A DNA stretch of 60,474 bases from Massiliimicrobium timonense (GTDB lineage: Bacteria > Bacillota_I > Bacilli_A > Erysipelotrichales > Coprobacillaceae), in the NCBI RefSeq assembly GCF_002160865.1, contig NZ_NFLJ01000016.1, positions 1 through 60,474 of the forward strand. The letters run 5' to 3'. The notes under the pieces are model-generated. The model had not been told where the DNA came from, searched no databases, and worked only from the letters and a program-made list of their open reading frames with translations. The position numbers and the translations under genes are program-made. Position 1 is the first letter of the stretch; each line of letters begins with the position of its first letter. Of the stretch, positions 1 through 60,474 are shown piece by piece.

Positions 1-70
1 CCGAACACAGAAGTTAAGCATCATAGCGGCGAAGATAGTGGGCAACTGCGACAATAGCACGCTGCCAGTT
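1..70 (+). rRNA. rrf: 5S ribosomal RNA, 3' part
   Basis: The window opens inside a 5S rRNA. The CCGAACACAGAAGTTAAGC block is the conserved loop B/helix III region, and GTGGGCAACTGCG plus the closing GCTGCCAG end follow. The 5' portion lies outside the window, so an rRNA operon probably ends here. The exact 3' end is uncertain by a few bases. A strong terminator hairpin begins 6 bases later. Confidence 0.92.
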
Positions 71-75
71 CACAT

Positions 76-112
76 GACGGTCCAGTCTTCTTCTGGTTCC
101 GTCCTTTTTTTT
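76..112 (+). terminator. Terminator of the rRNA operon
   Basis: GACGG (76-80) pairs with CCGTC (99-103), and inside it CCAG pairs with CTGG. A run of eight T follows. This is a classic intrinsic terminator directly behind the 5S rRNA. Confidence 0.85.
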
Positions 113-194
113 ATTCTTTCATCATGATTTCCTTAAGATGGAGTTATTTAAAATCATTTCATTTTTCCTGACATATTAGATATGCTTTTTTGAT

Positions 195-230
195 TCCCTG
201 TGAATTTCTTTATTTCATAGGGAGTTTTTT
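195..230 (+). terminator. Possible second terminator
   Basis: TCCCTGTGAA (195-204) pairs with TTCATAGGGA (214-223) with one mismatch, followed by GTTTTTT. It may be a backup terminator for the rRNA operon. No obvious gene lies between it and the first terminator. Confidence 0.5.
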
Positions 231-549
231 GCAATTTAATGTAAATTTATATTAAACCGCTTCCTACATTCGTTTTAATAAAACCCATTTATTAAAAAAC
301 TGTGGTGATTTAGAAATGACTTCATTATTTTCTAATATTTTGAACATCTTATTACGTTGATCAATAGTGGTATGTTTATTTTCTAGAGATATTTTCATTC
401 ATATCATTAACCTATAAAATGATGAACAGATATTCAATAGTATATAACAATAAAATTCCTAATATTAAATCCCACTTTATTTTTTTAAGCAGAATTTACT
501 TTTACAATTAACCCCACTAAAAAAAGATTTCAAAAGATATAAAAAATGC
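231..549. other. Gene-poor stretch before the ribosomal superoperon
   Basis: About 320 AT-rich bases hold no convincing gene. The only coding-like signal is a 44-codon frame on the minus strand (264-398), listed separately at low confidence. No repeats, tRNA or mobile-element signature are visible. Confidence 0.5.
264..398 (-). CDS. Doubtful 44-residue ORF, possibly a gene remnant
   Basis: An ATG-initiated minus-strand frame of 44 codons encodes a charged, protein-like peptide containing DQRNKMFKILENN and SPQFFNKWVLLKRM. The composition looks more like the end of a real protein than random AT-rich translation, but I do not recognise a family. The Shine-Dalgarno sequence is weak (AGGTTAAT) and too far from the ATG. 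It could be the decayed tail of a gene or chance. Confidence 0.18.
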   Translation of the reverse strand: MKISLENKHTTIDQRNKMFKILENNEVISKSPQFFNKWVLLKRM

Positions 550-578
550 TTGATTTAAAAGGAAAAATAGTGTAAAAT
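550..578 (+). promoter_or_regulatory. Promoter of the S10-spc-alpha superoperon
   Basis: TTGATT (550-555), 17-base spacer, TAAAAT (573-578). It is placed just before a structured leader and rpsJ. Expected transcription start is near 585. Confidence 0.7.
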
Positions 579-584
579 GCATTT

Positions 585-690
585 GTTGTGAATGCGAAGA
601 AGTGCGAGGTTGCTGAAACGCTGAAAGCCGTTGTCATGAGCGGAGGACGTATTCAGGGAATTCGCATCGAGCAGCCAATAAATTGGCAAG
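585..690 (+). promoter_or_regulatory. Structured S10-operon leader RNA
   Basis: The untranslated leader is closed by ATGCGAA (592-598) pairing with TTCGCAT (661-667), and encloses a GC-richer segment with GCTGAAACGCTGAAAGCC and GAGCGGAGGACG. Its base composition stands out against the AT-rich surroundings, as expected for a folded RNA. S10-operon leaders in bacteria are known targets of ribosomal protein L4 feedback. That role is inferred here from position and structure only. Confidence 0.55.
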
Positions 691-705
691 AAGGAGGAAT
701 AATTC

Positions 706-1014
706 ATGGCAAACAACAAAATTAGAATTCGTTTGAAATCATTTGATCACAAAATCTTGGATACTTCTGCTGAAAAAATTGTTTCAGCTGCTAAGAAGTC
801 AGGGGCTCAAGTTGTAGGTCCTGTACCTCTACCAACTGAAAAAGAAGTTTATACAATTTTAAGAGCAGTTCACAAGTATAAAGATTCTCGTGAACAATTT
901 GAAATCAGAACTCACAAACGTCTAATTGACATTGTGAATCCAACACCAGAAACAGTTGATGTATTAACTCGTTTAGAATTACCAAGTGGTGTGGATATTG
1001 AAATTAAATTATAA
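706..1014 (+). CDS. rpsJ: 30S ribosomal protein S10
   Basis: S10 (NusE) belongs to the 30S head and also acts in NusB/NusG antitermination. The 102-residue length is the usual bacterial size. The start [15 protein letters not shown] and the central VGPVPLPT block are typical. AAGGAGGAAT precedes the ATG. It is the first gene of the superoperon, directly behind the structured leader, and rplC follows 21 bases later. Confidence 0.98.
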
Positions 1015-1035
1015 GGAAAGGTAAAGGTGTAACTC

Positions 1036-1752
1036 ATGAAAGGAATCTTAGGTCGTAAGATTGGAATGACTCAAGTGTTCACTACTGATGGAAAATTAAT
1101 CCCAGTAACAGTTGTAGAAGCAACACCAAATGTTGTTTTACAAAAGAAAACAGTTGCTACTGATGGATATGATGCTATCCAAGTTGGTTTTGAAGACAAG
1201 AGAGAAAAATTAGCAACTAAACCACACATGGGACATGTTGCAAAAGCTAAAACAGCTCCTAAGCGCTTCATTAAAGAATTTCGTTTTGACGAAATGATGA
1301 GTTATGAAGTTGGTCAAGAAATAAAGGTTGATAGCTTTGTAGCTGGTGAAGTGGTTGATGTAACTGGAACTAGCAAAGGTAAAGGTTATCAAGGTGTTAT
1401 AAAAAGACATGGACAACAAAGAGGTCCAATGGGGCATGGTTCAGGTGCTCATAGAATCGTAGGTTCAATGGGACCAATCGCTCCAAATAGAATCGCTCCA
1501 GGTAAGAAATTACCAGGACATATGGGTAATGTAACAAGAACAGTTCAAAACTTGGAAATCGTTGCTGTTGATGTAGAAAACAATGTATTGTTAATTAGCG
1601 GATCAATTCCAGGACCTAAAAAAGGTTTGGTTGTTGTAAAATCAGCAATCAAAGGAAATGGAAAAGTGAATCCTGCTAAAGATTTAGTTGTATATGAAAC
1701 TGAAAGCCCAGTAGTAGAAGAAACTACTGATGCAGTGGAAACTGCTAAATAA
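1036..1752 (+). CDS. rplC: 50S ribosomal protein L3
   Basis: L3 is one of the first proteins to bind 23S rRNA, near the peptidyl-transferase centre. The N-terminal [13 protein letters not shown] and the central loop around GHGSGAHR are diagnostic. At 238 residues it is longer than the common 205-215. The surplus is an acidic C-terminal tail rich in E, V and T after VVYETES, unusual for a basic ribosomal protein. Second gene of the superoperon. Confidence 0.97.
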
Positions 1753-1774
1753 TGAAGCGAAAGGAGGAAAACTA

Positions 1775-2401
1775 ATGTTAAAAGTTGCAGTATATAATCA
1801 AGAAGGACAAAAAGTAAAAGATACAGAATTAAATGAATCTGTATTTGGTATTGAACCAAACAACCAAGCAATCTTTGATATGGTCTTACTACAAAGAGCT
1901 TCATGGAGACAAGGGACTCATAAAGTGAAAAACCGTACTGAAGTTAAAGGTGGAGGGAAGAAACCTTGGCGTCAAAAAGGTACAGGTAGAGCAAGACAAG
2001 GATCTATCCGTGCTCCACAATGGAGAGGTGGAGGAGTTGTATTTGGGCCTACACCAGATAGAAACTATAAATTAAAAATGAATAAAAAAGTAAGACGTTT
2101 AGCACTTAAATCAGCTTTAAGTCAAAAAGTGATTGATAGTGAATTAACAGTATTAGATAACATCGCTATGGAAGCACCAAAGACAAAAGCAATGGTTAAA
2201 GTGTTAGAAAACTTAGAAGCAAATAGAAAAACATTAATCGTTATGGATGAAGTTGATGAAAACGTAGCTTTATCAGCAAGAAATATTCCTGGTGTTAAAG
2301 TTATTAATTCAAAAGGTCTTAACGTTTATGATATTGTAGATAGCACTAAGCTAGTTATGACTGAAGGAGCTATCAAAGCTGTTGAGGAGGTATTGGCATA
2401 A
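1775..2401 (+). CDS. rplD: 50S ribosomal protein L4
   Basis: L4 lines the nascent-peptide exit tunnel and in many bacteria represses its own S10 operon through the leader RNA. The extended-loop motif [19 protein letters not shown] is present. I chose the ATG at 1775 (MLKVAVYN, 208 residues) because AAGGAGG lies 7 bases before it. An in-frame ATG at 1730 would lie inside rplC without a ribosome-binding site. The stop overlaps the rplW start by one base. Confidence 0.96.
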
Positions 2402-2691
2402 TGGCACATATAACTGATGTATTAAAGAAACCAGTACTTACTGAAAAATCTTTATTGTTACAACAAAACGAAAACAAATATACATTTGATGTTGATGTAA
2501 ACACAAATAAAACTGAAGTAAAAGTTGCAGTTGAAAAAATGTTTGACGTTAAAGTTGAAAAAGTAAACATTATGAATGTGAAACCTAAAACAAAAAGAAT
2601 GGGTAGATACGTTGGTAAAACAAAAAGAAGAAAGAAAGCTATTGTAAAATTAAAAGAAGGATATTCAATCGATTTATTCGGTGAAGAATAA
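2401..2691 (+). CDS. rplW: 50S ribosomal protein L23
   Basis: L23 sits at the tunnel exit and is the docking site for trigger factor and SRP. The 96-residue size and the start [12 protein letters not shown] are typical, as is the basic [18 protein letters not shown] segment. The start codon shares its A with the rplD stop (TAATG), so translation is probably coupled. Confidence 0.97.
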
Positions 2692-2749
2692 TTCGATATA
2701 CTATTGGAATGTACTCCATTCCAGATAAGAAAAATAAGGAGGAAAACAG

Positions 2750-3583
2750 ATGCCTATTAAAGTATATAAGCCTACAACAAATGGTCGTCGTAATATGACT
2801 TCTTTAACTTATGAAGAAATTACTACTAATAAGCCTGAGAAATCATTGACTGTTCGTTTATCAAAAACTGGTGGGCGTAATAATCAAGGTGTAATCACTA
2901 CTCGCCATCACGGTGGTGGACATAAACGTTTATATCGTATTATTGATTTTAAACGTAATAAAGATGATATTGTTGGTAAAGTTGCAACAATTGAATATGA
3001 TCCAAATAGATCTGCAAATATTGCATTAATTCACTATGTAGATGGTGAAAAAAGATATATTTTAGCTCCTAAAGGATTAGAAGTTGGAATGAAAATTGTT
3101 TCTGGAGAAAATGCTGATATTATTGTTGGTAATAGTTTACCAATGGGAAATATGCCTGAAGGTACAGTTATCCACAATATTGAAATGCATCCAGGAAAAG
3201 GTGGACAAATTGCTAGATCTGCAGGTGTTTCTGCTCAAATCTTAGGTAAAGAAGGAAAATATGTAACTGTAAGATTAGCTTCTGGTGAAGTAAGAAAATT
3301 CTTAGCAGTTTGTAGAGCAACAGTTGGTGTTGTTGGAAATGAAGATCATGGATTAGTTAACATTGGTAAAGCAGGACGTAACAGATGGAAAGGTATTAGA
3401 CCTACAGTTCGTGGTTCTGTTATGAACCCTAATGATCACCCTCATGGTGGTGGTGAAGGTAGAACTTCAATCGGTCGTAAAGCACCAATGACTCCATGGG
3501 GTAAAAAAGCACTTGGTGTTAAAACAAGAAATACAAAGAAAGCTTCAAATAAATTAATCGTACGTCGTCGTAACGGTAAATAA
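2750..3583 (+). CDS. rplB: 50S ribosomal protein L2
   Basis: L2 is required for subunit association and peptidyl transfer. The 277-residue length and the motifs [29 protein letters not shown] and [13 protein letters not shown] are hallmark L2 sequences. The last contains the histidine close to the active centre. AAGGAGGAAAA precedes the ATG. The 58-base gap after rplW is the widest inside the S10 part. Confidence 0.98.
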
Positions 3584-3601
3584 GAAGGAGGGTTATAGAA
3601 T

Positions 3602-3880
3602 ATGGCAAGAAGTTTGAAAAAAGGTCCATTCGTGGATGAACACTTAATGAAAAAAGTTGAAGCATTAAATGCTGCAAACAAAAAAGAAGTCATTAAAACA
3701 TGGTCAAGACGTTCTACAATCTTCCCACAATTTATTGAACATACGTTCGCAGTTTATAACGGAAGAGAACACATCCCAGTATATGTTACTGAAGATATGG
3801 TTGGACATAAATTAGGAGAATTTGCTCCTACAAGAACTTATCATGGTCATGATGCTGATGATAAAAAATCTGGTAAATAG
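3602..3880 (+). CDS. rpsS: 30S ribosomal protein S19
   Basis: S19 binds the 30S head with S13 and contacts the A-site finger. The 92-residue protein starts [14 protein letters not shown] and contains the family block [20 protein letters not shown]. It lies between rplB and rplV, as in other Firmicutes. Confidence 0.98.
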
Positions 3881-3900
3881 AAAGAGAGGAGAAAATAAAC

Positions 3901-4233
3901 ATGGAAGCAAGAGCTCAAGCTAAAATGATTCGTGTTTCACCTCAAAAAGCAAGATTAGTTGTTGACTTGGTAAGAGGGAAGCAAGTAAAAGAAGCACTTG
4001 GAATTTTAGAATTCGTTAATAAAAGTGCAACTCCTGCAATCATTAAAGTCGTTAAATCTGCTGCACAAAACGCTGTATTCAATGAAGGTGCAGAAGAAGA
4101 TAAATTATACATCAAAGAAATTTATGTAGACGAAGGTCCTACATTAAAAAGATTCCGTGCAAGAGCAAAAGGAAGCGGAACTCAAATTTTAAAAAGAACA
4201 AGCCACATCACTTGTGTGGTTGCTGAAAGATAG
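3901..4233 (+). CDS. rplV: 50S ribosomal protein L22
   Basis: L22 reaches into the exit tunnel; changes in its beta-hairpin affect macrolide binding. The 110-residue protein has the canonical [16 protein letters not shown] near its start and the hairpin sequence [16 protein letters not shown] near its end. A GAGAGGAG ribosome-binding site precedes it, and rpsC follows after 11 bases. Confidence 0.98.
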
Positions 4234-4244
4234 GAGGGCAAAGT

Positions 4245-4898
4245 ATGGGTCAAAAAGTAAGTCCAGTAGGATTACGTGTTGGCGTTAACCGTAATTGGAA
4301 TTCAAGATGGTACGCTAATGATAAAGACTTTGCTTCATTATTACACGAAGATATCAAAATTCGTGAATTCTTATATGCAAAGTTAAAAGGCGCTTATGTC
4401 GCTAATATTGAAATTGAAAGATCTAAAAATCGTGTAAGCATCTATGTTCATACATCTCGTCCAGGTGTTGTTATTGGAAAAGATGGTGAAGCTGTTGATG
4501 CATTAAGAAAAGAAGTTGCAAAAATGGTTAATGGTAAACAAGTGTTTATCAATATCGTTGAAATTAAAAATCCAGATGTTGTTGCTCAACTTGTAGCAAA
4601 CAAGATTGCTGAACAATTAGAAAACCGTGCTTCATTTAGAACAGTTCAAAAAAGAGCTATTCAAGCTGCTATGAGAGCTGGTGCTAAAGGAATCAAAACA
4701 GCTGTTTCAGGACGTTTAGGTGGTGCTGATATGGCAAGAACTGAAGGTTATTCTGAAGGTGTTGTACCTCTTCATACATTAAGAGCTGACATTGATTATG
4801 CGACTGCTGAAGCTGACACAACTTATGGAAAATTAGGAGTAAAAGTTTGGATTTGTAAGGGAGAAATTCTTCCTGCAAAGAAGAAAGGGGATAAATAA
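4245..4898 (+). CDS. rpsC: 30S ribosomal protein S3
   Basis: S3 forms part of the mRNA entry channel and helicase activity of the 30S subunit. The 217 residues include the [12 protein letters not shown] start, a KH domain with [14 protein letters not shown], and the C-terminal signature [13 protein letters not shown]. The size agrees with other Gram-positive S3 proteins. Confidence 0.98.
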
Positions 4899-4900
4899 TC

Positions 4901-5311
4901 ATGTTGATGCCTAAGAGAACTAAATATAGAAGACCTCATAGAATCAAATATGAAGGTAAAGCTAAAGGTGGAACTCAAGTTTCTTTTGGTGAATATGGAT
5001 TACAAGCTCAAGAAGGTGCTTGGATTACTTCAAGACAAATCGAAGCAGCTCGTATTGCTATGAACCGTTATATGAAACGTGGTGGGCAAGTTTGGATTAG
5101 AATCTTCCCTCATTTAGCTAAAACAAAGAAACCTCTTGAAGTCCGTATGGGTTCAGGTAAAGGTGCTCCAGAAGAATGGGTAGCAGTTGTAAAAACAGGT
5201 CGCGTTATGTTCGAAGTTGCTGGTGTAGAAGAAGAAGTTGCAAGAGAAGCATTAAGACTTGCATCTCACAAATTACCAGTGAAATGTAAGATTATTGGAA
5301 GAGGTGAGTAA
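4901..5311 (+). CDS. rplP: 50S ribosomal protein L16
   Basis: L16 helps place tRNA in the A site and completes the large subunit. The start [11 protein letters not shown] matches the usual Firmicute form (MLxPKR), so the ATG at 4901 is preferred over the one at 4907. Motifs [22 protein letters not shown] and MGSGKGAPE are typical. At 136 residues it lacks the longer tail of some Bacillus forms. Confidence 0.97.
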
Positions 5312-5313
5312 TT

Positions 5314-5508
5314 GTGACAGTTCAAGATATTAGAAATACAGAAACTCAAGAATTACTTAACAAAGTAGAAGAGTACAAAAAAGAATTATTTGGATTAAGA
5401 TTCCAACAGGCAACAGGACAATTAGAAAATACTGCTCGTATTAGAACAGTTAGAAAAAATATCGCAAGAATTAAAACAATTATTAGAGAAAGAGAATTAA
5501 ACAAATAG
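5314..5508 (+). CDS. rpmC: 50S ribosomal protein L29
   Basis: L29 sits next to L23 at the tunnel exit. The 64-residue protein has the two-helix pattern with [20 protein letters not shown]. It begins with GTG at 5314. The Shine-Dalgarno GAGGTGAG lies inside the end of rplP, and only two bases separate the genes. Confidence 0.97.
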
Positions 5509-5520
5509 AAGGAGTAGACT

Positions 5521-5781
5521 ATGGAAAGAAATAATCGTAAGGTTTACACTGGAACAGTTGTTTCTACAAAAATGGATAAAACAATTACTGTTTTAGTTGA
5601 AACTCATGTTAAACACAAAAAATACGGAAAACGTGTTAAATCTTCTAAAAAGTTTAAGGCTCATGATGAAGAAAACATTGCTAGAGATGGAGACGTTGTA
5701 AAAATCATGGCAACTCGTCCATTATCAGCAACTAAACGTTTCCGTTTAGTAGAAGTTGTAAAAAAAGCAGAAATTATTTAA
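5521..5781 (+). CDS. rpsQ: 30S ribosomal protein S17
   Basis: S17 is a primary 16S rRNA-binding protein with an OB fold. The 86-residue sequence has the signature [15 protein letters not shown] and the loop [12 protein letters not shown]. It follows rpmC as usual. Confidence 0.98.
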
Positions 5782-5810
5782 TGAATAGAATCTGAAAGGA
5801 GGTCACTTGA

Positions 5811-6179
5811 ATGATCCAAAATGAAAGCAGATTAAAAGTTGCTGACAATACAGGAGCAAAAGAAGTACTAGTAATCAGAAACCTTGGTGGTTCAAATAGA
5901 AAATTTAGTAACATCGGTGATATAGTCGTAGCGACAGTGAAACAAGCGACTCCAGGTGGTACAGTTAAAAAAGGTGAAGTTGTAAAAGCTGTTATCGTAA
6001 GAACAAAATATGGTGTTAACCGTGAAAATGGTTCATATATTAAATTTGATGATAATGCTTGTGTTATTATCAAAGATGATAATTCACCTAGAGGAACTCG
6101 TATCTTTGGACCGGTAGCAAGAGAGTTAAGAGATGCTGATTTTATGAAAATCGTATCATTAGCTCCTGAGGTATTATAG
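5811..6179 (+). CDS. rplN: 50S ribosomal protein L14
   Basis: L14 forms an intersubunit bridge and is the docking site for the silencing factor RsfS. The start [18 protein letters not shown] and the 122-residue length are textbook. AAGGAGG precedes the ATG. It opens the spc part of the superoperon. Confidence 0.98.
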
Positions 6180-6193
6180 GAGGAAACGAGAAG

Positions 6194-6526
6194 ATGAAAT
6201 TACGTGTAGGTGATACAGTTCAAGTTATCGCTGGTAGCGATAAAGGGAAAACTGGAGAAATTATTCAAATTCTAAGAAAAGAAGATAGAGTGATTGTTGA
6301 AGGTGTGAACATGGTAACAAAACACATTAAACCTTCACAAGCAGATCCAGAAGGTGGTATTGTAACAAGAGAAGCACCTATTCATGTTTCTAATGTTGCA
6401 TATTATGATTCAAAAGCAAAACAAGCTGTTAAAATTGGTTATGCTTTTGATGAAGATGGTAAAAAATACCGTATTAATAAAAAAACAGGTAAAGCCTTAG
6501 ATAAAACTACAAAGAAGAAAAAGTAA
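6194..6526 (+). CDS. rplX: 50S ribosomal protein L24
   Basis: L24 is an assembly initiator for the large subunit. The KOW motif lies at the N terminus (GDTVQVIAGSDKGKTGEI). At 110 residues it is a little longer than the common 100-104 because of a lysine-rich tail ending TTKKKK. Confidence 0.97.
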   Translation: MKLRVGDTVQVIAGSDKGKTGEIIQILRKEDRVIVEGVNMVTKHIKPSQADPEGGIVTREAPIHVSNVAYYDSKAKQAVKIGYAFDEDGKKYRINKKTGKALDKTTKKKK

Positions 6527-6544
6527 TCGGAAGGAGGTTAAATA

Positions 6545-7084
6545 ATGAACCGACTAAAGGAACGTTATGAAAATGAAATCGTTAAGTCATTAATGACTAA
6601 ATTTAACTATAGTTCTGTAATGCAAGTTCCAGCTATGGAAAAAATCGTTATCAACATTGGTGTTGGTGATGCAGTTAGCAACTCTAAATTATTAGATGAA
6701 GCTGTTGAAGAATTAACTTTAATTTCAGGACAAAAACCAGTGATTACGAAAGCTAAAAAATCAATTGCTGGATTTAAATTACGTGAAGGAATGCCAATTG
6801 GTTGTAAAGTTACTTTACGTGGAGAAAGAATGTATGAATTCTTAGATAAATTAATTAGTATTTCTTTACCTCGTGTAAGAGATTTTAGAGGTGTACCAAA
6901 GAATTCTTTTGATGGGAGAGGAAATTATACTTTAGGTGTTAAAGAACAATTAATTTTCCCAGAAATCAATTTTGATAAAGTAAACAAAATCAGAGGAATG
7001 GATATTGTATTCGTAACAACTGCTAAAACTGATGAAGAAGGTCATGAATTATTAGCACAATTAGGAATGCCATTCCATAAATAA
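6545..7084 (+). CDS. rplE: 50S ribosomal protein L5
   Basis: L5 binds 5S rRNA in the central protuberance. The 179-residue protein shows [33 protein letters not shown] and [12 protein letters not shown], all typical. AAGGAGG precedes the start. rpsN follows after 14 bases. Confidence 0.98.
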
Positions 7085-7098
7085 GGAGGACTTAATTA

Positions 7099-7284
7099 AT
7101 GGCTAAAACATCAATGAAAGTTAAACAACAACGTCCTCAAAAATACAAAGTTCGTGAATATACAAGATGCGAACGTTGTGGACGTCCACATGCAGTAATT
7201 AGAAAATTTAAATTATGCCGTATTTGCTTCAGAGAATTAGCTTACAAAGGTGAAATTCCTGGTGTTAAAAAAGCAAGTTGGTAA
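7099..7284 (+). CDS. rpsN: 30S ribosomal protein S14, zinc-binding (type Z) form
   Basis: A 61-residue short S14 with the zinc ribbon C24xxC27...C40xxC43. Zinc-containing S14 copies are known to be replaceable by zinc-free paralogues under zinc limitation; no paralogue is present in this window. It lies in the standard place between rplE and rpsH. Confidence 0.97.
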
Positions 7285-7317
7285 TCAAATCATCCAAATG
7301 GAAGGAGGACATTTCAA

Positions 7318-7707
7318 ATGACAGATCCAATTGCAGATATGTTAACAAGAATTCGTAATGCGAATCAACAACGTCATGAAGAAGTTATGATTCCTGCATC
7401 AAAATTAAAAGTGCAATTAGCTGAAATTTTGAAAAACGAAGGATTTATTAAAGGATATAAAGTTGAGGGTGAAGGTGTCATTAAAAACATTGTCATCACT
7501 TTAAAATATAAAGGAAATGATAGAGTCATCACTGGATTAAAGAGAGTATCTAAACCAGGACTTCGTCAGTACGCTAAAGTAAATGAAATTCCTAAAGTAT
7601 TAAATGGTTTAGGAATCGTTGTATTATCTACTTCTCAAGGATTAATGACTGATAAAGAAGCAAGAGCTAAACAAATCGGTGGAGAAGTATTAGCATATAT
7701 CTGGTAA
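7318..7707 (+). CDS. rpsH: 30S ribosomal protein S8
   Basis: S8 binds helix 21 of 16S rRNA and in enterobacteria regulates the spc operon. The 129-residue protein starts [17 protein letters not shown] and ends with the GEVLAYIW signature. GAAGGAGG precedes the start. Confidence 0.98.
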
Positions 7708-7735
7708 TAAAATAAGAAAACAGGAGGTGTAACTG

Positions 7736-8281
7736 ATGTCTCGTGTAGGTAATAAGATTATCAATGTACCTGAAGGTGTAAAAGTTGAAATCGCTGATGA
7801 TAATACTGTTACAGTTACAGGTGCAAAAGGGACTTTAGTCAGACAATTTTCTCCATTAATTAATATTAATATGGATGAAAATGTTATTACAGTAAGCAGA
7901 ACAAGTGAACAAAAACATGTAAAACAATTACACGGAACAACAAGAGCATTACTTGCTAATATGATCGAAGGTGTACACAACGGTTATAAAAAAGAGCTTG
8001 AAGTTGTTGGTATTGGATACCGTGCTCAAATGCAAGGTAATAAATTAGTATTAAATGTTGGATTTTCTCATCCAGTAGAAGTTGAAGGTGAAGAAGGAGT
8101 TAAAATTGAAACTCCATCTCAGACATCAATTATTGTATCAGGAATCTCTAAAGAAAGAGTTGGAGAAATTGCAGCAAGAATTAGAGCTGTGAAAAAACCT
8201 GAACCTTACAAAGGAAAAGGTATTAAATACGTTGATGAAAGAATTATTAGAAAAGAAGGTAAAACTGCTGGTAAGAAGTAG
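7736..8281 (+). CDS. rplF: 50S ribosomal protein L6
   Basis: L6 stabilises the sarcin-ricin loop region at the factor-binding site. The 181-residue sequence has both repeats of the family and the C-terminal signature PEPYKGKGIKYVDE. AGGAGGTG precedes the ATG. Confidence 0.98.
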   Translation: MSRVGNKIINVPEGVKVEIADDNTVTVTGAKGTLVRQFSPLININMDENVITVSRTSEQKHVKQLHGTTRALLANMIEGVHNGYKKELEVVGIGYRAQMQGNKLVLNVGFSHPVEVEGEEGVKIETPSQTSIIVSGISKERVGEIAARIRAVKKPEPYKGKGIKYVDERIIRKEGKTAGKK

Positions 8282-8309
8282 TTGATGAAATAAGGAAGGA
8301 GCTAAAATC

Positions 8310-8666
8310 ATGGCTAAATCTATGTCAAGAAACGATTTACGTAAAAAACGTCATGCGAGAGTTCGTAGAAAAATCAGTGGAACTCCTGAATGTCCTCGTT
8401 TAAATGTATTCCGTTCAAGCTCTCATATCCACGCACAAATTATTGATGATGTTAATGGTGTAACATTAGTTGCAGCATCATCAGTAGATATGAAATTAGC
8501 AAACGGTGGAAATATTGAAGCTGCAACTCAAGTTGGTACTGAAATTGCAAAGAGAGCTATTGCCAAAAATATTGAAAATGTAGTATTTGATCGTGGTGGA
8601 TATATTTATCATGGTCGTGTGAAAGCACTAGCTGAAGCTGCTAGAGAAGCTGGATTAAAATTCTAA
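8310..8666 (+). CDS. rplR: 50S ribosomal protein L18
   Basis: L18 carries 5S rRNA into the large subunit together with L5. The 118-residue protein contains [28 protein letters not shown] and the end [27 protein letters not shown] in pieces, all typical. It lies directly before rpsE. Confidence 0.98.
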
Positions 8667-8680
8667 TAGGAGGTTAAAGA

Positions 8681-9244
8681 ATGGAACAACGTAAACCAAG
8701 AGAAAATGGACCAAGAAGAAATGGACCAAGAAGAAATGGACCAAGAAGAAATGGACCAAGAGTTGAAAAAGAATTCGAAGAACGTGTTGTCACAATTAAC
8801 CGTGTAACTAAAGTTGTTAAAGGGGGACGTAAATTCCGCTTTGCTGCATTAGTTGTTATCGGTGATAAAAAAGGTCGCGTTGGATTTGGAACAGGTAAAG
8901 CTAACGAAGTACCTGATGCTATTAGAAAAGCATCTGAAGCAGCTAAAAGAAATGTTATTAATGTACCAATTATTCATGGAACAATTCCTCATGAAATTAA
9001 TGGTATGTATGGATCAGGAAATGTATTCTTAAGACCTGCATCTGAAGGTACTGGAATCATTGCTGGTGGTCCAGTTCGTGCGGTTGTTGAATTAGCTGGA
9101 TATTCAGATATTATTTCTAAATCAATTGGTTCTAGAACTCCAATCAACATGGTTCGTGCAACAGTTGAAGGTTTAAAATTATTAAAAACAGTACAACAAG
9201 TTGCTGAATTAAGAGATAAAAAAGTAGAAGAAATTTACGGATAG
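8681..9244 (+). CDS. rpsE: 30S ribosomal protein S5 with an N-terminal NGPRR repeat
   Basis: S5 is involved in decoding fidelity and mRNA entry. The core from [20 protein letters not shown] to the end is normal, with the loop [12 protein letters not shown]. The first 27 or so residues are unusual: an Arg/Gly/Asn/Pro-rich extension built of a five-residue unit NGPRR repeated almost four times, encoded by a perfect 15-base tandem repeat. With it the protein is 187 residues instead of about 165. The repeat could expand or contract by slippage. Confidence 0.97.
8705..8761 (+). repeat. 15-base tandem repeat inside rpsE
   Basis: Unit AATGGACCAAGAAGA occurs three times in full (8705, 8720, 8735) and once as the first 12 bases (8750-8761), without mismatches. 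It encodes NGPRR. Being a multiple of three, copy-number changes would keep the reading frame. Confidence 0.95.
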
Positions 9245-9258
9245 GAGGAGCGTAAGAA

Positions 9259-9450
9259 ATGGCAGAAAATAATAAAGTTATCATTACGCTTGTAAAAAGT
9301 CCAATTGGTGCAAAAAAGAATCAAAAGGATACTCTTAAAGCGTTAGGTTTAACAAAAATGCATAAATCAGTTGAAAAAGTTAACAACGAATTTATTCAAG
9401 GTATGATTAATACTGTTAGCCACCTTGTTAAAGTTGAAGAAAGTAAGTAG
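9259..9450 (+). CDS. rpmD: 50S ribosomal protein L30
   Basis: A 63-residue protein with [25 protein letters not shown] and the closing HLVKVEE, the usual L30 pattern. L30 is absent from some bacterial lineages, so its presence is mildly informative. It lies between rpsE and rplO, the standard order. Confidence 0.97.
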
Positions 9451-9461
9451 GAGGTGTAAAA

Positions 9462-9902
9462 ATGAAATTACACGAATTACAATATACTGAAGGAGCACGT
9501 AGAAATAGAAAACGTGTTGGACGTGGAACGAGTTCAGGACATGGTAAAACTTCTGGTAGAGGTCAAAAAGGTGCTGGAGCAAGAAGTGGTGGAGGAAAGA
9601 AACCTGGATTTGAAGGGGGACAAACACCATTATTCATGCGTTTACCTAAACGTGGTTTCACAAACTTCAATAGAGTTGAATATGCTATTGTCAATGTAGA
9701 AGACTTAAATAAATTTGAAGCTGGAAGTGTCGTAGATATGGAAGCTTTAAAAGCATGTGGACTTGTGAAAAAAGAATTAGATGGTTTAAAAGTTTTAGGT
9801 AATGGAAAATTAGAAGTTGCTTTAACAGTTAAAGCAAAGAAATTCTCAAAGTCAGCCATTGCTGCAATTGAAGCCGCAGGTGGAAAAACTGAGGTGATCT
9901 AG
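9462..9902 (+). CDS. rplO: 50S ribosomal protein L15
   Basis: L15 is a late-assembly large-subunit protein with a long glycine-rich arm that threads into 23S rRNA. The arm is visible as [19 protein letters not shown]. The 146-residue length is typical. The stop TAG is followed after one base by the secY ATG, so the two are probably translationally coupled. Confidence 0.98.
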
Positions 9903-9903
9903 G

Positions 9904-11205
9904 ATGTTAAACTTTTTTAAGAATGTTTTTAAAAAAGGTGAATTACGTCGTAGAATTATATTTACACTTGGTATGTTGTTTGTATTCCGTTTAGGTGCCG
10001 CTATTACAATTCCATCAATTAATGCTGATGCAATTACTGCTTCAGCAGCTAATAGTGGTATCTTAGGAATTATGAACATGTTAGGTGGGGGAATGCTGGA
10101 AAGATTTTCAATTTTTTCATTAGGGATTTCTCCATATATTACAGCATCCATTATTATTGAATTGTTATCAATGGATGTTATCCCAGTATTAGCTCAATGG
10201 CAAAAAGAAGGAAATACTGGAAAAAAGAAAAAGGATCGTGTTACTCGATATGTAACTCTTGTTTTAGCAGCAATCCAGGGTGGATCATTGACATATGCAT
10301 TTGATAAAATGTATGGAATCCTTGATTCATCATCATTGTTGAGTTATGCATACGTAGTTATAGTTATGATGGCAGGAAGTATGTTAGCCATGTGGATTGG
10401 CGATCAAATTACTCAAAAAGGTGTTGGTAATGGAACTTCATTACTTATCTTTACGGGGATTGTTGCCAATTTACCAGCAAACTTTATTACAACATTCAAT
10501 AACTTAGTTTCTTTTTCTGAAGGAACACAAACTATGGTTTTTGGAATTTTATGGTATGCATTATTTGTTGTTGTATATCTTGCAATTGTTATCTTTGTTG
10601 TTTTCAATGAAGGTGCAGTTAGAAAAATTCCGATTATGTATGCAACAAATTCTAATCCAACAATGCGAACAAAAGATACAACACATATGCCTATTAAAAT
10701 TAATAGTTCTGGAGTGTTACCAGTTATCTTTGCTTCATCAGTTTTAGCTGCTCCTAGAACAATCATTAGTTTTATGGAGTCAAATGATGTAACGCAGATG
10801 ATTGATACAATCTTAAATTATCAAGAACCTTTTGGTTTTTGCCTATATTTAGTCATGATTGTTTTGTTTGCTTTCTTCTATTCTAATTTGCAAATTGATG
10901 CACATAAGATTAGTGAGGATTTGAAGAAAAATGGTGGTTCTATTCCAGGAGTAAGAACTGGAAAAGATACCGAACATTTTATCAGTACAGTTTTAAATAG
11001 AGTTACTGTCGTTGGATCAATTTTCTTAGTGATTGTTGCGGCAATTCCTATTATGACACCAGTCATCTGGTCACAAACTTCTAATGCTTCATTAACATTA
11101 GGAGGAACTGGTTTAATTATCATCACAGGGGTTGCATTAGAAACAACAAGACAAATTAAAACTTTAATTACTCGTAAAGAGTATCATGGATATATAAGAA
11201 AATAG
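9904..11205 (+). CDS. secY: Protein translocase subunit SecY
   Basis: SecY is the channel of the Sec translocon in the cytoplasmic membrane. The 433-residue protein shows about ten hydrophobic segments. It contains LGISPYITASIIIELL in the TM2 region, the loop QKGVGNGTSLLIF, and a C-terminal cytosolic loop with NGGSIPGVRTGKDTEHF that contacts SecA and the ribosome. It lies in its conserved place between rplO and adk. Confidence 0.97.
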   Translation: MLNFFKNVFKKGELRRRIIFTLGMLFVFRLGAAITIPSINADAITASAANSGILGIMNMLGGGMLERFSIFSLGISPYITASIIIELLSMDVIPVLAQWQKEGNTGKKKKDRVTRYVTLVLAAIQGGSLTYAFDKMYGILDSSSLLSYAYVVIVMMAGSMLAMWIGDQITQKGVGNGTSLLIFTGIVANLPANFITTFNNLVSFSEGTQTMVFGILWYALFVVVYLAIVIFVVFNEGAVRKIPIMYATNSNPTMRTKDTTHMPIKINSSGVLPVIFASSVLAAPRTIISFMESNDVTQMIDTILNYQEPFGFCLYLVMIVLFAFFYSNLQIDAHKISEDLKKNGGSIPGVRTGKDTEHFISTVLNRVTVVGSIFLVIVAAIPIMTPVIWSQTSNASLTLGGTGLIIITGVALETTRQIKTLITRKEYHGYIRK

Positions 11206-11228
11206 TATAATAAAAGGGGTGTAGAAAA

Positions 11229-11876
11229 ATGAACATTATTTTAATGGGGCCTCCTGGTGCTGGTAAAGGGACTCAAGCTGAAAGACTTGTTAATAAATAC
11301 GGCTTAACACAAATATCAACTGGCGATTTATTTAGAAAGGCTTTGCGTGAACAAACAAAATTTGGTGTTATCGCTAAATATTTCATGCAATTTGGGCACC
11401 TTGTACCAGACGATTATACGATTGAAATGGTAAGGGAATATTTAAAAGAAAATACTTTTGAAAATGGATTTATTTTAGATGGTTTCCCTCGAACAATAGT
11501 TCAAGCAAGAGAGCTTGAAAGTATTGCGAAAGAATTTGATTTTACAATTGATGCAATTATTAACTTAGATATTCCTGTTGAAAAATTGATTACAAGATTA
11601 TCTGGAAGAAGAACTTGCAAAAATTGTGGAGCAACATTCCATGTTGAGTTTAATCCACCTAAAGTTGAAGGCATTTGTGATAAATGTGGTGGAGCTTTAT
11701 ATCAAAGAGAAGATGAAAGCGAAGAAGCAGTCAAGATTAGACTTGATACTTATAACAAACAAACAAGACCTTTAATTGATTATTATACAATGAAAGGTTC
11801 AATCATTAATATTAATGGTGACCAACCAATGGAAGACGTCTTTAAGGACATTGAAAAAAGCTTGGAGGGTAAATAA
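11229..11876 (+). CDS. adk: Adenylate kinase
   Basis: Interconverts ATP + AMP and 2 ADP. The P-loop [10 protein letters not shown] lies at residues 7-16, and DGFPRT marks the AMP site. The lid (about residues 125-160) carries four cysteines, CKNCG and CDKCG, a zinc-binding Gram-positive-type lid. Length 215 is usual. The stop shares one base with the map start. Confidence 0.97.
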
Positions 11877-12622
11877 TGATTGTCACAAAAGACCAAAGAG
11901 AAATTGAATTAATGCGTGAAGCTGGTCGCATTGTGGCACTTGTTCACAGTCAATTAAAAGAATTTATTAAACCGGGTATAACGACTGCTCAAATTAATAA
12001 ATTTTGTGAAAAGGTCATACGTGATGCTGGTGCAACACCATCATTTCTCAATCTTTATGGTTTTCCGGGAGCTGTTTGCACTTCAATTAATGAAGTTGTA
12101 GTTCATGGAATTCCTAGTCAAAGAAAATTAAAAGATGGTGATATTATTTCAGTGGATGTTGGTGCTTGTTATAAGGGTTATCATGGTGATAGTGCATGGA
12201 CATATGCAGTAGGCCAAATTAGTGATGAAGCTGCTCATTTAATGAAAGTGACAGAAGAATCACTTTATGCAGGTTTATCTCAAGTGAAACCTGGCAATCG
12301 TTTATCCGATATATCTCATGCTGTACAAACATATCTAGAAAGTCATGGGTGTTCTACACCAAGAGATTATACAGGTCATGGTATTGGAACAAAGGTTCAT
12401 GAAGATCCTTCAGTTCCTAATTATGGAGCACCTGGTAAAGGACCTAGATTAAAAGAGGGAATGACTCTTGCAATAGAGCCAATGGCACATTTGGGAAGAT
12501 GTGAAACAAATGTGTTAGATGATGATTGGACTGTTGTAACGAAAGATGGCTCTCTTGCAGCTCACTATGAACATACTATTGTCATTACAAGTGATGGGTA
12601 TGAGATTTTGACAAAACTTTAA
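11876..12622 (+). CDS. map: Methionine aminopeptidase, type I
   Basis: Removes the N-terminal methionine from nascent proteins in the cytosol. The five metal ligands are visible: D in [14 protein letters not shown] (two aspartates), H in [13 protein letters not shown] in LAIEPM and E in HYEHTIVIT. The 248-residue length fits the short type I enzyme. It overlaps the adk stop by one base. Confidence 0.96.
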
Positions 12623-12638
12623 AAGGGAGTTATAATCA

Positions 12639-12860
12639 ATGGCAAAAAAAGATGACGTTATTGAAGTAGAAGCAACTGTTCTTGAAACATTACCAAATGC
12701 AATGTTTAAAGTAGAGTTGCAAAATGGAGCGGTTATTCTGGCTCACGTTTCTGGTAAAATCCGTATGAATTACATTCGCATTTTACCGGGGGATAAAGTA
12801 ACCGTAGAGATTTCTCCATATGATTTAACACGTGGGCGAATCACATTTAGACATAAGTAG
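12639..12860 (+). CDS. infA: Translation initiation factor IF-1
   Basis: IF-1 occupies the A site during initiation. The 73-residue OB-fold protein has the family core [38 protein letters not shown] and [15 protein letters not shown] (split here). Position between map and rpmJ is conserved in Firmicutes. Confidence 0.97.
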
Positions 12861-12890
12861 AAAATCTTCCCAAAGGAGGTAAAGATTAAG

Positions 12891-13004
12891 ATGAAAGTAA
12901 GACCATCTGTAAAACCAATATGCGATAAATGCAGAGTAATTAAACGTAAGGGTAGAGTAATGGTAATCTGTGAAAACCCAAAACATAAACAAAGACAAGG
13001 TTAA
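12891..13004 (+). CDS. rpmJ: 50S ribosomal protein L36
   Basis: A 37-residue protein beginning [14 protein letters not shown]. It has the zinc-ribbon residues C11, C14, C27 and H32 and ends with [19 protein letters not shown] precedes the ATG. It fills the gap between infA and rpsM exactly as in other Firmicutes and is of the zinc-binding type. Confidence 0.97.
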
Positions 13005-13018
13005 TAGGAGGAGAAACA

Positions 13019-13384
13019 ATGGCTCGTATAGCAGGTGTTGATATCCCACGTGATAAACGTGTGGTAGTTTCTTTAACTTATATTTATGGTATCGGTTTAT
13101 CTACAGCTCAAAAAATTTGTGCTGCAACTGGCATCAGTGAAGATGTAAGAGTTAAAGACTTAACAGAAGAAGAAGAAGGAAAATTAAGAAAAGAAGTAGA
13201 AAATTATAAAGTTGAAGGAGATCTTCGTAGAGAAGTTGCATTAAATATTAAACGTTTAATGGAAATTGGATGCTATAGAGGAATCCGTCATCGTAAAGGA
13301 CTTCCAGTACGTGGACAAAAAACAAAAACAAATGCTCGTACTCGTAAAGGTAAAGCTCGTCCAATTGCTGGTAAGAAAAAATAG
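13019..13384 (+). CDS. rpsM: 30S ribosomal protein S13
   Basis: S13 forms bridges between subunits and contacts P-site tRNA. The 121-residue protein starts [19 protein letters not shown] and contains [20 protein letters not shown] near the end (split), the strongly conserved tail. AGGAGGAG precedes the ATG. It starts the alpha-operon part. Confidence 0.98.
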
Positions 13385-13398
13385 GAGGTTGAACGAAA

Positions 13399-13788
13399 AT
13401 GGCAAGAAACAATACTCGTGGTAAAAGACGTGTTAAAAAGAATATAGCAAAAGGTGTCGCACATGTACATTCAACTTTCAATAACACAATTGTTACTGTA
13501 ACTGATGAACATGGGAATGTAATCACTTGGTCAAGTGCTGGTGCACTTGGTTTCAAAGGATCAAGAAAATCTACTCCATATGCTGCTCAAATGGCTGCTG
13601 AAGCTGCTGCAAAAGCATCGATGGATCATGGTATGAAAACTGTTGACGTCTGTGTTAAAGGACCTGGACCAGGACGTGAAGCTGCAGTTAGAGCTTTACA
13701 AGCTGCTGGATTAGAAGTTACTTCAATTAATGATGTGACACCAATTCCACATAATGGTTGTCGTCCACCAAAACGTCCTCGTGGATAA
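13399..13788 (+). CDS. rpsK: 30S ribosomal protein S11
   Basis: S11 lies on the 30S platform near the mRNA exit. The 129 residues contain [32 protein letters not shown] and the closing [15 protein letters not shown], all diagnostic. rpoA follows. Confidence 0.98.
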
Positions 13789-13829
13789 TGAAGTTAAAAA
13801 GTAGTTATTTCTAAGTGAGGAGGGAAATA

Positions 13830-14774
13830 ATGCAAAAGTTTGAAAAAGCAAATTTTAATGTCGCAGAATATGATGAAACAGATTTCTATGGTAAGTTTGT
13901 AATTGAACCACTTGAAAGAGGGTTTGGGACAACTTTAGGAAATGCATTACGTAGAGTTTTGTTGTCATCTATTCCTGGATGTGCAGTACATGCAATTAAA
14001 GTTCAGGGAGCAATCCATGAATTTTCTGCAGTTGATGGTGTCGTTGAAGATGTCACTTCAATTATCTTAAACATTAAAAAATTGGTTTTTGCAATTGATG
14101 GTGATGATGATGTAACGATGGTTATTGATGTTAAGGGACCAGCTGTTGTTACTGGTGCTGATATTCAATGCCCATCTAATGTGACTATGATTTCAAATGA
14201 TATGGAAATTGCACATGTTGCAGAAGGAGCACATTTCTATATGGAAATGTATGCTCATAAAGATCGTGGTTACATGAGTGCTGATCAAAATAAGAAAATG
14301 ATTAATACAATTGGTGTTATTGCAACAGATTCCATTTATTCACCAGTTGTAAAAGTTGCTTATGATGTTGAGCCAACTCGTGTAGGTCAAAGTGCAAAAT
14401 ATGATCAACTGACTTTAGAAGTCACTACTGACGGTTCTATTCAGCCACATGAAGCTTTAGCGTTAGCTGCTAAAATTTTAGTGGAACACTTAAATATGTT
14501 TGTTGAGTTAACTGATATGGCAATGAACATGGAAGTTATGAGTGAAACTGAAGAAGATACAAGTAATAAAGTATTAGATATGACTATTGAAGAATTAGAC
14601 TTATCTGTACGTTCATATAATTGCTTAAAAAGAGCTGGTATTCAAACAGTTCAAGAACTCGCTTCTAAGAGTGAAGACGATATGATTAAAGTAAGAAACT
14701 TAGGTAAGAAATCTCTTAAAGAGGTTAAAGAAAAATTAATCGAATTAGGTTTAGGATTTAAACAAGTTGATTAA
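13830..14774 (+). CDS. rpoA: RNA polymerase subunit alpha
   Basis: Alpha assembles the polymerase core and contacts UP elements and activators. The N-terminal dimerisation domain contains [21 protein letters not shown]. The C-terminal domain (from about residue 240) has [16 protein letters not shown] and [16 protein letters not shown] chose the ATG at 13830 (314 residues): the GTG at 13815 lies within the GAGGAGG ribosome-binding site itself. Confidence 0.97.
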
Positions 14775-14809
14775 TGATAGACGAAAAATATTGGAAGGAG
14801 CACTAATTT

Positions 14810-15172
14810 ATGGCACACAATAGAAAATTAGGGCGTGTATCATCTCATAGAAAAGCAATGTTACGTAACTTAGCTACAGATGTTATCATGTATGGAAAAA
14901 TTGAAACAACAGTGACTAGAGCTAAAGAAGTTCGTTCAATCGTTGATGAATTGATTACTTTAGGTAAACGTGGAGATTTACATGCAAGAAGACAAGCAGC
15001 ACAAGTATTACAAGATGTTGTTGATCCTGCTACTGGTAAGACAGCTGTTCAAAAATTATTTGATGAAGTTGCACCAAAATATGCAGATAAAAATGGTGGA
15101 TACACTCGTGTTTTAAAAACATATAATCGTAAAGGTGATAATGCACCAATGGCAATTATTGGTTTATTCTAA
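14810..15172 (+). CDS. rplQ: 50S ribosomal protein L17
   Basis: L17 borders the tunnel exit. The 120-residue protein begins [20 protein letters not shown] and ends with the [12 protein letters not shown] signature. It is the last gene of the superoperon; an intrinsic terminator starts at its stop codon. Confidence 0.98.
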
Positions 15173-15202
15173 AAGGTGATGATAATTCATCCCTTTTTCT
15201 TT
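15172..15202 (+). terminator. Terminator of the ribosomal superoperon
   Basis: AAAGG-T-GATG (15172-15181) pairs with CATCCCTTT (15188-15196), leaving one bulged T, followed by a T-rich run. It begins at the last base of rplQ. Confidence 0.75.
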
Positions 15203-15273
15203 TATTTTATTAACAAAAAGAGCATTTTTTATTTCATTATTTGTTAATAGAGTTATCAAATGCTTTACTTATA

Positions 15274-15302
15274 TAGATATTTCTATTTTTACATTTTATA
15301 AT
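15274..15302 (+). promoter_or_regulatory. Possible promoter of the small coiled-coil gene
   Basis: A perfect TATAAT (15297-15302) lies 31 bases before the ATG at 15333. The -35 region (TAGATA, 15274-15279, 17-base spacer) is poor, so only the -10 element is convincing. Confidence 0.4.
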
Positions 15303-15332
15303 GAAGTCGTCAAATAAAGGAGGACAAATATT

Positions 15333-15704
15333 ATGAAAGCAAATAGAAATGAAATTAATGAAAAAGCTAAAGAAGCTTATCAAAAAATTTTTCATGAGGA
15401 ACCTCAAAAGAAGAACCTGGATAAAGAACAAGATGTTGTATTGAATATAAATGATTTAGAAAATGAAGTAGAGGAAATGAAAGAAAAAGAGGAAAAAAGA
15501 ATTTCATCATTACATCTTTTAAGAAAACAAATTGATGAGAAAGCAAAGAAAAGATTGAATCAGCACTTTGTAGAAAATCATAAAGATCCTTTAGAACATC
15601 AATCAATGGATACAGAAACAATGTATCAGCAAATGAAAGAGCAAGAATGTCAGTTATTAGAAGAGGTTGCAATGATGAAAGAAAAACAATTGAACTCAAA
15701 GTAG
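15333..15704 (+). CDS. Hypothetical protein, highly charged, predicted helical/coiled coil
   Basis: I do not recognise a family. The 123 residues are rich in K, E and Q with long heptad-like stretches such as DLENEVEEMKEKEEKRISSL and MYQQMKEQECQLLEEVAMMK. There is no signal peptide or membrane segment. This suggests a soluble helical protein. GGAGG lies 8 bases before the ATG, and the gene has its own terminator, so it appears to be a stand-alone expressed gene inserted between rplQ and the ECF operon. The function is unknown. Confidence 0.8.
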   Translation: MKANRNEINEKAKEAYQKIFHEEPQKKNLDKEQDVVLNINDLENEVEEMKEKEEKRISSLHLLRKQIDEKAKKRLNQHFVENHKDPLEHQSMDTETMYQQMKEQECQLLEEVAMMKEKQLNSK

Positions 15705-15709
15705 AAAAG

Positions 15710-15732
15710 CACATCATTTGATGTGTTTTTAT
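15710..15732 (+). terminator. Terminator behind the coiled-coil gene
   Basis: CACATCA (15710-15716) pairs with TGATGTG (15719-15725), followed by TTTTT. Located 6 bases after the stop. Confidence 0.75.
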
Positions 15733-15733
15733 T

Positions 15734-15762
15734 TTGCATATTATACATCTTTCGTTTATAAT
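15734..15762 (+). promoter_or_regulatory. Promoter of the RpiR-family regulator
   Basis: TTGCAT (15734-15739), 17-base spacer, TATAAT (15757-15762). The ATG follows 24 bases later, with GAGGTGAT as ribosome-binding site. Confidence 0.7.
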
Positions 15763-15786
15763 TAGTAGTTAAAAAGAGGTGATCAT

Positions 15787-16644
15787 ATGCTTATACATAA
15801 AATAGAAAAAACTCATTTTTCACCAAGTGAAACAGTCATTATTGATTATATCTTACAAAAAGGTTTAGAAATAAAAGACATGACTATTTCTCAAATTGCC
15901 CAACAAACATATACATCTGCTCCTTTATTCGTACGAATTGCTAAAAAACTAGGATACGATGGATGGAATGAGTTGAAAGAAGCTTATCTTAGAGAATTAG
16001 AATATTTATATCTAAATCAGCAAGTGGATGCCAATATTCCATTTGTTATTAATGATGATATGATGACTATTGCTAATAATTTATGTATTTTAGAAAGAGA
16101 AACAATTCAAGATACTTATTCATTGTTAAGACATGATGATTTACAAAAAGCGATGAGATTGTTGCGTGACTGTCAAGTCATTGATGTATATGGTCGTAAA
16201 CAAAATATTGATATTGCTCGTTCTTTTCAAAGTCGTATGTACATTTTAAAGCAACATGTTCAATTATGTTCCTTGAGCGATGAATTAGATTCAACATATT
16301 TATTAAGTGACCATAATCATTGTGCTATCATCGTTTCTTATTCAGGACATGCTCCATGCATTCAACGTCTTATACAAACCTTAAAAAAGAAAGGAACAGC
16401 TATCATTGCGATTACGAATATTGAAGAAAACTATTTATCACAGATGGCTGATGTAACATTAAAAATGTCTTCACGAGAATTGATTTATACTAAAATTGCT
16501 GATTATGCAAGTAGCCTATCTTTGAAATATTTATTTGATTTGTTATATAGCTGTTTATTTTCTATCCATTATAAGCAAAATTTAGATAGCTGTATAAAAA
16601 TTGCTATGGAATTAGATGAAATGCAACATGAAGAATTTATGTAA
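15787..16644 (+). CDS. RpiR/MurR-family transcriptional regulator (HTH plus SIS domain)
   Basis: A 285-residue protein with an N-terminal HTH (about residues 1-80, including MTISQIAQQTYTSAPLFVRI and the KKLGYDGWNELK block of this family). A SIS sugar-phosphate-binding domain follows (about 110-250) with SYSGHAPCIQRLIQTLKKKG and IIAITNIEENYL. Such regulators sense phosphosugars and control sugar or amino-sugar genes. No sugar gene is adjacent, so the target cannot be told from context. Own promoter; the ECF operon downstream has a separate one. Confidence 0.88.
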   Translation: MLIHKIEKTHFSPSETVIIDYILQKGLEIKDMTISQIAQQTYTSAPLFVRIAKKLGYDGWNELKEAYLRELEYLYLNQQVDANIPFVINDDMMTIANNLCILERETIQDTYSLLRHDDLQKAMRLLRDCQVIDVYGRKQNIDIARSFQSRMYILKQHVQLCSLSDELDSTYLLSDHNHCAIIVSYSGHAPCIQRLIQTLKKKGTAIIAITNIEENYLSQMADVTLKMSSRELIYTKIADYASSLSLKYLFDLLYSCLFSIHYKQNLDSCIKIAMELDEMQHEEFM

Positions 16645-16674
16645 TAACAACATAATCATTATAAAAAGATGAAG

Positions 16675-16703
16675 TTGACAACAGAAATAAATCATACTAA
16701 AAT
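16675..16703 (+). promoter_or_regulatory. Promoter of the ECF transporter-truA operon
   Basis: A perfect TTGACA (16675-16680), 17-base spacer and TAAAAT (16698-16703). The ecfA1 start lies 22 bases downstream of the -10, with GGAGG between. Confidence 0.8.
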
Positions 16704-16724
16704 TGAACTACTTGGAGGCTAGGT

Positions 16725-17555
16725 ATGGAAAAAATAATTGAAGTGAAACACTTATCTTTTGGATATGATGAGGATATATTAACTATAGATGATATCTCAT
16801 TTCAAATTCAAAAAGGTTCATATACAACAATTTTAGGACATAATGGAAGTGGAAAAAGTACGATTGCGAAACTTCTTATGGGATTATTAGAAAAAAAATC
16901 TGGAGATATTATTGTAGGTGGAATTTCCTTATCTGAAGAAACATTAAGTCAAGTGAGAAATCAGATGGGAATTGTTTTTCAAAATCCTGATAATCAATTT
17001 ATTGGTTCTACAGTGAGGGATGATATTGCTTTTGGATTAGAAAATAATTGTGTTGATCCTGCTTTAATGGATGATATTATTAATGAATATGCTAAAAAAG
17101 TCAATATGTATGAATTTTTAGATCATGAACCTACAAAACTCTCTGGTGGTCAAAAACAAAGAGTTGCCATTGCAGGTATACTTGCAATGAGTCCATCCAT
17201 CATTATTTTAGACGAAGCAACAAGTATGTTGGATCCAAGAGGAAAAAATGAAATAAATGCATTGGTTCATCAATTAAATAAAGATAAAAATATGACAATT
17301 GTGTCTATAACTCATGATATTGAAGAAGCAGCTTTATCGGATTATGTCATTTTATTAAGTGATGGGCATGTTGTGGATGAAGGAAAACCAGAAGATGTTC
17401 TAATGAAAAAAGATGAAATAGAACGTCTATCATTAGATATCCCGTTTGCCTATAAAGTGAGTGAAGGATTACAGAAGTTAGGAATTTCTATAACAAATCA
17501 AATTGATAGAGAAAAGTTGGTGAAAGAATTATGTCAATTACATTCAAAGAAGTAG
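16725..17555 (+). CDS. ecfA1: Energy-coupling factor transporter ATPase EcfA1
   Basis: One of two ATPases of the shared ECF module that powers uptake of vitamins and metals through exchangeable S components. The 276-residue protein has Walker A GHNGSGKST, Q-loop, signature LSGGQKQR, Walker B IIILDEATSMLD and the switch histidine in SITHD. It is the first gene of a four-gene overlapping operon; ecfA2 starts inside its last codons. No S component lies in the window, consistent with a group II (shared) module. Confidence 0.96.
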   Translation: MEKIIEVKHLSFGYDEDILTIDDISFQIQKGSYTTILGHNGSGKSTIAKLLMGLLEKKSGDIIVGGISLSEETLSQVRNQMGIVFQNPDNQFIGSTVRDDIAFGLENNCVDPALMDDIINEYAKKVNMYEFLDHEPTKLSGGQKQRVAIAGILAMSPSIIILDEATSMLDPRGKNEINALVHQLNKDKNMTIVSITHDIEEAALSDYVILLSDGHVVDEGKPEDVLMKKDEIERLSLDIPFAYKVSEGLQKLGISITNQIDREKLVKELCQLHSKK

Positions 17556-18382
17556 AACATACATATTCTGCAGATACTCCTTTTGCATATCATGCTTTAA
17601 AAGGTGTGAATCTGAATATAAAAAAAGGCAGTATGACAGCACTTATAGGGCATACAGGGAGTGGAAAATCAACACTCATTCAACATATTAATGCACTGTT
17701 GTTGCCTACTTCTGGTCAAGTACAAATAGAAGATATTTTAATAACCGCAACAAATAAACCCTCATCCTTAAAACCATTAAGAAAAAAAGCGGGACTTGTT
17801 TTTCAATTTCCTGAATATCAGCTTTTTGAAGAAACAATACTCAAAGATATTATTTTTGGACCAAAAAACTTTGGAATCAGTGAAGAAGAAGCCATTAAGA
17901 TTGCTAAAGACATGATTCAACTTGTTGGTTTAGATGAATCTTATTTAGAACGTTCTCCTTTTGATTTATCAGGAGGACAAAAGCGTCGTATTGCTATAGC
18001 GGGAATTTTAGCTATGAATCCAGATATTCTGATTTTAGATGAACCTACAGCTGGTCTTGATCCACAAGGAGCTAAAGAGATGCTTCAATTATTTAAAAAA
18101 GTGAATCAAGAAGGAAAAACAGTTATCTTGGTATCTCATGATATGAATCAGGTTTTAGAGTACTGTGATGATGTAGTTGTGATGAATCATGGACATGTAG
18201 AAAAACATGTAACAGTCAATGAGTTATTTAAAGAAACAGATTATTTAACATCTTTAAGTATTGATTTACCAATAATAACATCCTTTATTTTAAAACTGAA
18301 TGAAAATGGCTTTCATTTAGATCCTTCTATTAAAGATATCAACGTTTTAATACAAGAAATAGGAGGGCAACTCTATGAATAA
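17531..18382 (+). CDS. ecfA2: Energy-coupling factor transporter ATPase EcfA2
   Basis: The second, non-identical ATPase of the ECF module. Walker A is GHTGSGKST, signature LSGGQKRR, Walker B ILILDEPTAGLD, switch VSHDM; 283 residues. It overlaps ecfA1 by 25 bases and ecfT by 8, indicating coupled translation and fixed stoichiometry. The EcfA2-type C-terminal extension is visible after residue about 230. Confidence 0.96.
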   Translation: MSITFKEVEHTYSADTPFAYHALKGVNLNIKKGSMTALIGHTGSGKSTLIQHINALLLPTSGQVQIEDILITATNKPSSLKPLRKKAGLVFQFPEYQLFEETILKDIIFGPKNFGISEEEAIKIAKDMIQLVGLDESYLERSPFDLSGGQKRRIAIAGILAMNPDILILDEPTAGLDPQGAKEMLQLFKKVNQEGKTVILVSHDMNQVLEYCDDVVVMNHGHVEKHVTVNELFKETDYLTSLSIDLPIITSFILKLNENGFHLDPSIKDINVLIQEIGGQLYE

Positions 18383-19175
18383 TATGATGTTTGGAAAATA
18401 CATACCTATTGATAGCTTTATCCACCGTTTAGACCCAAGATTAAAAATTGGTTCATTACTTTTATTGTTAATTGCAGTCTTTTTTGATGCTGGATTTTTA
18501 GGATATGGTATTTTAGGAATATTTGTGATTATAATGGCATTACTATCACATATTAAAGTGTCCCAAATTTTAAAAGCAATTAAACCAATGCTTTTTATGA
18601 TGGCTTTTTTAATGATCTTTAATCTCTTGTTTATCCAGCAGGGAAATTTACTCATATCTATTGGTTTTATAAAGATTTATGATCAGGCAGTTTTACAAAC
18701 ATTATATATTTTTATAAGATTGATTTTAATTATTGTTATGACAACAATTCTTACAGCAACGACAAAACCCTTAGATTTAACATTGGGAATAGAACATCTT
18801 TTATCTCCTTTTAAAAGAATTGGATTCCCTACACATGAAGTCGCTATGATGATTTCTATTGCATTACGTTTTATTCCAACATTGTTAGAAGAAACGCAAA
18901 GAATTATGAAGGCTCAAGCCAGTCGAGGTGTAGAATTTTCTGAAGGGACTTTAAAAGAAAAAATTCTTTCTATTGTTTCTTTGATTATTCCTCTATTTAT
19001 TTCTGCTTTTCAAAGAGCAGAAGATTTAGCCAATGCTATGGAAAGTCGTAATTATAATCCAGAAGCTAAACGTACAAGATATAAACAGCTTGTATGGACA
19101 GTATCTGATACGATTGCATTTTTATGTGTCATTGTCATATGTAGTGCAATGGTTATAATGAGTATTGTTTTATGA
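18375..19175 (+). CDS. ecfT: Energy-coupling factor transporter transmembrane protein EcfT
   Basis: The membrane scaffold that joins the two ATPases to S components. The 266 residues have hydrophobic segments near 25-70, 75-95, 110-130 and the C terminus. The coupling helices carry the expected ARG-type motifs, KAQASRGVEF and DLANAMESRNY. AGGAGGG precedes the ATG within the ecfA2 end. truA starts four bases before its stop. Confidence 0.95.
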   Translation: MNNMMFGKYIPIDSFIHRLDPRLKIGSLLLLLIAVFFDAGFLGYGILGIFVIIMALLSHIKVSQILKAIKPMLFMMAFLMIFNLLFIQQGNLLISIGFIKIYDQAVLQTLYIFIRLILIIVMTTILTATTKPLDLTLGIEHLLSPFKRIGFPTHEVAMMISIALRFIPTLLEETQRIMKAQASRGVEFSEGTLKEKILSIVSLIIPLFISAFQRAEDLANAMESRNYNPEAKRTRYKQLVWTVSDTIAFLCVIVICSAMVIMSIVL

Positions 19176-19906
19176 GAGTAAAATGTATAGTGAGTTACGA
19201 TGGAAGTCGTTTTCATGGCTTTCAAGTACAAAATCGTGAACGTACAATTCAAGGAGAAATTCAAAAAGCAATTAAAAAAATAAATGAAGTAGAAACAGTC
19301 ATTCATGCATCAGGAAGAACTGATGCTAAGGTTCATGCCGTTCATCAGGTTTTTCATTTTGATACAGAGAAGACATTACCTGAAATGCAATGGAAAAGAG
19401 CTATTAATCATTTTTTACCTAATGATATTTATATTTTAGATGCTCAATATGTTGATGAAAATTTTCATTCACGTTATAGTGCTCTCAAAAAAGAATATCG
19501 ATATTTATTGAGTACAAAAGAATATGATCCATTTCAAACAAATTATATTTATCAGTATGGTCGTTCTTTAGATATAGACTTGATGAGAGATGCTGCAAAA
19601 ATTTTTATAGGAGAACATAATTTTGCGTCATTTTGTAGTTATGATCAATATGGAAATACAATTCGTACACTATATACTTTTGATATTGAAGAAGAGGATG
19701 GTATCATTACTTTCCGATTAATTGGTAATGGTTTTAGACGTTATATGGTGAGGCATCTTGTAGGAGGAATCATACAAGTTGGGGCACATAGAATTGAAAA
19801 AGAAAAACTTTTAGAAATGTTAGAAAGCTGTGGTGAAAAGAAGTGCCTTTTTAAGGCAAAACCACAAGGCCTATATTTACAGGAGGTGTATTATGAAGAA
19901 GACTAA
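19172..19906 (+). CDS. truA: tRNA pseudouridine(38-40) synthase TruA
   Basis: Isomerises uridines 38-40 in the tRNA anticodon stem. The catalytic aspartate is D51 in GRTDAKVHA. Other family blocks are SYDGSRFHGFQ and GNGFRRYMVRHLVGG. 244 residues, normal length. The ATG overlaps the ecfT stop (ATGA), the classic Firmicute ecf-truA arrangement. Confidence 0.97.
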   Translation: MRVKCIVSYDGSRFHGFQVQNRERTIQGEIQKAIKKINEVETVIHASGRTDAKVHAVHQVFHFDTEKTLPEMQWKRAINHFLPNDIYILDAQYVDENFHSRYSALKKEYRYLLSTKEYDPFQTNYIYQYGRSLDIDLMRDAAKIFIGEHNFASFCSYDQYGNTIRTLYTFDIEEEDGIITFRLIGNGFRRYMVRHLVGGIIQVGAHRIEKEKLLEMLESCGEKKCLFKAKPQGLYLQEVYYEED

Positions 19907-20801
19907 TTTTCATACACATACTTATCGCTGTGGTCATGCAAATGGAACAGAAGAAGATATGGTTCAGGCTGCTATTCATATGGGAATAGAAGAATTAGGT
20001 ATTTCAGAACACGTTCCTTTACCACATTATCGTCAACATCTTTTGAAATCTCTTCCTGCTGTTAGAGGGGTAAGGAGTTTATTATCTCTTGCTTATTCTT
20101 TAGTTAAAAATGGTCCTGGAATGAGAATGCCTCATAAAGATTTAGATAGCTATCTGGAAGCTATTGAAGATTGTCAAAAAAAGTATCAGGATCAAATTAT
20201 AATCTATAAAGGTTTTGAAGCTGAAGGTTTAGAAGAATATTTTGATTATTATCAAAGTTTGTTATATGAACATAAAGTAGATTATTTGATTTTAGGACAT
20301 CATTTTCATAAACATTGCATTCATAGTGATTATTATGGTAAAGACCATATGAAAAAGAAGGATATTTATCAATATTGTAATGATGTAGAAAAAGCCTTAG
20401 AAACGGGATTGTTTAGTTATTTGGCACATCCAGATTTATTTTTGATTGGTTATCAGGAATTTGATTTGGATGCGAGAACAGTGAGTCAAAGAATTTGTGA
20501 AAAAGCTAAGGCATTACATATTCCTTTAGAAGTGAATGCTGGAGGAATGAGGAGAGGATTAAGAAATGTTCAAGGAGAAATGCTTTATCCATATCCGAAT
20601 GCTCATTTCTGGGAAATTGCTGGAGAAATTGGGAATGATGTTATTTTAGGGTTTGATGCTCATGATCCTTCTGATTTTAATGAAGGTATGTATAAACAAA
20701 TGATGCAATTTTGTGAAGAACATCATTTAAATGTGATTGATCATTTTGATTTTTTACAAGGACATTTTGAAAAATTTCAAGGAGAATATGATATTCGTTA
20801 A
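19893..20801 (+). CDS. PHP-domain histidinol-phosphatase-like protein
   Basis: A PHP-type metal-dependent phosphatase resembling HisK/HisJ histidinol-phosphatases. Metal-binding motifs are NFHTHTYRCGHA at the start, GISEH, LGHHFH, AHPDLFL and GFDAHDP. The start is ATG 19893 (302 residues), preceded by AGGAGGTG and overlapping truA by 14 bases. An earlier frame start would lie deep in truA. No other his genes are near, so the substrate could be another phosphate ester. It ends the ecf-truA operon at a terminator. Confidence 0.85.
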   Translation: MKKTNFHTHTYRCGHANGTEEDMVQAAIHMGIEELGISEHVPLPHYRQHLLKSLPAVRGVRSLLSLAYSLVKNGPGMRMPHKDLDSYLEAIEDCQKKYQDQIIIYKGFEAEGLEEYFDYYQSLLYEHKVDYLILGHHFHKHCIHSDYYGKDHMKKKDIYQYCNDVEKALETGLFSYLAHPDLFLIGYQEFDLDARTVSQRICEKAKALHIPLEVNAGGMRRGLRNVQGEMLYPYPNAHFWEIAGEIGNDVILGFDAHDPSDFNEGMYKQMMQFCEEHHLNVIDHFDFLQGHFEKFQGEYDIR

Positions 20802-20820
20802 TGAATATCATTTCTTTTTT
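20790..20820 (+). terminator. Terminator of the ecf-truA-PHP operon
   Basis: TGATATTC pairs with GAATATCA across a six-base loop that contains the stop codon, followed by TTTCTTTTTT. Confidence 0.8.
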
Positions 20821-20904
20821 ATATAACTTCAAAATATTGTATATAACATCATTTATATCTTAAAAATCTATGCGTTTTTTATGATGAATAGGCAAAAATT
20901 TGTA

Positions 20905-20932
20905 TTGACAAATAGAGGAATGTTGCTATAAT
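20905..20932 (+). promoter_or_regulatory. Strong promoter of rplM-rpsI
   Basis: A perfect TTGACA (20905-20910), 16-base spacer and a perfect TATAAT (20927-20932), with TGC just before it (extended -10). Fitting for a ribosomal protein operon. Confidence 0.88.
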
Positions 20933-20938
20933 AAAAGT

Positions 20939-20985
20939 TGCCTTATTTTAACTTTGTAGCCCCGGAAACTACAGGAGGATTAAAA
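20939..20985 (+). promoter_or_regulatory. L13-type ribosomal leader RNA
   Basis: A short leader with ACTTTGTAG, a CCCCGG loop and AACTACAGGAGG. GTAG pairs with CTAC right before the ribosome-binding site. Firmicutes carry a known L13 leader motif upstream of rplM, and position and sequence fit. The feedback by L13 is inferred, not shown here. Confidence 0.6.
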
Positions 20986-21423
20986 ATGAGACAAACAACA
21001 ATGGCTAAGGAAGCCACAATTGAACGTAAATGGTACGTTGTTGATGCTGATGGAATGACTTTAGGACGTTTAGCATCAGAAGTAGCATCTGTATTAAGAG
21101 GAAAACATAAACCAACATTTACACCACATGTAGATACTGGTGATTATGTTATTGTTATTAATGCAGATAAAGTAGTAATGACTGGAAAAAAATTAGATAC
21201 AGTTAAATACTATCATCATTCAGGTTGGTTAGGTGGTTTAAAAGTAAAAACTGCTCGCCAATTCAAAGAATCAAATCCTACAGGATTTGTAGAAGCAGCT
21301 GTTAAAGGTATGTTACCTCATAACACACTTGGAAGAAAACAAGGGATGAAATTATTTGTTTACGCTGGTAGTGAACATCCACACGCTGCACAACAACCAG
21401 TTGAATTAAAAATTAAGGGATAA
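20986..21423 (+). CDS. rplM: 50S ribosomal protein L13
   Basis: L13 is an early assembly protein of the large subunit. I use the ATG at 20986 ([16 protein letters not shown], 145 residues), which has AGGAGG at the right distance and matches the usual Firmicute start. An in-frame codon at 20938 would lie inside the leader. Motifs [29 protein letters not shown] and [11 protein letters not shown] are typical. rpsI follows in the same transcript. Confidence 0.97.
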
Positions 21424-21438
21424 GGAGGACGAGAATAA

Positions 21439-21831
21439 ATGGCTAATGTACAATACAGAGGAACTGGACGTAGAAAGTCTTCAGTAGCACGTGTTATTTT
21501 AACACCAGGTGCTGGTAAAATTGTCATCAATGGTAGAGAAGCAAAAGATTATTTACCATCAGATGTATTATTAATGATCGTCAACCAACCACTTGAATTA
21601 ACTGGTACAACTGGTAAGTTTGATGTGACTGTTAATGTTAAAGGTGGAGGTTACAGTGGACAAGCTGGAGCTATCCGTCATGGTATTTCAAGAGCTTTAT
21701 TAGAAGCTGGAGAAGATTATAGACCAGCATTAAAAGCAGCTGGATTCTTAACTCGTGATGCAAGAGTTAAAGAACGTAAAAAATACGGTCTTAAAGCAGC
21801 TCGTAGAGCACCACAATTCTCAAAACGTTAG
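21439..21831 (+). CDS. rpsI: 30S ribosomal protein S9
   Basis: S9 contacts P-site tRNA with its C-terminal tail, seen here as the classical RRAPQFSKR. It also has [16 protein letters not shown] and [19 protein letters not shown]. The 130-residue length is standard. The 3' end of rpsI is a known integration site for some mobile elements. The region directly behind it is rearranged in this window. Confidence 0.98.
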
Positions 21832-21855
21832 TAATAATTGTTGTGAGAAGATTAG

Positions 21856-21899
21856 AGAAGTATTTAGACTTTGTGAGAAGTTTGAATACTTCTTTTTTT
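21856..21899 (+). terminator. Terminator behind rpsI
   Basis: AGAAGTATT (21856-21864) pairs with AATACTTCT (21885-21893), followed by TTTTTT. TTGTGAGAAG occurs twice here, at 21841-21850 and inside the hairpin loop at 21871-21880. A related terminator with the same left arm lies at 23184, on the other side of the Abi gene. Confidence 0.8.
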
Positions 21900-21999
21900 G
21901 ATGCAAAATATAAAATCTGATTGAGTAATATGTTATTTATAAATTCAAGGTTATCTTGTATTTTGTTCTAATAAATATATAGAATGCTGTATTAGTAAA

Positions 22000-22008
22000 T
22001 GATATAAT
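22000..22008 (+). promoter_or_regulatory. Extended -10 promoter of the Abi gene
   Basis: TGATATAAT combines a perfect -10 (22003-22008) with a TGn extension. The -35 region is weak. The transcript would start near 22015, which is downstream of the TTG at 22012 and therefore argues against that codon as the start of translation. Confidence 0.55.
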
Positions 22009-22033
22009 TTCTTGAAAAGGGAGGGAATATTAT

Positions 22034-22971
22034 ATGTTAGAAAATGGTACTTTAGAATTAAAAAATCACGAACGATAGAAGATAGGATAGATAAATTACA
22101 AAAAAGACATTTGTTAATTGATGATTATCATTTACTATATAATTATATAAAAAATGTAAATACTTATTATCATATTACTGGATATAGATTTTTACTGGAT
22201 AATTATAATGTTGAAGAAGATGACTATCATAATCATAAGTGTACAGAGCTGATAGCTTTATGTGAGCTAGATAAAAAAATTTCTATAATGCTTTTTCAGG
22301 AAACTAGGAAAATAGAAGAATCTCTAAGAACAAGATTAGCAAATCTATGTGGCCAAGATGATATGGTAACTTTTAAACTTGATGATATTCATAAAATATC
22401 TTTGTTAAAAGATAATTATTGTCTTGTTAATAATTCAACAGAAAAATTCATTGCTGAAGATACATATAATCGTATTTTGAGTAAAACTCTTTATGATGAT
22501 ATTAATAAAACAAGAGAAGAACCGGCAATCAAGCATTATATCAATGCATATAATGGTATTATTCCTATTTGGGTAGCAATAAACTTTATTAGTTTTGGTA
22601 CTTTAATAAAATTAATCGATTGCTTAACTACTGTAAAGCTTAATGAATTTATGGAAGGAAAACCATATAAAAAACCTAAAGGGCTAATGATTCCTAGTAG
22701 AGTTGATTTGAAATCTATCCATATGCTACGTAATAAAATATCTCATCATTCCAATATTTTAGGAAAACAATCTCCCTATATTGTTAAAGGAAAGTTCTAT
22801 TCAATCTTCTTTTTAGGATATATTTCAATTTGTCATTGGTCAAATTTTTTATTTAATGAAAATTTAACATTACCTTTAAGACAAAAAATAGATGAAATTA
22901 TTGAAGAAACTAACACAGAATACAATACAAAATTTGATTTTTCTATAATTCACAATAGAAAAATCAAATAA
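22034..22971 (+). CDS. Abi_2 family (AbiD/AbiF-like) abortive-infection protein with HEPN motif; probable N-terminal frameshift
   Basis: Roughly 310 residues with the Abi_2 pattern: TIEDRIDKLQKRHLLIDD, the tract YHITGYRFLLDNY, LCELDKKISIMLFQETRKIEESLRTRL and, near the end, LRNKISHHSNI. RNKISH fits the HEPN RNase motif R-N-x-x-x-H. Start: the AAGGGAGGG ribosome-binding site serves the ATG at 22034. That frame stops after 14 codons (22076-22078), unless a -1 shift occurs in the A6 run at 22060-22065. Reading through gives MLENGTLELKKSRTIED, a natural family N terminus. Without a shift, the only start in the long frame is a TTG at 22012, which lies in its own ribosome-binding region and before the likely transcription start. 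AT-rich accessory gene inserted behind rpsI. Confidence 0.82.
22060..22065 (+). other. A6 homopolymer at the frame break of the Abi gene
   Basis: Six A residues separate the ATG frame from the main frame. Seven would fuse them perfectly. The zero-frame codons around it (TTA AAA AAT) also form an A-AAA-AAT slip site that would give the needed -1 shift. It may be a deletion, a phase-variable tract, a slippage site or a sequencing error. Confidence 0.6.
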
Positions 22972-22974
22972 TAC

Positions 22975-23003
22975 TTTACATATAGAAAAAATTAAGGTAT
23001 TAT
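22975..23003 (+). promoter_or_regulatory. Promoter directly behind the Abi gene
   Basis: TTTACA (22975-22980), exactly 17 bases, TATTAT (22998-23003). It starts 4 bases after the Abi stop codon and points at a hairpin with no open reading frame, as expected for a small-RNA gene. Confidence 0.6.
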
Positions 23004-23009
23004 ATATGT

Positions 23010-23048
23010 ACGTTGTGAGAGGACCTGCGCGCCTCTCATTTTAATTTA
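23010..23048 (+). ncRNA. Candidate small RNA next to the HEPN Abi gene
   Basis: A transcript from the promoter at 22975-23003 would start near 23010. It contains TGAGAGG (23016-23022) pairing perfectly with CCTCTCA (23032-23038) around a GC-rich loop ACCTGCGCG, followed by TTTTAATTT. The hairpin is the most GC-rich spot in a very AT-rich islet. It could simply be the Abi terminator, but the T-run is imperfect and a good promoter sits between it and the stop codon. AbiF-like HEPN proteins have been reported to pair with adjacent non-coding RNAs that restrain them; assignment here is inference. Confidence 0.45.
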
Positions 23049-23183
23049 TGTGAATACTCATGTTAAATAGTTATAAGATGTTCTGGCAATGCAACAAGTA
23101 AGCAACAAAAAACTTTGAATTCTTATTTTGTAAAGACTTGGTATTTTATAAACATGAATTTTCATTTATTGTGTGAGGATGGA
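23049..23183. other. Non-coding stretch of the Abi islet
   Basis: AT-rich sequence without a credible gene. It may belong to a longer form of the candidate small RNA or be debris of an inserted element. The segment near 23083-23110 (GCAATGCAACAAGTAAGCAAC) is less AT-biased and resembles no feature I can name. Confidence 0.35.
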
Positions 23184-23226
23184 AGAAGTATTTAGATTTT
23201 TTATAATCCAAATACTTTTTCTTTTA
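23184..23226 (+). terminator. Second, related terminator on the far side of the Abi gene
   Basis: AAGTATTT pairs with AAATACTT, followed by TTTCTTTT. Its left arm shares AGAAGTATTTAGA (23184-23196) exactly with the rpsI terminator (21856-21868), and TTGTGTGAGGAT upstream resembles TTGTGAGAAGAT there. It looks like a diverged copy of the rpsI terminator region. Confidence 0.65.
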
Positions 23227-23307
23227 ATGATTCATCATAAGTTATTAAAATAACAAAAATCTATGAACTGATATAAGAAATATATACAATTTTATATAGC
23301 TAAACAG

Positions 23308-23355
23308 ATAAAATGTGACCAAAATGTGACCAAATTCGTCAAAATGTATTGAATA
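23308..23355 (+). other. Short direct repeat and possible integrase-tail remnant
   Basis: AAAATGTGACC occurs twice in tandem, followed by AAATTCGTCAAAATG. In one frame it reads IKCDQNVTKFVKMY and then stops, resembling the C-terminal tails of some tyrosine recombinases. There is no upstream catalytic part, so this is at best a relic. Confidence 0.2.
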
Positions 23356-23377
23356 TTTCCAATTTAAATTGTATGAT
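23349..23377 (+). promoter_or_regulatory. Promoter of the methyltransferase-GH3-HD-GYP operon
   Basis: TTGAAT (23349-23354), 17-base spacer, TATGAT (23372-23377). The first gene starts 47 bases after the -10. Confidence 0.55.
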
Positions 23378-23424
23378 GATAACATGTATGATTATGCTTA
23401 AATTAATTTAGGGAGTTTATAAAG

Positions 23425-23967
23425 ATGGATATAGTTCTTATTGTCGCTGCATTTATTTTATATTTCTTATATGACAAAAATCAGATACAATTACATCAAA
23501 AATGGCTTCAACCATCTTTTTTCTTAGGAAGTTTTTTACTCGCTGTAGGCATTATATATGCTTATATTCAATCTTGGCATCAAAATGTCAATTATGTATT
23601 TGTGGTTATAGCTATAGTTTTCTTTATTTTTCTCATCTATGTATTGTTTTTTGCTTTACCCTTTTCAGATACCTATGTTGAAGAAAACATACATAAAGTT
23701 TGTCAGACAGGATGCTATGCTCTATGTCGTCATCCTGGCTTTTGGCTTTTAGCAGGAATGATGATTAGTCTATCATTAAGTGTTATGACATGGCATATGT
23801 GGATAGTTGCATTAATCGTCAACATTGGTAATTTTATGTATATATGTTATCAAGATAAAGTCAGTTTTCCTTGTCAATTTGAGGATTATAATGAATATAA
23901 AAAGGAAGTTCCTTTTTTGCTTTTTACTTATCAATCAATAAGAAAATGTATAGATACATGGAGGTGA
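23425..23967 (+). CDS. Small membrane protein of the isoprenylcysteine/phospholipid methyltransferase type
   Basis: 180 residues with four or five membrane segments (about 2-16, 31-50, 56-80, 108-140). The motif CRHPGFWLL (R102-H103-P104) and the later FEDYNEYKKEVPFLL match the RHPxY...E...Y..Y...P pattern of the ICMT/PEMT methyltransferase superfamily, where these residues contact S-adenosylmethionine. The usual glutamate before the last motif is not obvious, so activity is uncertain. It is followed after 4 bases by the GH3 gene, so both probably act on one pathway. The substrate is unknown. Confidence 0.65.
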   Translation: MDIVLIVAAFILYFLYDKNQIQLHQKWLQPSFFLGSFLLAVGIIYAYIQSWHQNVNYVFVVIAIVFFIFLIYVLFFALPFSDTYVEENIHKVCQTGCYALCRHPGFWLLAGMMISLSLSVMTWHMWIVALIVNIGNFMYICYQDKVSFPCQFEDYNEYKKEVPFLLFTYQSIRKCIDTWR

Positions 23968-23971
23968 GAAT

Positions 23972-25591
23972 ATGCGATTTGAAGATAAAAGGAAAATACT
24001 ATCAAAAGAAGCTATCTGGCAGGAATATTGTGGCTTTTTAGATTTATCTATTGATAAGTTTATGCAAATGCAACATCGATTATTAGAAGAACAAATGGAT
24101 TTATGGAAAAAGAGCGTATTAGGGCAATCTATTTTAAAGGGAAAATCACTAGATTCATTTGAAGATTTTCAAAAGCATATCCCTCTTACAACATATGAAG
24201 ATTATGCTGATTTATTATTGAATAAAGATTCATCAGTTTTACCAGGTGAAGCTGTCTTATGGATTCAGACAACATGGGAAGGAGGCAGTCATCCCATTAA
24301 AGTGGCTCCATATACTGAAAACATGTTAAAAAGCTTTCAACATAATACCATAGCCTGTCTTCTATTAGCAACAAGTCAAAAGAAAAATGATTTTCATGTT
24401 TCTGATAAAGATACTATTTTATATGGTTTAGCGCCGCTGCCTTATGCTACAGGATTAGTATCACTGGTTTTTGAACAAGAAACTAATATCAAATTTCTAC
24501 CACCAGTAAAACAAGCTCAATCCATGTCATTTTCACAGAGAAATAAACTGGGATTTAAACAAGGATTGGCTCAAAATATTGATTATTTTTTTGGATTGGG
24601 TTCTGTGACCTATTACATTAGTTTAGCATTAGATAGTATGAGTAGTGGCAGTCATTCTCATTCTTCGATGTTGAAGTCTATCCCAGTACATCGTTTGTAT
24701 AAGATATTAAAAGCAAAGATGATATGTAAAAAAGAACAGCGAAGTTTAATGCCTAAAGATTTATTCCAACTCAAAGGATTTATGGTTGCTGGAACGGATA
24801 ATGATTTATATAAAGATGATTTAGAAAGATTATGGGGTATTCGTCCTATGGAAATTTTTGCTGGAACTGAGCCAACTTTGATTGGAACAGAAACATGGCA
24901 AAGAGATGGACTTTATTTCTTTCCCGATGCCTGTTTTTATGAATTTTTACCAGTCAGTGAAAGAGAAAGAATGAAAATAGACCCTTCCTATGTTCCTAAA
25001 ACATGTTTGTTGAATGAAGTTTGTGAAAATGAAACTTATGAAATTGTCTTAAGTGTACTTAAAGGTGGTGCCTTTATGCGATATAGAGTAGGGGATATGT
25101 ATCGTTGCGTTTCATATACTCAACAAGATCAAGGAAATCTACCTAAATTTAAATATATTGATCGTGTACCAGAAGTTATTGATATTGCCGGATTTACACG
25201 TATTACACAAACTTCTATAGAAATGGTTATCCAATTGTCAGGATTACCTATTACAGAATTTTGTGCTAAAAAAGAACTCTATAATAATCGTCCTTTCTTG
25301 CATCTTTATGTTGAAGTGTCACCTTCTTCAGCTTATGAACGTGCTATTACAGTAGAGGTTTTACGTCAACATCTTTCTGTTTATTTTCATTATGTTGATC
25401 AAGATTATAAAGATCTTAAGAAAATACTTGGTATTGAGCCATTACAAATAACATTATTGAAAATAGGAACATTTGCGATGTATAAAAAAGCATATGGACA
25501 GAGTATGGAACGTATTAACCCTTCAATACATGCGATTCAAAAACTGCTATCATTACAACAATCTTATTATGAAATGGAGGGAAAGATTTAA
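23972..25591 (+). CDS. GH3-family acyl-adenylate-forming enzyme
   Basis: 539 residues resembling GH3 proteins, members of the ANL adenylating superfamily that link acids to amino acids through an acyl-AMP. Visible blocks: the nucleotide loop TTWEGGSHPIKVAPYTENM (about 97-115), FAGTEPTLIG, the hinge region MRYRVGDMYRC, and a C-terminal FAMYKKAYGQS with the conserved lysine. The first loop lacks the usual SSGTT spelling, so nucleotide binding may be modified. It lies between a membrane methyltransferase-like gene (4 bases away) and an HD-GYP gene (1 base away), a grouping I do not know from described systems. Substrate unknown. Confidence 0.75.
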   Translation: MRFEDKRKILSKEAIWQEYCGFLDLSIDKFMQMQHRLLEEQMDLWKKSVLGQSILKGKSLDSFEDFQKHIPLTTYEDYADLLLNKDSSVLPGEAVLWIQTTWEGGSHPIKVAPYTENMLKSFQHNTIACLLLATSQKKNDFHVSDKDTILYGLAPLPYATGLVSLVFEQETNIKFLPPVKQAQSMSFSQRNKLGFKQGLAQNIDYFFGLGSVTYYISLALDSMSSGSHSHSSMLKSIPVHRLYKILKAKMICKKEQRSLMPKDLFQLKGFMVAGTDNDLYKDDLERLWGIRPMEIFAGTEPTLIGTETWQRDGLYFFPDACFYEFLPVSERERMKIDPSYVPKTCLLNEVCENETYEIVLSVLKGGAFMRYRVGDMYRCVSYTQQDQGNLPKFKYIDRVPEVIDIAGFTRITQTSIEMVIQLSGLPITEFCAKKELYNNRPFLHLYVEVSPSSAYERAITVEVLRQHLSVYFHYVDQDYKDLKKILGIEPLQITLLKIGTFAMYKKAYGQSMERINPSIHAIQKLLSLQQSYYEMEGKI

Positions 25592-25592
25592 A

Positions 25593-28124
25593 ATGAGTTA
25601 TGCTTCTTTTTCAATTTTTGCTTTAGTATGCTATATTTATCTTTTTTTAGCTTTACTGGCAAGTCAAAAAAATCGATTAATCTTTTCCTTTTTAATTTTA
25701 CTTGTTGATATGATTTTATGGACAGGTGGTTCTTTTGCCATGCGAATGTGCTTTGGACCATCAACTTCGTTCTGGTTCGATGTGTCCTTAATTGGTCTTA
25801 TTTTTATGCCTTATGTTTTTTATAACTTTATTTCTGAATTTATTGGTAAAAAAGATGAAAAAATACGTCGTTTCTGGTTATATATTTCTATTATTTTAAA
25901 TGTTTTAAATTACACAACACATGTTTTTTTAGAAGCTCCAGAAATGATTATGCTACACAATGATGTTGTCTTTATTTATCATTTTACATGGCACATTTAC
26001 ATTGTTATTGGTATTTGCATTATTTGTGCATTACAGATTGTTTATAATGTTTATTGTTGTGTTAAAAATGGGGATCGTATGCTTTATCAGTTTACACCTA
26101 TTTTAGCAGGTATTTCTATCCTGCTACTTGGTCATGGACTCATCATGCTTGATATTTTTAAAGGAATACCTTTAGATATATTAAGTGGAATTATTAATGC
26201 TTTACTATTGTTCTATGCATTGTATAAAAAACATCTTTTTAATTTAAAGTTGCTTGTATCTAAAAGAAATTGTTATGCTATTTCAGCAATCATTACGATT
26301 TTATTATTTAGTAATTACTTAGTTCCATTACGCAATTTTATTGTCCAACATTTTTCTTATTACTTAGATCCAATGATTCTTGTTTTTATTATTTTTATGT
26401 TCGTTTTTGTTTGTATTCAGACATTATTAAAACGTTTTATTGATCAAATCTTTATTAAAGAAGAAAAGCAACAGGCAGATTATTTGAAAAGCTTTTCAGA
26501 TCATGTAAGAAATACTTTAAGCGTTTATGAAATTGCACAAGATATTTGTGAAATTATCACAGAAACATTGGGTGTGCATCGTGTCTATGTCTGTATGCAG
26601 GAAGGTAACCATCAAGATTATCATATTATATATGGTAATGCTTCCTTAGAACGTCAGAATTTTACTTTTCAAGTAGATAATCCAATAGTAGAAGAATTAA
26701 AAGAAAAGAAAGATTGTTTGCTTTATGATGATTTTAAACGTAGTTTAAATTATCGTTCAATGTGGGAAAATGAGAAACAATTATTAGAACATTTGCAGAT
26801 AGAATGTATTGTTCCTTTAATAGAAGATGAATTAATTGGAATGGTATTATTAACAAAAAAGTTAAAAAATCAATATACTTATGAAGATATGAAATTTTTA
26901 TCATCAGTTGCTTCTATTAGTACAATTGCCTTAAAAAATTCTCGTTTATATGAAATGGTCTATCAAGAAGCAATTAGTGACGAGATGACTGGTTTATTAA
27001 ATAGAAAATATTTCTATAAACAATTTGAAGAACTTTTTACTCAAAAAGGAAAAGAGTGTACTTTGACTTTGATTTTAGTCAGTTTAGATGATGTGAGGCT
27101 TTATAATCAGCTTTATGGTACAAAAGAAGGCGATAAAGCTATTATGAAAGCTGCTCAAATCATGCAAAAAACAATGCCTGATACAGCTATTATTTCTCGT
27201 CTATCAGGAAAAGAATTTGCAATTTTATTACCAGAATGCAGTTTGCAGACAGCTCGTGATTTAGCAGAAAATGTTCGCTATCAATTAGCTAATGCTAATA
27301 ATGATCAAGATGATTTTGCTTTAAGATCTGTGACCGGAAGCTTTGGAATTGCTTCTATACCTCTACTTGCCAGTAATCCAAAGCAGTTAGAAGAATATGC
27401 CAACCAGGCTTTATACCAAGCCAAAAGAAGGGGAAAGAATCAGGTTGTTATTTATAATGAAGAAACAAAGTCTTCTATGCAGACACAAAAAGATTCCAAA
27501 GATAAAGAAAATATTTATTCAGAATATGCTGAAATGATTTATGCCTTAACAGCAACCATTGATACCAAAGATCATTATACATTTACCCATTCTAAAAATG
27601 TGGCTTATTATGCTTGTGAATTGGCTTATGCAATTGGGTTGAAAGAAGATGTTGTTGAAATTATTCGAGAAGCTGCACTTTTGCATGATATTGGAAAAAT
27701 TGGTATTCGAGAAGATATACTCAATAAACAAGGTAAATTAACAAGTGAAGAATATGAAATTATGAAAGGTCATGTGGAAAACTCTATTGGCATTATTCGT
27801 TATTTACCATCACTTGATTATGTTATTCCTGTTGTTATATCGCATCATGAAAGATGGGATGGCAGAGGTTATCCACGAGGTATTTCTAAAGAAGATATTC
27901 CTATTGGAGGTAGAATTCTTTGTGTTGCCGATTCTTTTGATGCGATGACATCAAAGCGTTCCTATAAAGAATCTTTTACACTTGAGTATGCAATCAAAGA
28001 ATTAAAAAATCAGGCAGGAAAGCAATTTGATCCTCAATTGGCTGAAGTTTTTGTTCGTCTATTAGAAAGTGGACACATCAAATTACAAGTAGAACAAAGA
28101 GAAAAAAATCATTCTACAGATTAA
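25593..28124 (+). CDS. Membrane sensor with GAF, degenerate GGDEF and HD-GYP domains
   Basis: 843 residues. Residues 1-285 hold about eight or nine membrane segments. A GAF-like domain follows (about 300-465), then a GGDEF domain whose signature is SGKEF (538-542), so cyclase activity is unlikely. Last is an HD-GYP domain with LHDIGKIG (H698-D699) and HHERWDGRGYP (751-761), all metal ligands apparently intact. Expected role: breakdown of c-di-GMP in response to a membrane or GAF-sensed signal. I chose ATG 25593 because GGAGGGAAAG precedes it; earlier in-frame codons lie inside the GH3 gene. Terminator follows. Confidence 0.88.
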   Translation: MSYASFSIFALVCYIYLFLALLASQKNRLIFSFLILLVDMILWTGGSFAMRMCFGPSTSFWFDVSLIGLIFMPYVFYNFISEFIGKKDEKIRRFWLYISIILNVLNYTTHVFLEAPEMIMLHNDVVFIYHFTWHIYIVIGICIICALQIVYNVYCCVKNGDRMLYQFTPILAGISILLLGHGLIMLDIFKGIPLDILSGIINALLLFYALYKKHLFNLKLLVSKRNCYAISAIITILLFSNYLVPLRNFIVQHFSYYLDPMILVFIIFMFVFVCIQTLLKRFIDQIFIKEEKQQADYLKSFSDHVRNTLSVYEIAQDICEIITETLGVHRVYVCMQEGNHQDYHIIYGNASLERQNFTFQVDNPIVEELKEKKDCLLYDDFKRSLNYRSMWENEKQLLEHLQIECIVPLIEDELIGMVLLTKKLKNQYTYEDMKFLSSVASISTIALKNSRLYEMVYQEAISDEMTGLLNRKYFYKQFEELFTQKGKECTLTLILVSLDDVRLYNQLYGTKEGDKAIMKAAQIMQKTMPDTAIISRLSGKEFAILLPECSLQTARDLAENVRYQLANANNDQDDFALRSVTGSFGIASIPLLASNPKQLEEYANQALYQAKRRGKNQVVIYNEETKSSMQTQKDSKDKENIYSEYAEMIYALTATIDTKDHYTFTHSKNVAYYACELAYAIGLKEDVVEIIREAALLHDIGKIGIREDILNKQGKLTSEEYEIMKGHVENSIGIIRYLPSLDYVIPVVISHHERWDGRGYPRGISKEDIPIGGRILCVADSFDAMTSKRSYKESFTLEYAIKELKNQAGKQFDPQLAEVFVRLLESGHIKLQVEQREKNHSTD

Positions 28125-28147
28125 GAAGGAGAAATCCTTCTTTTTTT
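28124..28147 (+). terminator. Terminator behind the HD-GYP gene
   Basis: AGAAGGA pairs with TCCTTCT across GAAA, followed by seven T. It separates the HD-GYP operon from the cyclase operon. Confidence 0.85.
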
Positions 28148-28228
28148 GTTGGGGTATATAAATTTTATATGGATTAAGATATGAGATTTATATTATGCAA
28201 GCGAACCGATATGCGATATAAATAGACT

Positions 28229-28247
28229 TGTATATTTTGAATATACA
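28229..28247. promoter_or_regulatory. Palindrome upstream of the cyclase gene
   Basis: TGTATATT and AATATACA form an inverted repeat with a 3-base centre, ending 13 bases before the ATG and just before the AGAAAGGA ribosome-binding site. It could be an operator or a translation-blocking hairpin. Confidence 0.35.
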
Positions 28248-28260
28248 GAAAGGATTTGTT

Positions 28261-29358
28261 ATGAATGAAAATAAACTTTATCAAAGAATAACTTTATATT
28301 TTTTTATGACTGCTTGCATCTTATGGTTTTTATTATCTTATTTGATTTTTCAAAGATTTGCAGCACTATGGTTTTTAAATATCATCCAGCTTGTCTTTAC
28401 TATTTTTCTTCTCATTATTTTTCATTTCATGATGATGTATATCATGTTAATCAAATATTTAAAAAAATTTGATCATCACCCTAAATTACAAATATTCTGT
28501 CATCATCAGTCCTTTATTCCTCTACCTCATCAAGATATTGCCATGTTTTTATATTTGCATAAAAATCATTCTACCTATCATTCCATGAATATAGCATCTT
28601 TATTAGGACTAGATTTTCAACAACGTCAAACATTAAAAAAGGCACCAGATCAGTTTTGTGAATATATTTTAAATTTAGAAAAACAAATGAATGAAGATCA
28701 TCTTATTGAAATCAATGGAAAGTTCTTATCAATTTATACTTATTCTTTAGAACATGAATTTCTTGGAATTATTATTGACCGTACTCAAGATATGATTAAA
28801 AAAACATGTTTAATCAATCAATTAAAAGAAGTAGAAATCAATTCACAGATTGATTCACTTACAAAAGTATATAATCGTAGAGGTTTTGAATTACATGTCC
28901 AAAACTGTCTTTGTTTAAATTGTCAAGAAGGTGTCATGATGGCTTTAGATGTAGATAATTTTAAATCTATTAATGATAATTATGGTCACCAAGAGGGTGA
29001 TAAAGTACTACAACAGATTGCACAATTTTTAACGCACCATTGTTCTTTACAAGATATTATTGGAAGAATAGGTGGTGATGAATTTTTGATTTTTATACCA
29101 CATACATTACCTATGACTCACTTAGAAACTCAACTCAAATGTTTGATTCAAAAACTTCAAAAGAGTTTAGGTCACTATTACCATGATAATCACGTATCTA
29201 TGAGTATTGGTGTTGTCTTTGTTGGTCCTACCATTCATGATTATCATTCACTATATTATTTTGCTGACATGGCCTTATATCATGCGAAAAAATCAGGAAA
29301 AAATAAATATTATATTTATTATGATTATGAATATAAAAATAGAAAGAGGTTGTTATGA
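28261..29358 (+). CDS. Membrane diguanylate cyclase (GGDEF)
   Basis: 365 residues with two membrane helices (about 10-30 and 38-62), an intermediate sensing region, and a C-terminal GGDEF domain. It has DSLTKVYNRRGFE, DVDNFKSINDNYGHQEGDKVL and an intact GGDEF at 271-275, so c-di-GMP synthesis is likely. The inhibitory I-site is lost: SLQD stands where RxxD would be. The start at ATG 28261 has AAAGGA before it. Its last codon overlaps the next gene (ATGA), linking it to polysaccharide glycosyltransferases. Confidence 0.9.
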   Translation: MNENKLYQRITLYFFMTACILWFLLSYLIFQRFAALWFLNIIQLVFTIFLLIIFHFMMMYIMLIKYLKKFDHHPKLQIFCHHQSFIPLPHQDIAMFLYLHKNHSTYHSMNIASLLGLDFQQRQTLKKAPDQFCEYILNLEKQMNEDHLIEINGKFLSIYTYSLEHEFLGIIIDRTQDMIKKTCLINQLKEVEINSQIDSLTKVYNRRGFELHVQNCLCLNCQEGVMMALDVDNFKSINDNYGHQEGDKVLQQIAQFLTHHCSLQDIIGRIGGDEFLIFIPHTLPMTHLETQLKCLIQKLQKSLGHYYHDNHVSMSIGVVFVGPTIHDYHSLYYFADMALYHAKKSGKNKYYIYYDYEYKNRKRLL

Positions 29359-30407
29359 ACAATACATGTATTTTAATTCCAGCTTTAGAACCTTCATATC
29401 ATTTTATAGATTATGTTAAAGCATTAAAACAAATATCTCATCTTTATATCGTTGTTGTTAATGATGGTTCAAATCAAGACTATCAAGTGATTTTTGATAC
29501 TATTGATCAAATACCACAATGTTATGTCATTAAGCATTCAAAAAATCTAGGCAAAGGAGAAGCTTTAAAAAGTGGTTATCGTTTTATTCAAAAACATTTA
29601 TCATTTTGTCAAAAAATCATCTGTGTCGATTGTGATGGACAACATGCTGTGACAGATATTCAAAACATCATTGAAAAAATGTATCATCAAGAAAGTTTAT
29701 TTATGCTTGGTGTCAGAGATTTTTCTTTACACCATGTTCCCATTAAATCGTGGCTAGGGAATCGTATAGCTTCCATTCTTTTATGGTTTTCTACAGGTTA
29801 TTATATTCAAGATACTCAAACGGGATTAAGAGGTTATGATTATCAATTGCTGGATTCACTTTTAAAAATTCATGGACAAAGATTTGAATATGAAATGAAT
29901 GCATTGGTAGTTCTTTTAAAACAAGGTATTTTGGATACGACAGAGATTCAAACCATTTATTACCATCACAATCAACATAGTCATTTTAGACCTATTCAAG
30001 ATACATGGCTGATTATTAAGAATCTATATCTCCCATTTTGCTTATATACATCTTTTTCTTTTTTATGTTTTATTGTAGATTGGCTCCTTTTTATCAGTTT
30101 TTATTTCTTGTTTACACTTTTCAATTTATCTTCTTTTGAAATAATCTTTTTGGGTAGTTTGTTTGCTCGTCTATTTTCACTTATTTGTCATTATCATCTT
30201 ATCCAAAAATATGTGTTTCAACCTATTTTTCAAAAGTATCGATTGCCTCGCTATATGATTTTGTGCATGACTATTTTCCTTTTATCAGCCACAGGAACGT
30301 ATTTTCTTCAATCTTTTCTGCCAGTCCAAATGAGTAAAATCATGATAGATGGATGCTTATTTATTCTTTCATATTATCTACAAAAAAAGTGGGTTTTCTA
30401 TGATTAA
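29355..30407 (+). CDS. GT2 glycosyltransferase fused to a GtrA-like membrane domain
   Basis: 350 residues. The N-terminal half is a GT2 domain of the dolichyl-phosphate sugar synthase type: VVVNDGSNQD, KNLGKGEALKSGY, CVDCDGQH as the DxD site, QDTQTGLRGY. The C-terminal part (about 225-350) has four membrane helices in the GtrA pattern. Such proteins make and flip polyprenyl-phosphate sugars. It overlaps the cyclase by 4 bases and the BcsA-like gene by 8. Likely role: supply of lipid-linked sugar for the surface polymer. Confidence 0.85.
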   Translation: MNNTCILIPALEPSYHFIDYVKALKQISHLYIVVVNDGSNQDYQVIFDTIDQIPQCYVIKHSKNLGKGEALKSGYRFIQKHLSFCQKIICVDCDGQHAVTDIQNIIEKMYHQESLFMLGVRDFSLHHVPIKSWLGNRIASILLWFSTGYYIQDTQTGLRGYDYQLLDSLLKIHGQRFEYEMNALVVLLKQGILDTTEIQTIYYHHNQHSHFRPIQDTWLIIKNLYLPFCLYTSFSFLCFIVDWLLFISFYFLFTLFNLSSFEIIFLGSLFARLFSLICHYHLIQKYVFQPIFQKYRLPRYMILCMTIFLLSATGTYFLQSFLPVQMSKIMIDGCLFILSYYLQKKWVFYD

Positions 30408-32610
30408 GAAAAGCAATATCATCTTTATTTTATCCTTTATCTTTTCATCTCTTTATCTGATCTGGCGAACATTCTGGACTTTGCCATTGAATCAAAGTAT
30501 GGGTGAAATTATATTTGCAGTCATATTATTGTTATCTGAAATTATCACAACTTTTACAAGTTTTGAGCTGATCATTCATAAAATGAGGAATGTTGAAAAA
30601 AGATTGGTTCCACCTGTTTTACAAGCCCAAGATTATCCTGAAATTGATATTTTTATCGCCACTCACAATGAAAGTGTTGACTTACTATATAAAACAGTGA
30701 ATGCCTGTACTTTCTTAGAATATCCGGACTTACAGCTTGTACATATTTATATTTGTGATGACCAAAATCGACCAGAAGTCAAACACCTGGCTGAACATTT
30801 TGGTGTTGGATATATTGGTTTAGAATATAATCAACATGCAAAAGCAGGTAATTTTAATCATGCCTTATCAATGACACATTCACCACTCATTGTGACTTTT
30901 GATGCTGATATGATACCAGAAAGAACTTTTTTAATGAAGACAGTTCCTTATTTTTTTATGAAAGATACAAAGACATCTTCTTATTTACCAATTGCTTTAG
31001 TGCAAACACCCCAAAGTTTCTATAATCAGGATTTGTTTCAATTTCATCTTTTTTCAGAAACAACAATTCCCAATGAACAGGACTTTTTTTCAAAAGAAAT
31101 CAATGTTTTAAGAAATGCACATTTTGGTGCTAGTTATACAGGAAGTAATGCTGTGATATTACGTGAAGCTCTTGAAAAGATAGGTGGTTTTCCTTACCAT
31201 ACTGTTACAGAAGATTTTGAAACAAGCATTCGTTTACAAAAAGCAGGATATTGGACTTATTCGACTCAAGAATCTCTTGCTTCTGGCTTATCAACAACAA
31301 CAATTCCAAGTATGATCCAACAAAGAATTCGTTGGGCTCAAGGTGTCATTCAAAGTATATATAATACACATGCCTGTACAACATCATCTCTTTCTTTAGG
31401 TTTAAGATTATCCTATCTGTGTGCGTTTCTTTATTGGTGGTCTTTTTTGACACGTCTTATTTTTATTTTAGCTCCGATTCTCTTTGCTTTATTTGATTTA
31501 CAGTTTGTTCAATGCCATTTTGGAGAGTTACTGATCTTTTGGTTACCATCTTCTATTTTTTATCATCTTTCTTTAAACGCTTTATCTACACAAACAAGAA
31601 ATCAACGATGGAGTCAAATCATTGATACCATTCTTGCACCATTTTTAATTATTCCTGTCCTTTTAGAAACATTAGGAATACATCAAAAAATATTTAAAGT
31701 CACAAATAAAAAGAAAGCAACTATGCATACACGTTCATTATTCTATATGATTCCTCATTTGATCCTGGTTATTCTAACGATATTGGCAATTATCCGCTAT
31801 GGCATGGGAAAATATGGCTCTGCCTTATTTTACAGCAGTGTTATTTTATTTTGGCTATTTTATAATCTGGTAACTTTGTGTTTTGCTATTTTCTTTATGT
31901 TAGGAAGACCATCATATCGTGCATATGAACGTTTTTCTATTCAAGAAGCTATTGATATTCATTTTCATCATCAAACATATCAGGGAATGAGTGTTGATTT
32001 CTCTTATGTCAGTTTATCATTTTCTTTATCATTACCTTTTTATGTTCCAGCTGATATTCCTTTTTATATAGAAATCAAAACTGATCAATATCAAACCACG
32101 TTACCTGTACAACTTTTATATGTCAAAGTTGTACAAGAACAATGGGTTTATGTAGTGCTACTACAGGATACACCAGAAGAAGACTATCGCCAATATCTTC
32201 AAATTATCCATGATCGTAAACATTCTTTACCTTCACATATTGATGAGTGGTCTTCTCTATATGATGATCTCTATCGTAATATTCAATCACGTTTTCAAAA
32301 AAGGCAACAAGAACAAAGGCAAACTTTTCGTATTCCTGTTGAACAGGTATTTCATTTGACAAATGGTATGGAAATTTTTGTAGTTGATTTTAATTATCAT
32401 TATCTTCTTGTGAAAGACTTTCAAGGAGATAAGCTAAAGGAATATTGTTTAAATTGGTATGGAATGATTTTTCAATTACGTTTTAAAAAGCAAGTCAATC
32501 ATCAACTTTGCCTTTTAGAAGTTATCAATTTTGAGGAACTTTTCTTCAATAAAAAAGCGTTAAAAGTATTTCTACAACATCTCATATACACAAAGGTGGA
32601 TGAAACATGA
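30400..32610 (+). CDS. BcsA/cellulose-synthase-like processive glycosyltransferase with PilZ-like C terminus
   Basis: 736 residues with membrane helices near the N terminus and after residue 330. The GT2 core has D120-D121, DAD (168-170), the base D in TEDFETS (271-272) and QRIRW (308-312), the full processive-synthase set. A PilZ-like segment follows: RAYER (507-511) and DFSYVS (533-538, final G replaced by S). A second similar segment has RQTFR (640-644) and DFNYHY (663-668). Start ATG 30400 overlaps the preceding gene. Expected: c-di-GMP-gated synthesis of an unknown beta-linked polymer; no BcsB partner is present. Confidence 0.85.
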   Translation: MIKKSNIIFILSFIFSSLYLIWRTFWTLPLNQSMGEIIFAVILLLSEIITTFTSFELIIHKMRNVEKRLVPPVLQAQDYPEIDIFIATHNESVDLLYKTVNACTFLEYPDLQLVHIYICDDQNRPEVKHLAEHFGVGYIGLEYNQHAKAGNFNHALSMTHSPLIVTFDADMIPERTFLMKTVPYFFMKDTKTSSYLPIALVQTPQSFYNQDLFQFHLFSETTIPNEQDFFSKEINVLRNAHFGASYTGSNAVILREALEKIGGFPYHTVTEDFETSIRLQKAGYWTYSTQESLASGLSTTTIPSMIQQRIRWAQGVIQSIYNTHACTTSSLSLGLRLSYLCAFLYWWSFLTRLIFILAPILFALFDLQFVQCHFGELLIFWLPSSIFYHLSLNALSTQTRNQRWSQIIDTILAPFLIIPVLLETLGIHQKIFKVTNKKKATMHTRSLFYMIPHLILVILTILAIIRYGMGKYGSALFYSSVILFWLFYNLVTLCFAIFFMLGRPSYRAYERFSIQEAIDIHFHHQTYQGMSVDFSYVSLSFSLSLPFYVPADIPFYIEIKTDQYQTTLPVQLLYVKVVQEQWVYVVLLQDTPEEDYRQYLQIIHDRKHSLPSHIDEWSSLYDDLYRNIQSRFQKRQQEQRQTFRIPVEQVFHLTNGMEIFVVDFNYHYLLVKDFQGDKLKEYCLNWYGMIFQLRFKKQVNHQLCLLEVINFEELFFNKKALKVFLQHLIYTKVDET

Positions 32611-34367
32611 TTTTTATATTTTTTATATCTTTAGCTGGTTATATATCTTTTCTATCAACAAAAGTTACGAAAACATATGTTCCAGTACTCACTTTAAGTT
32701 TGATAGGTTTATGTATTTATATTGGAGGTATTTTTCACATTCTTCAAATCATGGCATATATTGTCCTATTGATTGGGATGATATTAGGAATCATCGCCAT
32801 CAAAAGAATAAACATCAAAAGATTATCTTTTCCATATTGTTCTTTATGGACCTTATGTTTTATGATCATAGCTATCCTATTTTTTATTCTGTCATTATTT
32901 TTAAAATTTGATCATTTTGATAATTTTTCACATTGGGGAATTGTTGTAAAAAATATGCTTACTAATCATCGCTTTCCAGAAGCTAGAGATATGCTTATTG
33001 CATTTAAAGATTATCCATTAGGTATGTCATCATTAATTTATTATTTTTGCTTATTTTTAGGAAACAATCAGGGCATAATGATTATGTGCCAAAATGTGTT
33101 TATATTTTCATGCTTTTATGCTATGTTTGGTATCATAGAGGAAAAAAAGAGATTTTTACTTTATGTTATATTATCTACAGGATGTACTTTTATGATTTAT
33201 TTGAATATCACAATTCGCATTCAAAACCTACTTGTAGATTTTATATTACCATTACTAACTTTAGCAATATGCTCGTATATCTATCATCAACGAGATGATT
33301 TGATGAGTGCTTTGTATTTGATACCATTACTAGGTTTTTTAACTGTTATTAAAGAAATAGGTTTCTTTTTCATGTTGATAGCTTTTATATATTGGCAATG
33401 GTATTGTTGGCATAGTTCAGTTTCTTTGATGCAAAAATTAATCATGACAATAACAATTCTGATTATGAGTTTATTACCATTTTTATTATGGAAATATCAT
33501 ATGTCTATAACTTTTGCAGGAATGACACATAAGTTCGACTTATTATCAAAAACAATATCTGTGAATCAATATCCTACGATGATTTTATTCTTTTTTCAAT
33601 CGCTTTTTCATTTATCCAATCGTTCTACACAAACATTTCTTTTCTTTGAAATTCTTGTGATTGGATTATTGATTTTTCATCATTTCTTGATAAAGAAAAA
33701 ATGGCAATTAAAAAAAGCATGGTTATTAGGACATATGATTGTGGTGGTCTATGTATTTGGATTATTAGGGATGTATTTGTTTTCTATGCCTGAAGATGAG
33801 GCTATTCGTTTAGCAGGGATGGAACGCTATATATGTAGTATCGTTGTTTTTTATGTGGGGATGATTATGATGACTATAGTCAAAGATATTGAACGTTCGT
33901 TTTATATTCAATTGAAAGACAGTTATCATTATCAAGCTTTTTATTCACCACAGACAAAGAAAATTTATCAAAATACAACTTTAGTATTCATGATAATCAC
34001 TTTCTCATGTGTATATTCAGAATTATGTGAATTAATCGCTTTGCGACAAAATCATTCTTCTTCTCTTGCCAGTCAAGTTGAACAATTGGTAGGAGATCAA
34101 TGGTATAGTCGTAATCAAATGGACTTATCACGTTATTTAGTCATTGCTTCTAATCAAAATCAGCAAGTTTCTCAATATCAGTTAAGTTATACGATGAAAT
34201 ATTTCTTATACGCACCTTATGTAGATACATTATCCTATTTAAATGAGGATATAGATATAGAAAGCTATGATTATGTGATTATTCTTAATCGGGAATATAT
34301 TGATGAAACAGTGATAAAAAAGTATCCAGTCTTTTGTGAAGAAGGAATTTATAAGATAAAGAGATGA
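32607..34367 (+). CDS. Large polytopic membrane protein, GT-C-like
   Basis: 586 residues with a dozen or so membrane helices and a C-terminal extracytoplasmic domain. The loop HFDNFSHWGIVVKNML (about residues 100-115), followed by FKDYPLG, recalls the first loop of GT-C glycosyltransferases, where an acidic residue is catalytic. I do not recognise a precise family. It overlaps the BcsA-like gene by 4 bases (ATGA), so it very likely modifies or extends the same polymer from a lipid-linked sugar donor. Confidence 0.7.
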   Translation: MIFIFFISLAGYISFLSTKVTKTYVPVLTLSLIGLCIYIGGIFHILQIMAYIVLLIGMILGIIAIKRINIKRLSFPYCSLWTLCFMIIAILFFILSLFLKFDHFDNFSHWGIVVKNMLTNHRFPEARDMLIAFKDYPLGMSSLIYYFCLFLGNNQGIMIMCQNVFIFSCFYAMFGIIEEKKRFLLYVILSTGCTFMIYLNITIRIQNLLVDFILPLLTLAICSYIYHQRDDLMSALYLIPLLGFLTVIKEIGFFFMLIAFIYWQWYCWHSSVSLMQKLIMTITILIMSLLPFLLWKYHMSITFAGMTHKFDLLSKTISVNQYPTMILFFFQSLFHLSNRSTQTFLFFEILVIGLLIFHHFLIKKKWQLKKAWLLGHMIVVVYVFGLLGMYLFSMPEDEAIRLAGMERYICSIVVFYVGMIMMTIVKDIERSFYIQLKDSYHYQAFYSPQTKKIYQNTTLVFMIITFSCVYSELCELIALRQNHSSSLASQVEQLVGDQWYSRNQMDLSRYLVIASNQNQQVSQYQLSYTMKYFLYAPYVDTLSYLNEDIDIESYDYVIILNREYIDETVIKKYPVFCEEGIYKIKR

Positions 34368-34368
34368 A

Positions 34369-35286
34369 ATGATGGAAAAAAATCAATTGGAACAATATGT
34401 CACAGTTGTAGAAGCAGGAAGTATCAGTAAAGCAGCGAAAATACTTTATTTAGCTCAGCCTAATTTAAGTAAGACTATTCAAATGATGGAAGAAGAAATG
34501 GGCCAAAAGCTCTTATTAAGAAGTCATAGAGGGGTGGAAACAACACCACTTGGCAAAGAGCTTTATTACCACGCTAAAAATATTCTAGAACGTTTTGGTA
34601 TGATTGATGAGTGGAAAACTATGCATCAAAAGACATTACCTTGTTATTTGAATGTTTCTATATCTTCATTATTTTTAGATAAACGTATTTTACAAGAATT
34701 TTCTAGACAGACACAATCTATGGAAACGTTTATTCAACTACATGAAACAACACCTAAATCAGTATTAGAAGATTTAGTGAATGGACAAGCAGAATTAGGA
34801 ATTGTTATTTTGAATGATCAGATTTTACCTGCTTTTCAAAAGATTGCAGAAGCAAAAGAAATTCATGTTGAAGTGATAGATCGAAAACCATACTGTCTGC
34901 ATTATCATCGTCATTACCATTTAGAAAAAGATTTATCACAAGATCTCAGATTTTTGAACCACTATATCTGGATACACTTTCCATTAGATTTTTTTGGTTA
35001 TTTAAATGCGTCATTATCGCAATACGGTTTCATGATTCAAGTATCTCAAAAAAGAATAGTCAGTAATAATTATCATGCGATGATTCAAATGCTTTGTTTT
35101 TTAGATGCCTTTATTTTTGGAAACATTTGGCAAAAAGAAGAATTTGCCAGAACAAATATTGCATCAATACCTTTATCTTATATCCATATCCAACAGAATT
35201 TTATAATTCTTACAAAAAAAAGAGAAGCTCTTTCTCATGCAGGAAGTCTTTATTTAAAAATCTTGAAAGAGATTTATCAACTTTGA
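34369..35286 (+). CDS. LysR-family transcriptional regulator
   Basis: 305 residues. The N-terminal winged HTH has GSISKAAKILYLAQPNLSKT and GVETTPLGKELY; a substrate-binding domain follows. Two ATGs (34369 and 34372) are possible and no strong ribosome-binding site is visible; translation is probably coupled to the gene before, whose stop lies 1 base away. LysR genes usually lie divergent to their targets. Here it is the last gene of the polysaccharide operon, so it may regulate the operon or distant genes. Confidence 0.88.
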   Translation: MMEKNQLEQYVTVVEAGSISKAAKILYLAQPNLSKTIQMMEEEMGQKLLLRSHRGVETTPLGKELYYHAKNILERFGMIDEWKTMHQKTLPCYLNVSISSLFLDKRILQEFSRQTQSMETFIQLHETTPKSVLEDLVNGQAELGIVILNDQILPAFQKIAEAKEIHVEVIDRKPYCLHYHRHYHLEKDLSQDLRFLNHYIWIHFPLDFFGYLNASLSQYGFMIQVSQKRIVSNNYHAMIQMLCFLDAFIFGNIWQKEEFARTNIASIPLSYIHIQQNFIILTKKREALSHAGSLYLKILKEIYQL

Positions 35287-35312
35287 TAATGAAATTTTCA
35301 TTATCATTTTTT
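35285..35312 (+). terminator. Terminator of the cyclase-polysaccharide operon
   Basis: GATAATGAAA and TTTCATTATC form a perfect inverted repeat, followed by ATTTTTT, at the stop of the LysR gene. Confidence 0.85.
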
Positions 35313-35376
35313 GTTGTTTCTTAAAATTTTTCATGAGATAATTATAAGTATGGAAATAGAAAGAAAGGATGGTTAT

Positions 35377-36003
35377 ATGAAAAAGTATAAAGCTGTGATT
35401 TATGATATTGATGGAACAGTTTTAAATACATTAAATATGAATATGTATCCATTAATGAAAATCATTAAAGAAGAATTAAATGAAGATTGGACATTTGAAG
35501 AAGTGTTAAAATTTGCAGCTTATCCTGGTATGAAAGTGATGGAAGAATTAAATATAAAAGATAAAGAAAAAACATATGCCAGATGGGTTCAATATGTTAA
35601 TGAATATGAAGAAGGAGCAACACTTTATGAAGGATTTGAAGACGTTTTTTCAAAGTCTGAAGAAGCCGGAATCATTCAAGCTATTGTATCTGCCAAGACA
35701 AAAGCGCAATATCAAATTGATATGGGACAAAAAGGACTAGATAAGTATATGAAAGCAACGATACTTGCTGAAGACACTGATAAACATAAACCAGATCCTA
35801 CACCATTATTAGAATGTCTGAAGAAATTACAGTTACAACCAGATGAAGTGATTTACATAGGAGATGCAAAATCGGATGAATTGGCATCAAAGAATGCTCA
35901 TATTGATTTTGGATATGCGAAGTGGGGAAATGTCGCTCAAGAAGAAATGAAAGATGCAACAATTGTTTTAGAAAAACCTCTTGATTTATTACAGTTGATT
36001 TAA
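35377..36003 (+). CDS. HAD-family phosphatase (phosphoglycolate-phosphatase-like)
   Basis: 208 residues. Nucleophile motif YDIDGTVLNT gives D10 and the acid/base D12; motif II is the S in VSAKTKAQ; motif IV is GDAKSDELA. A helical cap lies between. The substrate cannot be read from the sequence; related enzymes act on phosphoglycolate, sugar phosphates or pyrophosphate. ATG 35377 is chosen because GAAAGGATGG precedes it. The stop shares a base with the MATE gene start. Confidence 0.85.
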   Translation: MKKYKAVIYDIDGTVLNTLNMNMYPLMKIIKEELNEDWTFEEVLKFAAYPGMKVMEELNIKDKEKTYARWVQYVNEYEEGATLYEGFEDVFSKSEEAGIIQAIVSAKTKAQYQIDMGQKGLDKYMKATILAEDTDKHKPDPTPLLECLKKLQLQPDEVIYIGDAKSDELASKNAHIDFGYAKWGNVAQEEMKDATIVLEKPLDLLQLI

Positions 36004-37364
36004 TGAATACCCAAAATAATTTTGCTTTAGGAAATGTGTCCCAGCATATTTTACGTATTGCAGGACCTATGATTGTTGCACAATTTATTAATGTTTTATA
36101 TAACGTTGTTGATCGTATTTATATTGGAAGATTACCTGAGGTTGCTTCATTAGCTATGAGTGGTTTAGGATTATGCTTACCTTTAATTTCAATAATTATT
36201 GCTTTTGCGAATTTATTTGGAATGGGTGGATCACCACTGTGTTCTATTGCAAGAGGTAGTGGAAATAATGATCTGGCTGAAGAAATTATGGGAAATGCGT
36301 TTTCTTTATTAATCATTTGTTCTATTCTTATTATGTTAGTTGGTTTTATTTTTAAGGAGCCTTTATTATGGGCTTTTGGAGCAAGTGAAAATACGATTGA
36401 TTATGCAAACGATTATATGACGATTTATTTATTGGGAACGCCCTTTGTTTTAATTGGATTAGGACTGAATAGCTTTATTAATAGTCAAGGATTTGCGAAA
36501 ATAGGGATGATGACAGTTTTATTAGGAGCAGTGACAAATATTATTTTAGATCCTCTTTTTATATTTGTCTTTTCAATGGGAGTCAAAGGTGCTGCTATAG
36601 CAACTGTTATTTCTCAATGTATATCTGCATTATGGACTTTGCAGTTTTTAACTGGAAAGAAAACAATTTTAAAATTAAAAAAAGAAAAAATGATTTTGAA
36701 AATCAAACATGTTCAAAAGATATTTGCTTTAGGTATGGCTGGATTTATGATGGGGATTACAAATTCAGTTGTGACAATTGTCTGTAATGTGACTTTGCAG
36801 ACTTATGGTGGAGATTTCTATATTGCCATTATGACTATTATTAATTCTATTAGAGAGGTTGTGTCTTTACCCGGTCAAGGTTTAGCCAATGCTTCACAGC
36901 CAGTTCTTGGTTATAACTATGGAGCAAAACAATATCAAAGAGTTTTAAAAGGCATTCGTTTTACGACATTGACTTGTTTTTTAACGAGTTTTGTATTGTG
37001 GTTGAGTATTACCTTATTTCCTCAGCTCTATATTCAAATCTTTAGTCACAATCCTGATATTTTAAAAGAAGGAGTTCAAGCCATTCATTTATATTTCTTT
37101 GGTTTCTTTATGATGGCTTTTCAAATGAGTGGACAATCTATAGCCGTAGGACTAGGAAAATCAAAACAGGCTGTTTTCTTTTCTATATTTAGAAAAGTCA
37201 TGATTGTTGTACCACTGACTTTCATATTACCTATATATATTGGTATTCAGGGTGTTTTTATCGCTGAAGCTATTAGTAATTTTATTGGTGGGGGAGCCTG
37301 TTATTTAACAATGTTATTAACGATTGGAAAAGATCTCAAGAAAAAAGTGAGAACTTTAGAATAA
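36003..37364 (+). CDS. MATE-family efflux transporter
   Basis: 453 residues and about twelve membrane helices in two similar halves, with typical MATE blocks such as AGPMIVAQFINVLYNVVDRI, GLGLNSFINSQG and GQGLANASQPVLGYNYGA. Such carriers export drugs or metabolites with sodium or protons. The start overlaps the stop of the HAD gene (TAATG). A tiny membrane-peptide gene follows. Confidence 0.92.
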   Translation: MNTQNNFALGNVSQHILRIAGPMIVAQFINVLYNVVDRIYIGRLPEVASLAMSGLGLCLPLISIIIAFANLFGMGGSPLCSIARGSGNNDLAEEIMGNAFSLLIICSILIMLVGFIFKEPLLWAFGASENTIDYANDYMTIYLLGTPFVLIGLGLNSFINSQGFAKIGMMTVLLGAVTNIILDPLFIFVFSMGVKGAAIATVISQCISALWTLQFLTGKKTILKLKKEKMILKIKHVQKIFALGMAGFMMGITNSVVTIVCNVTLQTYGGDFYIAIMTIINSIREVVSLPGQGLANASQPVLGYNYGAKQYQRVLKGIRFTTLTCFLTSFVLWLSITLFPQLYIQIFSHNPDILKEGVQAIHLYFFGFFMMAFQMSGQSIAVGLGKSKQAVFFSIFRKVMIVVPLTFILPIYIGIQGVFIAEAISNFIGGGACYLTMLLTIGKDLKKKVRTLE

Positions 37365-37405
37365 TAAGGATTCTTGTTGAAATGATGGCAAGGAGGAAAA
37401 TGGAA

Positions 37406-37498
37406 ATGATTGTAGATTTTATGGATGGAGCATTTTTCTGGATTGTATTAGCTTTATTTGTGGCTATATCTTGTATGTTGTTGAGTCAAAAGAAATAA
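37406..37498 (+). CDS. Putative 30-residue single-helix membrane peptide
   Basis: A short frame from ATG 37406 with AGGAGG 9 bases upstream. It encodes MIVDFMDGAFFW, a hydrophobic helix of about 18 residues and a short QKK end. An ATG at 37400 is too close to the ribosome-binding site. It lies between the MATE exporter and an intrinsic terminator, so it is probably the last gene of that transcript. Small membrane peptides can modulate transporters; that role is only a guess. Confidence 0.55.
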   Translation: MIVDFMDGAFFWIVLALFVAISCMLLSQKK

Positions 37499-37508
37499 TA
37501 ATAGGGGG

Positions 37509-37536
37509 AGCATATTGAAGATATGCTTTCTTTTTT
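37509..37536 (+). terminator. Terminator behind the MATE/small-peptide genes
   Basis: AGCATAT pairs with ATATGCT across TGAAG, followed by TTCTTTTTT. Confidence 0.8.
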
Positions 37537-37592
37537 GATTCAAGTCATAAAGGAATTTCTTTTTTCATATAAATAAACGGGTGATGATTCAT

Positions 37593-38261
37593 ATGAAAAA
37601 AACGATGTCTTTTATTATCCTTTTTGCTTTATGTACATGTTTATATAAACCAGTGATTCATGTATCATCATCAAAATTATTAAATCAAAGAGTGATTGTA
37701 TTAGACCCAGGTCATGGTGGTTTAGATAATGGTGCCAGTGTAGCAGGGGTGGATGAGGATACTTTAAATTTGAAAATCAGTTTTGCTTTAAAAGAGGAAT
37801 TAGAATCACGAGGGGCTACAGTATATATGACACGTACTGATGATCAAGATATGACAAAAAGAAATTATAACTATTCTAAACAAGATGATATGTATCTAAG
37901 AGCTTTGCAAGTAGATGCATATCAACCAGATCTATTTTTGAGTATACATCTTAATTCTTCCACATCTAGTGCTTGGGGTTCTCAAGTGTTTTATTATAAA
38001 AAAAGTGAAGATGGAAAAAGATTAGCCAATTGCATTCATGATCAGATGAAAACATTAACAGGAACAAGGAAGAATGTTTCATCAAGTAGTTTTTATATTT
38101 TACGTGCAACTCAATCATTGGGAGTTTTAATAGAATGTGGTTTTTTATCTAATGCTAATGAACGAGGACAATTAAAAAGTCGTGCGTATCATCAAAAATT
38201 AGCAATTGTCATTAGTGATGGTATAGAAGACTATTTTCATTCACTAGCAGCACCTCTATAA
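37593..38261 (+). CDS. N-acetylmuramoyl-L-alanine amidase (Amidase_3, CwlD-like)
   Basis: 222 residues with an N-terminal signal/anchor helix. The zinc amidase core follows: LDPGHGGLDNGAS (zinc H), VDEDTLNL (zinc E), LSIHLNS (zinc H) and LIECGFLSNANE with the catalytic glutamate. It cleaves the stem peptide from muramic acid outside the membrane. Size and single-domain build recall CwlD of spore cortex synthesis, but no sporulation gene is adjacent. ATG 37593 is favoured by GGGTGAT 8 bases before it over the GTG at 37581. Confidence 0.88.
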   Translation: MKKTMSFIILFALCTCLYKPVIHVSSSKLLNQRVIVLDPGHGGLDNGASVAGVDEDTLNLKISFALKEELESRGATVYMTRTDDQDMTKRNYNYSKQDDMYLRALQVDAYQPDLFLSIHLNSSTSSAWGSQVFYYKKSEDGKRLANCIHDQMKTLTGTRKNVSSSSFYILRATQSLGVLIECGFLSNANERGQLKSRAYHQKLAIVISDGIEDYFHSLAAPL

Positions 38262-38288
38262 AAATATATATAAAAACGAAAAAAAGTA

Positions 38289-38317
38289 TTGACGAAAAAT
38301 GAAGGCTATGCTAATAT
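38289..38317 (+). promoter_or_regulatory. Promoter of the tRNA cluster
   Basis: TTGACG (38289-38294), 17-base spacer, TAATAT (38312-38317). The first tRNA begins 19 bases later. Confidence 0.75.
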
Positions 38318-38335
38318 ATTAGGGCAGTCGTTAAT

Positions 38336-38412
<77 letters not shown>

Positions 38413-38436
38413 TTAATTACTGTCACATATATACAT

Positions 38437-38513
<77 letters not shown>

Positions 38514-38533
38514 TGTATAATATATATTTTTAT

Positions 38534-38609
38534 GGGGCTTTAGCTCAGCTGGGAGAGCGCCTGCTTTGCACGCAGGAGGTCAGCGGTTCGATCCCGCTAA
38601 GCTCCACCA
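38534..38609 (+). tRNA. tRNA-Ala (TGC)
   Basis: 76 bases. Acceptor GGGGCTT/AAGCTCC (with one G-T pair) and encoded CCA. Anticodon stem CCTGC/GCAGG with loop TTTGCAC (anticodon TGC), T loop TTCGATC. Ile-Ala pairs commonly sit in rRNA spacers; here they stand alone. Confidence 0.96.
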
Positions 38610-38619
38610 TATAGGATAT

Positions 38620-38664
38620 AACCTGCATTGGATGTTTTATAAAGCATTTGATACAGGTTTTTTG
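38620..38664 (+). terminator. Terminator of the tRNA cluster
   Basis: AACCTG (38620-38625) pairs with CAGGTT (38654-38659) and the stem continues with G-T pairs to ATG/CAT, then TTTTTT. Confidence 0.8.
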
Positions 38665-38690
38665 TTATTTCATGGAAAATAGTCTATAAT
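38662..38690 (+). promoter_or_regulatory. Promoter of the choloylglycine-hydrolase-family gene
   Basis: TTGTTA (38662-38667), 17-base spacer, perfect TATAAT (38685-38690). The ATG is 22 bases downstream of the -10, with AAGAGGTGAT between. Confidence 0.7.
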
Positions 38691-38711
38691 AATAAAAAGA
38701 GGTGATTAACG

Positions 38712-39680
38712 ATGTGTACAGCTTTTCAATGTCATGGATATTTTGGAAGAAATCTTGATTTAGAAACAGGATTTCAAGAAGAAGTTGTTGTTACACCAAG
38801 ATTCTATAATTTTCCATTCAAAAATGGAACGGATTTTAAAAATCAATATGCTTTGATAGGTATGGCAACAGTTGTTGAAGATTATCCATTATATGCTGAA
38901 GCAATGAATGAAAAAGGTTTATGTATGGCTGGCTTATATTTTCCAGATAATGCACATTATTTTGATCAAGAAGATAAAAAGTTAAATCTAACACCTTATG
39001 AATTAATTCCTTATTTTTTAGGTCAATATCAAAGTGTTCATGAAATCAAATCCATCATACATCAACTCCATATCATCAATATACCATTTCTGCCACAAAT
39101 GCCTTTAGCTCCTTTGCATTGGATTATTGCTGATCAAAACGAAAGTCTAATTTTAGAATCAACAAAAACAGGGTTGCAGATATATGAAGATTCATTACAT
39201 ATATTGACAAATAATCCACCTTATCCATATCATCACTGGAATGTTCATCATTATATGCATTTAACATCAGCATATCCACAAGATAATTTGATTCATCAAA
39301 ATATGAAACCTTATGGTAATGGTTTAGGAACAGTTGGATTACCGGGTGATTATTCTCCTGCATCACGCTTTATTAAAGCGTTATGGTTAAAAGACAATGC
39401 AAAGATGAGTGATTGTGAACATGAAAATATCAGCCAGATTTTTCATATTTTAGATGCTGTCGCAATGGTCAAAGGTTCAGTAAAAACAATGAAAAATCAA
39501 GATGATTATACGGTTTATTCCTGTTGTATGAGCATGGATCAGTTGACTTACTATTATAAAACATATGATAATAATCAAATTCAAGGTATACAAATGAAAA
39601 AACTTGATCTTCAAGCTTCTCAATTATATATATTTATTTTAAATAGACAACAAAATATCCAATATTATGAAACTGCTTAG
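38712..39680 (+). CDS. Choloylglycine hydrolase family: bile salt hydrolase or penicillin V acylase
   Basis: An Ntn hydrolase, 322 residues. Cys2 becomes the N-terminal nucleophile after removal of Met. R13 and D16 lie in FGRNLDLE, N168 in LTNNPPYPYH and R219 in GLPGDYSPASRF, all at the catalytic places of this family. The loop GLPGDYS.ASRF favours bile salt hydrolase. However, the position that is Asn in typical bile salt hydrolases (AGLNFP) is Tyr76 here (AGLYFPDNA), as in penicillin V acylases. No signal peptide is visible. Own promoter and terminator. Substrate not decidable by eye. Confidence 0.85.
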   Translation: MCTAFQCHGYFGRNLDLETGFQEEVVVTPRFYNFPFKNGTDFKNQYALIGMATVVEDYPLYAEAMNEKGLCMAGLYFPDNAHYFDQEDKKLNLTPYELIPYFLGQYQSVHEIKSIIHQLHIINIPFLPQMPLAPLHWIIADQNESLILESTKTGLQIYEDSLHILTNNPPYPYHHWNVHHYMHLTSAYPQDNLIHQNMKPYGNGLGTVGLPGDYSPASRFIKALWLKDNAKMSDCEHENISQIFHILDAVAMVKGSVKTMKNQDDYTVYSCCMSMDQLTYYYKTYDNNQIQGIQMKKLDLQASQLYIFILNRQQNIQYYETA

Positions 39681-39694
39681 GCAGTTTCTTTTGT
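39669..39694 (+). terminator. Terminator behind the choloylglycine-hydrolase-family gene
   Basis: GAAACTGC pairs with GCAGTTTC; the stop codon lies in the four-base loop. TTTTGTTT follows. Confidence 0.85.
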
Positions 39695-39817
39695 TTATTA
39701 TTGATAATAAAAATATTAAAAATGAAACATTTTAAAATAAAGAAGTAAGATATACTTTTTTCTAGAAAATGAAATGATTTTAGCGCTATGAGTTTCATAA
39801 TAGGAGGAGGAAAAAAC

Positions 39818-41107
39818 ATGAATTTTTTTAATAAGCTGCAAGTAGGCTTAGAAAAAATTGTCGGACCATTTGCAACAATGGTCGCTAACAGTAAGTATAT
39901 TAAAGCCTTAACAGAAGGGTTTATGTATACTATGCCAATTACTTTAGGTGTAGCAGTTATTGCTGTCTTATCTAATTTGCCTATTGATCCATGGGTTGAT
40001 TTTTTAAACAGTACAGGATTATATACAGTAGGGCAAGAGGTTGTATCTTTAACATTATCTTTACTTGCTATTTATGTTGTGGGAGCAATTGGATATTGTT
40101 TTACTAGAAATGAAGGGGAACAAGGTATTATTGGAGCTGTCATGTCAACAGCAGCCTTTATTATTTTAATGCCGATTCAAACATTTACAAATGAAGCAGG
40201 AACTTCTGTATCAGCTTTATCAACAAGCTATATGGGTAGTGATGGAATTTTCTTAGCTTTGATCTTAGGTTTATTGATTCCTAGACTATACTGTTATTTA
40301 ATGAGTAAGAATTTAAAATTAAAATTACCAGATTCTGTTCCACCTATGGTAAGTATGTCATTAGCACCAACATTTGTCGCTATGATTATCTTTACATTTG
40401 TTTTTGCCTTAAAATGGGCATGTACATTTACACCATATGGTAATGTCTTTAATGTTGTTTCAACATTGATTGGTCAACCTATTTCATATTTTGGAGCTTC
40501 ACCAATTTCATTAATTATTGTTTTCTCATTAATGAATTTAATCTGGTTCTTTGGAATTCATCCAAATGCTATTTTAATGCCATATATGCCTGTATTAATG
40601 ATGGCCTCTATGGCAAATACAGAAGCTTTTCTAGCTGGAGAAACAATGCCTTATCTTGTGTTTGGAATCTTAGGGGCATGTGTGCAAATTGGTGGTGCTG
40701 GAAATACATTAGGATTATGTATTGCGACATTATTTGCGAAATCAGAAAAATATAAAGCTATGCGAAAACTTGTGATTCCAGCTAATATTTTTAATATTAA
40801 TGAGCCAATTATATTTGGTTTCCCAATCATGTTAAATCCATTATATGTTATCCCAATGGTCTTTTCACCAGCTGCATCTGGACTTGTTGCTTGGGCATTA
40901 ATTGGTATTTTCCCAATTCAGTTTAATCCAACAATTTCAATGCCTTGGGTTACACCTGGATTTATTACAACGTTCTTCCAAGGTGGTATATTCATGTTGT
41001 TGTTATGGTTAATCAGTTTGGCTATTCATTTTATCATGTATTTACCATTCTTCTTAATTGATGACAACAATGCATTAAAACAAGAACAGGAAATGAAAGC
41101 TCAATAG
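39818..41107 (+). CDS. PTS transporter subunit IIC, lactose/cellobiose family
   Basis: 429 residues, about ten membrane helices, with blocks typical of the cellobiose/chitobiose EIIC: TEGFMYTMPITLGVAVIAVL, FFGIHPNAILMPYMP, GGAGNTLGLCIATLFAKS, FNINEPIIFGFPIMLNP (glutamate of the sugar site). The start is ATG 39818 after AGGAGGAGG. It heads a locus with an esterase and a 6-phospho-beta-glucosidase, so the sugar is probably a beta-glucoside. No EIIA or EIIB gene is in the window; those must come from elsewhere. Confidence 0.93.
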   Translation: MNFFNKLQVGLEKIVGPFATMVANSKYIKALTEGFMYTMPITLGVAVIAVLSNLPIDPWVDFLNSTGLYTVGQEVVSLTLSLLAIYVVGAIGYCFTRNEGEQGIIGAVMSTAAFIILMPIQTFTNEAGTSVSALSTSYMGSDGIFLALILGLLIPRLYCYLMSKNLKLKLPDSVPPMVSMSLAPTFVAMIIFTFVFALKWACTFTPYGNVFNVVSTLIGQPISYFGASPISLIIVFSLMNLIWFFGIHPNAILMPYMPVLMMASMANTEAFLAGETMPYLVFGILGACVQIGGAGNTLGLCIATLFAKSEKYKAMRKLVIPANIFNINEPIIFGFPIMLNPLYVIPMVFSPAASGLVAWALIGIFPIQFNPTISMPWVTPGFITTFFQGGIFMLLLWLISLAIHFIMYLPFFLIDDNNALKQEQEMKAQ

Positions 41108-41134
41108 AAGTTTGTATTGACAAACTTCTTTTTT
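41107..41134 (+). terminator. Hairpin between the EIIC and esterase genes
   Basis: GAAGTTTGT pairs perfectly with ACAAACTTC across ATTG, followed by TTTTTT. It would reduce expression of the downstream catabolic genes relative to the transporter, or end the EIIC transcript. Confidence 0.75.
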
Positions 41135-41150
41135 GAAAGGAGAAGATATT

Positions 41151-41885
41151 ATGGCAAAAATACAATGTAATGTTATTTCTTATACACTGATGAGAACTGT
41201 TGATATTGATGTTATTTTACCAACAGTGACAATTCCTGAAAGTATGATGAATCAAGGAAAGATTCATCATGACTACCATCAAAAGTTTCCAGTATTATAT
41301 CTATTGCATGGTTTTGGAAATAATCATGCACAGTGGTGTGGTTATACAAATGTTGAATTATATGCTGAAGAACGACAGATTGCTGTGGTTATGATTTCAG
41401 GTGAAAATAAAAAATATATCGATCAAGATGAGGATTTATTTGCAGATTTTATAGAAAATGAATTACCAGAATTTATTACTCAAGTTTTCCCAGTTTCTAC
41501 AAGAAAAGAAGATACTTATATTGCAGGACTTTCTATGGGGGGATTTGGTGCTCTTTATCATGGATTGAGTCATCCAGAAAAATATAGGGCTATTGGTGCA
41601 TTTTCACCAGGTATTGAAATGCAAGGAAATCCAATTGATCTTTATGAAGTTTTGGAACAATGTCAACAAGAGATTCCTATTTATATGGCTTGTGGTGATC
41701 AGGATTTCCTGTATGATACAAATGTTGAATTTGTTAAAAGTCTTCAACAAAAAAAGATGCCATTAACATGGTTCAGTGTTCCTGGTTATGAACACGAATG
41801 GCGTTTCTGGGATAAATGTATTGAGGAATTTTTGGATTGGATTCCACGCAGTGATGCTTATGCAAATGCAAAAAGAAAAATTTAA
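41151..41885 (+). CDS. Esterase of the EstA/feruloyl-esterase D type (alpha/beta hydrolase)
   Basis: 244 residues without a signal peptide. Nucleophile S128 in GLSMGGFG, oxyanion region LLHGFGNNHAQW, likely D183 or D185 in CGDQDFL, H215 in GYEHEWRFW. The family hydrolyses short acyl or feruloyl esters. Being cytosolic and placed between an EIIC and a 6-phospho-beta-glucosidase (11 bases before the latter), it may remove acyl groups from imported glycosides before the glucosidase acts. That coupling is inference. ATG 41151 follows AAAGGAG. Confidence 0.85.
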   Translation: MAKIQCNVISYTLMRTVDIDVILPTVTIPESMMNQGKIHHDYHQKFPVLYLLHGFGNNHAQWCGYTNVELYAEERQIAVVMISGENKKYIDQDEDLFADFIENELPEFITQVFPVSTRKEDTYIAGLSMGGFGALYHGLSHPEKYRAIGAFSPGIEMQGNPIDLYEVLEQCQQEIPIYMACGDQDFLYDTNVEFVKSLQQKKMPLTWFSVPGYEHEWRFWDKCIEEFLDWIPRSDAYANAKRKI

Positions 41886-41893
41886 GGAGGTAA

Positions 41894-43363
<1,470 letters not shown>

Positions 43364-43405
43364 TGTGATATAGAAAAATATGTTAGAATGTTGCTGGTGA
43401 TAAAG

Positions 43406-44248
43406 ATGCGATTGATTTTTGATGAAGAATATGAAGATGTTGATAGTAGTATACGTAATTATGATAGTAATAAATACTGCTTATTTATAGATTCTGCTGG
43501 ACATAATGAAAATAAATCTATCATAGATGTTCATTGGCATGAATGGCTGGAAATTGTTCATATTATTGATGGGCATATGATAACAATGACACCTGAAGGA
43601 CTATTTGAAGTGAATCCTGGTGATGTGATTGTGATTGGAATGCAGGCACTTCATAAAATGATTGGCAATGCTGGTAATTTTCGTTTCCAATGTCTGCATA
43701 TCAATATTGGTTTTATTTTACAACATATGCCTTCAACTTTACTTATTGATAAAGTCTTTATGATTAAAGATCAAAAGTCTTTTATTGATTTGTTTTCCCA
43801 AGTTATTTTAAAAATGAATCATGATGATATTGTTTCTCAATTAGAATATAAAGCATCCCTTCTTTCCTTATTATCCCAATGTTTAAAAGAAAGTCATTAT
43901 GATCCTACATCCTATCATCATGAAAACAACGATACTTTTTCAAGAATTCTTTTCTATGTCAGTACGCATTATCGAGAAGATATTTCTTTACAGTATTTAT
44001 CAAATCATTTTGGTTATACAACGCAACATATTTCATTAATGTTTAAACGTTATTTAAATACAAATTATTATACTTATTTAACGAAATTACGTTTAGATCG
44101 TGCAAAATTCTTATTAATGACATCACAAAAACGTATTATAGATATTGCTTTTGAATGTGGCTTTTCTAGTGAGCATACCTTAATTAATCATTTTAAGAAA
44201 TGGTATGGAAAAACACCATCTCAATATCGTAAACAGGAACATTCATAA
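43406..44248 (+). CDS. AraC-family transcriptional regulator
   Basis: 280 residues. An N-terminal cupin-like sensing domain (with VHWHEWLEIVHII and GDVIVIG) is followed by two HTHs: ISLQYLSNHFGYTTQHISLM and RIIDIAFECGFSSEHTLINH, ending FKKWYGKTPSQYRK. ATG 43406 is chosen because GGTGAT lies just upstream; the ATG at 43388 lacks a ribosome-binding site. Likely regulator of the adjacent beta-glucoside genes. Confidence 0.9.
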   Translation: MRLIFDEEYEDVDSSIRNYDSNKYCLFIDSAGHNENKSIIDVHWHEWLEIVHIIDGHMITMTPEGLFEVNPGDVIVIGMQALHKMIGNAGNFRFQCLHINIGFILQHMPSTLLIDKVFMIKDQKSFIDLFSQVILKMNHDDIVSQLEYKASLLSLLSQCLKESHYDPTSYHHENNDTFSRILFYVSTHYREDISLQYLSNHFGYTTQHISLMFKRYLNTNYYTYLTKLRLDRAKFLLMTSQKRIIDIAFECGFSSEHTLINHFKKWYGKTPSQYRKQEHS

Positions 44249-44255
44249 ATAGACG

Positions 44256-44285
44256 GGGACTTTTCTTTAAAAAAGTCCCTCTTTT
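44256..44285 (+). terminator. Terminator behind the AraC gene
   Basis: GGGACTTTT pairs with AAAAGTCCC across CTTTAA, followed by TCTTTTAT. Confidence 0.8.
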
Positions 44286-44298
44286 ATAGGAGGTTAAA

Positions 44299-45204
44299 AT
44301 GAAAGAAAAAGTATTAGTCATTGATGTAGGTGGAACATTTATTAAGTATGGTTTAATTGATGAACAGTGTCATTTAACACAGACATCAAAAATAAAAACA
44401 CCTTATGAGTCACAGGAACATTTTTTAGAAACATTACAAAATATTTATTTTTCTTTTCAACAAGAAAATATTCAAGGGATTGCGATGAGTGTACCAGGAA
44501 AAATAGATGTTGAAAATGGTGTCATGTTGACAAGTGGGGCACTGGTTTATTTAGAAGGGTTAGAACTTGCTAAAAGATTATCTGCTTTATGCCATGATAT
44601 TCCTGTATCTGTTGAAAATGATGGTAAAGCTGCAGCTTTATGTGAATCATGGGTAGGACAGGCAAAAGAATGTCAAAGCTGCGTCGTTTTGATTTTTGGT
44701 TCTGGTATAGGTGGAGGTATTGTCATTGATCATCAGGTACTACGAGGTTTAGATTTGATTGCAGGAGAATTTAGTCCTATTTTTGTTGATTTGCGTCAAG
44801 GACAATATGAGAGTTTTGCTGGAACATATTCAACATTAGCTATTGTTAAAAAAGTCCAAGACATCAAACAAGATGAAAATATTGATGGAGAAGCCATGAT
44901 GCAGCTTTATCGTCAAAAAGATCAAGAAGTGATTTCAGTCATGGATGATTGGTTTGAAGCAATAGCTAAGTTTTGTTATAACATTGATAATATCATCAAT
45001 CCTGAATGTATTTGTATTGGAGGAGGAATCAGCCAAGACCCACTGTTTGTAGAAAAAATTCAGGAAAAGATTGACAAAATCTTTACAAAGGCTTATCTGT
45101 TTAGAAAACCGCAAGTGAAAACTTGTCAATATCATAATGATTCTAATTTGATTGGTGCTTACTATACATATTGTCAACTTTATAATAAAGGTGGTGTGAA
45201 ATAA
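44299..45204 (+). CDS. ROK-family sugar kinase, beta-glucoside-kinase-like
   Basis: 301 residues. ATP-binding DVGGTFIKYG at the start, sugar-binding VENDGKAAALCESW, and GSGIGGGIVIDHQVLRG. The zinc motif CxCGxxGCxE of most ROK kinases and repressors is absent, and there is no HTH, as in beta-glucoside kinase BglK. It therefore probably phosphorylates a glucoside or glucose in the cytosol. AGGAGG precedes the ATG, and the stop overlaps the next gene by one base. Confidence 0.85.
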   Translation: MKEKVLVIDVGGTFIKYGLIDEQCHLTQTSKIKTPYESQEHFLETLQNIYFSFQQENIQGIAMSVPGKIDVENGVMLTSGALVYLEGLELAKRLSALCHDIPVSVENDGKAAALCESWVGQAKECQSCVVLIFGSGIGGGIVIDHQVLRGLDLIAGEFSPIFVDLRQGQYESFAGTYSTLAIVKKVQDIKQDENIDGEAMMQLYRQKDQEVISVMDDWFEAIAKFCYNIDNIINPECICIGGGISQDPLFVEKIQEKIDKIFTKAYLFRKPQVKTCQYHNDSNLIGAYYTYCQLYNKGGVK

Positions 45205-45953
45205 TGAAATTAATTTTACGTGCAGATGATTTAGGCATCAGTGAAGGTGTCAATTATGGTATCTTAAAAGCTATTCAAGATGGTGTAATCAGTTGTGTGG
45301 GGCTGATGCCTAATATGGAAAGTGCAAAGCATGGCTATCAATTAATCAAAGATTTAGATATTTGTTTAGGACAACATACAAATATTTGCTTAGGAAAACC
45401 GGTTTGTTCTCCTGATCTTATTCCTTCTTTGGTTAATGAAAATGGGGAATTTTATTCAAGTCATGATATTAACCATCGTCAAGAAGATACAATCAATATT
45501 TTAGAGTGTGAGTTGGAAATTGAAGCACAATTACAAAGATTTATTGAAATCACAGGTCAAAAACCAGAGTATTTTGAGGGACATGCTGTTTTTTCAAGAA
45601 ATTATTTACAGGCTTTAGAAAATGTGGCTGCCAGGCATCATTTATTTTATGACAATCCGATGGATCAACAATGGCAAAAACAATATCGTATTCAATCTTT
45701 AGATTTCTTTGCTTTTGATGAAAGTGGACTCTATGACCCTTATCAATATTTTGAAAGTCAATTATCAAATATTCAAAGAAATGAATGCAGTTTGGTGGTT
45801 TTTCATCCTGGTTATCTTGACCAATATATTTTAGAACATTCTTCATATACATTGATTAGACCAATGGAATGTGAATTTTTATGTAGTCAGTGGTTAAAAG
45901 ACTGGTTAAAACATCATCATATTGAAGTCGCCAGTTTTCGAGATTATCAATAA
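45204..45953 (+). CDS. ChbG/YdjC-type carbohydrate deacetylase
   Basis: 249 residues. The metal-binding aspartates appear in RADDLGISEGVNYG, and the histidines in GQHTNI and FHPGYLD. Family members deacetylate N,N'-diacetylchitobiose (phosphate) or related amino sugars. It is coupled to the ROK kinase by a one-base overlap (TAATG). Context suggests processing of a PTS-imported di- or aminosaccharide. Confidence 0.85.
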   Translation: MKLILRADDLGISEGVNYGILKAIQDGVISCVGLMPNMESAKHGYQLIKDLDICLGQHTNICLGKPVCSPDLIPSLVNENGEFYSSHDINHRQEDTINILECELEIEAQLQRFIEITGQKPEYFEGHAVFSRNYLQALENVAARHHLFYDNPMDQQWQKQYRIQSLDFFAFDESGLYDPYQYFESQLSNIQRNECSLVVFHPGYLDQYILEHSSYTLIRPMECEFLCSQWLKDWLKHHHIEVASFRDYQ

Positions 45954-45969
45954 AACATTTGTTTTCAGT

Positions 45970-45994
45970 AAAAGGAGTACCACTCCTTTTTTTC
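45970..45994 (+). terminator. Terminator of the ROK-ChbG unit
   Basis: AAAAGGAGT pairs with ACTCCTTTT across ACC, followed by a T run. Confidence 0.85.
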
Positions 45995-46022
45995 TTGCTT
46001 AATCATAAAAACAAAGTATAAT
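45995..46022 (+). promoter_or_regulatory. Promoter of the CmpB-like/EIIC-like/murE operon
   Basis: TTGCTT (45995-46000), 16-base spacer, TATAAT (46017-46022), 21 bases before the ATG at 46044. Confidence 0.65.
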
Positions 46023-46043
46023 ATCCTTATATAGGAGTCAGTT

Positions 46044-46793
46044 ATGGAAAAATATATTAGTGCTTACATTATAACTTTTTATATATATGGTTTTGCTGGA
46101 TGGATTTGGGAGTCACTCATTTGCCCTATTATGACGAGACATAGGATCAAAAACAGTGGTTTTTTAAATGGACCCATTGTTCCTATTTATGGAGTAGGAG
46201 CTTTAACAGTGTCTTTACTATTCTCTCCAACAGAAAGTTATTTATCTATTTTTATTGAAGGGGCTTTTGTAGCTTGTGTGATTGAATATTTAACATCTTG
46301 GGGTATGGAAAAGATTTACCATCGTCGCTGGTGGGATTATTCTGATAAAGCTTTTCATGTCAATGGGAGAGTATGTCTAGAAGGCTTTCTTGTTTTTGGA
46401 TTATTTAGTGTAATAGCAGTGAAATATGTTCAACCCATGTTATTGGAGTGGATTATGCAATATGGTTTAATTACTTTGGTTGTTTTTGCGACTATGCTGA
46501 CAACACTTTTTGGTATTGATTTTATTTATACAGTTGTTTCTTTAATGCATTTGGATGAACGTTTAGATGCATTAAGAAAAGATATGGAATTGACGGTTCA
46601 GACATTGATTGAAAATGTTGAACAGAGTAGACATGATTTTGAAGAAATTATGGAATTGTGGAAAGAAAATGATCATGAGAGTTATCGTCAGTGGGTTCAT
46701 GAAAAATCTATGATGGAAAGACGTATTATGAAAGCTTTCCCAATGTTGATGCAACATCAAGGAAAAGAGGAGAAAGAAGATGGCAAGAAGTAA
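46044..46793 (+). CDS. Membrane protein of the CmpB-like 'ABC-transporter type IV' family
   Basis: 249 residues. Five or so membrane helices with the family blocks YGFAGWIWESL, LNGPIVPIYGVGA and WWDYSDKAFHVNGRVCLEG. A cytosolic coiled C-terminal region follows (about 175-245). The family is annotated as putative ABC permeases, but no ATPase gene is adjacent and its function is not established. It overlaps the next gene by 14 bases. Confidence 0.8.
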   Translation: MEKYISAYIITFYIYGFAGWIWESLICPIMTRHRIKNSGFLNGPIVPIYGVGALTVSLLFSPTESYLSIFIEGAFVACVIEYLTSWGMEKIYHRRWWDYSDKAFHVNGRVCLEGFLVFGLFSVIAVKYVQPMLLEWIMQYGLITLVVFATMLTTLFGIDFIYTVVSLMHLDERLDALRKDMELTVQTLIENVEQSRHDFEEIMELWKENDHESYRQWVHEKSMMERRIMKAFPMLMQHQGKEEKEDGKK

Positions 46794-47796
46794 ACGTGAT
46801 AATTATCTATCTCGTACTTTTCATGGCTTAGCTGCTGGATATTTTATGAGTTTTGTTTTAGGAACAATCTGTCAGGAAATAGGACAATTGTTTCATCTTT
46901 CATTGTTGAATCAATGGGGAATTATACTCACTTATATGCTTGGTCCTATTATTGGTACCACAATGGCATGGTGTATGGAAGCAAAAGGTATCAATTTAGT
47001 GACAGCGTGTTTAGCCGGTATGATTGGTGCAGGAACTTTAGTCGTTGATGGCAGTCATGTGACATTAACAACGGGCTCTCCTTTTCTAGCTTATCTGGCA
47101 GTGATTTTGACTGTAGAAGTTGTTCGACTCATTCAAGGAAAAACATCACTGGATTGGCTTTTAGCCCCTATAGTTGCGTTAATATGTAGTGGAGTCTTCA
47201 TCTGGTTTATTAAGCCATTTTATTTACAATTGTTATACTGGTTTCAAGATTTGATGTTACAATGTACACAGCTACCACTTGTTTTGATGGGAATGTGTGT
47301 AGCCTTATTGAGTGCTATGATTACAACATCACCATTGACATCACTCTTTTTAATGTCGGTTTTAAGTGGGTTAGATGGCGTGGCTTTGGGTTGTGTTTTG
47401 GCAGGTGTCTGTGGACAGATGGTAGGATTGGCAGTTATGTCTATTCATGATAATCCTATTGGAAATGTTTTGGCTGTCAGTATAGGAACAAGTTTTTTAC
47501 AGTTCAAAAACATAATCAAAAGACCTTTGATCTGGGTGCCACCTCTTATCGCAAGTCTTATCAGCGGTATATTGACAGCGTTATTGTCTTTAAGCTGTAC
47601 TGTTCAAGGGGCTTCACTTGGTTTAACAGGACTTATAGGATTACGTGAAGCAATGCGTTTGATGTCACCTACTTATTGGATTGTCTTTATTTTGATAGAT
47701 GTTGTTTTACCAATGGGTATTTGTTTTGGTATGTATAAGGTTATGAGAAAATTAAATTATATAAAAAGTGGAGATATGTATATATCTGGAATATGA
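46780..47796 (+). CDS. PTS EIIC-like (EIIC_2 family) membrane protein
   Basis: 338 residues, about nine membrane helices, very glycine-rich in the second half (GLDGVALGCVLAGVCGQMVG, SCTVQGASLGLTGLIGLREA). The pattern matches the EIIC_2 family, stand-alone membrane proteins without EIIA/EIIB domains. Whether they transport sugar is unclear. It overlaps the CmpB-like gene by 14 bases and murE follows after 13, so one transcript is likely. Confidence 0.75.
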   Translation: MARSKRDNYLSRTFHGLAAGYFMSFVLGTICQEIGQLFHLSLLNQWGIILTYMLGPIIGTTMAWCMEAKGINLVTACLAGMIGAGTLVVDGSHVTLTTGSPFLAYLAVILTVEVVRLIQGKTSLDWLLAPIVALICSGVFIWFIKPFYLQLLYWFQDLMLQCTQLPLVLMGMCVALLSAMITTSPLTSLFLMSVLSGLDGVALGCVLAGVCGQMVGLAVMSIHDNPIGNVLAVSIGTSFLQFKNIIKRPLIWVPPLIASLISGILTALLSLSCTVQGASLGLTGLIGLREAMRLMSPTYWIVFILIDVVLPMGICFGMYKVMRKLNYIKSGDMYISGI

Positions 47797-47809
47797 AAAG
47801 GTGAGGGAA

Positions 47810-49270
47810 ATGAAATTAAGTGAATTATTGAAGGAATTAGATTATCAATTTATACAAGGAGAATTAGATAATGAAGTAACACAAATTGATTATGATTCAA
47901 GATGTGTAAAAGAGGGAAGTTTATTTGTCTGTATTCCTGGTGCGAAAGTCGATGGACATTCTTTTATCAAACAGGTTATTCAAAATGGTGCGAAAACAAT
48001 TGTTGTGGAACATCCTGTAGAATATCAGCAAGGCATTACATATATCATGGTTGAAAATGCAAGAAAGGCATTGGCTTTACTTTCTTGTGCTTTCTTTCAT
48101 CATCCAAGTCGTGAAATGACAGTGATTGGTTTAACCGGAACCAAAGGAAAAACAACAACGTCTTATATGGTGGCATCTATTTTAGAAAAGGCTCATCAAA
48201 AAGTAGGTATTATTGGAACAATTGGTTCTATGATTAATGGTGAGTTAAGAAAAACGAAAAATACGACACCGGAATCTTTTGAATTGCAGCGTTTAATGCG
48301 TGAAATGGTCGATGCAGGATGTGAATATTGTGTCATGGAAGTATCTTCACAAGGTTTAATGTTAGACCGTGTCACAGGTATTGATTTTGATATCGGTGTT
48401 TTTACAAACCTATCTCCTGATCATATTGGTGAAAATGAACATCATTCTTTTGAACATTATATGTCATGTAAAAAGAAATTATTTCAAATGTGTCGTATAG
48501 GTTTATTCAATAGAGATGATGACCATTATTTAGATATGATTGATCAGGCAAAATGTCAAATCAAAACTTATTCTATTCAACAGCCAAGTGACTTACAAGC
48601 TTCACATATTGAACTTTATAAAGAAGAAAATATTTTGGGTGTCACATTTGATACAAAGGGAGCCATTGAAGCATCATTCCAGACGAATATACCTGGAAAA
48701 TTCAGTGTCTATAATTCATTAGTAGCAATTATGATTTGTCATTTATTACACATTGATATTCCTTATATTCAAGCAGCTTTAAAAAAGGTTAGTGTAAAAG
48801 GACGTGTTGAAATTGTTCCTGTTCCACGCCCTTATACGGTATTGATTGATTATGCACATAATGCTTTATCATTTGATAGTATTTTATCCACTATGAGTGA
48901 ATACCATCCTCATCGTATATATTGTGTCTATGGTTTAGGAGGACATCGAGATGTTCATCGTCGTTATGATGCAGGTGCTATTGTCGCTAAATATCATGCT
49001 TTTTCTATCTTAACAGCGGACAATCCACGTGGCGAATCTGTTCATGATATATGTGACAATATTATTGAAGGTATTCAACAGGAAAAAGGCGAATATATTG
49101 TCATTGAAGATCGTCAAGAAGCCATTCACTATGCTTTAAGTCATGCTCAAGAGGGAGATGTTATTCTTTGTTTAGGAAAAGGACATGAAGATTATCAGAT
49201 TTTAAATGATGAACCATTACCTTTTAGTGAACGACAAATCATTGAGGAATATTTTCAAGAAAAGGACTAA
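47810..49270 (+). CDS. murE: UDP-MurNAc-tripeptide synthetase MurE
   Basis: 486 residues. Adds the third amino acid to the peptidoglycan stem peptide. ATP loop GLTGTKGKTTTSYM, MEVSSQGLMLDRV and GKGHEDYQ are typical. The substrate motif is DNPRGE: the DNPR part indicates meso-diaminopimelate rather than lysine. The usual Ser after it is Gly here. ATG 47810 (after GTGAGGGAA) is preferred over an upstream in-frame codon inside the preceding gene. Confidence 0.95.
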   Translation: MKLSELLKELDYQFIQGELDNEVTQIDYDSRCVKEGSLFVCIPGAKVDGHSFIKQVIQNGAKTIVVEHPVEYQQGITYIMVENARKALALLSCAFFHHPSREMTVIGLTGTKGKTTTSYMVASILEKAHQKVGIIGTIGSMINGELRKTKNTTPESFELQRLMREMVDAGCEYCVMEVSSQGLMLDRVTGIDFDIGVFTNLSPDHIGENEHHSFEHYMSCKKKLFQMCRIGLFNRDDDHYLDMIDQAKCQIKTYSIQQPSDLQASHIELYKEENILGVTFDTKGAIEASFQTNIPGKFSVYNSLVAIMICHLLHIDIPYIQAALKKVSVKGRVEIVPVPRPYTVLIDYAHNALSFDSILSTMSEYHPHRIYCVYGLGGHRDVHRRYDAGAIVAKYHAFSILTADNPRGESVHDICDNIIEGIQQEKGEYIVIEDRQEAIHYALSHAQEGDVILCLGKGHEDYQILNDEPLPFSERQIIEEYFQEKD

Positions 49271-49330
49271 AAAAGACTTTGATTTCATATAGTATTTTTG
49301 GTGATACATATGAAAAAAGTCTTTTTTTAT
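49270..49330 (+). terminator. Long-range hairpin across the murE/deacetylase junction
   Basis: AAAAAGACTTT behind murE can pair with AAAGTCTTTTT inside the first codons of the next gene, followed by more T. The loop is about 35-40 bases and contains the ribosome-binding site and start codon. It is a possible terminator or translation switch, not a compact standard hairpin. Confidence 0.35.
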
Positions 49331-50707
49331 AGTCTAATATTTATTATTGCTTGTTTGATTTGTATATATTTTTATTTTCAACCCAAAATCATTTTTGTAG
49401 ATCAGGAAATTCATTTGGCTTTATATCAAGAAGTGAATCCTTTACAATATATTCAAAAACTTTCACATATAGAAATAGATGACATTCAAGTAGATAATCA
49501 AGTTGATAATGGAAAGCTTGGAAAATATCAGATTCATTATTCTTATCAACAAAAAACATATAGTTTAACTGTTTATATTGATGATATGTTAGCACCTCAA
49601 TTTGAAATTCAAAATAGAACGATTCTCAAAAATGAAACAGTAAAACCCGAAGAACTTGTTAAAAATATTCAAGATGATTCAGATACAAAGGTATATTTTG
49701 TAAAAGAATATATTTTTGATGAAGAAAAAACATATCAGGTAGGCGTTGTTGTTGAAGATAGTTATGGCAATAAAACAGAAAAAAACGCTTATATTCAAGT
49801 CCAGAATCAAGATAAGCAGCCTCCCACAGTGACAGGGTTAACCCCTATTACATTACTTATTGGTGATGAAATAGATTTAAAAAAAGATGTTGTTGTCAAA
49901 GATGACCATGATGAATCTCCACTATTAACAATTGATGATTCTAAGTTAAATATTCGTCAAATGGGTGAATATGAAGTTTATTATCATGTTAAAGATGCGA
50001 GTGGAAATGAAGATACACTGATAAGAAAAGTAGAAGTTTTAAGTCAATACGATAATCGAGAAGCTCTCAAAGATGGTATCAAGACATGTTATTTAACGTT
50101 TGATGATGGACCATCATCAAATACCAAAGAGATTTTAGATATTTTAGATGAATATCATATTAAAGCGACTTTCTTTGTGACAGGAACTTCTCCCAAAGAT
50201 TTCCATTATATTAAAGAAGCCTATCAAAAAGGACATACGATAGGTTTACACACATATAGTCATGATTATGAATATATTTATAGTTCTTTAAAGAATTATA
50301 TTAGTGATTTAAATAAAATTAAGGATGTTGTTTATCAACAAATAGGAAAGAATGTTGATTTGATACGTTTTCCCGGTGGTTCTAGTAATTTAGTTTCTAA
50401 AAAATATAATGAAGGCATTATGACACGTTTAACAAAAAAAGTCATTGATTTAGGTTATCAGTACTATGATTGGACTTCTATTAATGGTGATGGAGAAGGT
50501 ATTAAAACGGTTGATGGTCTTATTAAAAAAGCAAAGGAAGAAATTGGTGAACAGGAAGATATTATGTTTTTAATGCATGATAGTGGTACACAGGAAAATA
50601 CTGTCAAAGCTTTACCTGCTATTTTGGATTATTTGATTGAACAGGGCTATGTTTTCCAAATTTTAGATGAAACATCTCCTACTTTTCATCATCATGTCCA
50701 AAATTAA
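49310..50707 (+). CDS. Membrane-anchored polysaccharide (peptidoglycan) deacetylase
   Basis: 465 residues. An N-terminal anchor helix (about 4-23) is followed by two Ig-like extracellular segments (about 60-250, with LLIGDEIDLKKDV and YYHVKDASGNED). Then comes a NodB domain with YLTFDDGPSSNT, GLHTYSHDY (metal histidines), RFPGGSSN and MHDSG. It probably removes acetyl groups from cell-wall glycans, giving lysozyme resistance. The start is ATG 49310 after GGTGAT. Confidence 0.88.
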   Translation: MKKVFFYSLIFIIACLICIYFYFQPKIIFVDQEIHLALYQEVNPLQYIQKLSHIEIDDIQVDNQVDNGKLGKYQIHYSYQQKTYSLTVYIDDMLAPQFEIQNRTILKNETVKPEELVKNIQDDSDTKVYFVKEYIFDEEKTYQVGVVVEDSYGNKTEKNAYIQVQNQDKQPPTVTGLTPITLLIGDEIDLKKDVVVKDDHDESPLLTIDDSKLNIRQMGEYEVYYHVKDASGNEDTLIRKVEVLSQYDNREALKDGIKTCYLTFDDGPSSNTKEILDILDEYHIKATFFVTGTSPKDFHYIKEAYQKGHTIGLHTYSHDYEYIYSSLKNYISDLNKIKDVVYQQIGKNVDLIRFPGGSSNLVSKKYNEGIMTRLTKKVIDLGYQYYDWTSINGDGEGIKTVDGLIKKAKEEIGEQEDIMFLMHDSGTQENTVKALPAILDYLIEQGYVFQILDETSPTFHHHVQN

Positions 50708-50717
50708 TCAAATTTAT

Positions 50718-50757
50718 CTTGCCTATCACGTGGCGTTATCCTTTATAATAAAGGTAA
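50718..50757 (+). promoter_or_regulatory. MerR-type promoter with palindromic operator
   Basis: TTGCCT (50718-50723) and TATAAT (50743-50748) are 19 bases apart, the long spacing of MerR-activated promoters. An inverted repeat, GTTA-T-CCTTTAT and ATAAAGG-TAAC (50734-50757), covers the -10. The MerR gene begins 18 bases downstream, so autoregulation is likely. Confidence 0.55.
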
Positions 50758-50774
50758 CAGGAGGGAAGAATATA

Positions 50775-51488
50775 ATGTATACAACAGGTGAAGTTGCCAA
50801 AATATGTCATGTCAGCAAAAGGACAGTGCAATATTATGATTATGAGGGAATTGTCCAACCATCTCAAATTCTTGAACATGGAAAAAGAGTATATTCTAAA
50901 GAAGATATCCAAAAATTTCAATTGGTTTTACTATATAAAGATTTGGGTTTATCTTTAAAAGATATTCGTTATATTTTTGAACAAGATCATCAAGATACTC
51001 TTTTAATTCAAATACTAGAACAACAATACCAAAAAAATCAAAAACAGCTGACACATCTCCAACAACAAAATCAAGAAATATCTGTTTTATTACAGGAACT
51101 TCAGAATAATCATGCATTAACTGTCTTTAATTACCAAGAATTACATGACTTGATTAAAGATCAGAAATATCAAAAAACAATTCATTTGACTTATCTTTTT
51201 CTATGTTTATATGTTCTTGTTATGATATTTACAATATTTTTAAGTCGCTTTATTCATGATAAATATGTTGCTTATATGTTTATTTTTGATTTCATTTTAT
51301 TACTCATGTTAATCAAATTCCATCAATCACACTATGCTTATATTTGCCCTCAATGTCATCAAAGAATAACGATTTCTTTTTTTCAGGATTTATTATGTCT
51401 TCATAATGGAAGCAAAGGAAAATATTTGAAATGTCCTCATTGTCATCATCGTTCCTGGATGAAAGAAACCTATCGTGATGAATCTTGA
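50775..51488 (+). CDS. Membrane-anchored MerR-family regulator with C-terminal zinc ribbon
   Basis: 237 residues. An N-terminal MerR winged HTH (TTGEVAKICHVSKRTVQYYD, YSKEDIQKFQLVLLYKDLGL) precedes a glutamine-rich coiled coil (about 75-120), two adjacent membrane helices (about 137-178) and a zinc-ribbon end with CPQCH and CPHCH. A DNA-binding domain tethered to the membrane with a cytosolic zinc ribbon suggests sensing at the envelope. ATG 50775 follows AGGAGGG. The signal is unknown. Confidence 0.85.
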   Translation: MYTTGEVAKICHVSKRTVQYYDYEGIVQPSQILEHGKRVYSKEDIQKFQLVLLYKDLGLSLKDIRYIFEQDHQDTLLIQILEQQYQKNQKQLTHLQQQNQEISVLLQELQNNHALTVFNYQELHDLIKDQKYQKTIHLTYLFLCLYVLVMIFTIFLSRFIHDKYVAYMFIFDFILLLMLIKFHQSHYAYICPQCHQRITISFFQDLLCLHNGSKGKYLKCPHCHHRSWMKETYRDES

Positions 51489-52348
51489 ATGATTTGAAAA
51501 AAGTTTTGAAGTTGTGGACTGATTGATTGATTTGTAATAACTCCATAAGGAATCTGATAATCTTGACTGAGAGGAATATGAACAAGTGATGGATGAACAC
51601 TTTTCCAGCATTCTAAAGATAATAAGAGATTTTGTGTCTTAGCACATTGATTAAAAGTGGAAGTATCATAGGAAGGTTCAATATCCATAATTTCTATATG
51701 CGGACAGTGAGTGAGCAAATCTTGTCTTATTTTATCATTAATAGGGCTATAGTTTGTTTTCATAATCATGATTTTTTCATGACTCAAATCTTGCCAGTGG
51801 ATGATTTTATTATGAGCAAGAGGATGGCGCTTATTTATGGCGATTTGAAAATGATAATGTCCTAGTGGAATAAAACGATATATAGCATCCTTGTATAAAG
51901 CGTTATAAGGTCCAATTAAACAATCAAATTGAGATCCTAATAATTGTAAACGATGAGCATCATCTGTAAAAGGGACCATTTGTATGTCAAATTGCGGGTA
52001 ATGATGGCTGATTTGTTCCCATATTTTCATTAAAGGCTGACAGGGATAAAGTGTTGATACACCAACACGAATAAGAACGGGTAAATGAAGATTAGCTTCT
52101 TGTACTTTTAAAATGATCTGTTGACTTAAGCTCATGATATGTTTCGTTTCATCATAAAGAACTTGCCCGGCAGGTGTGAGGCTAATGCCTTGATGACTAC
52201 GATAAAAGAGTTGTGTTTGTAGCTGTTCTTCTAAAGTGTTCATTTGTTTAATAACAGCTGTATGTGTAAGAAATAAATGTTGTGCTGCTTTTGAAAAACT
52301 TCCCTTTTTAACAACCATCATAAAAACATCTAAAATGGGATTATACAT
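51470..52348 (-). CDS. LysR-family transcriptional regulator
   Basis: 292 residues on the minus strand, divergent from the aldo-keto reductase, which is its likely target. HTH: GSFSKAAQHLFLTHTAVIKQ, followed by RSHQGISLTPAGQVLYDE; the effector domain follows. AGGAGG lies 7 bases before the ATG. Its 3' end overlaps the MerR gene by 19 bases, convergently. A perfect palindrome lies just upstream of its start. Confidence 0.92.
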   Translation of the reverse strand: MYNPILDVFMMVVKKGSFSKAAQHLFLTHTAVIKQMNTLEEQLQTQLFYRSHQGISLTPAGQVLYDETKHIMSLSQQIILKVQEANLHLPVLIRVGVSTLYPCQPLMKIWEQISHHYPQFDIQMVPFTDDAHRLQLLGSQFDCLIGPYNALYKDAIYRFIPLGHYHFQIAINKRHPLAHNKIIHWQDLSHEKIMIMKTNYSPINDKIRQDLLTHCPHIEIMDIEPSYDTSTFNQCAKTQNLLLSLECWKSVHPSLVHIPLSQDYQIPYGVITNQSISPQLQNFFQIIQDSSR

Positions 52349-52359
52349 ATAAAACCTCC

Positions 52360-52384
52360 TAGTAGAAACTTTAAGTTTCTACTA
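52360..52384. promoter_or_regulatory. Perfect palindromic operator between the LysR and aldo-keto reductase genes
   Basis: TAGTAGAAACT and AGTTTCTACTA are exact complements around TTA. The site lies 12 bases before the LysR start and about 70 bases upstream of the -10-like TACAAT (52435-52440) of the reductase. That matches LysR-type recognition sites, which both repress the regulator and activate the divergent gene. Confidence 0.7.
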
Positions 52385-52455
52385 TTGTATCATCTTAAAA
52401 CTTCTCAATCAATGAGGTTTTCTTTACAATAACAATAGAAAGAGAGGTTAAGATC

Positions 52456-53460
52456 ATGAAAAAACGTATGATTGGAAATTTAGAAGTATCTGAAATTGGT
52501 ATGGGATGTATGGGATTTTCACATGGATATGGAAAAGCTCCCAGCGAACTGGATAGTATTCAAGCTATTTACAAAGCTTATGAAGCTGGATGTACATTTT
52601 TTGATACTGCTGAAAGTTATGGGAAAGAACAATTCTATTCTGGACATAATGAACAGTTAGTAGGAAAAGCAGTTGAATCATTTAGAAAGAAAATAATTCT
52701 TGCGACAAAATTACATATTCATAATGATGAACTCAATAATCAAGAAACATTGTATGATATTGTTTTTAGACATTTACAACAATCTCTAAAAAATTTAAGA
52801 ACAGATTATATTGATTTATATTATCTGCATCGTATTAATGAAAATATACCTGTTGAAGATGTCGCCAAAGTCATGGGACAGTTGATTCAAGAAGGCTATA
52901 TCAAAGGATGGGGATTATCACAGGTGACAGTAGATACATTGGATAAAGCTCATCATGTGACACCAGTAACTGCCGTACAAAATCTTTATTCAATGATAGA
53001 AAGAGATTGTGAAAAAGAAGTCATTCCATATTGTTTGAAACATCATATTGGTGTCGTTGCTTTTTCACCTATTGGCAGTGGCTTTTTATCAGGTAAAGTT
53101 ACAACACATACTCATTTTGAAGGTGATGATGTTCGTCAATGGGTTCCACAGTTATCAAAAGAAAATATATCAAAAAATCAGCCAATCATTGAATTATTGA
53201 ACCAATATGCACAAAAGAAAAAAGCAACCTTGGCTCAAATTTCTCTAGCATGGATGTTATATAAATATCCTCATGTCGTGCCTATTCCGGGTTCTAAAAA
53301 TCAAGAAAGAATCTTAGAAAACTTAAATGCCAGTCAAGTGATATTGACTGATGAAGAATTTAATCAATTAGAAAAAGCACTGCATAATATTGAAATTTAT
53401 GGACATCGAGGTATAGAAGAATCAGAAGGAAAAACATTTAGTCAAAACTGGCAAAAATAA
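52456..53460 (+). CDS. Aldo/keto reductase
   Basis: 334 residues, TIM-barrel NADPH-dependent oxidoreductase. Catalytic set: D in FFDTAESYG, the following Y, K in ILATKLH and H in YYLHRI; nucleotide-binding end PIPGSKNQERILENLNA. The N-terminal EIGMGCMGFSHGYG and GRIESGEGK-like end (GHRGIEESEGK) resemble the YghZ/AKR13-type family. The substrate is unknown. Transcribed divergently from the LysR gene and probably controlled by it. Confidence 0.92.
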   Translation: MKKRMIGNLEVSEIGMGCMGFSHGYGKAPSELDSIQAIYKAYEAGCTFFDTAESYGKEQFYSGHNEQLVGKAVESFRKKIILATKLHIHNDELNNQETLYDIVFRHLQQSLKNLRTDYIDLYYLHRINENIPVEDVAKVMGQLIQEGYIKGWGLSQVTVDTLDKAHHVTPVTAVQNLYSMIERDCEKEVIPYCLKHHIGVVAFSPIGSGFLSGKVTTHTHFEGDDVRQWVPQLSKENISKNQPIIELLNQYAQKKKATLAQISLAWMLYKYPHVVPIPGSKNQERILENLNASQVILTDEEFNQLEKALHNIEIYGHRGIEESEGKTFSQNWQK

Positions 53461-53468
53461 ATGAAAAA

Positions 53469-53506
53469 ACATCTCTTTTGTTGTATCATAAAAAAGAGGT
53501 GTTTTT
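53469..53506 (+). terminator. Terminator overlapping the next gene's ribosome-binding site
   Basis: ACATCTCTTTT pairs with AAAAGAGGTGT, followed by TTTTT directly before ATG 53507. The right arm contains AGAGGTG, the ribosome-binding site of the next gene, so the same hairpin could end one transcript and hide the next start. Confidence 0.65.
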
Positions 53507-54133
53507 ATGCTTTTAAATGAACAACAATATCAACATGCATTTCATTTATTATGTCGTTTAGAACCAAAAAGTCTATTTTTATTAGAATTTGAACAATGGT
53601 TTCAACAAACTTTTCATTTAAAACTCTATGATTACTTTTATGATCAGACACATGATAATCAATCCAGATTGAAACTTTTATTATGGAATCATCAAGAGTG
53701 CCAAAAGATGAAGAAAGGTATTCATTTTGATGAAACAAAACAACAGAAAATTGGTAAACAATTTGTTTTTCTTTGTCAAAAATATCATATACACACAAAA
53801 TCACCTTCGATTATTACTTATGACACATTAGAAGATGAAATAAGAAAAAGAATTTTAAAACAGGTACAAAAAGAAATACAAAGTATTCATAGACCTTATA
53901 TATGGAAAATAGAAATTATTTTTGATCAAGTACATGTTTTCTATAAAACGGATGAGCAATGTGAAGCTTGTCAGCAAACTGGTATATCGCAAGAAATCAA
54001 TCAAAAAATTTTAAACATAGTCAAGCCATTGGATTCATTTCATGTTTTTCATGACAATTTTTCTTGTGTATTTACGAGTCAACAGACATTAAATGAAAAA
54101 TATGATGGGAAAATGTTTTTATATACGAGATAA
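53507..54133 (+). CDS. Hypothetical cytosolic protein
   Basis: 208 residues that I cannot place in a family. Rich in Q, H, K and aromatic residues, without signal peptide or membrane helix. The first half reads like an alpha-helical domain (YQHAFHLLCRLEPKSLFLLEFE). A CEACQQTG element and several histidines appear in the second half but do not form an obvious metal site. Codon use and base composition match the neighbours. It stands alone between the aldo-keto reductase and the GH1 gene. Confidence 0.75.
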   Translation: MLLNEQQYQHAFHLLCRLEPKSLFLLEFEQWFQQTFHLKLYDYFYDQTHDNQSRLKLLLWNHQECQKMKKGIHFDETKQQKIGKQFVFLCQKYHIHTKSPSIITYDTLEDEIRKRILKQVQKEIQSIHRPYIWKIEIIFDQVHVFYKTDEQCEACQQTGISQEINQKILNIVKPLDSFHVFHDNFSCVFTSQQTLNEKYDGKMFLYTR

Positions 54134-54143
54134 ATTCAAGTAT

Positions 54144-54171
54144 TTATAACTTGAATTTCAAGTTGTTATAA
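54144..54171. promoter_or_regulatory. Inverted repeat upstream of the second GH1 gene
   Basis: TTATAACTTGAA and TTCAAGTTGTTATAA form an inverted repeat with one extra G, ending 35 bases before the ATG. It may be the operator for the LacI-family protein encoded downstream, or overlap the promoter. Confidence 0.45.
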
Positions 54172-54205
54172 AACAAAATAATAATGAAAGTGAGGAGTTG
54201 AAACA

Positions 54206-55552
54206 ATGATCTTAAGAAAAGATTTTTTATGGGGTGGAGCAGTGACTGCTCATCAAAGTGAAGGTGCATACAATGAAGGAGGAAAAGTTCCAGCTGTCTG
54301 TGATTTAACTGTTACTGGAAAATTCTCTGATTTTAAAGATGGTATTGATAGCTATCATAGATACCAGGAAGATTTTGATTTATATCAAGAAATGGGATTT
54401 AATGCTTATCGTTTTTCAATGGACTGGTCAAGACTGATGAGTGATGAAAACACATATAATGAAACAGGGTTTGAATTCTATGATCAATTTGTTGATGCAT
54501 TAAAAGAAAGAGGAATGGAACCTATTCCTACATTATATCATTTTGAAATGCCAGTAGTTTTACAAGAAAAATATAATGGTTTTGCCAGTCGTAAAGTAGT
54601 AGATATTTTTGTAGAACTATGCAAAAAAATTGTAGATCGTTATAAAGATAAAGTTCATTACTGGATTATTTTTAATGAACAAAATGGTATCTTACAAAAA
54701 GGACCTAAAATGTTTTTTGGAGGAATTTGTCCTGAAGGAATGAATCCTCAGACTTTTGACAATCAGATTATGCATAATACATTAATTGCTCATAGTTTGG
54801 TCAATGACTATATTCATCAACAGGGTGGAAAAGTCATGGGTATGGCAACTGTTGTACAAAGTTATCCTGAAACTTGTCATCCTTTAGATACACTTGAAAG
54901 TATGAAAGCACAGAGTGAAGCTTATGTTTTCTTAGATGTTTTTGCAAGAGGACATTACAACTCTTATTATTATGCCAATATGAAAAATGAAGGAACAATA
55001 CCTGAAATTCTTGATGGTGATTTAGATATTTTAAAATTAGGAAAAACGGATTATTTATCTATTAGTTATTACATGTCTACGATTTCTCATTATGGTGAAG
55101 AAAGTTTAACAAATGTAGAAGATGTTGTGATTAAGAAAAATCCTTATTTGGAAATGTCTGAATTTGGATGGACAATTGATCCTGTTGGTTTAAGAATTAC
55201 ATTACGTCAGTTATACGATCGTTATGAAATGCCTATCTATGTTGTAGAAAATGGTTTTGGATGTGATGATGAAATCAATGAAAATGGGGAAATCATTGAT
55301 GATTATCGTATTGATTATATGAGAAAACATATTGCGGAAATGAAAAAAGCTGTTGAAGAAGGAGTAGACTGTCGAGGATATCTTGTTTGGGGACCTGTTG
55401 ATATTTTAAGTAGTCGTGCGAATATGAATAAACGTTATGGTATGGTTTATGTTAATCGTACAAATGATGATTTGAAAGATTTAAAGAGAATGAAGAAAAA
55501 ATCTTTTGGATGGTATAAACATGTTATTGAAACAAATGGGGAAGAATTGTAA
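54206..55552 (+). CDS. GH1 6-phospho-beta-glucosidase, second copy
   Basis: 448 residues. Acid/base E158 in FNEQNG, nucleophile E348 in VENGFG, phosphate-site end MNKRYGMVYVN. It is about 40 residues shorter than the GH1 at 41897 and clearly a different paralogue. GAGGAG precedes the ATG. No PTS gene is adjacent; the LacI-family gene behind it is probably its regulator. Confidence 0.93.
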   Translation: MILRKDFLWGGAVTAHQSEGAYNEGGKVPAVCDLTVTGKFSDFKDGIDSYHRYQEDFDLYQEMGFNAYRFSMDWSRLMSDENTYNETGFEFYDQFVDALKERGMEPIPTLYHFEMPVVLQEKYNGFASRKVVDIFVELCKKIVDRYKDKVHYWIIFNEQNGILQKGPKMFFGGICPEGMNPQTFDNQIMHNTLIAHSLVNDYIHQQGGKVMGMATVVQSYPETCHPLDTLESMKAQSEAYVFLDVFARGHYNSYYYANMKNEGTIPEILDGDLDILKLGKTDYLSISYYMSTISHYGEESLTNVEDVVIKKNPYLEMSEFGWTIDPVGLRITLRQLYDRYEMPIYVVENGFGCDDEINENGEIIDDYRIDYMRKHIAEMKKAVEEGVDCRGYLVWGPVDILSSRANMNKRYGMVYVNRTNDDLKDLKRMKKKSFGWYKHVIETNGEEL

Positions 55553-55575
55553 AAGTCATGAATACATGGCTTTTT
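55552..55575 (+). terminator. Terminator behind the second GH1 gene
   Basis: AAAGTCATG pairs with CATGGCTTT (one G-T pair) across AATA, followed by TTTTC. Confidence 0.7.
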
Positions 55576-55622
55576 CGTTTATCTGATGATATATTATAAA
55601 TAATAGGTGTGGAGGTGAGCAT

Positions 55623-56642
55623 ATGAAGGTGACTATGAAAGATATAGCCAAAAAATTGAATATTTCTATTAATGCTGTTTCAATTGCATTAAATGATAAA
55701 CCAGGTGTGAGTGATGAAATGCGTTTATTAATTTTACGTACAGCTGATGAAATGGGCTATATTAATGAAAAGAGGAAATATTTATCTGTGTTTTCAAGGT
55801 CTAATATTTGTATATTGATGCAGAGTTATTATGCTGATACAGGGCATTTCTATTCCATTGTTTTAAAATCTATTGTAGAAGAAGCTAAAAATTTGGGATA
55901 TTCATCTATAATGAATTATTTTGAAGATCAGCATATGGAAATACCAGAATGTATTACAGAGAGAAAAGTAGCTGGAATTATTATTATTGGTAAGATTTCT
56001 GATATGAATTTAAGGAAATTAAAGATAACTGGAATACCTATTGTATTGGTTGATTTTACATCATTGTATGATAGCTTGGATTGTGTATTGACACACAATA
56101 AACAAGGTGGTTATATGATGACAAATTATATTATACAAAAAGGATATCGAAAAATAGGATTTTTTGGTGATTTAGATTATTCTTTAAGTTTTCAAGATCG
56201 TTTTTTAGGATATAAATTAGCTTTGATGAATCATCAAGTAATCAATACATTTAATGATGATGCTTATATTCAAAAATATTCATTTTTAGATCATATTGAA
56301 AAATATGTTCTCAATCACCAAACTGATGAGATAGAAAAAAGACTTCAATCAAAAGAATTGCCTGAAGTTTTGATTTGTGCTAATGATTCTAATGCTTTTA
56401 TTGTTATACAGGCATTAACAAATTTAGGAATAAAAGTTCCTGAAGATATAGGTGTGACCGGCTTTGATGATACACCATTAGCAGCAAAGTTGAAACCGCC
56501 ACTAACAACTATGCAAGTACAAAAAGAAAGTATGGGGAAGGAAGCAGTGCATCGTTTAGTAGATCGTATTCAAAGAAAGGATTATATTCAAAAAACAGAA
56601 TTATTAAGTGTTCAACTCATAGAAAGATCTTCTGTGCAATGA
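55623..56642 (+). CDS. LacI-family transcriptional regulator
   Basis: 339 residues. The N-terminal HTH KVTMKDIAKKLNISINAVSIAL is followed by the hinge and a periplasmic-binding-like sensor with VAGIIIIGKISD, CANDSNAFIVIQALTNLGIK and VPEDIGVTGFDDTPLA. The typical effect is repression of sugar genes until an inducer binds. Its neighbour is the GH1 at 54206. GGAGGTGAG precedes the ATG. Confidence 0.93.
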   Translation: MKVTMKDIAKKLNISINAVSIALNDKPGVSDEMRLLILRTADEMGYINEKRKYLSVFSRSNICILMQSYYADTGHFYSIVLKSIVEEAKNLGYSSIMNYFEDQHMEIPECITERKVAGIIIIGKISDMNLRKLKITGIPIVLVDFTSLYDSLDCVLTHNKQGGYMMTNYIIQKGYRKIGFFGDLDYSLSFQDRFLGYKLALMNHQVINTFNDDAYIQKYSFLDHIEKYVLNHQTDEIEKRLQSKELPEVLICANDSNAFIVIQALTNLGIKVPEDIGVTGFDDTPLAAKLKPPLTTMQVQKESMGKEAVHRLVDRIQRKDYIQKTELLSVQLIERSSVQ

Positions 56643-56657
56643 AAATTTATTGAATTT

Positions 56658-56680
56658 AAAAAAGGAGTTAGTTCAACTCC
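56658..56680 (-). terminator. Terminator of gltX
   Basis: Read on the minus strand, GGAGTT pairs with AACTCC across GAACT-type loop bases, followed by TTTTTT (the A run at 56658-56663). It serves gltX, which converges on the LacI gene. Confidence 0.75.
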
Positions 56681-56701
56681 AATGTCATGTATATTTTTTC
56701 T

Positions 56702-58108
56702 TTAGAGAAGATGATTAATATTTTGAATAGCTGTTTCAATACGCTGTAATGCTTCTTCTTTACCAAAAATATGAATTAATTCTACAGCACCACCGGCACT
56801 AGAACGTTTGTTTGTTAGAGCAGCTCTAACAGGTTCCATGATTTGACCATTTTTAAGTCCATTTTCTCTAGCAAGTTCTCTAAAAAATGTAAGAATATGA
56901 TCATCATTTTGAAAATCTTTGATTTCATGAAAATGCTTTTCTACAAGTGTTAAAGCATGTAAAGATTTTTCAGGATTGGTTTTGAATTTTTTATGTGTAT
57001 AAATAGTGATATCAAAAGGAAGGGGCTGATTGATAAAATCAAGCAGTTCTTGAATAATATCATCTTGAATTTGTAGAAGTCTAGGTTGAAGAATACGTGA
57101 AATTTCTAAGTCGTCAACAGGTTGAGATATAAAATGATAGTGAGGTTGTAATAATTGATGAAATTGAGATAAAGGCATTTGTCTTAAGTACATACCATTC
57201 ATCCACTTGAGTTTTTCTAGATCAAAGATGGCAGGAGCTTTCGATATATGATGAACATCAAATTGTTGTATAAGTTCTTCTAAAGACAGGATTTCATTGC
57301 TTTCAGGGGACCAGCCTAGTAGTGCTATATAATTGATAATGGCTTGAGGAAGAAACCCTTGCTTCTTGAGATCAAGATATGAAGCATCGCCATCTCTTTT
57401 ACTGAGTTTATGAGTTTCATCTTTGTTGACAGTTGGCAGATGAATATAAGTTGGAATTTCCCAATCAAAAGCTTGATAAATTAAATTATATTTAGGTGTA
57501 CTAGAAAGATATTCGTTTCCTCTGACAACATGTGTGATATGCATCAAATGATCATCAATAACATTAGCAAAATTGTAAGTAGGGAAGCCATCGCTTTTTA
57601 TAAGAATACCTTCATTTAAAGTTTTATTTTCAACTTCAATATGTCCATAGACTTCATCATCAAAAGAAGTTATTCCTGTTTGGGGAATGGTTTGTCTAAT
57701 GACATAAGGTTCACCATTTTGGATTTTTTGTTGAATATCATCTGGTGATAAATCTAGGCAAGGGTCGTGGTCTTCAATATCATTTAAACAAAAACAATAA
57801 TGAGCACCACCCAATTTGATTAATTCTTGAGCATAATGATGATAGATATCTAATCTCTGTGATTGAATATAAGGTCCATAATGACCATGCTCAGGACCTT
57901 CATCATAATGTAATCCTGTTTCATCTAATATTTGTAAAATAAGCTCAAAAGCTCCAGCAACTTCTCTTTTTTGATCGGTATCTTCAATCCTTAAAATAAA
58001 ATCTCCCTTTTCTTTTTTCGCAATCAAATAACAATATAAAGCTGTTCTTAAATTACCTATATGCATATACCCAGTAGGACTAGGTGCAAAACGTGTACGA
58101 ATTTTCAT
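56702..58108 (-). CDS. gltX: Glutamyl-tRNA synthetase
   Basis: 468 residues. The class I signatures are APSPTGYMHIGNLRTAL (HIGH) and HKLSKRDG (KMSKS). I use ATG 58108 (MKIRTRFAPSPTG). A longer in-frame start at 58201 would run through the tRNA-Gln gene and add 31 unrelated residues. In bacteria without a glutaminyl-tRNA synthetase this enzyme also charges tRNA-Gln with Glu for amidotransfer. The tRNA-Gln gene next to it fits that, but the window does not prove it. Confidence 0.95.
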   Translation of the reverse strand: MKIRTRFAPSPTGYMHIGNLRTALYCYLIAKKEKGDFILRIEDTDQKREVAGAFELILQILDETGLHYDEGPEHGHYGPYIQSQRLDIYHHYAQELIKLGGAHYCFCLNDIEDHDPCLDLSPDDIQQKIQNGEPYVIRQTIPQTGITSFDDEVYGHIEVENKTLNEGILIKSDGFPTYNFANVIDDHLMHITHVVRGNEYLSSTPKYNLIYQAFDWEIPTYIHLPTVNKDETHKLSKRDGDASYLDLKKQGFLPQAIINYIALLGWSPESNEILSLEELIQQFDVHHISKAPAIFDLEKLKWMNGMYLRQMPLSQFHQLLQPHYHFISQPVDDLEISRILQPRLLQIQDDIIQELLDFINQPLPFDITIYTHKKFKTNPEKSLHALTLVEKHFHEIKDFQNDDHILTFFRELARENGLKNGQIMEPVRAALTNKRSSAGGAVELIHIFGKEEALQRIETAIQNINHLL

Positions 58109-58115
58109 TTTCCTC

Positions 58116-58144
58116 TTTACTCCTTTTAAAAAAAGATATATAAT
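58116..58144 (+). promoter_or_regulatory. Promoter of tRNA-Gln
   Basis: TTTACT (58116-58121), 17-base spacer, TATAAT (58139-58144). The tRNA begins 13 bases later. It lies just before the gltX start, on the opposite strand. Confidence 0.65.
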
Positions 58145-58156
58145 AAACGTTGTGAT

Positions 58157-58232
58157 TGGGGTATAGCCAAGTGGTAAGGCATCAGACTCTGAATCTGACA
58201 TTTCCTTGGTTCGAATCCAAGTACCCCAGCCA
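58157..58232 (+). tRNA. tRNA-Gln (CTG)
   Basis: 76 bases. Acceptor TGGGGTA/TACCCCA with encoded CCA, D arm GCC/GGC, anticodon stem TCAGA/TCTGA with loop CTCTGAA (anticodon CTG), T arm CTTGG/CCAAG with TTCGAAT. The leading U-A pair and G discriminator are typical of bacterial tRNA-Gln. Confidence 0.95.
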
Positions 58233-58246
58233 TTGTGTTTATAAAG

Positions 58247-58271
58247 GAATCACGATTGTGGTTCTTTTTTT
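58247..58271 (+). terminator. Terminator of tRNA-Gln
   Basis: GAATCAC pairs with GTGGTTC (one T-G pair) across GATT, followed by seven T. Confidence 0.8.
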
Positions 58272-58315
58272 ATTTTATCACTTTATGACTTAAAAAACTA
58301 TCTTTGATTCATATT

Positions 58316-58339
58316 AAAAATAACCACAGCTGTGGTTAT
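58316..58339 (-). terminator. Terminator of the YycJ-rlmH unit
   Basis: ATAACCACAG and CTGTGGTTAT form a perfect palindrome that overlaps the rlmH stop codon. On the minus strand a TTTTT run follows. Confidence 0.75.
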
Positions 58340-58815
58340 TTATGATATGTTTCTTTTCTTATAATTTTAAATGCACGATAAATCTGTTCAGCCAGAATAA
58401 CACGCATAAGCTGATGAGGGAAAGTCATTTTAGAAAAGCTAATACGTTTATTGGCTCTTGTCAGAACATCTTCACCATGTCCTAAAGAACCACCAATGAC
58501 AAAATCAATCGTACTTTTACCATGAAGCATACAATCTTCAATAGATTCAGCAAATTGAATAGAATCTACTTCTTTTCCTTGAACATCTAATAAAATCATA
58601 TAATCATCTTGTTTTACTTTATCTAAAATACGTCGACCTTCTTTAGATTTCACAATCATTTCTTCAGCCAATGAAGGATTTTCAGGTATTCTTTCATCTC
58701 CAACTTCTATGACTTCTACATCACAATAAGCTGATAATCTTTTTAAATACTCTTTGACTCCTTCTTCTAAATACTTTTCTTTTAATTTACCAACACAAAT
58801 GATTTTAATTTTCAT
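58336..58815 (-). CDS. rlmH: 23S rRNA (pseudouridine1915-N3)-methyltransferase RlmH
   Basis: 159 residues, SPOUT fold. Methylates pseudouridine 1915 in helix 69 on assembled ribosomes. Typical blocks: MKIKIICVGKLKEKYLEEGV, FVIGGSLGHGEDV (AdoMet knot) and the end HQLMRVILAEQIYRAFKI. ATG 58815 follows AGGAGG; it overlaps the upstream YycJ-like gene by 11 bases. Confidence 0.96.
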   Translation of the reverse strand: MKIKIICVGKLKEKYLEEGVKEYLKRLSAYCDVEVIEVGDERIPENPSLAEEMIVKSKEGRRILDKVKQDDYMILLDVQGKEVDSIQFAESIEDCMLHGKSTIDFVIGGSLGHGEDVLTRANKRISFSKMTFPHQLMRVILAEQIYRAFKIIRKETYHK

Positions 58816-59554
58816 AATTTCCTCCTGATACAACATCAATTTGACTGGCCACTTTAATATTTGAAAAAGCAATCTGTTCTTCTTGAAATACTTGTCGATA
58901 AGTTGCTAGAGCCAGTTCTTCTGTATTGGCTTCTTGCGATAAGTGTGCCAATACAATTTCTTTTGTTTTTTCTCCAATAACCTCACACATCAAATGGGCA
59001 CTATATTCATTGTTAAGATGTCCCATATCATTTAAAATACGATTCTTTAAAAACATGGGTCTTTTAGTCGCCATTAACATTTCAATATCATGATTACTTT
59101 CAATAATATAATAATCAAGATTTTTCATAAATTGACGATTTTTTTGTGATACATAGCCTGTATCCGTCATATATAATAGTTGTTCTTGTCCATTACTAAT
59201 CACAAAACCAATGGGGTCACTGGCATCATGAGATGTTCTTAATGTGAAAACATCAAAAACACCAAATTGACGATGTGTATAAGGAACAAGCGTATGGTAT
59301 TCATCTAAGTCTTTGATATTCTTTTTGGCACTATAAATTTTTCCTGCATCAAAGATATGAATATTTTTATTGTGGTCATAATGATCATGGGTTAAAAAAA
59401 CATATGTAATGTCATTTTCTTGAAATCCTAATTGATTTAATTTAAATAAAAGTTGTTTTCGGGTAATTCCACAATCAATCAATATTCCACATTGTTGATC
59501 ATATATGAATGTTGCATTACCTTTTGAGCCACTTGCTAAAATATGAAATTCCAT
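58805..59554 (-). CDS. MBL-fold metallohydrolase, YycJ/WalJ type
   Basis: 249 residues with the metallo-beta-lactamase motif FLTHDHYDHNKN, LYMTDTGYV and ESNHDIEML. It resembles YycJ (WalJ), a putative 5'-3' DNA exonuclease encoded near rlmH in many Firmicutes, often with walRK, which is not in view here. Translation of rlmH is probably coupled through the 11-base overlap. Confidence 0.9.
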   Translation of the reverse strand: MEFHILASGSKGNATFIYDQQCGILIDCGITRKQLLFKLNQLGFQENDITYVFLTHDHYDHNKNIHIFDAGKIYSAKKNIKDLDEYHTLVPYTHRQFGVFDVFTLRTSHDASDPIGFVISNGQEQLLYMTDTGYVSQKNRQFMKNLDYYIIESNHDIEMLMATKRPMFLKNRILNDMGHLNNEYSAHLMCEVIGEKTKEIVLAHLSQEANTEELALATYRQVFQEEQIAFSNIKVASQIDVVSGGNYEN

Positions 59555-59576
59555 AATTCAACTCCTTTGTGTATTT

Positions 59577-59605
59577 ATTATACAAATTTGAACATAAAAA
59601 AACAA
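59577..59605 (-). promoter_or_regulatory. Promoter of the YycJ-rlmH unit
   Basis: On the minus strand TTGTTT (59605-59600), 17-base spacer, perfect TATAAT (59582-59577). The ATG at 59554 lies 22 bases downstream, after AAAGGAG. Confidence 0.7.
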
Positions 59606-59625
59606 CTTTTTCATTTATGAAAAAT

Positions 59626-59654
59626 TTAACATGGATTTAAAAATATGATAAAAT
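59626..59654 (+). promoter_or_regulatory. Promoter of the cytidylate-kinase-like gene
   Basis: TTAACA (59626-59631), 17-base spacer, TAAAAT (59649-59654) with TGA before it (extended -10). AAGGAGGGG and the ATG follow. Confidence 0.75.
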
Positions 59655-59677
59655 AGAATTATAAAGGAGGGGTATTT

Positions 59678-60271
59678 ATGCCTAGAATTATTACAATCGC
59701 AAGAGAATATGGATCTGGTGGTCGTTTAATTGCTCAACGTGTTGCAGAGAAATTGGGAATCTTTTATTATGATAATGAAATTATTGATCTTGCTGCAAGA
59801 GAATTGGGATTTGATGTTGATACAATTCGTCGTGTATCTGAAGAAAAATCTTCAAGTTTTATGTATACTTTATCTTCTACAGCTTTTACTTTACCATTGA
59901 ATGATCAGGTTTTTGCAATGCAATCTAAAATTATTCGTCATATTGCTGAAAATGATACATGTATTATTGTTAATGGAGTTGCTGATTATATTTTGGAAGA
60001 TTTTGATGATGTTCTCACTATTTTTATTCATGCACCTTTTGAATCAAGAGTAAGACGTGTCAAAGAAGATTATCAAGAAGAACATGATGATTATAAAAAA
60101 TTTGTTATGAAAAAAGATAAAGCCAGAAGTAATTATTATAACTACTATACAACAAAGAAGTGGGGACAGTTAAAGAATTTTGATTTGACGATTAATAGTG
60201 ATTTTGGTATTGAAGAAGTCGCAGATATTATCGTTGCTTTATATCAAAAAGGAGAACATCGTCAAAAATAA
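59678..60271 (+). CDS. Cytidylate-kinase-like protein
   Basis: 197 residues of the cytidylate-kinase-like P-loop family. The start MPRIITIAREYGSGGRLIAQ contains the nucleotide loop in its REYGSGG variant. YYDNEIIDLAA, the VNGVADYIL block and HAPFESRVRRV follow. It is distinct from the canonical Cmk, and many Firmicutes carry several such copies. The physiological substrate is not established. Confidence 0.88.
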   Translation: MPRIITIAREYGSGGRLIAQRVAEKLGIFYYDNEIIDLAARELGFDVDTIRRVSEEKSSSFMYTLSSTAFTLPLNDQVFAMQSKIIRHIAENDTCIIVNGVADYILEDFDDVLTIFIHAPFESRVRRVKEDYQEEHDDYKKFVMKKDKARSNYYNYYTTKKWGQLKNFDLTINSDFGIEEVADIIVALYQKGEHRQK

Positions 60272-60331
60272 TGAAATGAATTGATAACTTTTGTTTTTAT
60301 GCCTATATAATAGAAAAGATTATGATGAAAT

Positions 60332-60354
60332 AAAAAACCTGCCATTGGCAGGTT
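60332..60354 (-). terminator. Terminator of the partial minus-strand gene
   Basis: AACCTGCC pairs perfectly with GGCAGGTT; on the minus strand TTTTTTA follows. It lies 7 bases beyond the stop of the partial gene at the window end. Confidence 0.75.
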
Positions 60355-60360
60355 CTGGCT

Positions 60361-60474
60361 CTATACTAAAACTGGAGGGGAAGTAATATTCAAAACTTCA
60401 TCTTCCAGTTTTTTTATATAATAATAGACATAGTCGATAACTCGTTTTACAATTAGTTCACCACAAACAAAATG
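60361..60474 (-). CDS. Unidentified protein, C-terminal 37 residues only
   Basis: An open minus-strand frame enters from the window edge and stops at 60361-60363. The visible residues read HFVCGELIVKRVIDYVYYYI and then KKLEDEVLNITSPPVLV. A terminator behind it supports a real gene end. The family cannot be told from this fragment. Confidence 0.6.
   Translation of the reverse strand, partial: HFVCGELIVKRVIDYVYYYIKKLEDEVLNITSPPVLV
60370..60415 (+). terminator. Probable terminator of the cytidylate-kinase-like gene
   Basis: AACTGGA (60370-60376) pairs with TCCAGTT (60404-60410), helped by inner AAGT/ACTT, followed by a T run. It overlaps the coding end of the minus-strand gene. Confidence 0.5.

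What the first reader, a model, noticed from the sequence alone, without database searches (positions are those of the whole stretch)
23425..28124. Operon joining a membrane methyltransferase-like protein, a GH3 acyl-adenylating enzyme and an HD-GYP c-di-GMP sensor
Seen: three genes separated by 4 and 1 bases. GH3 enzymes are best known for coupling acids to amino acids in plants. The neighbour with CRHP resembles ICMT/PEMT methyltransferases, and the third gene is a multi-helix GAF/HD-GYP protein. Inference: the first two may make a small conjugated or methylated molecule that the membrane sensor detects, changing c-di-GMP levels. I know no described system of this layout.
Basis: partly seen in the sequence, partly recalled or inferred. 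Interest (0 to 1): 0.7.

Follow-up and report, generated by a model that had tools for sequence, protein, structure and literature searches.

The report
Three-gene lipid-signal cassette in Bacillota
A fixed set of three neighbouring genes, found in distantly related gut and anaerobic bacteria and practically never split up, looks like a self-contained chemical signalling unit: two enzymes that would make a small lipid-like molecule, and a membrane receptor that would read it and lower the messenger c-di-GMP. If true, it would be an unknown kind of hormone-like signalling in these bacteria.

Summary
The trio is real. It comprises an ICMT/PEMT-like membrane methyltransferase (23425-23967), a GH3 acyl-adenylating enzyme (23972-25591) and a HisKA_7TM-GAF-GGDEF-HD-GYP protein (25593-28124), and a terminator-like hairpin follows it. 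In 80 loci from Lachnospiraceae, Oscillospiraceae, Eubacteriaceae, Erysipelotrichia and others, plus distant relatives, order and strand are kept wherever the contig allows, while flanking genes differ. In 392 Bacillota genomes the methyltransferase and GH3 subfamilies occur in the same 11 genomes, the receptor in those 11 plus two. The unit moves as a block and is accessory within the genus. The HD-GYP active site is intact in all full-length members; GGDEF is degenerate (xGKEF) in the main clade, so the protein is probably a c-di-GMP phosphodiesterase. Methyltransferase relatives are lipid and carboxyl O-methyltransferases. The closest known logic is RpfF/RpfR (fatty-acid signal synthase plus PDE receptor), with unrelated parts; the closest enzyme precedent is planctomycete OlsH/OlsG. 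Best reading: a GH3-made, O-methylated N-acyl amino acid is a signal read by the 7TM receptor. Conservation is shown; chemistry and signalling are inferred. No description was found in the papers searched.

The parts
23425..23967 (+). Gene 1: integral-membrane methyltransferase of the ICMT/PEMT superfamily (180 aa)
   Evidence: Family profile hits ICMT 4A2N (E=2.6e-4) and 5V7P (E=0.0026). Members match Pfam PEMT (best 4.5e-9) and ICMT (1.7e-5) and NCBIfam isoprenylcysteine O-methyltransferase (2.5e-10), LmtA lipid A 1-phosphate O-methyltransferase (9.8e-8) and MddA (1.8e-5). AlphaFold2 pLDDT 94.6; structural matches MaSR1 Z 10.9, Ma-ICMT Z 9.3.
23728..23739 (+). RHPG motif of gene 1 (residues 102-105); R102 and H103 are invariant in 92 sequences
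23851..23856 (+). QD (residues 143-144) at the place of the EE pair of ICMT/PEMT; the deep clade has QE
23972..25591 (+). Gene 2: GH3-family acyl-adenylating / amido synthetase (539 aa)
   Evidence: Pfam GH3_M 4e-12 and GH3 2.2e-8, both over cut-off. Family profile hits plant GH3 structures, best 4B2G E=2.9e-10.
24269..24301 (+). Atypical GH3 motif I, TTWEGGxHPxK (residues 100-110), in place of [ST]SGTSxGxxK
   Evidence: T100, T101, W102, G105 and K110 100% conserved in 93 sequences; OlsH motif TSGTTQGATK.
24857..24871 (+). GH3 motif II, FAGTE (residues 296-300; YGSSE in plants)
   Evidence: G298, T299 and E300 100% conserved
25067..25096 (+). GH3 motif III, GAFMRYRVGD (residues 366-375; GLYRYRLGD in plants)
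   Evidence: R370, Y371, R372 and D375 100% conserved
25593..28124 (+). Gene 3: membrane receptor / c-di-GMP phosphodiesterase, HisKA_7TM-(2 TM)-GAF-GGDEF*-HD-GYP (843 aa)
25620..26246 (+). HisKA_7TM sensor domain of gene 3
   Evidence: Pfam PF16927, 42.8 bits, cut-off 28.6; 58 of 66 family members match. Predicted GPCR-like 7TM bundle, pLDDT 85.5.
26517..26933 (+). GAF domain of gene 3
26970..27443 (+). GGDEF domain of gene 3 with degenerate active site RLSGKEF (SGKEF at 27204-27218)
   Evidence: K at the third position of the motif in 74 of 77 full-length relatives; canonical GGEEF in the two deep-clade members read in full.
27558..28040 (+). HD-GYP phosphodiesterase domain of gene 3 (HD at 27684-27689, HHERWDGRGYP at 27843-27875)
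   Evidence: Active-site motifs intact in all 77 full-length members
28123..28142 (+). Intrinsic-terminator-like hairpin closing the trio

Best explanation
The three genes are one functional unit, a mobile small-molecule signalling cassette. The GH3 enzyme adenylates an acyl acid (most likely a fatty acid) with ATP and couples it to an amine (most likely an amino acid), giving an N-acyl amino acid. The ICMT-like membrane enzyme then O-methylates that lipid, most simply on its free carboxylate, giving a neutral, membrane-permeant N-acyl amino acid methyl ester. That product is chemically comparable to an acyl-homoserine lactone, whose carboxylate is masked as a lactone. The 7TM domain of the third protein binds the product in or at the outer leaflet, from the same cell or from neighbours, and through the GAF and pseudo-GGDEF modules changes the HD-GYP phosphodiesterase activity, and thereby c-di-GMP. 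Shown: the strict conservation and co-inheritance of the trio, the domain make-up, the intact HD-GYP and degenerate GGDEF motifs, and the retention of most GH3 and methyltransferase signature residues. Inferred: the substrates, the order of the two reactions, that the receptor's ligand is the product of the other two genes, and the sign of the effect.
For: MT-GH3-receptor, same order and strand, in all of L003-L010, L011-L090 and L095-L100; the only gap is L077, where GH3 starts 96 bp from the contig end. Flanks differ, and the commonest other neighbour family reaches only 10 of 80 loci. In 392 Bacillota genomes the trio MT (11 genomes, E<=1e-46, next match E=2e-12) and GH3 (same 11, plus one remote GH3) coincide exactly; the receptor occurs in these 11 plus 2. 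Tree distances correlate: GH3-receptor r=0.94, MT-GH3 0.75, permutation maximum 0.23. The trio is interleaved among taxa (Faecalicoccus L024 inside an Oscillospiraceae group) and absent from three same-genus genomes, one of them at the syntenic site. No transporter, transcription factor or further enzyme is conserved with it, which suits a membrane-permeant product read by a one-component receptor. MT members match O-methyltransferases of lipids or carboxylates. Bacterial GH3 OlsH makes N-acyl amino acids and sits next to a methyltransferase. RpfF/RpfR is a proven precedent for a fatty-acid signal synthase beside a PDE receptor.
Against: No product, ligand or activity is known. GH3 motif I is atypical (TTWEGG), so adenylation is inferred from motifs II and III and domain homology. 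In the methyltransferase the EE pair of ICMT/PEMT is QD, and by structure alone it matches a sterol reductase as well as ICMT. Conserved residues of the 7TM domain are not significantly enriched on the outer side (p=0.44). Two genomes carry a receptor of this kind without the enzymes beside it, and the receptor reading frame is interrupted in two loci.
Confidence: 0.5

Rival explanations
1. Membrane-lipid pathway with its own feedback sensor. GH3 and the methyltransferase make an abundant amino lipid (like the methylated ornithine lipids of planctomycetes), and the 7TM protein senses that lipid or the membrane state and adjusts c-di-GMP. It is homeostasis, not communication.
For: In Singulisphaera the GH3 enzyme OlsH, an N-methyltransferase and an acyltransferase build methylated ornithine lipids. 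The methyltransferase family is membrane-bound and related to phospholipid and lipid A methyltransferases.
Against: No acyltransferase (OlsI-like) or other lipid-synthesis gene is conserved with the trio. The OlsH model scores only 13.3 bits against a cut-off of 620. The cassette is accessory and sporadic (11 of 392 genomes), odd for a structural lipid. A dedicated receptor is present in essentially every case.
Confidence: 0.22
2. Detoxification or inactivation module. GH3 and the methyltransferase conjugate an exogenous acid (bile acid, host or plant acid, long-chain fatty acid), as plant GH3 enzymes inactivate hormones, and the 7TM protein senses the free acid.
For: Plant GH3 enzymes conjugate hormones, and many trio carriers live in the gut or rumen.
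Against: The trio also occurs in groundwater Acetobacterium and other non-gut MAGs. There is no transcriptional regulator or transporter in the unit, and a c-di-GMP phosphodiesterase is an unusual output for detoxification.
Confidence: 0.13
3. The first gene is not a methyltransferase but an NADPH-dependent reductase of the sterol-reductase / 5-alpha-reductase fold, so the product is a reduced rather than a methylated acyl amide. The circuit logic stays the same.
For: VIA-align Z 10.9 for the delta-14 sterol reductase 4QUV over 115 residues versus 9.3 for Ma-ICMT over 138; 20 of 69 members match DUF1295, mostly weakly (best 2.3e-8).
Against: Sequence profiles give ICMT in the PDB, and the enzyme families found in NCBIfam with the most members are all methyltransferases. 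The motif is RHPG with an acidic residue at the EE site, not the RHPNYFGE seen in the reductase-like relatives L139 and L153.
Confidence: 0.08

Closest known systems
RpfF/RpfR (BDSF quorum sensing, Burkholderia and Cronobacter) and RpfF/RpfC/RpfG
   Same: A lipid-type signal synthase is encoded beside a multidomain receptor that degrades c-di-GMP. BDSF binding to RpfR enhances its PDE activity (PMC8846402, PMC6361424).
   Different: The synthase is a crotonase-like RpfF, not GH3 plus a methyltransferase. The receptor is PAS-GGDEF-EAL and cytosolic, not 7TM-GAF-GGDEF-HD-GYP in the membrane. It is Gram-negative, and no part is homologous except the generic GGDEF domain (and, for RpfG, the generic HD-GYP domain).
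OlsH-OlsG-OlsI ornithine-lipid operon of Singulisphaera acidiphila (PMC12493201)
   Same: A bacterial GH3 enzyme is encoded in an operon with a methyltransferase; OlsH makes N-acyl ornithine from fatty acid, ATP and ornithine.
   Different: A different GH3 subfamily (NCBIfam NF052613: 13.3 bits against a cut-off of 620). OlsG is an ornithine-lipid N-methyltransferase, not the ICMT-like enzyme found here. There is an O-acyltransferase instead of a receptor and no c-di-GMP protein.
Plant GH3 acyl acid amido synthetases (JAR1, GH3.5, GH3.12)
   Same: GH3 fold domains and nucleotide motifs II and III; in plants these enzymes make or inactivate hormones by amino-acid conjugation.
   Different: Motif I is atypical (TTWEGGxHPxK). 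The sequence similarity is confined mostly to the central and C-terminal domains.
ICMT / PEMT / LmtA / MddA membrane methyltransferases
   Same: ICMT-like fold by profile and model, RHP motif, small membrane protein.
   Different: The EE pair is QD or QE, the window protein is below the Pfam cut-offs, and the substrate is unknown.
HisKA_7TM sensor kinases
   Same: The sensor domain belongs to PF16927.
   Different: The output is GAF-GGDEF-HD-GYP rather than a histidine kinase, and the gene practically always sits beside the GH3/methyltransferase pair.

Membership tests
GH3 acyl acid amido synthetase family | Pfam GH3 domains over the curated cut-off | tested here: met
   GH3_M 46.5 and GH3 34.1 bits, cut-off 23.6; all 45 members match GH3_M
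GH3 acyl acid amido synthetase family | Nucleotide motifs II and III | tested here: met
   FAGTE and GAFxRYRVGD, near 100% conserved, central domain aligned to plant GH3 structures
GH3 acyl acid amido synthetase family | Canonical motif I [ST]SGTSxGxxK | tested here: not met
   TTWEGGxHPxK instead; the Thr pair and the terminal Lys are kept and invariant
GH3 acyl acid amido synthetase family | ATP-dependent adenylation and amide formation | not testable with these tools
   Needs an enzyme assay
OlsH lyso-ornithine-lipid synthetase (NF052613) | Equivalog model over cut-off | tested here: not met
   13.3 bits, cut-off 620
OlsH lyso-ornithine-lipid synthetase (NF052613) | OlsI-type O-acyltransferase partner gene | tested here: not met
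   No fourth gene is conserved with the trio in 80 loci
ICMT/PEMT membrane methyltransferases | Pfam ICMT or PEMT over cut-off for the window protein | tested here: not met
   13.2 and 12.8 bits, cut-offs 24 and 25; other members reach 4.5e-9
ICMT/PEMT membrane methyltransferases | Homology by profile to solved ICMTs, and fold | tested here: met
   4A2N E=2.6e-4; Ma-ICMT Z 9.3 over 138 residues, but MaSR1 Z 10.9 over 115
ICMT/PEMT membrane methyltransferases | EE pair near the C-terminus | tested here: not met
   QD, or QE in the deep clade; the second acidic residue is kept
ICMT/PEMT membrane methyltransferases | SAM-dependent methyl transfer | not testable with these tools
   Needs an assay
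HD-GYP c-di-GMP phosphodiesterases | HD and HHExxDGxGYP signature residues | tested here: met
   Intact in all 77 full-length members
Active GGDEF diguanylate cyclases | GG[DE]EF active-site motif | tested here: not met
   Window SGKEF; K in 74 of 77 full-length members; canonical in two deep-clade members
HisKA_7TM sensors | PF16927 over cut-off | tested here: met
   42.8 bits, cut-off 28.6
DSF/Rpf quorum-sensing systems | RpfF-type crotonase synthase | tested here: not met
   No crotonase-fold domain in the trio
Quorum sensing in general | Released product sensed by the cognate receptor in a density-dependent way | not testable with these tools
   Needs mutants and conditioned-medium assays

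The most novel reading that the evidence does not exclude
A hormone-like small-molecule system of Bacillota that was not known: a GH3 enzyme and an ICMT-type carboxyl methyltransferase make an N-acyl amino acid methyl ester, a functional analogue of an acyl-homoserine lactone, which a GPCR-like 7TM receptor reads directly into c-di-GMP hydrolysis. It would be carried as a horizontally transferred three-gene cassette through gut and environmental anaerobes.
Probability: 0.35. Interest if true: 0.95.

Novelty: new variant of a known kind. Interest (0 to 1): 0.8.

Why it matters
Communication in Gram-positive bacteria is thought to rest mainly on peptides (general knowledge; also stated in the abstract of PMC5539150). 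[quoted passage not shown] A strictly conserved synthase-plus-receptor cassette in Lachnospiraceae, Oscillospiraceae, Erysipelotrichia and Eubacteriaceae would add a lipid-type signal to dominant gut anaerobes. It would give a function to an orphan branch of bacterial GH3 enzymes, and a ligand and a biosynthetic partner to HisKA_7TM receptors. Even if the product proves to be a membrane lipid, the obligate link between a GH3 pathway and a dedicated c-di-GMP receptor is undescribed as far as the searched literature shows.

Tried and rejected
(1) Chance adjacency or a lineage-specific operon: rejected by the survey. (2) A larger gene cluster: no fourth conserved gene. DegV and type II/IV secretion genes recur in a minority of loci only. 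(3) A link with the downstream GGDEF/polysaccharide genes (28228-35286) as part of the system: rejected as general, because the sister species L011 has the HAD gene directly after the third gene; it is a local difference. (4) OlsH membership: rejected. (5) Plasmid carriage: no match in 72,556 plasmid records. (6) A c-di-GMP riboswitch: none at gathering score in the window; the own-genome search for RF01051 is inconclusive because its controls did not ring either. (7) Conserved outer-face ligand pocket in the 7TM domain: the outer versus inner difference is not significant (p=0.44), although the outer half of TM2 is the most conserved part. (8) Foldseek of the 7TM model gives GPCRs, including lipid GPCRs, but helical-bundle scores of this size are common and are not taken as homology. 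(10) My first receptor alignment used a wrong frame for the window protein and was redone.
Full report
WHAT IS THERE. Gene 2 is a GH3 protein (GH3_M 46.5 and GH3 34.1 bits, cut-off 23.6). Gene 1 is below every Pfam cut-off alone, but its family profile finds the crystal structures of ICMT (4A2N E=2.6e-4, 5V7P E=0.0026). Family members match NCBIfam isoprenylcysteine O-methyltransferase, LmtA (lipid A 1-phosphate O-methyltransferase) and methanethiol S-methyltransferase.

CONSERVATION. In 60 relatives the GH3 protein occurs in 9 genomes (the window's own among them), always with the same two neighbours and with changing flanks. A scan of the 84,980-species genome collection with the GH3 alignment found 281 related stretches, and the best 80 were fetched. 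In all 80 the receptor gene follows, and in 79 the methyltransferase gene precedes, on the same strand; the one gap is a contig end. Carriers include Hungatella, Enterocloster-type clostridia, Coprococcus, Lactonifactor, Faecalicatena, Gemmiger, Oscillibacter, Acetobacterium, Faecalicoccus and [Clostridium] spiroforme, and one MAG labelled Fusobacteria (names as in the records). Six more distant loci in other Bacilli families (GH3 about 42% identical) keep the trio as well. No other gene is conserved with it; the next most common neighbour families reach 10 of 80 loci.

CO-OCCURRENCE. In the same sample of 392 Bacillota genomes, trio-type methyltransferases (E at most 1e-46, then a gap to 2e-12) are in 11 genomes and GH3 in the same 11 plus one remote GH3. 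The receptor is in those 11 plus two. The chance of two random 11-genome sets coinciding is about 1e-21; this ignores shared ancestry. Pairwise tree distances of the three proteins correlate (GH3-receptor r=0.94, methyltransferase-GH3 0.75, methyltransferase-receptor 0.76; best of 500 permutations about 0.23).

MOBILITY. Erysipelotrichia members are scattered through the GH3 tree: Faecalicoccus (L024) lies within Oscillospiraceae-type sequences and [C.] spiroforme (L067) within a Lachnospiraceae/Gemmiger group. Three same-genus genomes lack GH3. In G004 the syntenic stretch between rpsI and the HAD/MATE genes holds other genes, and in G002 and G003 the stretch before the HAD gene does so too. 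The cassette is accessory and moves as a block. No plasmid record holds it.

CATALYTIC STATE. HD-GYP signature residues are intact in all 77 full-length receptors. The GGDEF motif is xGKEF in nearly all (third position Lys in 74 of 77; window SGKEF), so cyclase activity is unlikely there; from general knowledge such sites can still bind GTP as an allosteric input. Two deep-clade trios read in full have a canonical GGEEF, so the loss looks derived. GH3 motifs II and III are invariant or nearly so, while motif I is TTWEGGxHPxK. In OlsH the serine of TSGTTQGATK is essential; the equivalent here would be an invariant Thr. The methyltransferase keeps RHP and one of two acidic residues of the EE pair (QD; QE in the deep clade). 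Its model (pLDDT 94.6) matches the delta-14 sterol reductase (Z 10.9, 115 residues) and Ma-ICMT (Z 9.3, 138 residues) about equally, so a reductase cannot be excluded by fold. Sequence points to methyl transfer.

RECEPTOR. Predicted helices and charge bias (Lys/Arg 4% in outer loops, 24% in inner loops) give an outside N-terminus, seven TM helices with a beta hairpin between TM4 and TM5, two further helices and cytosolic enzymatic domains. The bundle resembles GPCRs, but such scores are common for helical bundles.

MECHANISM PROPOSED. GH3 makes an N-acyl amino acid, the membrane methyltransferase masks it (most simply as the methyl ester), and the neutral lipid is read by the 7TM receptor, changing c-di-GMP hydrolysis. 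The absence of a transporter or transcription factor suits a membrane-permeant ligand and a one-component receptor. The logic equals RpfF/RpfR, where BDSF binding enhances PDE activity (PMC8846402); the parts do not. The nearest chemistry precedent is OlsH/OlsG in Singulisphaera (PMC12493201). The ligand-receptor link is inference from obligate linkage.

LOCAL CONTEXT. In the window a second module (28228-35286: a canonical-looking GGDEF protein, a GT2 protein, a cellulose-synthase-like protein with a weak PilZ match, a membrane protein and a LysR regulator) follows the trio. In the sister species (L011) it is absent and the HAD gene follows directly. It is not part of the cassette, but a c-di-GMP-linked polysaccharide module beside the trio's phosphodiesterase is suggestive. 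The genome has only six GGDEF matches, two of them here.

LITERATURE. Searches for GH3 together with GGDEF or HD-GYP, for GH3 in gut clostridia with c-di-GMP, and for N-acyl amino acid quorum sensing in Firmicutes found no description of this layout. Only open-licence PMC papers were searched.

Noticed in passing
28228-35286: About 7 kb module (GGDEF protein, GT2, cellulose-synthase-like GT with weak PilZ match, membrane protein, LysR regulator) is present between the trio and the HAD gene here but absent in the sister species L011, where the HAD gene follows the trio directly.
   Followed up: partly
22012-22971: Abi_2-family (abortive-infection-like) gene between rpsI and the trio, flanked by an imperfect 35-nt repeat (80%) of the rpsI terminator region (21838-21872 and 23166-23200), which suggests a past insertion.
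   Followed up: partly
L115 7290-9749 (G022): Receptor of the trio type (degenerate RYTGKVF, intact HD-GYP) in a genome where neither GH3 nor a trio-type methyltransferase was found: an orphan or eavesdropping receptor, or a remnant.
   Followed up: partly
L023, L027, L031, L035, L044, L071, L088, L123 flanks: Type II/IV secretion or pilus genes (T2SSE/PilT-like, T2SSF) lie within about 8 kb of the trio in three separate clades. Type IV pili are a known c-di-GMP target in clostridia; enrichment was not tested against a background.
   Followed up: partly
L023 9601-12175, L068 9618-12170: The receptor gene is interrupted by a frameshift (L023) or a stop codon (L068) while GH3 and the methyltransferase stay open; assembly error or loss of the receptor is not resolved.
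   Followed up: partly
L068 12359-13201: In Coprococcus comes the trio sits directly upstream of rplM-rpsI; in the window it sits downstream of rplM-rpsI. No other locus shows this.
   Followed up: yes
L101 (G348) 1213-2694: A different, more canonical GH3 protein (GH3 107.5 bits) in a Bacilli genome, without the trio partners.
   Followed up: no
L013, L017, L025, L028, L029, L034, L041, L061, L078 (position -2): The gene family represented by a DegV protein (fatty-acid-binding family, Pfam 244.7 bits in L078) lies just upstream of the methyltransferase gene in nine Lachnospiraceae-type loci.
   Followed up: no
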